This document shows, one piece after another, positions 1 through 32,931 of a stretch of 32,931 nt of DNA (position 1 is the first letter of the stretch; every line of letters starts with the position of its first letter). The notes beneath the pieces were generated by a model. The model had not been told where the DNA came from. It searched no databases and saw only the letters and a list, made by a program, of their open reading frames with translations. The DNA comes from Actinomycetes bacterium. GTDB lineage: Bacteria; Actinomycetota; Acidimicrobiia; Acidimicrobiales; RAAP-2. Both the position numbers and the translations under genes were made by a program. Location of the stretch: assembly GCA_021791635.1 (NCBI GenBank), contig JAJYWF010000015.1, positions 1 to 32,931 of the forward strand, given 5' to 3'.

Positions 1-1
1 C

Positions 2-55
2 GCCCACGCCCACATCCCCGACGCCCTGGACGCGGTCCTGACCGCCGGTACCTGA
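2..55 (+). CDS. C-terminal tail of an unidentified gene (partial)
   Basis: An open frame enters from the left edge and stops at TGA 53-55, giving the last 17 residues (ending LDAVLTAGT). The fragment is too short to assign a family. It is kept only because the frame is clean, its codons are GC-rich at third positions like the neighbours, and the next gene starts 33 bp downstream on the same strand, so the two could be co-transcribed. Confidence 0.3.
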   Translation, partial: AHAHIPDALDAVLTAGT

Positions 56-88
56 GCCGACGCCCCTGCCAGCGTCGCCGACGAGTCG

Positions 89-1291
89 ATGAGCCCACCA
101 GCCGACGAGCCGACGAGCCCACGAGCCGACGGGACGAGCCACCAGGCCGGAGACCCGGGCACCCTGATGCGACGGCTGGGTTGGGTGGTGCTTGGTGCCG
201 GCCTGCCTGCTGTGGGGGTGGCCCTGGCCCTGGCCTCGACCAGGACCGGTGCGGCGGCCGCCCAGGATTGGCCCCCCTTCGTGCTCGTGAGCGGCCTGCT
301 CCTCCTTGGAATGGTGGCCGGACGCGACGGCCTGTTCGCCGCCGGCGGGTTCTGGGTGGCCCGCCTGGCTCGAAGCGGGCTCTCGCTCCTGGCGGCGTCC
401 GCCGTCCTGGTGGCCGTGGTGGCCGCGGTGCTGAACCTCGATACCGCCGTCGTGTTCCTCACCCCGGTCCTGATCGCCGCCGCCAGGCGGAGACAGGTCG
501 ACGAGGAACCCTTCATGTACCTCACCATCTTCCTGGCCAACGGCGCATCCCTGCTCCTCCCGGGCTCCAACCTCACGAACCTCATCGTCATCGAGGACCG
601 CCATCTCTCGGGCGCCGGCTTCGCCGTCACCATGCTTCCGGCCTGGATCGCGTCGTGTGTGGCCATCTCGGTGACGGTGGCCGTGGTCTTCCGTCACCGC
701 CTCGGAGCGGCGGCCGGCGGTGGACCCCCGGTCACCCGGCCCCGCCTCGGAGTCGGTCTGGCCGGTGTGGGGGTGGCCGTAGCCGCCATGGTGGCGCTCC
801 CGGCCGGCTCGGCCGCGTGGGTGGTGCTCGCCGCCGGGCTCCTGGCCGCGGGGTGGAGATTGGCCGGTCACCGGCTCACGCTCGACGCCGTCCGCCGGTC
901 GGTGCGGTTCCCCCTGCTGGCCGGTCTGTTCGGCCTGGCCGTAGGACTGGGAGCGCTGGGTCGGGTGTGGTCGGGCCCGCACCGGTTGCTGGCCCACGCC
1001 GGTTCGTGGGAGACGGCGGGCGTCGGTGCTCTGGCCGCGGTGGTGTTCAACAACCTGCCCGCGGCCTCGCTCCTGGCATCACGCCCGGTCCCGAACCCGT
1101 ACGCCCTCCTGGTCGGCTTGAACCTCGGCCCCAACCTGGTCCTGACCGGGGGACTGGCCGCCCTGTTGTGGTGGCAGGTGTCCGGTTCGACCGGCGCCCA
1201 CCCTTCCGTCTCCCGCTTCACCCGCCTCGGAGTGGTCGTGGTCCCGGTGTCCATGGCCGTGGCCGTCGGCGCGCTGGTCCTCTTCCACTGA
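89..1291 (+). CDS. ArsB/SLC13-like (ion transporter superfamily) membrane permease
   Basis: This is a polytopic inner-membrane protein of up to 400 residues with roughly ten hydrophobic segments. The stretch NLDTAVVFLTPVLIAAARR (about residues 117-135) is the signature loop of ArsB/CitM-type ion transporters, and a second conserved region, NGASLLLPGSNLTNLIV, contains the GSNLTN re-entrant motif. Near the C-terminus VVFNNLPAASLL matches the repeated half. These features suggest an anion or arsenite/antimonite efflux permease, but no ars regulator or ArsA is nearby, so the substrate is unknown. The first 26 residues are hydrophilic and come from a CGACGAGCC-rich stretch. The ATG at 167 (MRRLGWVV), directly before the first membrane helix, is a strong alternative start. 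It may continue from the truncated gene to its left. The family is confident, the substrate is not. Confidence 0.78.
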   Translation: MSPPADEPTSPRADGTSHQAGDPGTLMRRLGWVVLGAGLPAVGVALALASTRTGAAAAQDWPPFVLVSGLLLLGMVAGRDGLFAAGGFWVARLARSGLSLLAASAVLVAVVAAVLNLDTAVVFLTPVLIAAARRRQVDEEPFMYLTIFLANGASLLLPGSNLTNLIVIEDRHLSGAGFAVTMLPAWIASCVAISVTVAVVFRHRLGAAAGGGPPVTRPRLGVGLAGVGVAVAAMVALPAGSAAWVVLAAGLLAAGWRLAGHRLTLDAVRRSVRFPLLAGLFGLAVGLGALGRVWSGPHRLLAHAGSWETAGVGALAAVVFNNLPAASLLASRPVPNPYALLVGLNLGPNLVLTGGLAALLWWQVSGSTGAHPSVSRFTRLGVVVVPVSMAVAVGALVLFH

Positions 1292-1305
1292 ACCCGAGCT
1301 CGTCT

Positions 1306-1342
1306 GCACCGGTGTTCGTCGCCGAGCGGGGCCGGTGCCCCG
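1306..1342. terminator. GC-rich hairpins between convergent genes
   Basis: The 68-bp gap between the permease (+) and the DMT transporter (-) contains CGGGGC at 1327-1332 pairing with GCCCCG at 1337-1342 around a 4-nt loop, nested with GCACCGG 1306-1312 against CCGGTGC 1332-1338. There is no T-tract, so this is a hairpin-type terminator candidate by position only. Confidence 0.4.
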
Positions 1343-1359
1343 AGCCCGCGGGCGAGCCC

Positions 1360-2307
1360 TCAGCCGTTGGGGAACTGAGGTATGGCCGGCCCGCCGGGAG
1401 CCTCGGGGGGTCGCCGCATCCGGTGGCGCACGGTCAGCAGGTCCGAGTGCTCCTCGCCCTCCCCTTTGACCCCGCTCACCAGCGGGGAGCGGCAGAGCAC
1501 GAGGGCGCCGGCGAAGAGCACGAGGAGGGAGAGTGCCTCCATCGGTCCCCAGGCCCCGCCCGTCCTCAGGTCGTCGCCGAAGAGCCCGACCCCGATGAGG
1601 ATGCTGGCCAGCGGGTCCACCAGGACGATGGTGGACTGCGAGGCGGCGATCGGACCGGCGTGGTAGGCGTTCTGCGTCAAGAACACGGCCAACACGCCGC
1701 ACCCGGCCAACCCGTAGGTCTGCCAGTGACGGAAGATCGACACCCAGTCGCTGGCCACGAAGTCGGTCACCGCCTTGGTCAGACCGGCGGTGAAGGCGTA
1801 GGCCACCGCCGCCGACGTCCCGAACATGGCTGCCCGCCACCACCGGGGTCCGCGCCGGGCCAAGGCGACCGCCACGGCCACCACCACCGCGCACGCCCCT
1901 CCCACTTCGGCCCATTCGATCCCGCTGGGCATGAGGTTCCCACCGGTGGGAGCAGCGAACACCAGGAAGCCCGCCAGCCCGGCGGCGGCGGCCCCGGCAG
2001 CCAGCCACTCCTTCCATCCGACGGAGAAGTTGAACCACGACCCGAGGATCAGCACCAAGAACAGCAGCTCGGTGGTGAGGACCGGCTGCACTTCGCTCAA
2101 CCGTCCGACGTGCAGGGCCACGGCCTGCATGAGAAAGGAGACGGCCATCAGCCCGAACCCGGCCAGCCAGATGCCGTGCCGGAGCGCGTGGAGCATGAGC
2201 CGGGGCTTCAACGAGTCCGACGCGGGTGCGTCCTCCACGCCCATGCGCTGGAAGATGCTGGTGAGCGCATTGGCCAGGGCCGCGCCGAGTGCCAGGATGT
2301 AGACCAT
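1360..2307 (-). CDS. DMT-superfamily (EamA/NIPA-like) transporter
   Basis: This 315-residue protein has about nine or ten hydrophobic helices and begins MVYILALGAALANALTSI, the usual first helix of drug/metabolite (DMT) superfamily permeases. The two halves repeat the fold: helices up to about residue 150, then AMFGTSAAVAYAFTAGLTKA and the rest. The conserved SEVQPVLTTELLFLVLILG segment and the later ASQSTIVLVDPLASILIG segment occupy equivalent positions in the two halves. A hydrophilic tail of about 40 residues ends the protein. Such proteins export small metabolites or move cations, and the substrate cannot be read from the sequence. A TAGACT box 12 nt before the ATG on the minus strand could drive it. 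It is convergent with the ArsB-like gene and divergent from the acyl-CoA dehydrogenase. Confidence 0.75.
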   Translation of the reverse strand: MVYILALGAALANALTSIFQRMGVEDAPASDSLKPRLMLHALRHGIWLAGFGLMAVSFLMQAVALHVGRLSEVQPVLTTELLFLVLILGSWFNFSVGWKEWLAAGAAAAGLAGFLVFAAPTGGNLMPSGIEWAEVGGACAVVVAVAVALARRGPRWWRAAMFGTSAAVAYAFTAGLTKAVTDFVASDWVSIFRHWQTYGLAGCGVLAVFLTQNAYHAGPIAASQSTIVLVDPLASILIGVGLFGDDLRTGGAWGPMEALSLLVLFAGALVLCRSPLVSGVKGEGEEHSDLLTVRHRMRRPPEAPGGPAIPQFPNG

Positions 2308-2319
2308 TGGACCGCGCCT

Positions 2320-2325
2320 AGTCTA
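2320..2325 (-). promoter_or_regulatory. -10-like box TAGACT upstream of the DMT gene
   Basis: TAGACT reads on the minus strand 12 nt before the ATG at 2307. No convincing -35 is visible. It fits the TAnnnT pattern seen before several genes in this window. Confidence 0.35.
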
Positions 2326-2430
2326 CGGGCCCGCCCCGTAGATCGCGCCATGGCTGTTCGGCGTTGCAGCGGCGGCCGGCGCGCGGTCACGAAGACCGGT
2401 CGGGGCAGCGACGGGACAGAGGGAGGATGC

Positions 2431-3648
2431 ATGGACGAGGTGACCACGATGGAGCGGTTCGAGGCGGAAGCGCGGGCCTTCTTGGACGCCCACGCCCAAC
2501 CCCGGGCCGAGGTCCACTTCGAATGGGGCCAGGGCTCCGACCGGGTGGCCCTGATCCCCGAGAGCACCCCCGAGCAGGACCGCATCGAGCTGGCTTCCGC
2601 CCGGGAGTGGTCCCAGACCGTCTTCGACGCCGGCTTCGGCTGGCTCACCGGCCCCCCGGCCTACGGCGGGCGGGGGCTCTCCCGGGACCACGAGCGCCGC
2701 TGGAGGGAGCTGGAGGGCGCCTACGAGACCCCTTCCCAGACCATCTTCGGCATCGGCCTGGGGATGGTGGCCCCCACCATCCTGGCCCACGGTAACGAGG
2801 ACGTGAAGCAGCGCTACCTGCGCTCCATGTACCGGGGAGACATCGTGGGCTGCCAACTGTTCAGCGAGCCCGGTGCCGGGAGCGACTTGGCCGGGCTGCA
2901 GACCCGGGCGATACGCGACGGCGATGAATGGGTGGTGAACGGTCAGAAGGTCTGGACCTCGTTCGCCCACCTGGCCGATATCGGCGAGATCATCTGCCGT
3001 ACCGATCCCGAACTTCCCAAGCACCGTGGGCTGACCGGCTTCATCGTCGACATGCACGCGCCGGGCGTCGACGTCCGACCACTGCGACAGATGACCGGGG
3101 GCGCGTCGTTCAACGAGGTGTTCTTCACCGACGTCCGCATCCCCGACTCCCACCGGCTCGGTGAAGTGAACGACGGATGGTCGGTGGCTCTCACCACCCT
3201 CATGAACGAGCGGGCCGCCATAGGCGGGGGAGGCGGTGGGGCCGGTGCCGGCGGTACGTCCCGACTGGTCGACCTGGTGCGCCACTGCGGGAAGGCCGAC
3301 GATCCGATCGTCCGCCAGCAGCTGGCCCGGGTGATCGTGCACAGCCGTGTGGCGCGGTTCACGAACCTACGGGCCATGGCGAAGATCGCCGCCGGCCAGG
3401 CGCCGGGTCCCGAGATGTCCATCGCGAAGATGGCGCTCACCCAGAACCTGCTCATGACCTGTGAGCTGGTCTCGTCGGTGCTCGGGCCCGAGATGGTGGC
3501 GGACAGTGGGAGGTGGGGGACGTACGCCTGGAGCGAGCTGGTCCTGGGGGTGCCGGGAATGAGGGTGGCCGGGGGGACCGACGAGGTCCTCCGCAACATT
3601 GTCGGCGAACGCGTCCTCGGGCTACCCAAAGAGCCCGCCCCCCGCTGA
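2431..3648 (+). CDS. Acyl-CoA dehydrogenase (FadE-type flavoenzyme)
   Basis: A 405-residue FAD enzyme that would oxidise an acyl-CoA to the 2-enoyl-CoA. The start at 2431 has GGGAGG 4 nt upstream; the open frame extends much further left but reads as non-coding there. The mid-domain flavin and substrate motif is GCQLFSEPGAGSDLAGLQT (about residues 144-162), followed by VVNGQKVWTS and the beta-sheet domain. The C-terminal helical domain ends GGTDEVLRNIVGERVLGLP, the pattern of actinobacterial FadE subunits that often work as heteromers on sterol or branched side chains. The glutamate of the classical YEGT site is replaced (AGGT), so catalysis would need another glutamate, perhaps E260 in LMNERAAIG, or a partner subunit. 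A glycine-rich run (about residues 265-275) directly follows that helix. No partner fadE gene is adjacent. The substrate is unknown. Confidence 0.9.
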   Translation: MDEVTTMERFEAEARAFLDAHAQPRAEVHFEWGQGSDRVALIPESTPEQDRIELASAREWSQTVFDAGFGWLTGPPAYGGRGLSRDHERRWRELEGAYETPSQTIFGIGLGMVAPTILAHGNEDVKQRYLRSMYRGDIVGCQLFSEPGAGSDLAGLQTRAIRDGDEWVVNGQKVWTSFAHLADIGEIICRTDPELPKHRGLTGFIVDMHAPGVDVRPLRQMTGGASFNEVFFTDVRIPDSHRLGEVNDGWSVALTTLMNERAAIGGGGGGAGAGGTSRLVDLVRHCGKADDPIVRQQLARVIVHSRVARFTNLRAMAKIAAGQAPGPEMSIAKMALTQNLLMTCELVSSVLGPEMVADSGRWGTYAWSELVLGVPGMRVAGGTDEVLRNIVGERVLGLPKEPAPR

Positions 3649-3680
3649 CCCCGCCCCGGCCCGGTGCCCGCCAAATTCGC

Positions 3681-4370
3681 TCATCCCCACGGCAGCTCCT
3701 TCACGTACGACCAGCTCCGCCGATGGATGGCCGAGAGCCCGAACCCGTTGAGCGCTCTGCGGTGGGACGGTGACGGGTAGCCCTTGTTCTGCTCGAAGTC
3801 GTACGGGGGGAAGTGGGCCGCCTGCTCGCGCATGATGCGGTCCCTGACCACCTTGGCCAGCACCGACGCCGCCGCCACGGACACGCAGCGGGCGTCACCT
3901 CCGACGACGGGAACGACCGCCGGACCGCCCGCGACCTGGCACGGCTCCTCACCCGATGTCCATCCGAAGAGATCGCGGGGACCGTCCACCAAGACGGCAT
4001 CGGGCACCGGGCGTAGCTGGGCCCACGCCCGCATCGCGGCCAAGCGGATCGCCGCCGTCATCCCCCGCTGGTCGCACTCCTCGGGCCCGGCGTGGCCCAC
4101 CGCCCAGTCGGTGCACCACCCGGCGACGTCCTCGAACATCGACTCGCGGCGTCGCTCGGAGAGGAGCTTGGAGTCCCGCAGGCCCTCGGGGTAGGAGCCG
4201 GGCCGTCCGACCTCCACGACGGCGACGCCCACGCTCACCGGGCCGGCCCACGCGCCCCGTCCGACTTCGTCGGCTCCGGCCACCAGACGGTGACCGGAGT
4301 CCCACAGCCCCCGCTCGTGGTCGAAGGTCGGCCAGCCGGGGCGCGTGCGGGCTCCGCCGTTCAATACCAT
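3681..4370 (-). CDS. rnhB: Ribonuclease HII
   Basis: This 229-residue endoribonuclease nicks the RNA strand of RNA:DNA hybrids and starts removal of misincorporated ribonucleotides. The hallmark GADEVGRGAWAGPV near residue 30 supplies the first Asp-Glu pair. VLVDGP and GGDARCVSVAAASVLAKV supply the remaining metal-binding carboxylates and the conserved Ala/Ser helix. The C-terminal FEQNKGYPSPSHRRAL is the usual type II substrate-binding end. The frame runs open to 4538, but the upstream part is Gly/Pro/Thr-rich and antisense to another gene, so the ATG at 4370 is preferred; it gives a normal family length. The 3' end lies 32 bp from the acyl-CoA dehydrogenase stop. The start overlaps that of the divergent gene inside a CCATGG palindrome. 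Confidence 0.92.
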   Translation of the reverse strand: MVLNGGARTRPGWPTFDHERGLWDSGHRLVAGADEVGRGAWAGPVSVGVAVVEVGRPGSYPEGLRDSKLLSERRRESMFEDVAGWCTDWAVGHAGPEECDQRGMTAAIRLAAMRAWAQLRPVPDAVLVDGPRDLFGWTSGEEPCQVAGGPAVVPVVGGDARCVSVAAASVLAKVVRDRIMREQAAHFPPYDFEQNKGYPSPSHRRALNGFGLSAIHRRSWSYVKELPWG

Positions 4371-4686
4371 GGGCTCGGTGGGGGCCAGATCGACGCAGGG
4401 TTCGCCACCCGGGACGGGCCCAGACCCGGTGACACGCCCGGTGCCACACCCGGTGTCAAGTCCCGGGCCAGGTCCGGAACCGCGGCCTCGCATCGAACCG
4501 GGCACGGCGGTCGAGGTCCGCAACCGCTTCGACGGCACCTGGGCCCGTGGCTTCTCGGTGGCCGACGTCGATCCGGAAGGCGCCTACCTGATCCGGCGCA
4601 CGTCCGACGGGAGCATCCTGCCCGGTTCGTTCGCACGCGACGCCATCCGCCGTGAGCGCCGGCGGCGCTCGGGGTGGTGGTACTGA
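4369..4686 (+). CDS. Small hypothetical protein, possible SH3/Tudor-like fold
   Basis: I do not recognise a named family. From ATG 4369 the protein has 105 residues: a Pro/Gly/Ser-rich, probably disordered first 40 residues made from imperfect CCGGTG/CACACC repeats, then a compact region beginning IEPGTAVEVRNRFDGTW and running through ARGFSVADVDPEGAYLIRR to DGSILPGSFARDAIRRER, ending in RSGWWY. The alternating hydrophobic strands and the N-x-x-x-G-T-W-x-x-G-F pattern suggest a small beta-barrel like SH3 or Tudor domains; this is inference. Several in-frame GTG codons (for example 4345, or within the repeats) are alternative starts, so the N-terminus is uncertain. It is divergent from rnhB and ends 15 bp from the convergent GYD gene. 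Confidence 0.6.
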   Translation: MGSVGARSTQGSPPGTGPDPVTRPVPHPVSSPGPGPEPRPRIEPGTAVEVRNRFDGTWARGFSVADVDPEGAYLIRRTSDGSILPGSFARDAIRRERRRRSGWWY

Positions 4687-4701
4687 CCGCAGCCGGGGTG
4701 G

Positions 4702-4998
4702 TCAGCCGACGTCGGTCCTGACGGCATCGACGTAGTCGTCGATGGCCACCGCGGTCAGGGTCAGCGTCTTCATCGTCCCCCGGGCCCCCAGGACGAGCGC
4801 CACACGGGACATGACCTTCTCGTCGGGAGCTTCGAGCACGGTGCAGAAGTCGTACGGACCGAGCAGCGCCCACTGCGCCACCACCCGGACCCCCATGGCC
4901 TCCACCTCGGCGTTCACCTGCTTCAGCCGGTCCGGGTTCTCCCGGAGAGTCTCCGCCCCGTCAGGGCCGACGGTCGAGAGCATGAGGAACGTGACCAC
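4702..4998 (-). CDS. GYD-domain protein
   Basis: This 98-residue protein begins MVTFLMLSTVGPDGAETLRE and carries the GYD-like core RVVAQWALLGPYDFCTVLEA (here GPYDF), followed by a helix and the final strand TLTLTAVAIDDYVDAV. This is the ferredoxin-like dimeric alpha/beta barrel of the GYD family, which is small, cytoplasmic and of unknown biochemical role. The start codon is GTG at 4998, with a TAGCTT box 6 nt upstream and no Shine-Dalgarno, which fits a leaderless message. It is divergent from the alpha-mannosidase with about 100 bp between the starts, so the two promoters sit back to back. Confidence 0.82.
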   Translation of the reverse strand: MVTFLMLSTVGPDGAETLRENPDRLKQVNAEVEAMGVRVVAQWALLGPYDFCTVLEAPDEKVMSRVALVLGARGTMKTLTLTAVAIDDYVDAVRTDVG

Positions 4999-5004
4999 AT
5001 CTTC

Positions 5005-5010
5005 AAGCTA
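5005..5010 (-). promoter_or_regulatory. -10-like box TAGCTT for the GYD gene
   Basis: TAGCTT on the minus strand ends 6 nt before the GTG start at 4998, placing transcription initiation at or next to the start codon. No Shine-Dalgarno lies in between. Confidence 0.45.
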
Positions 5011-5062
5011 CCGCGCCACGTGGACGCTCTGGAGGACGTGGCTCGGGCCGGACCGACGCGGA

Positions 5063-5091
5063 TTGGACCGGGAGGAGTTCCGTCGTAACCT
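5063..5091 (+). promoter_or_regulatory. Leaderless promoter of the alpha-mannosidase gene
   Basis: TTGGAC (5063-5068) and TAACCT (5086-5091) are separated by exactly 17 bp, and the ATG follows the -10 box by 7 nt. This is the best two-box promoter in the window and implies a transcript starting at or beside the initiation codon. The GGAGGAG at 5071-5077 lies inside the promoter spacer and too far from the ATG to act as a ribosome-binding site. Confidence 0.6.
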
Positions 5092-5098
5092 GCTCTCC

Positions 5099-7828
5099 AT
5101 GAGCCCCCGCCGAGTCGCCATCGTCCCCCACACCCACTGGGACCGGGAGTGGTACGAACCCTTCCAGACCTTCCGGATGAACCTGGTGGACACCCTCGAC
5201 CGCCTGCTGGACCTGATGGAGTCCGACCCCTCGTACACCGACTTCCTGATCGACGGCCAGATGGCGGCCGTCGACGACTACCTCGAGGTCCGCCCACAGG
5301 CCGAGACCCGGATCCGGGAGCTGGCCGTCGCCGGGCGCCTGACGATGGGACCGTGGTACATCCTCATGGACGAGTTCCTGGTCTCGGCCGAGACCATCGT
5401 GCGCGACCTCCAGATGGGCCTGGAGCGGGGTGCCTCGTTCGGTGGGGCCATGTCGGTCGGCTACCTCCCCGACATGTTCGGCCACATCGCCCAGATGCCC
5501 CAGATCCTCCGCATGGCCGGCCTCGAGCACGCCGTGGTGTGGCGCGGCGTGCCGTCGGACATCACGCGGACGGCCTTCTGGTGGGAGGCGCCGGACGGAT
5601 CGACCGTCCGGGCCGAGTACCTGCCCCTCGGCTACGGCAACGGCGCCGAGCTCCCCGAAGACGGCAAGGCGCTCGTCCGCCGGACCGAGGACCACGAGCA
5701 GGAGGTGGCGTCCTTCCTCATGGACCGGATCTTGTTCATGAACGGGTCGGACCATCTCGCCCCCCAACCGTGGCTGGGTCGGGTGGTGGCCGAAGCGAAC
5801 GCTCTCCAGGGGGACTACGAGTTCGAGATCACGTCGTTGCCGGCGTACCTGGCCGACGCTCCGACCGAAGGCCTCCAGCGCTGGAAGGGAGAGCTGCGCT
5901 CGGGAGCCCGGGCCAACGTCCTCATGGGGGTGACGTCGAACCGGGTCGACGTGAAGCACGCCGCGGCGGTGACCGAGCGCCAGCTGGAGCGACGGGCCGA
6001 GCCCTACGCCGCGCTGTTCCTCCCCCCCGACCAGTGGCCGGCGCGCCTCTTGGCCCTGGCCTGGAAGGAAGTGGTGCGCAACGCCGCCCACGACTCCATC
6101 TGCGCCTGCTCGGTCGACGACGTCGTCGACGCCGTGCTCCACCGGTTCGCCGAGTCGCGCCAGATCGCCGAAGGGGTCGCCGGACGTGCCCTCTCCTCAT
6201 TCGCCCGGTCGATGGCCGAACCCGGGACGGTGGTGGTGAACCCCTCGGCCCGACCTCGTTCGGGGATGGTCGAGCTGGTGGTCGGTGCCGAGGAGCCCCC
6301 CGGCGACGACGTCCAAGTGCTCTCCGAACGGTTCGGCCTCCCCGGGTCGATGACCCTGGATGCCGACACGGTGCGTACCGTGCTCGGCATGCTCCAGGGG
6401 CCCAAGATCGATAACGACGCCTGGGTCCAGGACGTGCGCATCGAAGAGGACGAGACCGGCATCGACCTCACCGTCGCCGTCGGCCCCGAGGAGCGTCCCG
6501 GCGTGCCTATCACCGAGGCCAAGCAGGATATGTACACCCGCCTCGGCGCCCGTCCCGACGTCACCGTCCGCGTCCGTCTCGACCAGCCACCGATCCGTCG
6601 CATCGCCGCCCGGGTGACCGACGTCCCCGGCCTGGGGTGGCGGGTCTTCGCTCCAGGGTCCCTCGAGCACCCCGCCGCAGCGGAGCCCCCCTCTCCGAGG
6701 AACGGGCCCCAGGGCGGAGGCGCGGGAGCGAGCGCCGATGTCGCGCTGTCCAACGGCCTGGTCACGGTCGTCGTCGACGCCTCGGACGGAACGTTCGCCA
6801 TCAATGGCCTCGGTGGCTTCGGCCGGCTGCTTGACGGCGGAGACCTCGGCGACTCCTACAACTACTCGCCGCCGAGGAACGACTCGGTCATCGACACCCC
6901 GCACTCGGTGCGTGTCGACATCGGGGAGCGGGGACCGGTGCGGGCCACGGCCGTGATCACCGCCGACTACCGCTGGCCCGACCATGTCGACGGTGGATCC
7001 CAGTCCCGGGTGGGCGAGCACGACGTCCAGGTGGTGACCACCGTGGAGGTTCGCGCCGACGAGCTCCCGGTGCGGGTCACCACGAGCTTCGTCAACCCGA
7101 GCCGCGACCACCGGCTCCGCGTGCACCTGCCGCTCCCCGAGCCGGCGTCCTCTTCGGAAGCCGAGTGCGCTTTCGGCACGGTCGTACGGGGCCTCACCAT
7201 CGAAGGGCGTCCTGACGAGCTGGGGCTCCCGACCTTCCCGGCCCGGCGGTTCGTGACCGCCGGTGGGCTGACCGTCGTCCACGACGGCGTTGTCGAGTAC
7301 GAGCTGGTAGACGTCGCTTCACCGGGTGACAGCTTGGACCACCCGACCGGCGGGGCCGGAGCACTGGCCCTGACCCTGCTGCGGTCCACCGGGATGCTCT
7401 CGCGCCTCGGCATGGCCTACCGGCCGTTCCCTGCCGGCCCTCTCACTCCGGTCGAGGGGCTCCAGCTCACCGGACGCCGTATCACCGCCCACTACGCGCT
7501 GGCTCTCGGGTGTGAGGATCCCTGGTCTCTGGCCGACGACATCCTGCTCCCGCTCGAAGTGGTCACGTCGCCCGGCGGGGGGTGGCGTCCCGACCACGGG
7601 TCGGTCCTCAGGGTGGAGGGCGCCGAGCTATCGGCGGTGCAGCGCCGGGCCGGGATGCTCGAAGTCCGGGTGTACAACCCCGGCCCCGACCCGGCGACGG
7701 TGCGGTTCCCCACACACCGAGGGTGGCTGGTCGACCTTCGAGGCACCCCTCTCGAGGCATTCGACGAGTCCTTCCAGCTACGACCCTTCGGGATCGCCAC
7801 GGCCCGACTGCTCGACCCCGCGTCCTGA
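5099..7828 (+). CDS. GH38 alpha-mannosidase
   Basis: A 909-residue glycoside hydrolase of family 38, which hydrolyses terminal alpha-mannosides with retention using a bound zinc ion. The N-terminal motif VPHTHWDREWY provides H13 and D15. D125 in VGYLPDMFGH is the expected nucleophile and zinc ligand, and H331 in RNAAHDSICACSVDDVV is the fourth ligand. The catalytic barrel and three-helix region run to about residue 430, and the rest is the usual long beta-sandwich portion with mannosidase C-terminal strands. A Pro/Gly/Ala-rich loop near residues 520-545 separates sub-domains. No signal peptide is seen, so the enzyme is probably cytoplasmic and may turn over mannose-containing glycans or lipids. 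The open frame continues to 4742, but family alignment and the promoter place the start at 5099. The 3' end overlaps the convergent cyclase gene by 51 bp. Confidence 0.92.
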   Translation: MSPRRVAIVPHTHWDREWYEPFQTFRMNLVDTLDRLLDLMESDPSYTDFLIDGQMAAVDDYLEVRPQAETRIRELAVAGRLTMGPWYILMDEFLVSAETIVRDLQMGLERGASFGGAMSVGYLPDMFGHIAQMPQILRMAGLEHAVVWRGVPSDITRTAFWWEAPDGSTVRAEYLPLGYGNGAELPEDGKALVRRTEDHEQEVASFLMDRILFMNGSDHLAPQPWLGRVVAEANALQGDYEFEITSLPAYLADAPTEGLQRWKGELRSGARANVLMGVTSNRVDVKHAAAVTERQLERRAEPYAALFLPPDQWPARLLALAWKEVVRNAAHDSICACSVDDVVDAVLHRFAESRQIAEGVAGRALSSFARSMAEPGTVVVNPSARPRSGMVELVVGAEEPPGDDVQVLSERFGLPGSMTLDADTVRTVLGMLQGPKIDNDAWVQDVRIEEDETGIDLTVAVGPEERPGVPITEAKQDMYTRLGARPDVTVRVRLDQPPIRRIAARVTDVPGLGWRVFAPGSLEHPAAAEPPSPRNGPQGGGAGASADVALSNGLVTVVVDASDGTFAINGLGGFGRLLDGGDLGDSYNYSPPRNDSVIDTPHSVRVDIGERGPVRATAVITADYRWPDHVDGGSQSRVGEHDVQVVTTVEVRADELPVRVTTSFVNPSRDHRLRVHLPLPEPASSSEAECAFGTVVRGLTIEGRPDELGLPTFPARRFVTAGGLTVVHDGVVEYELVDVASPGDSLDHPTGGAGALALTLLRSTGMLSRLGMAYRPFPAGPLTPVEGLQLTGRRITAHYALALGCEDPWSLADDILLPLEVVTSPGGGWRPDHGSVLRVEGAELSAVQRRAGMLEVRVYNPGPDPATVRFPTHRGWLVDLRGTPLEAFDESFQLRPFGIATARLLDPAS

Positions 7829-9235
7829 GCGCGCCCCGGGGGGCACCGCTCCCTCCGGTGCCGCTCCCTCCGGTGCCGAGGCTTCCGGCTCGGCACCTCC
7901 GTCACCAGAAGCTCGGGGCTCTGGAGCGGAGCGCCGAGCGCCCGACAGCAGGCGCTCGCCGGCCTCCCTCAGGTCGTCTAAGTCTCGGAGCACTTCGGCC
8001 AGCCGTTCCCAGCGCACGTTGCGTCGCTGATCGGCGGCCCACCCGGCCCCGTCGGCCTCCTGACCGGAGCGACCGCACCACCACAGCTGGACCCGGCCCA
8101 GGTCTTTCAGCACCCGTGGGCGCAACGGCTGGCCGATGAACTCGTCCCCGGCCTCGCTCATCAAACGGGAATGGAACTCGTCGGAAATGAGCACGGTGCC
8201 CGGATTGGCGATGTTCACGATCCGGTGGGCCAAGTTCACCGTGGGTCCGTAGTAGTCCCCGTCGTGGACCAGAACCGGTCCGACGGCCAGGCCGACGCGG
8301 ACGTCGGACAGCAGCTCGTCGTCGGCGTAGGCCTCGGCCAACCCGAGCCCGATGCGGGCCGCCGCCACCACACTCTCGACGACGAACATGGCCTCGTCAC
8401 CGATCATCTTCACCACCCTCCCCCCCATCCCGGTGACGATGTCATGGGAGATCTCCTCGAACCGCCGGACGACCGCCGCCAGCTCCTCTTGGGAGAGATG
8501 CTGGCTGAGGAGCGTGAAGCCCACCATGTCGGCAAACCCCACGGCCAGGTCGAGCCCGTCGGCGGAGACGTGGCCACGGGTCCGGAGCAGCATGGTCCGG
8601 CGGGTCGCCGCCTGGACGTGGCGTCTCCAGACGAACTCCAGCAGCCAGGCCATGGCCGGGACGGTGGCGTCGGCCAGGCTGGTGAACGCCTCGGCGGCGA
8701 GGACGTTGTCGTCGTCCGCCCCACCGAAGGCCATGGAGCTCGGCACTACTTCGGCCTCGGCGATCCGGGCCATGGAAGAGCCGATGACCCGTGAGAGCTG
8801 CAGCGCCGTGTCGACCTCGGCCGCTCCCACGCTGAGCATCCCCTGGAACAGCTTCACCGCCTGAATGTCCATGTCGGTGAACACGGCGTCGTCATCGGCC
8901 ACGTCCAGAAAGCCCAGGGCCCGCCAGAGCCGGCGCAGGAGGTCGAGGGGAAGCCCGGTCCCCTGGGCCACCTGGACCTGGGTGTAGCGGCGGGTGGAAG
9001 GAACGAGGAGGCGATCCACGGCGAGCAGATCGAGCACGTCGTCGGCCACCGCCTGGTCCACCTCCTCGTCGGTGGCACCGGCTTCGAGCAGCCGCTTGCG
9101 GACGTGGTCGAGCGCGGCGGCCCGGCGGCTGGCGATGTCGCCAGGCCCTTGGCCGAGGGGCATAGTGCTGCCCGGTCGGAGCACGCTCTGGGGCGACTGC
9201 CGTTCTTCGGGGGGCGGAGGTTCGGTACCGGTCAT
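7778..9235 (-). CDS. Class III adenylate cyclase with Rv1264-like regulatory domain
   Basis: A 485-residue protein that should make cAMP from ATP. Residues about 45-205 form a helical N-terminal region (TRRYTQVQVAQGTGLPLDLL and following) resembling the autoinhibitory, pH-responsive domain of mycobacterial Rv1264. The catalytic domain at about 228-410 has both metal aspartates (VGFADMVGFT and MIGDEAMFV), the adenine-selecting lysine in VVKMIGDE, and the transition-state Asn/Arg in TVNLAHRIV. No transmembrane helix is seen, so it is cytosolic. The last 45 residues are a low-complexity Ala/Pro/Glu/Gly tail built from short DNA repeats, running past a hairpin into the mannosidase 3' end. The start ATG overlaps the gpsA stop as ATGA, which fixes the start and predicts translational coupling. 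The frame extends upstream to 9517 only as a shadow of gpsA. Confidence 0.9.
   Translation of the reverse strand: MTGTEPPPPEERQSPQSVLRPGSTMPLGQGPGDIASRRAAALDHVRKRLLEAGATDEEVDQAVADDVLDLLAVDRLLVPSTRRYTQVQVAQGTGLPLDLLRRLWRALGFLDVADDDAVFTDMDIQAVKLFQGMLSVGAAEVDTALQLSRVIGSSMARIAEAEVVPSSMAFGGADDDNVLAAEAFTSLADATVPAMAWLLEFVWRRHVQAATRRTMLLRTRGHVSADGLDLAVGFADMVGFTLLSQHLSQEELAAVVRRFEEISHDIVTGMGGRVVKMIGDEAMFVVESVVAAARIGLGLAEAYADDELLSDVRVGLAVGPVLVHDGDYYGPTVNLAHRIVNIANPGTVLISDEFHSRLMSEAGDEFIGQPLRPRVLKDLGRVQLWWCGRSGQEADGAGWAADQRRNVRWERLAEVLRDLDDLREAGERLLSGARRSAPEPRASGDGGAEPEASAPEGAAPEGAVPPGARSGRGVEQSGRGDPEGS
7872..7897. terminator. Perfect 9-bp hairpin behind the mannosidase gene
   Basis: GGTGCCGAG (7872-7880) pairs perfectly with CTCGGCACC (7889-7897) around an 8-nt loop, 44 bp after the mannosidase stop. 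It lies inside the coding tail of the convergent cyclase gene. No T-run follows on either strand, so terminator activity is inferred from the stem and its position. Confidence 0.45.
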
Positions 9236-10254
9236 CCGGTCAACCCGCGATGCAATACCACGTCCCATTCGGACCGGGCCGGCCGCCGCATGAGCGCCTC
9301 CAACGCTGCCCGTGGCGTCGTGGTCCCCGACACGATGGACGCCACCTGCTCGGCTATGGGCATCTCCACCCCGGCGCTCCGGGCCAGCGCCACCAGAGGT
9401 CCGGCGCTCTTCACCCCTTCGGCGACCATGGACATGCCAGACAGGATGTCCTCGAGCGTCACCCCACGGCCGAGGTCGAACCCCACGGTGCGGTTGCGAC
9501 TGTGCGGGCTGGTGCACGTGGCCACCAGGTCGCCCACCCCGGCCAGCCCCCCGAACGTGAGGGTCTGACCACCGAGAGTGATGCCCAATCTCCCGAGCTC
9601 AGCCAGTCCCCGGGTGATGATCACCGCTCGGGTGTTCTCGCCGAACCCGAGGCCGTCGGAGATACCGGCGGCGATGGCCATCACGTTCTTGGTCGCTCCA
9701 GCGATCTCACACCCCACCACGTCGGTGCCGGTGTACACCCGGAACGTCGAGCAGTGCAGGCACTGCTGGACCCGCTGGGCCAGGCGCTCGTCGGGTAGCG
9801 CGACCAAGCTCGCCGCAGGCTGTCCCTGGGCCACCTCGCGCGCCAAGTTCGGGCCACTCAGGGCGCCGGCCACGTGGCCCGGTAGCACTTCACGGACGAC
9901 TTCGGACATACGGAGGTTCGTTCCCCGCTCGATCCCCTTGGCCATGCTCACGATCACCGCGTCGGGTCGGAGGGACGGTCTCATGGCCTCGAGCACGGTG
10001 CGAAACCCGTGGGAAGGCACGCCCATGAGGATCACGTCGGCCCCGGCCACCGCTTCTTCCAGCCTTGCCGTGGCGACCAGCGCCGGCGGGAGCGTGATAC
10101 CGGGGAGGTATCGGGAGTTCTCGCCGGTGCGGGCGATCTCCTCGGCCAGATCGGGCGATCGGGCCCACAGCCTCACCGGCTGCTTGTTGGCCACGAGTGA
10201 CGCCACGGTGGTCCCCCACGAGCCAGCGCCCACCACCGCCGCAACCGATTGCAT
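9232..10254 (-). CDS. gpsA: NAD(P)-dependent glycerol-3-phosphate dehydrogenase
   Basis: A 340-residue cytosolic enzyme that reduces dihydroxyacetone phosphate to sn-glycerol-3-phosphate, the backbone for phospholipids. The Rossmann fingerprint VVGAGSWGTTVA is at residues 7-18. MGVPSHGFR marks the second part of the nucleotide-binding domain, and SGPNLAREVAQGQP and GATKNVMAIAAGISDG carry the substrate-site residues including the catalytic lysine. LAGVGDLVATCTSPHSRNR is the family signature of the C-terminal helical domain. Its length is normal. A TAGGCT box lies 7 nt upstream of the ATG and there is no Shine-Dalgarno. Its TGA overlaps the ATG of the adenylate cyclase, so lipid-precursor synthesis and a cAMP enzyme share a message. 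It is divergent from cofC. Confidence 0.96.
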   Translation of the reverse strand: MQSVAAVVGAGSWGTTVASLVANKQPVRLWARSPDLAEEIARTGENSRYLPGITLPPALVATARLEEAVAGADVILMGVPSHGFRTVLEAMRPSLRPDAVIVSMAKGIERGTNLRMSEVVREVLPGHVAGALSGPNLAREVAQGQPAASLVALPDERLAQRVQQCLHCSTFRVYTGTDVVGCEIAGATKNVMAIAAGISDGLGFGENTRAVIITRGLAELGRLGITLGGQTLTFGGLAGVGDLVATCTSPHSRNRTVGFDLGRGVTLEDILSGMSMVAEGVKSAGPLVALARSAGVEMPIAEQVASIVSGTTTPRAALEALMRRPARSEWDVVLHRGLTG

Positions 10255-10259
10255 GGTGT

Positions 10260-10272
10260 CGAGCCTACGGTG
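10260..10272 (-). promoter_or_regulatory. gpsA promoter core containing TAGGCT
   Basis: The 13-bp block CGAGCCTACGGTG (plus-strand reading) holds the minus-strand -10 box TAGGCT, 7 nt before the gpsA ATG. The same 13 bp occurs at the same distance before pafBC. No clear -35 element accompanies it. Confidence 0.5.
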
Positions 10273-10313
10273 CCGGGCAGCCCGAGCGCCGGACGACGCC
10301 AGGACGGTGTCCC

Positions 10314-10319
10314 TACACT
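10314..10319 (+). promoter_or_regulatory. -10-like box TACACT for cofC
   Basis: TACACT ends 6 nt before the GTG at 10326. This supports the GTG rather than the downstream ATG (10338) as the start, with a leaderless transcript. Confidence 0.45.
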
Positions 10320-10325
10320 GGGGCA

Positions 10326-10973
10326 GTGAGCATCGGAATGCCGGCCGGGTCCTCGGTGGGACTGCCGGCGACGGATCTTCTGGATGGCGGGTCGAAGCTC
10401 GGGAGTCAGGTCGTGCTGGTGCCCGTCAAGTCCTTCGACCAGGCCAAGCGCCGGCTTGGCTCGGTCTTGGGGGACGACGATCGTGAGGCCCTGGTCCGGC
10501 GTATGGCCGAAGGGGTGCTCGCCGCGGCGCATCCGCTCCCGGCGGCCGTCGTCTGCGACGACCCCGTGGTCGCCACCTGGGCCCGGGAGCATGGTGCGTT
10601 GGTGGTGTGGGAGCCCGGACGCGGGCTGAACGGTGCCGTCGAGGAGGGGATTGCCCGCCTCATGACCCTCGGTGTCGAAGTGGTCGTCGTCGCCCATGGG
10701 GACCTGCCCGACGCCACCGGTCTCGGCACGCTCGCCGACTTCGACGGCGTGACCCTGGTGCCCGACCGTCGTGGCGACGGCACGAACGTGATCCGCCTCC
10801 CGACCGGGACCGGGTTCCGGTTCTCGTACGGTCCGGGCTCGTTCCAGCGTCACCGAGCGGAGTGCGGGCGCCTGGGGCTCCCCTGCCGCGTCGAGCTCGA
10901 CTCCCCGCTGCGTCTCGACGTGGACGTGCCCGAGGATCTCGTTTTGGTCACCCGGCAGCCGTCGGCCTCGTAG
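10326..10973 (+). CDS. cofC: CofC/FbiD-type guanylyltransferase of F420 biosynthesis
   Basis: A 215-residue nucleotidyltransferase predicted to load GMP onto 2-phospho-L-lactate or phosphoenolpyruvate, giving the activated precursor that the next enzyme joins to Fo in coenzyme F420 synthesis. The N-terminal segment VVLVPVKSFDQAKRRLG contains the GTP-binding pattern. VVCDDPVVATWA, GLNGAVEEGIA and VVAHGDLPDATGL follow the CofC family order, and RGDGTNVIRLP with FRFSYGPGSFQRH forms the acceptor site. LDVDVPEDL closes the fold. A GTG start at 10326 (SIGMPAGS) sits 6 nt after a TACACT box; ATG 10338 is the alternative. No other F420 gene is adjacent. Two hairpins follow the stop codon. Confidence 0.9.
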   Translation: MSIGMPAGSSVGLPATDLLDGGSKLGSQVVLVPVKSFDQAKRRLGSVLGDDDREALVRRMAEGVLAAAHPLPAAVVCDDPVVATWAREHGALVVWEPGRGLNGAVEEGIARLMTLGVEVVVVAHGDLPDATGLGTLADFDGVTLVPDRRGDGTNVIRLPTGTGFRFSYGPGSFQRHRAECGRLGLPCRVELDSPLRLDVDVPEDLVLVTRQPSAS

Positions 10974-10989
10974 GGACCCGGAGGGCAGG

Positions 10990-11035
10990 CCGGGAGCCGG
11001 TGCCGGGCCCACCGGCCACTCCGGTCGGCTCCCGG
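10990..11035. terminator. Long GC hairpin after cofC
   Basis: CCGGGAGCC (10990-10998) pairs perfectly with GGCTCCCGG (11027-11035) around a 28-nt GC-rich loop with its own inverted repeats. It begins 17 bp after the cofC stop and probably acts together with the second hairpin at 11049-11070. Confidence 0.45.
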
Positions 11036-11048
11036 GCGGGGCGCGGAG

Positions 11049-11070
11049 GCGGGGGCCCAGAGGCCCCCGC
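11049..11070. terminator. Perfect 9-bp, 4-nt-loop hairpin between convergent genes
   Basis: GCGGGGGCC (11049-11057), loop CAGA, GGCCCCCGC (11062-11070). It lies between cofC (+) and the H1-like gene (-), so it could stop transcription from both sides. No T-tract is present. Confidence 0.55.
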
Positions 11071-11114
11071 TCATCCGCTCTCGTCGGTGGGACGAAGCCC
11101 ACCCTGCTCGTCGG

Positions 11115-11273
11115 CTAGCGCTTCGCCGCCTTCTTGGCCGGAGCCCGCTTCACCGCCTTCTTCACGGTCCGCTTGGCCGCCTTCTTCGCCGGGGCCCGCT
11201 TCACCGCCTTCTTCGCCGGGGCCCGCTTCACGGCCTTCTTGGCCGGGGCCCGCTTCTTCGCGGCTATCGCCAC
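11115..11273 (-). CDS. Histone H1-like Lys/Ala/Pro repeat protein, 52 residues
   Basis: This short gene has a GTG start at 11273, a strong Shine-Dalgarno GGGAGGT 6 nt upstream, an in-frame TAG before that, and its own TAG stop. The protein is MAIAAKKR followed by near-perfect copies of the nonamer APAKKAVKR, with one shortened unit (TVKKAVKR). It contains only Lys, Arg, Ala, Pro, Val and one Thr besides the first residues. Such (A/P)AKK tails are known from eukaryotic histone H1, bacterial H1-like proteins and the C-terminus of mycobacterial HupB, where they bind DNA by charge. Here the tail stands alone without an HU domain. It is probably unstructured and nucleoid-associated; this is inference. 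The DNA repeat (27 bp per unit) can expand or contract. It faces cofC across the hairpins. Confidence 0.8.
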   Translation of the reverse strand: MAIAAKKRAPAKKAVKRAPAKKAVKRAPAKKAAKRTVKKAVKRAPAKKAAKR

Positions 11274-11852
11274 AGGTGCACCTCCCTAGGAGTGTCAGTG
11301 TTGACTTGAGGTGGAGCCTGCGGCACGACGGCTCCCAGTGGAGCCGTCATCCGCATCGCTGCACCGCCTACATGGAAACCAGGAGCACGATCACCGGAGC
11401 TCGCGGCACGACTCGTCCCGCGACCCTCGATGAACGTGGGCCTGATGACCCGGCCCACTGACATCGGAAGCGTTTGCCGGACCCGGCGCGACCGTTCCGT
11501 GTGATGCCTCACGGAGACGGCACACTCGTCACGTCGCCCTACGTCCACGTTCACTCTTCCTCCGCAGTGTTTCGGGTTGCACACCATCACAGTGCGTGGC
11601 AGCGCTCAGGTCAAGCATTCCTTCGCGCGCCGTGGATCTTCGGTCGTCGCTCGCTCTGCTCGGCGACGCATGTCGCGATCGTCGCGCGCAACGATCGGGG
11701 AGCGAGAGCGCGCCACGGCGGCCTCGAGTGTCCGTCGGGAACCATCGTCACTGGCGCGGCGACGACGCGGAGGCACTGCGACGAGAGCACCAACGACTGA
11801 TGTATCGGCGTGGATCCAGACCGGCTCGAAGGGGCATGAAAGGCAGCGCCGG
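11274..11852. other. Long stretch without a supported gene
   Basis: About 580 bp separate the H1-like gene from the coupling-protein gene. Open frames exist on both strands, but their translations are Arg/Ser/His-rich with irregular third-position composition and no recognisable motif. The region is slightly less GC-rich than its neighbours. It may hold promoters for both flanking genes or a transfer-related site, but I see no specific signal. Confidence 0.5.
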
Positions 11853-13343
11853 GTGGCGTCGGTGACACATGCCCGTCACGAACACGTTCCCACGAGGTCG
11901 GCCACGTCGGACGCATGGAGCGCCGCCCGCCTGCGTCGCACGGCGATGGAGGCGGGAGCTGGGATCTACCTCGGCCACGGGGGGCGAGGCTGGGCCTGGG
12001 CCGGAACCGAGCGGTCCACCCTGGTCCTCGGCCCGTCCCGGTCCGGGAAGACGTCGTCCCTGGTCATCCCCAATGTTCTCGCCGCTCCGGGGGCCGTGGT
12101 CTCGACGTCGACGAAGCCCGACGTCCTCCGCCACACGTCACCGGCTCGGAGCGCCGCAGGATGGACGCTGTTGTATGACCCCGGCGGAAACGTCGAGTGC
12201 CCCCCGGGCGTACGTCGCGTCGGATGGTCTCCGGTGAACGCCGGGAGCACGTGGGATGGCGCGCTCATGATGGCCGATTCCATGTCGGGGGCCGTCCGAC
12301 CCGATCACGGAACTGATGCGTCGGCTGAGACGCACTGGTCAGAGCGTGCGACGTCACTGTTGGCCCCACTGCTGCACGCTGCCGCCATCGAAGGCGCCCC
12401 CATGTCCACTGTGTTGCACTGGGTCGACCGCCATGACGGTGCTGACGCGCTGGCCATCCTGGCGTCGCGCACGGGAGATCCCTCACCTCCCACTGACGTG
12501 CTCGCCGGAATCTTGATGACCGACCAGCGGGAGCAGTCCGGGATATGGTCGACGACCTCCGGCATACTCGGCGCTTATCGTTCGCGCGCCGCGATGGCGT
12601 CGACCGAACCGCCCTTCCTCGATGCCGCGGCGTTCTGTGAAGGCGCCAACACTCTCTACGTGTGCGCCAGTGGTCGCCAGCAGCGACTGTTCGCTCCGCT
12701 GGTGGTCGGCATGCTCAGCGAGGTGCGCGACGCCGCGTACGCGCGAGCTGATGGCGGCTGCCGGGAGCCACCGGTCCTCCTGGCCCTCGACGAAGTGGCG
12801 AACATCGCCCCCCTGCCCGATCTCCCGGCATTGGTGAGCGAGGGGGCCGGCCAGGGCCTGTTGACGTTGGCCTGCCTCCAGGACCTCTCCCAAGGGAGAA
12901 CGCGCTGGGGGCGGCAGGCCGACGCCTTCCTCTCGCTGTTCGGCACCACCGTCGTGCTCGGTGGGATCGCCGACGTCCCGACCCTCGAGACCCTTTCGCA
13001 AGTGGCGGGGGAAGCCGAGATCGCCACCCGCACCGTCGGCCGATCCATGGGCGCCGACGGCCGTCCCCACCCTTCGGTCAGCATCTCGACGGTGCAGCGA
13101 CGCCGCCTACCGCTGGACGTGATCGCCCGCGGGCACCAGGGGTGGGCTCTGGCCCTCGACGCTACGAACCGGATGGGCTGGGTAGCCCTCACGCCGGCCC
13201 ATTCCACTCCACCGTGGTGCGACGTCGTTCGAGCCGCCGCCCGCACGGCTGCCGTGAGATCGGTCACGCTCGACCCAGCGAGAGGTTGGTGGGCTCCAGA
13301 TCCCGGCCCGCGCTCCGCCCGAGGCGTTGGCCGACCTCGTTGA
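11853..13343 (+). CDS. VirD4/TraG-type conjugative coupling ATPase, without membrane anchor
   Basis: A 496-residue P-loop ATPase of the kind that delivers relaxase-bound DNA to a transfer channel. Walker A is GPSRSGKTSS at residues 60-69, followed by the family motif STSTKPDVL. Walker B is VLLALDEVANI around D313, with the TraG-type continuation PLPDLPALVSEGAGQG and the sensor region TLACLQDLSQGRTRWG. The C-terminal HQGWALALDATNRMGW is typical of actinobacterial homologues. The N-terminus has no transmembrane helices, although most coupling proteins have two. GTG 11853 with GAAAGG upstream is my start; the frame is open to 11577 but reads as non-coding, and GTG 11862 is also possible. The last 80 bp overlap the convergent relaxase gene. 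No other conjugation gene is close, so it may serve a mobilisable element. Confidence 0.82.
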   Translation: MASVTHARHEHVPTRSATSDAWSAARLRRTAMEAGAGIYLGHGGRGWAWAGTERSTLVLGPSRSGKTSSLVIPNVLAAPGAVVSTSTKPDVLRHTSPARSAAGWTLLYDPGGNVECPPGVRRVGWSPVNAGSTWDGALMMADSMSGAVRPDHGTDASAETHWSERATSLLAPLLHAAAIEGAPMSTVLHWVDRHDGADALAILASRTGDPSPPTDVLAGILMTDQREQSGIWSTTSGILGAYRSRAAMASTEPPFLDAAAFCEGANTLYVCASGRQQRLFAPLVVGMLSEVRDAAYARADGGCREPPVLLALDEVANIAPLPDLPALVSEGAGQGLLTLACLQDLSQGRTRWGRQADAFLSLFGTTVVLGGIADVPTLETLSQVAGEAEIATRTVGRSMGADGRPHPSVSISTVQRRRLPLDVIARGHQGWALALDATNRMGWVALTPAHSTPPWCDVVRAAARTAAVRSVTLDPARGWWAPDPGPRSARGVGRPR

Positions 13344-14679
13344 CGACCCGGCGGGTGGTCAGGAACTCGGCCAGCTTGCGGGCGGGCATCGCCGCCAGCT
13401 CGTCCGCAGGCGCTGTCCGGCTCAGATCCGGCCGGTGGCCGGTGGGTTCCCAGGTGCGGAGGTACCGGTCGACCGCAGCCGCCCCACGCTGCCAGTGCAC
13501 GAGCAGCTCGGGCGATCCCGGGCGGGCCCCGAGGGCCCGCACGTGGACCGGTCCGGGGACCAGGCCGGCCGGCGCACGTCGGGCCTCGGCCACGCCGACG
13601 CCGTCGTCCCAGCGGGCCAACCGATCGACGCAACCGTTGACGTCGGTCACCGTCGCTCCGGGTGCCAGGGCCCCGGCCCAGGCCGCCACCACGTCCCGGC
13701 GGGCGACAGCCACGTGCGGGCCCGTCACGAGCGCGGCGGCGAAACGGTGCTCGTCGACCGGCTCCGGAGTGGGAGCGCGCCGGGTACGCGGCTCGGCGAG
13801 GTCGACCGGGAGGTCGGCGTCGCGCGCCATCTGGGACCATCGCCCGACGAGGAGCGTCGGTGTGAGCCGTGACGGCTTGGGGTCGCGGGTCTCGGCCCAG
13901 GCGATCCGCGAAGCCGAGCGCGAGGAGCGTGGGCGGTGACGACCTGGCTGGTCCGCCCCGGCCAGGGTCGAGCGGATCTCGGCCTGGCGTGACGAGAACA
14001 GACCGATGGCCTCGGGCCCCACTCCCCCCACCTCGTAGGACCCCGACCGCCGGGGCGTCCACCCGGCACCGATCCGCAGGGTCAGCTCGTGGCGCAGGAC
14101 GGCGTCGTAGAGCCGGCCGGCCGCCTTGGCGTGGGCGTAAACGCCACGGCCGTCGATCGCCGTCCACCTTCCGTCGGGGCCGTGCCCCAAGTTGGCCACG
14201 ACCACGTGGGAGTGGAGATGGGGATCGAGGGACCGGCTCAACCCGTGGGTGAAGGACGCGCCCACCAGCCCCTCCACCGGGTAGACCTCCCGGTCCAGGC
14301 CGTTCCCCCGCCTCACCCCCACGCCGTGGGTGGCCAGGTAGCCCATCGCCCCCTCGACCGCCGCCTGGTGGGACTCCAGCACCTCGGTGCCCACGGGGGT
14401 CGGTCCCAGCGCCATCAGGATGCTGACCGACTTGGGTGCCGTGAACGTGAGGTCGAACCCGCTCACCGGGCCGTTGCGGGTCACCAGCGCACGACCGCTG
14501 CGGGGATTGGTCCCCGACAGGATCGCCACCAGGTCAGCCGGCGCCACCCACCGACCCAGCCCCAGCCCCGCCGCCCCCTCTCCCAACCACCGCCCGACTG
14601 ACGGCCGGCCCAGCTCCGTGGCCAGGTCGGTGGTGTAGTACGACCCCCGGCGGTCGGTCAGCCGGGTGACGTGGAGCAT
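13264..14679 (-). CDS. MobF (TrwC-type) relaxase, helicase domain absent
   Basis: A 471-residue DNA strand transferase that would nick one strand at an oriT and stay covalently attached. The paired tyrosines Y14 and Y15 (RRGSYYTTDLA) are in the N-terminal position of TrwC nucleophiles. The metal-binding triad is H154, H156 and H158 in LDPHLHSHVVVAN. FDLTFTAPKSVSIL and YAHAKAAGRLYDAVLRHELT are further family blocks. Typical MobF proteins continue into a RecD-like helicase; this one ends after an Arg/Ala-rich 170-residue region without Walker motifs. ATG 14679 is a good start because MLHVTRL is the canonical beginning. The promoter should lie in the AT-rich patch at 14700-14745. Its 3' end is antisense to the coupling ATPase. 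Confidence 0.88.
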   Translation of the reverse strand: MLHVTRLTDRRGSYYTTDLATELGRPSVGRWLGEGAAGLGLGRWVAPADLVAILSGTNPRSGRALVTRNGPVSGFDLTFTAPKSVSILMALGPTPVGTEVLESHQAAVEGAMGYLATHGVGVRRGNGLDREVYPVEGLVGASFTHGLSRSLDPHLHSHVVVANLGHGPDGRWTAIDGRGVYAHAKAAGRLYDAVLRHELTLRIGAGWTPRRSGSYEVGGVGPEAIGLFSSRQAEIRSTLAGADQPGRHRPRSSRSASRIAWAETRDPKPSRLTPTLLVGRWSQMARDADLPVDLAEPRTRRAPTPEPVDEHRFAAALVTGPHVAVARRDVVAAWAGALAPGATVTDVNGCVDRLARWDDGVGVAEARRAPAGLVPGPVHVRALGARPGSPELLVHWQRGAAAVDRYLRTWEPTGHRPDLSRTAPADELAAMPARKLAEFLTTRRVVNEVGQRLGRSAGRDLEPTNLSLGRA

Positions 14680-14699
14680 CGGTCCGACCTGGGAGTCCC

Positions 14700-14745
14700 G
14701 ATCACATCTCTCATATCATTCCATGTTAGTCTATATGATACCGTG
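14700..14745. promoter_or_regulatory. AT-rich patch with short inverted repeat before the relaxase gene
   Basis: This is a compositional outlier in very GC-rich DNA. TATCAT (14714-14719) and ATGATA (14735-14740) form a 6-bp inverted repeat with 15 nt between. On the minus strand TAGACT and TATGAG-like boxes could form the relaxase promoter. It spans the TAA stop of pafBC (14726-14728). Relaxase genes often lie next to the nic site they cut, so an oriT is possible but not shown. Confidence 0.4.
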
Positions 14746-16660
14746 CCAGGACCTTCTGGGCGGCCGCCACACCTACTCCGGTCCACCCTTCGGGACCGAG
14801 CACCCGGGCCTCCGGGCCGGCCTGGAGGAGGAGCCGCTCCAGCCACGCCACCCCGCCGACGGACAAGGTGACCTCTAGGGACCCTGTGACCAGCGGGTGG
14901 CGGTCCAGGAGCGGGACGGCATCGGCCACCCACCTCGCCCCCGGGCCGAGGTGGATGCGGACCGGCACGGCGCCCGGCCCCGGCACGAAGACCGCTCGGC
15001 CGACCCGGGACGGGTCGACCGGTCCGCGGGGGCGGGATCCCACGACGTCGATCCGGACGATCCGGTCGACTCGAAAGCGCCGGTGCCCTTCCGCTTGGTG
15101 GCAGTAGGCATCGAGGTACCAGTGCCCGTCGATCGACAACACCACCAGCGGGTCCACGACTCGCCGGGTGGTCTCGTCGCTCGAAGCCGAGTAGTAGTCG
15201 ATGGCCAGCTGCGACGACTCGTCCACGGCGCGCCGGACCTCTTGGAGGAACGGTGGGTCGTCGAGGTCCACCACCACCCCCGCACGACCCCCCAGGGCGG
15301 TTTCGAGTTTGGCCAGGGCTCGCCCCAGTGAGCCGTCGGGGTCGGCTCCTGGAACCGCCTGGACGGCACGGGCCGCGGCCGCCAGGGCGAAGCCCTCTGC
15401 GCTCGTCAACCGCCGGGGCCGAGCCAAGGAGCGGGGCAGCGTCGCCTCCACCGTGTCTCGGGTCACGATGATGTCGAGGAGGGTGTCAGGGGTGTACGGG
15501 GGGACGCCACAGCACGCCGCCAACTCGAGCTCACGAACCACGTCATCTTCGGGCATCGAGAAGCGCGCCGCCACGTCGGCGATCGGAGCTTCGCCGACCT
15601 GCCCCAGCCAGCTCACAATGGCCAGGAGCCGGGTGAGCCGGGTCCTGGCGTCCACCGGTCTCCCCGAGGTGCGCACGATGGGCCCGGACCGCGGCCGAGG
15701 GGGCTCGGTCGTGGGCGGAGGTGACGGGTCGATCGGGGCTGCCCGGGCGATGGCCTCCAACCACTCCACCATGGCGGCGCGCGTCGGGCCGGGCCCGACC
15801 ACTTCGGCATGGTCCAGGAGCCCGAGGACCCACGACCGGCTGGCCTCGGTGCTGACCACCCCGAGGCGCAGGAGCACCGTCCCGTCGGCCCGTCTCTCGA
15901 TCACCGCCCGTTCACCTACTTCGGCGACGACTCGCGGCGCTGAGACCGCGTCCACCAGGACCTCGACGTTGTCCCCCCCGCCGGTGGAGGCACGCCACGA
16001 TCCCTCCAGGTCCACCGTCGCGGCCTGAAAACCTTCGGGCGGGTCTCCGGAGCCCGGGAGGTCGACGACCGGCGTGGACTCGAACCGGTCGACCCTGAAG
16101 GTGCGGACGTCGTCGCGGGTGCGGTCCCACGCCACCAGGTACCAGTGGCCGTGGCGGAAGCGGAGGCCGCCGGGGGCCACCGACCTCTCCACCCCGCGGT
16201 AGGTGAACGTCACCTGGGCGCGGTTCTTCACGGCGTCGAACAGAGGACCCAGGGTGGCATCGGGCGCCAGCGACACCACCGGCTGGACGTCGGCCACACC
16301 CGAGGTTCCGAGCTTGAGCAGCGCGTCGTGCCCGCTGGCGTCACCCAGCTCGACCGCGGCCACAGCCAGGTGGAGCGCGGCCTGCTCGTCGGGAGAGAGA
16401 TCGAGGTCCGGAAGGTAGACGGCGTCGGCGTCCACCAGGTACCCGTACTGGTCGGGTCCCTCCACCGCCTCGGTCCGGATCGGGATCCCCTCCTCGCGGA
16501 GCAGGCGCTTGTCGCGCTCGAACGCCTGTCGCCGGGCATCTCGGGTCGGTGGGTACCCGGGAACTTCGTCGGCGATCTCGCTGAGGGTCATCGGGCGTGA
16601 CGTCTGCATGAGGACCAAGACCAGGTCGGCCAAGCGCTCGAGTCGATCGGGACCAGCCAT
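14726..16660 (-). CDS. pafBC: PafBC fusion: two-module WYL transcriptional regulator
   Basis: The 644-residue protein contains two complete helix-turn-helix/WYL units in tandem. Module 1 (about 1-330) begins MAGPDRLERLADLVLVLMQ with winged helix LSEIADEVPGYP, then WYL region VTFTYRGVERSVAPGGLRFR and HWYLVAWDRTRDDVRTFRVD. A Pro-rich linker (about 335-360) leads to module 2, beginning TRLTRLLAIVSWLGQ, with WYL strand LAIDYYSASSDETTRRVVDP and GHWYLDAYCHQAEGHRRFRVD. In mycobacteria separate PafB and PafC activate the LexA-independent DNA-damage response; fused forms are known in other actinobacteria. WYL domains sense single-stranded nucleic acid, which would suit a gene beside a relaxase, but that link is inference. 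The usual pafA partner is not in the window. ATG 16660 is chosen by module alignment and a TAGGCT box 7 nt upstream. Confidence 0.88.
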   Translation of the reverse strand: MAGPDRLERLADLVLVLMQTSRPMTLSEIADEVPGYPPTRDARRQAFERDKRLLREEGIPIRTEAVEGPDQYGYLVDADAVYLPDLDLSPDEQAALHLAVAAVELGDASGHDALLKLGTSGVADVQPVVSLAPDATLGPLFDAVKNRAQVTFTYRGVERSVAPGGLRFRHGHWYLVAWDRTRDDVRTFRVDRFESTPVVDLPGSGDPPEGFQAATVDLEGSWRASTGGGDNVEVLVDAVSAPRVVAEVGERAVIERRADGTVLLRLGVVSTEASRSWVLGLLDHAEVVGPGPTRAAMVEWLEAIARAAPIDPSPPPTTEPPRPRSGPIVRTSGRPVDARTRLTRLLAIVSWLGQVGEAPIADVAARFSMPEDDVVRELELAACCGVPPYTPDTLLDIIVTRDTVEATLPRSLARPRRLTSAEGFALAAAARAVQAVPGADPDGSLGRALAKLETALGGRAGVVVDLDDPPFLQEVRRAVDESSQLAIDYYSASSDETTRRVVDPLVVLSIDGHWYLDAYCHQAEGHRRFRVDRIVRIDVVGSRPRGPVDPSRVGRAVFVPGPGAVPVRIHLGPGARWVADAVPLLDRHPLVTGSLEVTLSVGGVAWLERLLLQAGPEARVLGPEGWTGVGVAAAQKVLARYHID

Positions 16661-16665
16661 CGGCG

Positions 16666-16678
16666 CGAGCCTACGGTG
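16666..16678 (-). promoter_or_regulatory. pafBC promoter core identical to that of gpsA
   Basis: CGAGCCTACGGTG (plus-strand reading) contains the minus-strand box TAGGCT, 7 nt before the pafBC ATG. Sequence and distance match the gpsA site at 10260-10272. No Shine-Dalgarno lies between it and the ATG. Confidence 0.5.
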
Positions 16679-16787
16679 AACGTTCCACGCCCGCGTCCGG
16701 GCGCTCGGACACGAAGGCGGCTTCCCGATGGCCCGCGACCGACCGGCGTCCACCGCTCCATCGGGGATCAGGAGGCGGCAGCACTGC

Positions 16788-17261
16788 TCACGGCACACCG
16801 ATATGGCTGTGGCCGAAGTGCAGCGGAGGCCGGGATATCAGCAACGTCGCCACCAGGCGGTCGCCGGGGTACACCAGCTCCACCACGGCCAGGTGCCCCC
16901 GCTCGCGTCCGACCGGATGCACCACCTCGTCGGCCCGGAAGGACCCCGAGAATGCCACCAGGCAGACCCGAGAGACGCCACCTCCGGCCGACGTCGCCGC
17001 CCGGTACAGGTGAGGGGCTGGGCCCTTCAAAGAGGCCACCGAGACCAGACGGACGCCGTCCAGCCGGCCCTGGCCGTGCACCGCCGTCGTGGCCGCCGGC
17101 AGGGCGCCGTAACACACGCTGCTGGACGTGCCCAGGTCGTTCCTGACCGACGTGCAGCCCGACGCCAGGAGGCTCACCAACGCCGCGACGGCCGCCATGG
17201 TGACGACACGGGCCTTCCCAGCCTGGACCTTCCCGGCCTGCACCTTCCCGGCCTGCATCAT
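16788..17261 (-). CDS. Putative lipoprotein with repeat-built signal peptide
   Basis: A 157-residue exported protein of unknown function. The n-region is QAGKVQAGKVQAGKAR, encoded by three 15-bp repeats, followed by a hydrophobic stretch and the lipobox LLASGC with Cys36 as lipidation site. The mature part is Ser/Thr-rich and contains VCYGALPAATTAVHG and a later LLISRPPLHFGHSHIGVP end; two further cysteines (in SSVCYG and SRVCLVAF) might form a disulfide. The ATG at 17261 overlaps the TGA of the upstream membrane-protein gene as ATGA, giving strong start evidence and predicting coupling. ATG 17258 and ATG at about 17198 (MAAVAALV) are alternatives. It is the last gene of the pilB-pilT-pilC transcription unit, so a surface role with the pilus is possible but unproven. 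Confidence 0.75.
   Translation of the reverse strand: MMQAGKVQAGKVQAGKARVVTMAAVAALVSLLASGCTSVRNDLGTSSSVCYGALPAATTAVHGQGRLDGVRLVSVASLKGPAPHLYRAATSAGGGVSRVCLVAFSGSFRADEVVHPVGRERGHLAVVELVYPGDRLVATLLISRPPLHFGHSHIGVP
17214..17258. repeat. Three tandem 15-bp repeats in a signal-peptide coding region
   Basis: Units at 17214-17228, 17229-17243 and 17244-17258 share CTTCCC(A/G)GCCTG(G/C)A(C/T). On the minus strand each encodes five residues of the QAGKV series in the lipoprotein n-region. Because each unit is 15 bp, gain or loss would preserve the reading frame. Confidence 0.8.
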
Positions 17262-18253
17262 CGGGACACCTCCAGCGCCGGCGAACGGACCTGGCGGGGC
17301 CAACGCCCCCGGCGAAGGGCCACCGCGCCCCAGCCCCAGGCCATCCACCCCACCACGAGCTCCGCCCAGAAGCTTATGAGCCGGTAGATGAGCACCGCGT
17401 CGACCGTCGAGGCGTGCGCTCCCCCGAAGTACGCCAGCGCGATGGTGATGCTGCCTTCGACGGCACCGAGGCCGCCGGGCGTGATCGGTAGGTTGGCCGC
17501 CAGCTGCCCCGCCCCGTAGGCCAAGAGGAGCCCCTTCCAGGGGATCCCGGCCCCCACCACCAGGAAGGAGAAGGCGAAGCAGGCGCAGTCACCCAGCCAG
17601 TTCGCCAGGCCCCAGCCCACCACGGCCCCGGCCTTCCTCCAGTCCAAGCGCACCACCGTGACCCGGGACACGATCCGCTCGATCTGGACCTCGAGATCCC
17701 CGCGAGGCCGCCCGACGAGGCGGTGCGACATTCGCACCGTCCAGCGCACGGCGACGGCCAGTGGCCGCTCGTAGACGAAGAGCGCTCCGGCGGCAAGGGC
17801 CGCCACCAGCACGCCGGCCACCACCGGGACCAGGTCCAACGACGCGCCCTCCTCGGTGGCCAGCACCAGCCCGATGGCGGCCAGGAGGGCCAGTGAAAGG
17901 GCGGCAGCGACACCCGTTCCCACCAGGGCCCAACCGGCGATCTCGTCGTCGGCACCCAGCCGGCGATACCAGCGGAAGCCGTACACCGCGGCCAGGGCCG
18001 GGCCTCCGGGAAGGGAGTTCGTGATGGCCTGGGAGGCCAGCGTGATCCCCACCAGCGGGGCCACCGGCGGGTCCAGGCCTCCGGCTCGAAGAAGCCGCCA
18101 CTGCACGCCGGCGAAGGCGACCACCGACACCGCCTCGACCAGGACGGCCGGGGGTAGCCACCACCAGCGCAGGTGGTCGAGGACTGTCCCGAACCCGCTG
18201 AGCTCGCCCCGGTGACCGGCCAGAACGTCGACGGCCACGACCAGCAGCCCCAC
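17258..18253 (-). CDS. YbhN/LPG-synthase-TM family membrane protein
   Basis: At least 331 residues with about eight transmembrane helices and the family signature TNSLPGGPALAAVYGFRWYRRLGA (positions about 80-103), later NLPITPGGLGAVEGSITIALAYFG, matching the flippase-like transmembrane domain of lysylphosphatidylglycerol synthases and YbhN proteins. The aminoacyl-transferase domain of MprF is absent, so a flippase or unknown membrane role is more likely than lipid aminoacylation. The start is problematic: GTG 18253 cuts into helix 1, while the in-frame upstream sequence (RRRWWRRFRRSWPVLRWLLG) looks like its genuine cytoplasmic, positively charged lead-in, yet contains no ATG, GTG or TTG back to the pilC stop. 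It follows pilC closely and overlaps the downstream lipoprotein gene by 4 bp. Confidence 0.8.
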   Translation of the reverse strand: MGLLVVAVDVLAGHRGELSGFGTVLDHLRWWWLPPAVLVEAVSVVAFAGVQWRLLRAGGLDPPVAPLVGITLASQAITNSLPGGPALAAVYGFRWYRRLGADDEIAGWALVGTGVAAALSLALLAAIGLVLATEEGASLDLVPVVAGVLVAALAAGALFVYERPLAVAVRWTVRMSHRLVGRPRGDLEVQIERIVSRVTVVRLDWRKAGAVVGWGLANWLGDCACFAFSFLVVGAGIPWKGLLLAYGAGQLAANLPITPGGLGAVEGSITIALAYFGGAHASTVDAVLIYRLISFWAELVVGWMAWGWGAVALRRGRWPRQVRSPALEVSR

Positions 18254-18377
18254 TCCGAGCAGCCATCGCAGGACCGGCCAGCTCCGGCGGAACCGGCGCC
18301 ACCAGCGCCGGCGCCCGGCGTGACGATTCGGCTCGGGATCGGGTGGCGCGCCAGAGGCGTCGGTCGACGTCAGCCCC

Positions 18378-19601
18378 TCAGCCGATGAGCTTGATGTAGT
18401 CGAACATCGGCAAGTACAGGCAGATGATGATGGTGCCGACGACCGCGCCCATCATCACCACGAGGAGCGGCTCGAGGATCGAGGTCAGGTTGTCCACGGT
18501 CTGGTTGACCTCGCCGTTGTAGAAGTCCGAGATCCGCTGAAGCATCTCGTCGAGGGCACCGGTCTGCTCGCCCACTTCCACCATCTGGACGACGAGGGGT
18601 GGGAACACGTCGTGAGAGCGCATGGGATCGGCGAACGGCTTCCCTTCGCGAACGGCGGCCTTCGTGTCCATCAGGGCCTGAGCCACCACCGCGTTCCCCG
18701 CCGCTTGGGCGACGATGTCGAGGGCCTCCATGGCCGGCACGCCGGCCGCCAGGAGCGACGACAGCGTCGAGGAGAAGCGGCTGAGGGCCGCCTTGTGGGC
18801 CAGCGGCCCGAAGATGGGGGGCTTGAGCTTGAAGGAGTCCCACTTGAGGCGCCCGGTGTCGGTCCTGATCCACCGGCGAAACACGATGACGGCGATCACG
18901 ACCACCGCCAAGATGATGAGCACCCTCCAGCTGGCCAGGGTGTTGGAGACCTTGATCAAGGCCAGGGTGGGTCCCGGAAGCGGCCCGCCGAGGGTCTTGA
19001 ACAGCCTCTTGAAGATGGGGACGATGACGATCATCATGGCCAGGAAGATGATCCCGATCACGCAGACCACCACCACCGGGTAGGTCATGGCGCCCCGGAT
19101 CTTCCGGGAGAGCTCCACCTGCTTCTCGAGCTGGGTCGCCGTGCTCTTCAAGACGGTGTCGATCGAACCACCGATCTCACCGGCCTGGACCATCGACACG
19201 TACAGGCTGTTGAACACCTTGGGATGCTTGGCCAGAGCAGCCGACAGGGTCGACCCTGCTTCCACGTCGTTGCGGACCTCGAGCAGCTTCTGGCCCAGGT
19301 ACTTGTTCTCCACCTGGTTCGCCAGCACGGCCAATGCCCGGCTGATCGACAGTCCCGAGTCCACCATGGTGGCGAACTGCCGGGTGAAGACCGCCACCTC
19401 CTTGGGCTTGATCCGGTCGGTGAAGCCCGGGATCACGATCTCCGTCGAGAGCGTCCCGCCGGTCACCGGCGTGACCGACACCGGCATGTAGCCCATCTCC
19501 CGCAGGCGGGCGACGACCACCGGCATGCTGTCGGCTTCCAGCTTCCCTTGGATCAGCTTCCCGGCCTGGTCCCGGACCTTGTAGTCGAACGTGGTCGCCA
19601 T
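18378..19601 (-). CDS. pilC: Type IV pilus inner-membrane platform protein PilC
   Basis: A 407-residue GspF-family protein forming the membrane platform on which the PilB and PilT motors act. It starts MATTFDYKVRDQAGKLIQG, the usual N-terminal strand, and contains two copies of the cytoplasmic helical GspF domain. The first includes VAVFTRQFATMVDSGLSISRAL, the second LSRFSSTLSSLLAAGVPAMEAL. Three hydrophobic helices follow (about 170-195, 220-245 and 375-400). The pairing TGALDEMLQRISDFYN before the last helix is family-typical. Length is normal. The start is supported by the Shine-Dalgarno GAGGAGGGG just before it. It belongs to the pilB-pilT-pilC unit. Confidence 0.96.
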   Translation of the reverse strand: MATTFDYKVRDQAGKLIQGKLEADSMPVVVARLREMGYMPVSVTPVTGGTLSTEIVIPGFTDRIKPKEVAVFTRQFATMVDSGLSISRALAVLANQVENKYLGQKLLEVRNDVEAGSTLSAALAKHPKVFNSLYVSMVQAGEIGGSIDTVLKSTATQLEKQVELSRKIRGAMTYPVVVVCVIGIIFLAMMIVIVPIFKRLFKTLGGPLPGPTLALIKVSNTLASWRVLIILAVVVIAVIVFRRWIRTDTGRLKWDSFKLKPPIFGPLAHKAALSRFSSTLSSLLAAGVPAMEALDIVAQAAGNAVVAQALMDTKAAVREGKPFADPMRSHDVFPPLVVQMVEVGEQTGALDEMLQRISDFYNGEVNQTVDNLTSILEPLLVVMMGAVVGTIIICLYLPMFDYIKLIG

Positions 19602-19602
19602 G

Positions 19603-19662
19603 TCACCCCTCCTCGTACCGGTACGTTCCCCGGCGCCCGACGTCGATCTTGTAACCGCTCAT
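19603..19662 (-). CDS. Possible 19-residue ORF between pilT-like gene and pilC
   Basis: ATG 19662 opens a 19-codon frame (MSGYKIDVGRRGTYRYEEG) ending at TGA 19605-19603, one base before the pilC ATG (TGACATG). It starts 5 nt after the upstream pilT-like stop, so it fills the intergenic gap almost exactly. Its last codons double as the pilC Shine-Dalgarno. A GGGCGT/ACGCCC pseudo-palindrome precedes its ATG. It could be a coupling leader or a true micro-protein, or chance. Confidence 0.35.
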   Translation of the reverse strand: MSGYKIDVGRRGTYRYEEG

Positions 19663-19667
19663 GGGCG

Positions 19668-21323
19668 TCACGCCCCCCTCAGGTGGTTCCTGAAGTCCTC
19701 TTCGCTCCGACAACGGTCCATCGCCACCCCCTGGGTGATGACCTGCTGCTGGACCAAGGTCGCCAGGCTCTGGTCCATCGTCTGCATCCCGTACTGGCCA
19801 CCGGTCTGCATCAAAGAGTAGATCTGATGCGTCTTGGCCCCGCGGATGAGGTTCTGGACGGCCGTGGTGCACACCAGCACCTCGGCGGCGACGCAGCGAC
19901 CGTCGCCCGATGCGGTGGGGACGAGCTGCTGGGTGACGACGCCCTGGAGCGACGACCCGAGCTGGATACGGATCTGGTCCTGCTGGTTCGGCGGGAACAC
20001 GTCGATGATCCGATCGATGGTCGAAGGCGCATCCTGGGTGTGGAGGGTGGCGAAGACCAGGTGACCGGTCTCGGCCGCCGTCAAGGCCGTGGCGATGGTC
20101 TCGAGGTCCCGGAGCTCACCCACCAAGATGACGTCGGGGTCCTGGCGCAGCACCCGGCGGAGGGCCTCCGAGAAGGACGCGGTGTCGGCGCCGACCTCCC
20201 GCTGGCTGATCACCGAGCGCTTGTGGCCGTGGAGGAACTCGATGGGATCTTCCACGGTCACGATGTGCAGCGGCTTGGATCGGTTGATGATGTCGATCAA
20301 CGACGCCAGCGAGGTGGACTTCCCCGAGCCGGTCGGTCCGGTGACCAGCACCAGCCCCCGGCGGAGGTCCGTGAAACCCCGGATGGCTGCGGGGAGCCCG
20401 AGGGTCTCGAACTCGGGGATCTCGTGGGGGATCGGCCGGAGGGCCACGGCAACCGAACCCCGCTGGAGGCAGACGTTCACCCGGAACCTTCCGACCCCGG
20501 CGATGGTGTGGGAGGTGTCGAGCTCGTGCTCGGCTTCGAACCGTTCACGCTGGGTCTGAGGCAGTATCCCGAAGATCATGTCCCTCAGGGTGCTGTTGTC
20601 GATACGTCCCACGTCCTCCATCGGGCGCAGCGCGCCGTGCAGGCGCACCGTCGGGGGCATGTTGGCCGTGAGGTGGAGGTCGGACGCCCCGATGCTCACC
20701 GCGTACCGCAGCAGGTCGTCGACGTGCAGAGGGGTGTCGGTCAGCCCCTGGGCGCGGTTCCGGCTTCCCGAAGTCGGGGTCGGGGAAGTCCCGTTCCCAG
20801 CGGTGGCGGCGCCGGCATGGGCGGAAGAACCCGCCGCCGCGGTGGTGGTCGCAGCCGTAGTGGCAGTGCCGTTGCCCCCCCCTCCTACGAGGTGGGCGAT
20901 GGTCACCGGGTCACCCAGGGCCGGGACGACCTCTCGCCCCATCAGGTCGCTCAGCGACTTGACGTCGGCGGGCTCGGGTGGCTCGGCGAAGACCACGACC
21001 GCCTGGTTCCCCACCACCCGGACGGCCACCGCCTGGTGGTCCTGGGCCAGGAGGGTGGGGACCAGGTTCACTGCCTCGGGGGACGGCGGCTCGGCCTGGA
21101 GGTCCACCACCGGGAGCCGGGCCAGCTGAGCCAGCATGTTCACGGCTACCGGGGCGCTCACCACGCCTTGGGCGATGAGCAGCGCCCCGAGGGACACCCC
21201 ACCCTCGGACGCCTGGGCCAGGACCGGGGCCAGGGCATCTTCGGTCACGTAGCCGTCGCTGACCAGGGCCCGGCCCAGCCGGCGTGACCATTCAGTTCGC
21301 GTCGCTGCCGAGAGGGGGCTCAC
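19668..21323 (-). CDS. pilT: PilT-like retraction ATPase with PilB-type N-terminal domain
   Basis: A 551-residue chimera. Residues about 1-145 form a GspE/MshEN-like domain (RRLGRALVSDGYVTEDAL, then MLAQLARLPVVDLQAEPPSP and a PxDV-type EPADVKSLSDLMGREVVPALG), normally found on extension ATPases. A Gly/Ala/Thr/Ser linker (about 150-195) precedes a full PilT motor: ASDLHL, Walker A GPTGSGKST near residue 328, the Asp box EDPIEFLHGHKRS, Walker B PDVILVGELRD, the His box GHLVFATLHTQDA, and the PilT-type VQNLIRGAKTHQI in place of AIRNLIRE. It has no tetracysteine zinc site, unlike PilB. Start GTG 21323 overlaps the pilB TGA as GTGA. The motor should power pilus retraction, and the extra domain may let a ligand such as c-di-GMP control it (inference). 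A second, ordinary pilT lies at 25239-26339. Confidence 0.92.
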   Translation of the reverse strand: MSPLSAATRTEWSRRLGRALVSDGYVTEDALAPVLAQASEGGVSLGALLIAQGVVSAPVAVNMLAQLARLPVVDLQAEPPSPEAVNLVPTLLAQDHQAVAVRVVGNQAVVVFAEPPEPADVKSLSDLMGREVVPALGDPVTIAHLVGGGGNGTATTAATTTAAAGSSAHAGAATAGNGTSPTPTSGSRNRAQGLTDTPLHVDDLLRYAVSIGASDLHLTANMPPTVRLHGALRPMEDVGRIDNSTLRDMIFGILPQTQRERFEAEHELDTSHTIAGVGRFRVNVCLQRGSVAVALRPIPHEIPEFETLGLPAAIRGFTDLRRGLVLVTGPTGSGKSTSLASLIDIINRSKPLHIVTVEDPIEFLHGHKRSVISQREVGADTASFSEALRRVLRQDPDVILVGELRDLETIATALTAAETGHLVFATLHTQDAPSTIDRIIDVFPPNQQDQIRIQLGSSLQGVVTQQLVPTASGDGRCVAAEVLVCTTAVQNLIRGAKTHQIYSLMQTGGQYGMQTMDQSLATLVQQQVITQGVAMDRCRSEEDFRNHLRGA

Positions 21324-24097
21324 ACGACCACCCTGAGGACCTCTTCGAGCGTGGTCTCACCGCTCAGCGCCTTCAGCAGCCCGTCCCGCCGCAGGGAGCG
21401 CATGCCCTGTTCCACAGCCATGCGCTCGATGTTCACAATGGACTCCTGCTCGATGATCATCCGGTCAATCTCCTCGCTCAATGTCATGACTTCGGCCAGC
21501 ACCGCCCGGCCGAAGTACCCCGTGTGGCTGCAGCTCCGACACCCGACGGCCCGGTACAGGGTCGACGTGTCGAGATCCTCTATGTCTGTCTCGTGGTACC
21601 CAGCCGAGAAGAAGTCCTTCTCCGAAGCTTCATAGGGCTCCTTGCACTGATCGCACAGGATTCGGGCCAATCGCTGGGTCAGCACGCAACTGAGCGACGA
21701 CGTGACCAGGAACGGCTCGATACCCATCTCGGTGAGCCGGAGGGGGGTGGCCGCGGCCGAGTTGGTGTGGAGGGTGGACAGCACCAGGTGCCCTGAGAGG
21801 GCCGCCTCCATGGCGATGGTCGCGGTGTCAGAGTCGCGGATCTCCCCGATGAGCACGACGTCGGGGTCAGCCCTCAAGATGGACTTGAGGGCCGTGGAGA
21901 AGTGGAGCCCGGCCTTCTTGTTGATCTGGACCTGGGTGATGCCGTCGATCTGGTACTCGACTGGGTCCTCCACGGTCACCACCGACTTCTCCTTGGTCAC
22001 CACTTCCTGGAGGGTGGCGTACAGGGTCGTCGTCTTGCCAGCGCCGGTGGGCCCGGTCACCAATATGACACCGTAGGGATGCTTGTACGCCCGGGCGTAG
22101 CGCTCGAGGGTGTCGGAGAAGAAGCCGAGCTCGGGCAGCGACCTGATGCTGGCCGACTTGTCCAGGAGGCGCATGACGCACGTCTCTCCGAACATCGAGG
22201 GCAGGGTGGCCAACCTCAAGTCGATCTGGCGGTCGCTCACCGACAACGACACTCGACCTTCTTGGGGGACGCGGTGCTCGGTGATGTCCATCTCGCCGAG
22301 CACCTTGAGCCGGCTCACCACGGACGAGTGGATGGACGCCGACGCCGAGGTGGCGTCGTGCATGACCCCGTCGATCCGGAACCGGATCCGCAGGCGCTTC
22401 GGCGTCGGCTCGATGTGGATGTCCGACGCCCGTTCGTTCAGGGCCTGGAGGATGAGCAGGTTCACGTAGCGGACGATGGGCGCGTCCTCGACGACCGCCT
22501 GAAGGCTCTCGAGCTCGAAGCCCGCACTCGCTCCGGAAGCTGCGTCGCTGGCCGCATCGAGAGCCACTCCTTCCACGTCGGCGTCGACGTTCTGGGAGTA
22601 GCGCACGTGCGTGGCGATCTGCGAGCGGGTGGCCACGACTGGGGTGAAGTTCCGCCCCATGATCGTCCGCAGGTCGTCCATGGCGAACACGTCCGTCGGG
22701 TTGGCCATCGCCACCAGGGGCACGCCGTTCTCCATCTTGATCGGCAGCACCATGTGGTGACGGGCCACCGACTCGGGGATCAGCCCGGCGACCGAGGTGT
22801 CGATGGGGAACTTGTCGAGGTCCACGAACTCGAGGCCCACCTCCTGGGCCATGGCCCGGACCAGGTCCTCCTCGGTGGCCATGTGGCGGTTGTAGAGGTA
22901 GCGGGCCAGGGACTCCCCGGTGGCCTGGTGCTCCCTGAGGGCTGCTTCCATCTCCTCGACGGTGACGCGGCCGGCCTCGACGAGGACCCGGGCCAGCGGC
23001 GGTCCGAAGGCGATCGACGGCGGCAGCCCGCCGGTGTCCACGACGCCGTACCCTTCGGGAACCGGTGGTGCATCACCGGTGGATGCCCCGACCGGCTGGT
23101 AGGAGCCGTACTCCGACGAGGGGGGCGGAGCCAGGATCTCCCGCAGCGACTCTTCGAGAGACGTGCTCGCCGTCGAAGGTGCTGGCTCCGGTGTCGCCCC
23201 CTCCACCGTGGTCGCGACGGAGTCGTAGTCGGCCGTGCCCAACGGCTCGGCCAGGTCGGAATCGGTGGCGTCACCGGCCAGCGCGTCAATCTCTGGCGCC
23301 GCTGCGAGCAACTCCTCGTCGGCGATCCCGCCATCCTCCTCTCCCTCTCCCTCTCGGACCAACGATCCCACCTCGGGCTCGATCACCTCAACCTCGGACA
23401 TCCCTGCCTTCTCGGCGACATCGGCCTCATCGGCTTCGGCCGCACCGGTCGCATCGGTCGCCTTGCGCCCCTTGCCCCGCGTCCCTCTGGCACGCCCGGT
23501 GGTGGCGTGCCCGTTACCCACGTGGCCGTTGGCGTCCTGCCCGTTCGAACTCCCGAGATCGTCGGCCGGCGGCAGCGTGCCGAGCTTCATCTCCGGCGCT
23601 TCCTCGAGCGCTTCGGCTTCCCCGCCGCCGACGGCATCTTCGAGCACCGCTTCGTCGACCACCGCAACCGAAGCCGTGGCCGGTTCGGTCTCCAACTCGG
23701 GCTCGGACGCCGGCCGGTTGCCCTCCCCGGGCTCTCCACCGTCGTCCCCTTGGACCGACACCACGGCGTCGGCCGCCTCGTCCTCCTCGGCGTCGCCTGG
23801 AGCGTAGAGCTGGCGGATCGCCCGTTCCACCTGGTCGGGACGGGCGACCACGGCGACGAACTCGCGCCCCACGCTGGTCCGCAGAGCGTCCATGGCGAAG
23901 AGATCACCCGGATCGGACACCGCGATGACCGGCGTGCCCAGTCGACGGCCGATGGGCACGGCGTGATGGCGACGGGCGACGGCTTCGGTCAAGAGTGCGG
24001 CCGCGCCAGGGGCGAGTGCCGACTGAGTGAGGTCCACGAACCGCAGTCCGTGCTGCTCAGCCAGTCGCCGGGCACTTTCCTCGGCGTCGTCGCCCAT
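21320..24097 (-). CDS. pilB: Type IV pilus assembly ATPase PilB with duplicated N-terminal domain
   Basis: A 925-residue extension motor, much longer than the usual 550-580. Residues about 5-100 are a GspE_N/MshEN domain (LAEQHGLRFVDL, then VIAVSDPGDLFAMDALR). Residues about 100-350 are an acidic, Glu/Asp/Ala/Thr-rich presumably disordered linker. A second MshEN region (about 355-510) repeats the pattern (MAQEVGLEFVDL and VAMANPTDVFAMDDLR). The ATPase core from about 535 has ASDIHIEPTPKRLRIRFR, Walker A GPTGAGKTTT near 685, VEDPVEYQIDG, Walker B PDVVLIGEIRD, His box GHLVLSTLHTNSA, and the tetracysteine ILCDQC...GCRSC zinc site. ATG 24097 has GAGGGGGA at a proper distance; GTG 24100 is adjacent. 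It heads the unit pilB-pilT-pilC. Confidence 0.95.
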   Translation of the reverse strand: MGDDAEESARRLAEQHGLRFVDLTQSALAPGAAALLTEAVARRHHAVPIGRRLGTPVIAVSDPGDLFAMDALRTSVGREFVAVVARPDQVERAIRQLYAPGDAEEDEAADAVVSVQGDDGGEPGEGNRPASEPELETEPATASVAVVDEAVLEDAVGGGEAEALEEAPEMKLGTLPPADDLGSSNGQDANGHVGNGHATTGRARGTRGKGRKATDATGAAEADEADVAEKAGMSEVEVIEPEVGSLVREGEGEEDGGIADEELLAAAPEIDALAGDATDSDLAEPLGTADYDSVATTVEGATPEPAPSTASTSLEESLREILAPPPSSEYGSYQPVGASTGDAPPVPEGYGVVDTGGLPPSIAFGPPLARVLVEAGRVTVEEMEAALREHQATGESLARYLYNRHMATEEDLVRAMAQEVGLEFVDLDKFPIDTSVAGLIPESVARHHMVLPIKMENGVPLVAMANPTDVFAMDDLRTIMGRNFTPVVATRSQIATHVRYSQNVDADVEGVALDAASDAASGASAGFELESLQAVVEDAPIVRYVNLLILQALNERASDIHIEPTPKRLRIRFRIDGVMHDATSASASIHSSVVSRLKVLGEMDITEHRVPQEGRVSLSVSDRQIDLRLATLPSMFGETCVMRLLDKSASIRSLPELGFFSDTLERYARAYKHPYGVILVTGPTGAGKTTTLYATLQEVVTKEKSVVTVEDPVEYQIDGITQVQINKKAGLHFSTALKSILRADPDVVLIGEIRDSDTATIAMEAALSGHLVLSTLHTNSAAATPLRLTEMGIEPFLVTSSLSCVLTQRLARILCDQCKEPYEASEKDFFSAGYHETDIEDLDTSTLYRAVGCRSCSHTGYFGRAVLAEVMTLSEEIDRMIIEQESIVNIERMAVEQGMRSLRRDGLLKALSGETTLEEVLRVVV

Positions 24098-24127
24098 CAC
24101 TTTCCCCCTCAGTCGGTTCTCCGCCCG

Positions 24128-24133
24128 AACCTA
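24128..24133 (-). promoter_or_regulatory. -10-like box TAGGTT for the pilB unit
   Basis: TAGGTT on the minus strand lies 30 nt before the pilB ATG, leaving a short leader that contains the pilB Shine-Dalgarno. The 245-bp pilB/pilD gap also holds a tandem CTGTACTT repeat at 24188-24203 that could be an operator. Confidence 0.35.
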
Positions 24134-24187
24134 CCCTCACCGTCCCGGTTCGCCGGCACCGCCCGGATCGGCGCTCCACATCCATCC

Positions 24188-24203
24188 CTGTACTTCTGTA
24201 CTT
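24188..24203. repeat. Tandem CTGTACTT octamer in the pilB/pilD divergent region
   Basis: CTGTACTT occurs twice in direct tandem. It is an AT-richer island between two divergent pilus genes, so a regulator site is conceivable. Only two copies are present. Confidence 0.4.
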
Positions 24204-24327
24204 CCCCGCACGGCAACGGCCCAACCCGAGCTTCCGGGTTCCGTCCGGCCCAACAACGATACCCCTGATCGGGATCGGTTGGTAGTCCCATTCCTGCCCA
24301 CGGGGATGTGAGCCCCACCCCGGCGGC

Positions 24328-24333
24328 TACAAT
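24328..24333 (+). promoter_or_regulatory. -10 box TACAAT for the prepilin-peptidase-like gene
   Basis: TACAAT, one base from the TATAAT consensus, ends 9 nt before ATG 24343. No -35 is evident and no Shine-Dalgarno of good quality intervenes, so the message would be leaderless or nearly so. Confidence 0.5.
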
Positions 24334-24342
24334 CCGGGGCCC

Positions 24343-25134
24343 ATGGCACCGGCGACGGCCCAGTGGGTGCTCCAGGTGACCGGGGCCGGCCTGTTCGGCC
24401 TGGTCATCGGCTCGTTCCTCAACGTCGTCATCTACCGGGTACCCCGCAAGATGTCTGTCGTCCGGCCGCCCTCGCACTGCCCTACCTGTGGCACGCAACT
24501 CGGCGCCGTCGAGAACGTACCGTTGATCTCCTGGGTGCTCCTGCGGGCGAAGTGCCGGCACTGCCACGCATCAATCTCGCCCCGCTATCCCCTGGTGGAG
24601 CTGGCAACCGGTCTGGCGTTCCTCGGACTGGCCTGGTCGACCGAGGTCACCCACGCCCTGCCCTTCCTCCTCGTCGTGGCAGGGTCGGCACTGGCTGGCG
24701 GGGGCATCGCCGCCGACGGCCTGGCCGTCCCCCCGTCCATTGCAGCCGTGGCATTCGGGGGTGCGGCCGGGCTCGCCGCGCTGGCCGCAGCTTCGGGCCA
24801 GCCCGGACGCGTCGGCTGGTCGGCCCTCGGGGGGGTGACCGTGGCGGTGGCAGGTGCAGCAGCCCTGGCCGCCACGCCGTCTCGACCACGACGTCGCCAG
24901 CTCCGCGAGCGATGGGGGTCAGTGCTCACCTTGACGGCTCTGGGCTGGTCGGCCAGCTGGCTCTGGGCGCCCGGAGGCGTGATCTTCGCCGGGTGGATCA
25001 CCCTGGTGCTGCTAGCGACCCAGGTCGAGCGGGCACGGTCACGCGCCAGGGGAATTCCGATCCCCGTCGCCATCGTGACCTTGGGGGGTCTGACCCTGCT
25101 GGTGGCCGGGTCTCTCCTCAGCACCCGGGTCTGA
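24343..25134 (+). CDS. Prepilin-peptidase (PilD/A24)-like protein, second catalytic Asp apparently missing
   Basis: A 263-residue polytopic protein. The N-terminal A24 methylase-type domain is well conserved: GSFLNVVIYRVPRKM, then HCPTCG and CRHCHASISPRYPLVE with the two CxxC zinc pairs. In active enzymes the peptidase half has one Asp near LxxxxxxxP and another in GxGD. D125 in IAADGLAVPPSI fits the first. The region aligned with GxGD by following context (ALGW) reads ERWGSVLTLTALGW, so Ser193 stands where Asp is expected. No other GxGD exists in the protein. About six hydrophobic segments are present. It may be a pseudo-enzyme that retains methylation or zinc binding, or an enzyme using another residue. 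It is divergent from pilB. The assignment to the family is firm, activity is doubtful. Confidence 0.88.
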   Translation: MAPATAQWVLQVTGAGLFGLVIGSFLNVVIYRVPRKMSVVRPPSHCPTCGTQLGAVENVPLISWVLLRAKCRHCHASISPRYPLVELATGLAFLGLAWSTEVTHALPFLLVVAGSALAGGGIAADGLAVPPSIAAVAFGGAAGLAALAAASGQPGRVGWSALGGVTVAVAGAAALAATPSRPRRRQLRERWGSVLTLTALGWSASWLWAPGGVIFAGWITLVLLATQVERARSRARGIPIPVAIVTLGGLTLLVAGSLLSTRV

Positions 25135-25238
25135 CCAGAGCACCTGAGGCAGGCAGTACCCCCACCGACGTCGTGACGGTGCTCGACCCAGACGGTGACC
25201 AGGCGGCCAGTCGGCCCTACGAGCTGAGCCCGTGGGTC

Positions 25239-26339
25239 CTACCAGTTCGTCCCGGTGGTGACCAGCCCGCGACGTTCGAGCATGACCCGGAGATCGTGCG
25301 GGTTCGACGCCATGAGGAGGGCCTCGTCGAGCGTCACGGCTCCGTTCTGGAGAAGCTGGGCCAGGCTCTGGTCGAACGTCTGCATCCCGTAGTACTCACC
25401 TTCGGCGATGATCTGCTCGATGTCGGCGGTGAGGTCGGGATCGGCGATGCTCTGCCGGATGCGGCCGTTCACGACCATGATCTCCAACGCCGGGACACGC
25501 CCCCTTCCATCGGCGCGGCGGACGAGGCGCTGGGCTACGGTCCCCTGGAGCGCTCCGGACAGCGACACCCTGGCCTGGGCCTGCTGGTGCGGCGGGAAGA
25601 AGTCGATGACCCGGTTGATCGTCTCGGTGGCATTGATGGTGTGAAGGGTCGTGAGCACAAGGTGACCCGTCTCGGCGGCGGAGAGCGCCGCCGAGGCCGT
25701 CTCGATGTCCCGCATCTCGCCCACCAGGATCACATCGGGATCCTGGCGGAGCACCACCCGCATGGCAGTGGCGAAGCTCTCGGTGTCGAACCCCACTTCC
25801 CTCTGGTCCACGGCGGCGACGTTGTCCCGGTGGAGGTACTCGATCGGGTCTTCAATGGTGATGATGTGGCACGGTCGAGTCCGATTGATGTAGTCGACCA
25901 TGGTGGCCAGGGTCGTCGTCTTTCCCGAGCCCGTCGGTCCCGTGACCAGGACCAGCCCCCGCTGCCCGGACGCCAGCTCGTAGATGACCGGGGGCAGCCC
26001 GAGCTCTTCGGCCGACCCCGGATTGGGCCGGACCCATCGCAGGGCGATCGCTACGGAGCTTCGCTGGAAGTAGGCGTTCACGCGGAACCTTCCGACGCCG
26101 GCCACCGAATAGGCGAAGTCCGCCTCGTGGCGCTTCTCGAAGATCTCGGCCACCTGGGCCGGCATGATCGCTTCGGCCAGCGCCTCGGTGTCTTGAGGGC
26201 TGAACCTCTCCTCGTCGGCGAGGGTGTAGAGGACGCCGTCGATCCGCATCCGCGGCGGAGCTCCGGGCTTCACGTGCAGGTCCGAACCCTGTCGTTCGGC
26301 CAGCATGGAGAGCAGCCGGTCGAGGTCGCCTTGGTCCAC
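25239..26339 (-). CDS. pilT: Pilus retraction ATPase PilT (canonical)
   Basis: A 366-residue hexameric ATPase of standard length and layout. The N-terminal PAS-like region begins MDQGDLDRLLSMLAERQGSDLH with VKPGAPPRMRIDGVL. Walker A is GPTGSGKTTT near residue 132, followed by EDPIEYLHRDNVAAVDQREVG, Walker B DPDVILVGEMRD, His box TGHLVLTTLHTINATET, and VNGRIRQSIADPD in the position of the AIRNLIRE retraction motif. The Asp/Glu and His boxes are complete. The start codon is GTG at 26339 with TAGGCT 8 nt upstream and no Shine-Dalgarno. It is convergent with the PilD-like gene and separated from the pilB unit, so it may be regulated independently of the MshEN-bearing paralogue. Confidence 0.95.
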   Translation of the reverse strand: MDQGDLDRLLSMLAERQGSDLHVKPGAPPRMRIDGVLYTLADEERFSPQDTEALAEAIMPAQVAEIFEKRHEADFAYSVAGVGRFRVNAYFQRSSVAIALRWVRPNPGSAEELGLPPVIYELASGQRGLVLVTGPTGSGKTTTLATMVDYINRTRPCHIITIEDPIEYLHRDNVAAVDQREVGFDTESFATAMRVVLRQDPDVILVGEMRDIETASAALSAAETGHLVLTTLHTINATETINRVIDFFPPHQQAQARVSLSGALQGTVAQRLVRRADGRGRVPALEIMVVNGRIRQSIADPDLTADIEQIIAEGEYYGMQTFDQSLAQLLQNGAVTLDEALLMASNPHDLRVMLERRGLVTTGTNW

Positions 26340-26347
26340 GAGTGACT

Positions 26348-26353
26348 AGCCTA
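26348..26353 (-). promoter_or_regulatory. -10-like box TAGGCT for canonical pilT
   Basis: TAGGCT on the minus strand ends 8 nt before the GTG start at 26339, the same hexamer as before gpsA and pafBC but without their flanking identity. Confidence 0.45.
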
Positions 26354-26515
26354 GATCGATTGCCCGTGTCCTGCCCGGGTCGGCGACCGAGAACGGGGCC
26401 ACGCCACCGGCGAGGTCCCCAGCTTCGGGCCGGGTGCGCTAGGAGGCTTGGCGTGGGATCGAGCCCAGGTGCGGATCCCTGGACGTGCATGGACACCGAT
26501 CACCGGAGGAACGCG

Positions 26516-26953
26516 ATGACCGCAATGCGTCCAACATCGGGTGCGATCGAAGGCCCGATGCAGTACCCGGACCCGATCCCGGCACCGGGGAGGGTGAGCG
26601 GGCCGCCGGCAAGCAACTTCACGTTCACCGACGTGTACCTGCTCATCTCCTCGGGACCTGACGGCTCCACGGCCGTAGGGGAATTGCAGCTCGGCATCGG
26701 TCCGGCCGGGCTGTGGGTATCGAAGACGGACGGAAATCCGGTGTGGACGACGGACTGGGGTCACGTGAAGGATCTCGCCGCCCCGGAACGAGCCAAGCTG
26801 CCCGGCGGCAAACAAGGCGTGGTGCTCGTCGTGGTCACCCAGGACGACCGTGCTCACCGATTCGTCGTCCCCTCTGCCCATCCCGCGGCGTTTGAGGACG
26901 CGCTGGCCCGATTCGCCGGGATCCACGGCGCGCTCCTGACGCGCCGGCGTTGA
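26516..26953 (+). CDS. Hypothetical 145-residue protein, possible PH-like fold
   Basis: No named family recognised. After a Pro-rich, flexible start (about 35 residues) come regular strands: FTFTDVYLLISSGPDGST, GELQLGIGPAGLWVSKTDG, then VWTTDWGHVKDLAAPE, KQGVVLVVVTQDDRAHRFVV, and a final helix HPAAFEDALARFAGIHGALL. The seven-strand-plus-helix pattern resembles PH-like domains; this is inference from the pattern only. Start ATG 26516 has an excellent Shine-Dalgarno GGAGGA 5 nt upstream; ATG at 26525 or 26558 are less likely. There is no signal peptide or membrane segment. It lies divergent from pilT, between pilus blocks, so a pilus-related role is possible. Confidence 0.7.
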   Translation: MTAMRPTSGAIEGPMQYPDPIPAPGRVSGPPASNFTFTDVYLLISSGPDGSTAVGELQLGIGPAGLWVSKTDGNPVWTTDWGHVKDLAAPERAKLPGGKQGVVLVVVTQDDRAHRFVVPSAHPAAFEDALARFAGIHGALLTRRR

Positions 26954-27122
26954 TGCGTCGGGATGCCCGCCTGGAGGTACGTGGCCGGCCCCCCATGTGC
27001 GGTCTCGTACTGCTCTCGTAGCGACCGAGCACATGGCCATGGGATCGACGACCGCGCCTCGGATGTGGGTGAGGTCCGAGGGAACAGAGGACCGCGAAGA
27101 CGACGGACCGGGGCGACGACGC

Positions 27123-27497
27123 TCAGGACTTCGACGCGCTGTGAAGCTCGTCGACCGAGAGCTCGGCGGTGGCCTCCCCCCCGCACTGCGGGCAGTGCTC
27201 CACGTGGCGCCACGATCGCAGCAGACGGCTCCCGTCGGGGTTGAGTAGCACCACGAAGGATTCGGAGTCTCGGTCCAGGCGGAGACCGAAGTACGGGCGC
27301 CACTCAGTCGACGCCTGCCTGGCGTCGAGGTCGAGGCCCTTCAGGATCCGACGGAAGCGCATCCGCTCGGTGTCGAAGATCCACGTGCTATTGCACGATT
27401 CGAGCACCGTGGGCAGCACGCGGTCGGAAGGATCTGTGGCGTGGCGGTCCACGGTCGCGATCTTGCCCGAGCCAAGTGTGGGTTCCGCGACGTCCAC
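27123..27497 (-). CDS. Hypothetical protein with a CPQCG motif
   Basis: A 124-residue protein of unknown function. The central part, SCNSTWIFDTERMRFRRILKG, then WRPYFGLRLDRDSESFVVLLN, reads as a small beta-rich domain, followed by CPQCGGEATAEL, a half zinc-ribbon. The GTG at 27497 gives the full length but has no Shine-Dalgarno; an in-frame GTG around residue 27 (RVLPTVLES) could be the true start, with the conserved-looking part beginning soon after. It is 33 bp downstream of the carboxyltransferase gene on the same strand and may be co-transcribed with it. Confidence 0.6.
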   Translation of the reverse strand: MDVAEPTLGSGKIATVDRHATDPSDRVLPTVLESCNSTWIFDTERMRFRRILKGLDLDARQASTEWRPYFGLRLDRDSESFVVLLNPDGSRLLRSWRHVEHCPQCGGEATAELSVDELHSASKS

Positions 27498-27530
27498 ATT
27501 GCAATTGGATGAAGGCTGTGGAGCACCTGG

Positions 27531-28889
27531 TCAGAGGGGCCCGGCGTCGTGCTTCTTTCCGGCGAGCGGCTCACGTTTGCTCCACAGGGCAGACAGTCCC
27601 TGCACCAGGGAACGCCGAGTGTCGGCCGGATCGATGACCGCATCGACGAATCCCCGTTCGGCGGCAGGCCACGGGGTCAAGAAGGTGTCGGCGTAGGACT
27701 CTTCGAGCCTCGCCCGGTCGGCGCCGGACTGCCGGCGGTAGAGGATCTGCACGGCGCCGGGTGCACCCATCACGGCCACCTCGGCACCCGGCCACGCCAG
27801 GCAGAGATCGTTCCCAAGGCCTTTCGAGTCCATCACGATGTAGGCGCCACCGAACGCCTTGCGCAGGATCACACACAGTCGGGGAACCGTGGCTTCGGCA
27901 TAGGCGAAGGCCAGCTCGGCTCCGTGACGGATCATGCCCCGCCACTCGAGGTCCTTGCCCGGGAGGAAGCCCGGGGTGTCCACCATCGTGATGACCGGAA
28001 GGTTGAACGTGTCACACAGCCGCACGAACCTTGCCCCCTTCTGAGAGGCGCAGATGTCGAGCGTGCCGGCCAGAGCCGCCGGCTGGTTCGCCACGACTCC
28101 GACTGCTCGACCACCGAGACGGGCGAACGCCGTCACGAGTTGAGGGGCCCAGTCGGTCCACAGCTCGCACGTCGTCCCGTCATCGACCACGGCGTAGATG
28201 ACATGCCTCACGTCGTAAGACGCCCCCGGACGGGCTGGCACCAGCTCCCTCAGCTCAGGGGTCCGACGGTCCTGTGGGTCTGCGTTGCGCTCGTAGGGTG
28301 CCGCTTCGTCGGCGTGCCGGGGAAGGAACCCGAGCAGGTCGGCCACCGAAGCCGCGACGTCGTCGGACTCGACCGCGCAGAGCCCGCTGGAGCGGGCGTG
28401 CATGCCCACTCCACCCAGTGCGTCGATCCCCACCGTGATCCCCGTGAACTCGGCCACCATCGACGGACCCGAGACGAAAGCGACCGCGGCTCCGGTCATC
28501 ACCACCAGGTCGGCCAGCCCCAGTAGGAGGGCCGGGCCCGAGATCACCGGCCCGGTGGCGGCGGCAATCACCGGCACCACCCCCGAGCAGGCTGCGACTG
28601 CCGCCGCCGCCCCTCCCCATCCGTGGAGGGCATCGACACCGTCGGACACGTCGGCTCCGCTGGTGGCCAGCTCGAGCACGAGCGGCAGCCGGAGCCGGAG
28701 AGCCGTTCTCGCCGCCTCGGCCAAGCTCTCGCCGTCGCGTCTGGCCAGCGCTCCCCGGCGACGGTCGGACGCCGTCCGGGCGACCACCATTGCTCGGCCG
28801 CCGGTCGAGCAGACGTCCACCGCGACCGTCCCGACCACCCCGGCTCGCACCGGCACGCCCCTGTCCGAGGCATCGCCAGTCGCACGCAT
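27531..28889 (-). CDS. Acyl-CoA carboxylase carboxyltransferase-like protein
   Basis: A 452-residue biotin-dependent carboxyltransferase homologue, about 60-80 residues shorter than propionyl- or acetyl-CoA carboxylase beta chains because the N-terminal CT subdomain is reduced. The C-terminal subdomain is well kept: CDTFNLPVITMVDTPGFLPG, then GMIRHGAELAFAYAEATVPR, the glycine-rich KAFGGAYIVMDSKGLG with GA backbone-amide motif, and AEVAVMGAPGAVQILYRR. The N-terminal part has GPVISGPALLLGLADLVVM and the GG motif LGGVGMHARSSG. It would transfer CO2 from carboxybiotin to an acyl-CoA but no biotin carboxylase or carrier gene is near. The ATG at 28889 has a TACACT box 7 nt upstream. It may start a small unit with the CPQCG protein. 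Confidence 0.85.
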   Translation of the reverse strand: MRATGDASDRGVPVRAGVVGTVAVDVCSTGGRAMVVARTASDRRRGALARRDGESLAEAARTALRLRLPLVLELATSGADVSDGVDALHGWGGAAAAVAACSGVVPVIAAATGPVISGPALLLGLADLVVMTGAAVAFVSGPSMVAEFTGITVGIDALGGVGMHARSSGLCAVESDDVAASVADLLGFLPRHADEAAPYERNADPQDRRTPELRELVPARPGASYDVRHVIYAVVDDGTTCELWTDWAPQLVTAFARLGGRAVGVVANQPAALAGTLDICASQKGARFVRLCDTFNLPVITMVDTPGFLPGKDLEWRGMIRHGAELAFAYAEATVPRLCVILRKAFGGAYIVMDSKGLGNDLCLAWPGAEVAVMGAPGAVQILYRRQSGADRARLEESYADTFLTPWPAAERGFVDAVIDPADTRRSLVQGLSALWSKREPLAGKKHDAGPL

Positions 28890-28896
28890 CTTGTGT

Positions 28897-28902
28897 AGTG
28901 TA
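28897..28902 (-). promoter_or_regulatory. -10 box TACACT for the carboxyltransferase gene
   Basis: TACACT on the minus strand ends 7 nt before the ATG at 28889, within a local AT-rich run (GTGTAAAA on the plus strand). The same hexamer precedes cofC at nearly the same distance. Confidence 0.5.
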
Positions 28903-28976
28903 AAACCCCGGTACTCACCTTCCGCGGTGTGAACCGGAATTGTGATCGGGGGCTCGCCTCGGAGGGGAACGGACGC

Positions 28977-29019
28977 TACAGTCTCGATGCTTCTCTGTGC
29001 TTCTCCGTGAGTGTAGGGT
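28977..29019 (+). promoter_or_regulatory. Candidate promoter region of the pilMN-pilO unit
   Basis: TACAGT (28977-28982) and TAGGGT (29014-29019) are TAnnnT boxes in the 233-bp gap before the pilM-pilN fusion. TACAGT is 4 nt from an ATG opening a 7-codon frame (MLLCASP) ending in TGA, and GTGCTTCTC-like direct repeats lie in between. A leader-peptide arrangement is possible, but evidence is weak. Confidence 0.3.
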
Positions 29020-29122
29020 GAGCGCTCGGTCGGGATGTGATGTGGCCGGTGAACGGCAAGACGGAGCTTCCGTGGTGTGAGCGAGAGCGGTGTGATGGCT
29101 TCAGCGATGGGGGGCTGGACGG

Positions 29123-30775
29123 ATGGCTGAACGGGTTGTCGGACTGGACATCGGGACCAGTGCCATCCGTGCCGCAGAGGTGACCATCAGTCCCGGGTCC
29201 CGCCCGATCCTCGAGAACTTCGGTCAGGTCGGCCTACCCACCGGATCTGTCGTCGGCGGGGAGATCCGTGACCGGGCAGCGATCGCCAGAGCGATCCGGC
29301 GCCTATGGGATGAAGGCGGGTTCTCCGAACGAAAGGTGGTCCTGGGCCTGGCCGGCCTCCGGGCCATCACCCGCGAGATCGACGTCCCACCGATCCCCCC
29401 CGACGAGCTGGACGATGCTCTGCGCTTCCAGGCCGACGAGATGATCCCGTTCCCGATGGACCAGACGGTGATCTCAGGCAAGGTCATGGCCCAGTTCACC
29501 GACGCCGACGGGGCCCCCCAGCTCAGAGTCCTCATGGCCGTCGCCCACCGCGAGGTCATCGACGCCGCAGTGGCCGCCGTGCAGGATGCCGGCCTGGAAC
29601 CGATCGGGATCGACCTGAACACGGCGGCGCTGGCTCGGACCTTCTACGACCCCACGTTCGGCGGTGGTCCTGAAGCGATCGTGTCGGTGGGCGCCGGTCT
29701 GACCATGGTCGTGATCCACCAAGGTGGACAGCTGCAGTTCGTCCGTACCATCGACCTCGGCGGCCAGAGCGTTACCCAGTCGGTGGCCAGCGCCCTCGAC
29801 CTCCCCTTGGCTGATGCGGAAGGCATCAAGCGCCGCTTGGGCGAGCCCGGAATCCACGACAGCCGCGCCGAGGAAGCGGCACGGGACACGGTCGAAGAGC
29901 TGGTCGGGGAGGTCCACAACTCGATTCGCTTCTTCTCTTCCCTCCCGGGCCGCAGCAAGCCGACCCGGCTCCTGGTCACCGGCGCCGGGTCCAGAACCGC
30001 GGGGCTCGTCTCCCGGCTCCAGGAGGGGTTGGACATCCCCGTCCTCCCGGCCTCGCCACTCTCGCTGCTCGAGAGCCATCTCTCGGTGTCCCCCGAAGAG
30101 GCGGCCACCATCGACCCGGTGCTTGCCGTATCGGTCGGGCTGGCCCTCCCCGACCCGAGCGGGAAGTCGTTCAATCTCCTCCCCCACGAAGTGCGAGCCG
30201 GCTACGTCGCCAAGCGGATCTACCGCACCTTGATAGCCGTCGCCGGTGTGATCCTGGTGCTGGTGATCGCCGGCACCGTCTGGCGGATCCTGAGCGTCAA
30301 TCACGCCGAGAGCCAGGTCACCACACTCACGTCCACCGTCCATACCATCAACACAGTTGAGATCCCCAAGTACAACAAAGTGGTGGCGGCCAAGGCTGCG
30401 GTGACAAGTTTGGCGAAGTCCTACATCCCGCTGGTCTCTCCCATGGCCGACTGGCTCGCCGTGCTGAACCAGTTCGCCACCTACCTGCCCGCCACAGCCG
30501 TCGTGACCGACATGAGCCTTCAGTCGTCATTAAGCGCAGCAGCTTCGTCGTCAGCAGCTGGCGTCGGCACCGGGACGGCCAGCGTGCAGGTGGCTTCCAT
30601 TCCTTCGTACGTCCAGTACGGCAACACCATGAGCACGGTGCCGGTGCTGACCTTCGCACAGGCTAGCGGGGGAATTACCGCGAATACCGAGATTTCCTTC
30701 TCATCGTCGTTCCAAATCGGCGTGGCAGCCCGTACGCGCCAGATCACCCTGTTCACAACGGGAGGACCCTCGTGA
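29123..30775 (+). CDS. PilM-PilN fusion protein
   Basis: A 550-residue protein that joins two alignment-complex subunits normally made separately. Residues 1-345 are PilM: an actin-like ATPase fold with phosphate-1 loop GLDIGTSAIRAAEV, the inserted IPPDELDDALRFQADEMIPF, and the second phosphate region VSVGAGLTMVVIHQGG plus VTGAGSRTAG. At 349-354 comes SFNLLP, equal to the INLLP peptide with which PilN grips PilM, then basic residues, a transmembrane helix at about 369-391 (LIAVAGVILVLVIAGTVW), a coiled coil, and the periplasmic PilN ferredoxin-like part. The tether would make the PilM:PilN contact permanent. ATG 29123 follows a GGGGGG ribosome-binding stretch. The TGA overlaps the pilO GTG. 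Confidence 0.9.
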   Translation: MAERVVGLDIGTSAIRAAEVTISPGSRPILENFGQVGLPTGSVVGGEIRDRAAIARAIRRLWDEGGFSERKVVLGLAGLRAITREIDVPPIPPDELDDALRFQADEMIPFPMDQTVISGKVMAQFTDADGAPQLRVLMAVAHREVIDAAVAAVQDAGLEPIGIDLNTAALARTFYDPTFGGGPEAIVSVGAGLTMVVIHQGGQLQFVRTIDLGGQSVTQSVASALDLPLADAEGIKRRLGEPGIHDSRAEEAARDTVEELVGEVHNSIRFFSSLPGRSKPTRLLVTGAGSRTAGLVSRLQEGLDIPVLPASPLSLLESHLSVSPEEAATIDPVLAVSVGLALPDPSGKSFNLLPHEVRAGYVAKRIYRTLIAVAGVILVLVIAGTVWRILSVNHAESQVTTLTSTVHTINTVEIPKYNKVVAAKAAVTSLAKSYIPLVSPMADWLAVLNQFATYLPATAVVTDMSLQSSLSAAASSSAAGVGTGTASVQVASIPSYVQYGNTMSTVPVLTFAQASGGITANTEISFSSSFQIGVAARTRQITLFTTGGPS

Positions 30776-31365
30776 GCGACACTACGAGCACGGCTGACGT
30801 GCTCCGCAGTACCCCGGTCCTGATCGGGATCGTGGTCACCTTGGTGGTGGTGCTCATCTGGCTGTTCGCCTTCTTCCTTCCACAAGGCTCGAAGATCTCG
30901 AAGCTCGACGCCCAGGTGCAGACACTCCAACAGAAGGTCACCCAGGGGAACGCCCGGATCGCCGTTCTGAAGCGGGACTCTCAGACAGCACCCAAGCTAG
31001 CTACCGAGTTAGCCAAATTGAAGCAGTACATCCCCGCGACAGCAGGCGTCTACAACTACATCAATACGATCACAGCGACCGTCAAGGCGTCGGGAACGAA
31101 GTTGTCGACGATCTCAACCTCCCCGGAGTCCCCAGCGCCGACTGCGAGCAGCTACTACGCAATTCCCGTCTCCCTGTCGGTGACCGGCACGTACGACCAA
31201 GTCCTCAAGCTCATCACAGACATCTACGCACTCCCCAGGTTGACGATCATCCCGACAGTGCAGATCTCGGGGGGTGGAGTGGGAACGAACCGATCCACCG
31301 TGTTGTCGGTGTCGATGCGCCTCGAGACCTTCACCACGTCCAAACCGCCGATCGCGGCACCGTGA
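30772..31365 (+). CDS. pilO: Type IV pilus alignment protein PilO
   Basis: A 197-residue bitopic membrane protein. A short cytoplasmic N-terminus is followed by one transmembrane helix at about 15-37 (VLIGIVVTLVVVLIWLFAFF), a coiled coil (SKLDAQVQTLQQKVTQGNARIAVL), and a periplasmic ferredoxin-like domain with YYAIPVSLSVTGTYDQVLKLI and LTIIPTVQISG. It pairs with the PilN part of the fusion to link the inner-membrane motor to the outer parts of the machine. Length is normal. The start is GTG 30772 inside the GTGA overlap with the PilMN stop. Its TGA in turn overlaps the GTG of the following lipoprotein, so the three are translationally chained. Confidence 0.88.
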   Translation: MSDTTSTADVLRSTPVLIGIVVTLVVVLIWLFAFFLPQGSKISKLDAQVQTLQQKVTQGNARIAVLKRDSQTAPKLATELAKLKQYIPATAGVYNYINTITATVKASGTKLSTISTSPESPAPTASSYYAIPVSLSVTGTYDQVLKLITDIYALPRLTIIPTVQISGGGVGTNRSTVLSVSMRLETFTTSKPPIAAP

Positions 31366-31706
31366 AGAAGGCAGCTGACATGTCCAGAAAAAGTTCGCGA
31401 ACTATTTCGACACTCAGGCGAGGAAGATTCCCACGGCATGCCCGGCTTGGAGCAGCGTTGGGCGCGCTTGTGGTGATGGGCCTTCTCGCCGGCGGATGTG
31501 GAGGCTCCCAGGGTCCAGGCGCAGCCGCCGGACTAGACCAGCACGGCGTGCCCGCACATGATGCGATGCAGACATCGCATTCGACCACGCAGCTGGCCAA
31601 GACGACCCCCACTACCACGACGACCCTTCCCCAGTGCGGGGCCTCCAGGGATCCGTTCGACCCCACCGGCTCCCCCCCGCCCGCAGGTTCACCAGCCATC
31701 TGCTGA
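31362..31706 (+). CDS. Short PilP-like lipoprotein (RDPF motif)
   Basis: A 114-residue exported lipoprotein. A basic n-region (KSSRTISTLRRGRFPRHAR) precedes a hydrophobic helix and the lipobox GLLAGGC, giving lipidation near Cys46. The mature part is Ser/Thr/Pro-rich (TTPTTTTTLP) and ends QCGASRDPFDPTGSPPPAG with a last-residue cysteine. PilP and GspC proteins carry an RDPF or RNPF motif, which together with gene order (PilM-PilN-PilO-this) suggests a minimal PilP counterpart lacking the beta-domain. The two C-terminal cysteines may pair. GTG 31362 overlaps the pilO TGA; ATG 31380 is an alternative. Since an IS graveyard follows immediately, truncation is a competing explanation, though the clean end argues otherwise. 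Confidence 0.7.
   Translation: MKKAADMSRKSSRTISTLRRGRFPRHARLGAALGALVVMGLLAGGCGGSQGPGAAAGLDQHGVPAHDAMQTSHSTTQLAKTTPTTTTTLPQCGASRDPFDPTGSPPPAGSPAIC
31561..31580. repeat. Perfect 8-bp inverted repeat with CAGA loop in lipoprotein gene
   Basis: ATGCGATG (31561-31568) pairs with CATCGCAT (31573-31580) around a 4-nt loop inside the coding region. It would form a stable mRNA hairpin or could be a protein-binding site. Confidence 0.6.
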
Positions 31707-32081
31707 ACGACCTGCTCGGGATCCACGATGCTTCCTGCGCTGGTCACCCTACCGCTGTCAAGTTGTTCCGATCTTCGACGCCGACAACGACGGCTGGGAT
31801 CGTAAGTTCGAAGACCCTATTGCTGAAACCCCCGGCGGTGAATTTGGAAAAGTCCAGGTATCGCGCACGTAAATGTCGCCACCTGATCGCGCCGACCTTT
31901 GTGCGTGACGTACAAATTCTTCGCGGTCGAGCATGACCAGGTGAACCTGCTGCCCCCATCGGTGACCGACTGGCCCCCCGAGGATCATCCTGCCTGACTC
32001 GTGTCGTCCGTCACGGAATTCCCTCGCTGAGGCGGCGAATTCAAGGGGTGAGCGCGACAGCTCCTGACCAGGAGGTGTCCC
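31707..32081. other. IS-derived intergenic stretch
   Basis: About 375 bp with lower GC and no intact gene. It contains the IS1182-type stub at 31905-31997, a near-palindrome TTTGTGCGTGACGTACAAA at 31898-31916, CAGGTGAACCTG at 31938-31949, and two copies of TGACCAGG (31934-31941, 32065-32072). The part before 31898 reads as non-coding on both strands. Confidence 0.5.
31905..31997 (+). pseudogene. N-terminal remnant of an IS1182-type transposase
   Basis: GTG 31905 opens 30 codons, MTYKFFAVEHDQVNLLPPSV then TDWPPEDHPA, ending at TGA 31995-31997. This matches the beginning of IS1182-family (DUF772/InsH-like N-terminal domain) transposases, typically of the form xxYxFxxxDxDQxxLLPPSxxxWLPxDH. Two features mark decay: the tryptophan-leucine is now WPP and a stop follows where the conserved AWFVxD helix should begin. 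The rest of the element, including the DDE domain, is absent. Confidence 0.65.
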
Positions 32082-32501
32082 GTGCCCAGAGGCGTCAAGG
32101 GTCCTTGGGGGCCATCGGATCTCGAAGCCGCCATTGAGGCGGTAGTCGAGGGCGAGACCTACGGCGCGGTCGAAGAGCGGACGGGTATCCCCGCTCCCAC
32201 CGTTAGGAACCATATCCTTCGACGGCGCTTGGCGCGTAAGAGCCCGAGGGCGGATCGACCCGAAGACCGTCCGCAAGTACACCGGCCCGGCCAAGGAGGC
32301 TGGGATGTCCCCTGGCGGGCCACCCCTCGGGCCCGAGGCCTGGGCGGCACTGGTGGAGGGCTGGTTCCCCCACCTGGTCGACCGGTCGGTCCGCCAGAGC
32401 ACCTGGCCCGACATCGCCATCCACCACGAGCAGATCAAGGCGTGGCTCGGCCAGGTGCACGTGAGCACCATCCACCAGCGCCTGCGTGTGCATTCCGGTG
32501 A
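32082..32501 (+). pseudogene. Helix-turn-helix ORF fused out of frame to IS21 sequence
   Basis: A GTG start at 32082 with a perfect AGGAGGTG Shine-Dalgarno opens a 139-codon frame. Its first 55 residues look like a genuine helix-turn-helix of the Psq/transposase type: WGPSDLEAAIEAVVEGETYG, AVEERTGIPAPTVRNHILRR. From about residue 57 (32250) the frame is Arg/Pro-rich and antithetical to the real coding frame, which here reads as an IS21 IstA fragment one base over. Hence only the HTH part is meaningful. Either it is the start of a different insertion-sequence gene joined by recombination, or an IstA variant broken by a frameshift. Confidence 0.5.
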
Positions 32502-32601
32502 ACTTGGGCAGTCGATCCAGTCGAAGGTGGGCAGCGACCCGGGGCGACGGCCAAGGCGGCTCAGCGGTGAGCGGGCGCACCTGTGCGGCAGAGGGCTGTG
32601 A
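32251..32601 (+). pseudogene. IS21-family IstA transposase fragment
   Basis: In the frame of ATG 32305 the sequence reads RIDPKTVRKYTGPAKEAG, MSPGGPPLGPEAWAALVEGW, FPHLVDRSVRQSTWPDIAIH, HEQIKAWLGQVHVSTIHQRL. This corresponds to IstA of actinobacterial IS21 elements from the end of the helix-turn-helix recognition helix to just before the DDE core (xxVRKYxxPAxxxGxxPGGPP, WFPxLxDxRxRQxTWPxI, TIHQRLR). The match dissolves after about 32505, and the catalytic domain and IstB are missing. The fragment is one frame away from the upstream HTH ORF. Confidence 0.7.
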
Positions 32602-32875
32602 GAACCCCGTGCCCCTCCGGGCAGGACAGGTCGGCCGCCCGCCGATCTACTGCTCGCCGGCCCACCGGACCAGGCCAACGCGCGTCGAGCTCAGCGTCGA
32701 AGTTGAGCGCGCCGAAACCGCCGGTGACGATTCCAGCCGGGACTTCGAGGTCCGCCTGCGGCGTGGCACCCGCAGCGTCGTCGTCGCCAGCGGTCTTGGG
32801 CGATTCAGTGCTACCGCCCTCGCCACCGACCTGCGGAGCGTCGTCGGGTCCCAGACAGCTCGGTCCACATCATGA
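32567..32875 (+). CDS. Small protein with Cys-rich putative zinc motif
   Basis: From GTG 32567 the protein has 102 residues: SGRTCAAEGCENPVPLRAG, then QVGRPPIYCSPAHRTRPTR, giving C-x4-C followed by a GRPPxYCSxxxR segment and a histidine, a pattern seen in short treble-clef-like zinc proteins of actinobacterial mobile DNA. The rest (RVELSVEVERAETAGDDSSR and VRLRRGTRSVVVASGLGRFS) looks like a beta hairpin plus helix. The function is unknown. The open frame begins at 32486 inside the IstA remnant, so 32567 is preferred. Its TGA overlaps the ATG of the next, truncated gene as ATGA. Confidence 0.55.
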   Translation: MSGRTCAAEGCENPVPLRAGQVGRPPIYCSPAHRTRPTRVELSVEVERAETAGDDSSRDFEVRLRRGTRSVVVASGLGRFSATALATDLRSVVGSQTARSTS

Positions 32876-32931
32876 CGGGCGCCGATTCCGCCCGACGGAC
32901 CCGACCGGCTCACCTGCCCAGCAAGGTCCCG
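32872..32931 (+). CDS. Start of a gene cut by the window edge
   Basis: ATG 32872 overlaps the previous stop by 4 bp (ATGA) and the frame stays open for 20 codons to the end (MTGADSARRTRPAHLPSKVP). Coupling to the zinc-motif gene supports it. Its product cannot be assigned. Confidence 0.4.
   Translation, partial: MTGADSARRTRPAHLPSKVP

Follow-up and report, generated by a model that had tools for sequence, protein, structure and literature searches.

Pilin cleavage and pilin methylation are probably divided between two PilD paralogues by complementary loss in an actinobacterium

A bifunctional PilD prepilin peptidase has probably been divided between two genes in the actinobacterial genome studied here. 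The window (the whole stretch of DNA that was analysed, 32,931 nucleotides) encodes, between pilB and pilT, a PilD paralogue that would represent one half of this enzyme. Complementary loss in a pair of paralogues appears to have separated the two activities of the enzyme, with methyl transfer falling to the window protein. We favour this reading because of the loss of aspartates, the complementary domains, conservation, synteny and selection, together with the zinc dependence of methylation by PilD. In Pseudomonas aeruginosa PilD, zinc is required for methylation and not for cleavage, and mutation of the cysteines, or of the glycine and the basic residue before the third cysteine, affects methylation (PMC3584216). 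The simplest reading is a relay in which the two proteins would handle the same pilins one after the other. A paralogue encoded beside aroC would use its aspartate pair to cut the prepilin leader peptide between Gly and Phe. The window protein would then bind the exposed N-terminal Phe and methylate it from SAM via its zinc (CxxC...CxxC) domain, while its former peptidase domain would serve as a catalytically dead membrane scaffold.

The window protein retains the methylase domain and lacks both catalytic aspartates

A Pfam search identified the methylase/zinc domain PF06750 in the window protein (E 3e-36, 123.7 bits versus a curated cut-off of 23), and no match to the peptidase domain PF01478 was obtained even at E≤10. 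Eight transmembrane helices are predicted, and the AlphaFold2 model (pLDDT 91.3, pTM 0.88) shows the full eight-helix fold. NCBIfam provides no name for this protein or for the partner peptidase described below. Foldseek searches of both models against the PDB gave no significant match, and a sequence search of the PDB returned no PilD relative.

Consistent with the initial annotation, the methylase/zinc half is retained, with its four cysteines arranged as CxxC-Xn-CxxC (C46/C49 and C71/C74). Before the third cysteine, the basic residue is kept as K70, and the glycine found in 18 of 20 aligned family members is replaced by A69. This substitution is a real caution for the window species, where the copy could be a weak methylase.

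The catalytic residues of the peptidase half were assigned by alignment. In hhalign comparisons with bifunctional relatives and with the partner peptidase, A123 lies opposite the first catalytic aspartate of the D-x6-P motif, and P130 corresponds to its proline. D125, which had been taken as the intact first catalytic aspartate, pairs in these profile-profile alignments with a non-catalytic residue two positions further on, so that the profile alignment proposed as a check against A24 peptidases corrected the assignment. The alignment with bifunctional relatives is highly significant (E 2e-58) and covers residues 8-174; as hhalign support stops at residue 174, the placement of the second site comes from MAFFT only. 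There, as the initial annotation had noticed, the GxGD segment is altered: residues 190-193 read RWGS, S193 occupies the position of the second aspartate, and GxGD is absent throughout the protein. D125 is the only aspartate of the entire protein, so no aspartate pair is possible and the conclusion of a dead peptidase does not depend on the assignment of S193. As judged from the sequence, both catalytic aspartates are absent and a dyad cannot be formed from the protein's own residues. Together with the missing PF01478 match, this supports the proposed loss of peptidase activity.

An intact peptidase is encoded beside aroC in the same genome

A profile search of the genome detected PF06750 once, in the window gene, and PF01478 once, on another contig (G000:C70). 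The assembly is a draft of 155 contigs with an estimated completeness of 95.7%. The second gene is flanked by a NifU-like gene and by aroC and matches PF01478 with 43 bits versus a cut-off of 26.5. Both aspartates are present, D133 in D-x6-P and D197 in GFGD. The CxxC pairs and the zinc/methylase domain are missing, and a low-complexity linker modelled with low confidence takes the place of the zinc domain. The first helix recalls GSFLNVVIYRVP (GVFMDVLASRVP) and appears to be a relic of a full-length PilD. The window gene had been described as the only PilD-like gene of the locus, which holds for the window and not for the genome. Likewise, the proposed search for a second PilD with GxGD did yield an A24 gene with GFGD, albeit one without the zinc/methylase domain. 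Processing by another peptidase and a regulatory or methyl-transferring role of the window protein had been posed as alternatives; the evidence favours both together, with the peptidase encoded elsewhere and the methylase half retained.

The window gene is accompanied by genes for a pilus machine (Table 1). The PilC platform protein is the only T2SSF protein of the genome, and three pilins carry the G|F...E5 pattern, which indicates that the genome encodes one pilus machine, with no sign of a Tad system. Two further features of the locus were observed. One PilT-type ATPase carries an MshEN domain, which is more typical of assembly ATPases of the PilB type, and the other PilT-type ATPase lacks it. 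The PilM protein (550 amino acids) has a transmembrane helix in its C-terminal extension and is perhaps a PilM-PilN fusion.

Table 1. Features of the window and location of the partner gene
Feature	Position	Strand	Basis or remark
PilC platform, two T2SSF domains	18408..19388	-	sole T2SSF protein of genome
Second PilT-type ATPase, N-terminal MshEN	19668..21323	-	domain search
PilB assembly ATPase (T2SSE, MshEN domains)	21320..24100	-	divergent neighbour of methylase-type gene
Putative methylase-retaining, peptidase-dead PilD paralogue	24343..25134	+	ORF, 263 aa; PF06750 match
PF06750 methylase/zinc domain, residues 17-99	24391..24639	+	Pfam; invariant columns within residues 19-86
First CxxC (C46, C49)	24478..24489	+	invariant in family alignment
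A69-K70 and second CxxC (C71, C74)	24547..24564	+	position 69 is Gly in 18/20 aligned members
RYPLVE motif, residues 81-86	24583..24600	+	alignment
A123 at first catalytic Asp position	24709..24711	+	MAFFT and profile-profile alignments
D125, sole Asp of protein, off catalytic position	24715..24717	+	residue count, profile alignment
RWGS (residues 190-193), S193 at GxGD Asp position	24910..24921	+	multiple alignment
PilT-type ATPase (T2SSE)	25239..26339	-	domain search, synteny
PilM, C-terminal extension (possible PilN fusion)	29123..30775	+	domain search
PilO	30772..31365	+	domain search
Partner A24 peptidase, 273 aa	L003:7583-8404		PF01478; between NifU-like gene and aroC

The complementary pair is conserved in related genomes

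To place the pair in context, 80 genes from 61 related genomes whose sequences were long enough for comparison were analysed. The window's family was sampled with 37 genomes from 21 genera, and the hosts of window-type genes are described as soil and peat bacteria. The dead-peptidase form occurs in 21 family genomes belonging to 12 genera, and 20 of these also carry the peptidase-only partner; the exception (G032) is a genome that is 74% complete. Five genomes of the family have a fused enzyme with both aspartates instead. The GxGD aspartate is found in none of the 22 dead-form proteins versus all 58 fused or peptidase-only homologues, a pattern that is not due to chance. The position of the first aspartate is occupied by D, E, A or S in the dead form, as expected if loss of the second aspartate had already ended activity.

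The domain assignments are equally complementary. PF06750 was detected in 20/20 members of the window's protein family and PF01478 in 0/20 (E≤0.1), and the partner family gave the reverse result (PF01478 20/20, PF06750 0/20). A residue table of the 80 genes shows the cysteines and RYxxxE, and no GxGD aspartate, in every complete dead-peptidase protein; all partners have both aspartates, and the cysteines are absent from every peptidase-only gene except one distinct paralogue. In the alignment of the 20 family members, invariant columns are confined to residues 19-86, and the peptidase half has become eroded and variable. Synteny is conserved as well: pilB adjoins the methylase-type gene in all family loci whose contig extends far enough, and aroC lies directly downstream of the partner in 18 of 20 cases. 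The gene of G015 is broken across two contigs.

Several variants were observed in the comparison set. In three genera the C-terminal part of the dead-peptidase protein contains a Cys-rich insert (L081:5928-7034, L083:3057-4028, L082, L085, L065, L073), which in G002 is a run of CGTGTCGTGTCG-type protein repeats and possibly an extra metal site. Four genomes (G037, G041, G047 and G058; loci L131, L109, L117 and L115) carry the aroC-linked peptidase only and no methylase domain. In one genus a further paralogue, which has only the peptidase and a relic N-terminus, is located away from aroC (L138 on G005:C24 and L141 on G024:C58), and G005 additionally has an intact fused PilD.

Comparison of substitution rates points to purifying selection on each retained half. 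For the methylase domain, eight of nine pairs of relatives gave dN/dS values of 0.09-0.28, and the ninth, a close pair at low divergence, gave 0.52. In all nine pairs this value is lower than that of the dead C-terminal part. The peptidase part of the partner shows a dN/dS of 0.10-0.43. Since both halves are kept under selection, the split is not the decay of a useless gene.

Intermediate and reduced forms suggest repeated partitioning

Genomes outside the typical arrangement may represent stages of the process. G048 has two fully intact copies, one at the pil locus and one at the aro locus. G044, G061 and G115 combine a dead pil-type copy with a partner in which the Cys pairs are kept but the motifs GSFLN and RYPxxE have disappeared, and in the window's family the partition is complete. 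In three other families (represented by G039, G094 and G108), a methylase gene of ~100-111 amino acids is accompanied by a gene at aroC that encodes only the peptidase. The methylase-only protein of G108 has an altered Cys pattern. In G061 a 155-residue form is located between pilB and pilT. Among 110 genomes sampled across the class, the fused form is usual and the split form represents a minority. Two further candidates for methylase-only proteins, in G046 and G109, were rejected as genes cut by contig ends, and apparent losses of GxGD in several other named genomes proved to be intact variants such as GDGDLY and GLGDVA.

Phylogenetic analysis united the 21 partners of the family in a single clade (UFBoot 91). 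The aroC-linked copy of G044, which still carries all four cysteines, branches as sister to this clade. The tree of the N-terminal domain is poorly resolved and the methylase-only proteins cannot be placed in it, and synteny is the stronger evidence on the history of the partition. From these patterns we infer the order of events, the number of origins and the duplication history. On balance it seems plausible that complementary loss in two PilD paralogues has repeatedly given rise to free-standing pilin N-methyltransferases among Acidimicrobiia-type actinobacteria, and that the methylase domain of ~100-111 residues found in at least three families is a working enzyme without the peptidase bundle. 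Similar GxGD-less, PilD-like proteins with a methylase domain are also carried by two planctomycete MAGs (L178, Pirellulales; L224, Planctomycetales). The genome of L224 has separate A24 genes too, possibly reflecting an independent planctomycete split.

Alternative explanations

Instead of transferring methyl groups, the window protein could bind prepilins or zinc as a pseudoprotease, with a regulatory or scaffolding role in pilus assembly. The complete eight-helix fold modelled at high confidence, the position beside pilB and the replacement of the conserved glycine by A69 would all fit such a role. We nevertheless regard it as unlikely, as it is the methylase domain that holds the conserved positions, and most aligned members keep the glycine. 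Moreover, the short proteins of the three other families lack the peptidase scaffold, which is therefore not the retained part. That the gene is a functionless, decaying pseudogene might be suggested by the eroded and variable peptidase half, but the reading frame is open at the same locus in 12 genera of one family and its methylase domain is under purifying selection, making this explanation very improbable. Even less credit can be given to a peptidase that is still active through a non-canonical residue: although an intact membrane fold is predicted, the sole aspartate lies off the catalytic position and the genome has an intact A24 peptidase gene at another site.

Another explanation concerns the partner, which might serve other substrates while the pilins of the locus are cut by an enzyme missing from the assembly. 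The incompleteness of the assembly and the location of the two genes on different contigs leave some room for this. It is quite improbable given the single T2SSF platform gene, the lack of any visible Tad system and the recurrence of the pair in 20 related genomes; fused-type extra peptidases occur only in G019 and G021 and fall in a separate clade. Partitioning of the PilD activities thus remains our preferred reading, in which we infer an active methyltransferase role for the window protein.

Implications and comparison with known systems

N-methylation of pilins has been known since 1978, yet its function 'remains a mystery' (PMC10191384), and the assignment of PF06750 as the methylase 'remains to be formally demonstrated' (PMC4471445). 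Neither of these two reviews describes a methylase without a peptidase. No published stand-alone PF06750 protein or pilin methylase was found in the literature searched, a search that left subscription journals mostly uncovered. A natural separation in which each activity is kept by selection would imply that methylation has a fitness value of its own. The split would also allow one activity to be removed or assayed without touching the other, so that the role of pilin methylation could be tested alone, and lineages with only the aroC-side peptidase would provide a natural comparison for the loss of methylation.

Peptidases that lack the methylase domain, such as TadV and FlaK, are already known, and the window protein would be the reverse case, a methylase half without a peptidase. 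It resembles PilD/XcpA of Pseudomonas aeruginosa (PF06750 and PF01478, MEROPS A24A) in its four-Cys methylase/zinc domain, the RYPxxE motif, the eight transmembrane helices and the type IV pilus locus, and differs from it in lacking both catalytic aspartates and in having the peptidase on a separate gene. The partner, in turn, is similar to the peptidases of the TadV/CpaA/FppA type and to archaeal FlaK/PibD, which also consist of a peptidase domain without the methylase domain. Unlike these, it keeps a relic of PilD in its first helix, adjoins aroC and coexists with a methylase-only protein. A division of pilus-machine functions between two genes is likewise seen in the platform proteins TadB and TadC, which have been reported as products of gene fission (PMC6668835, PMC10191384). 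In TadB/TadC, however, one platform has been divided, whereas here two enzymatic activities would have been separated, with each of two paralogues apparently losing the function that the other kept.
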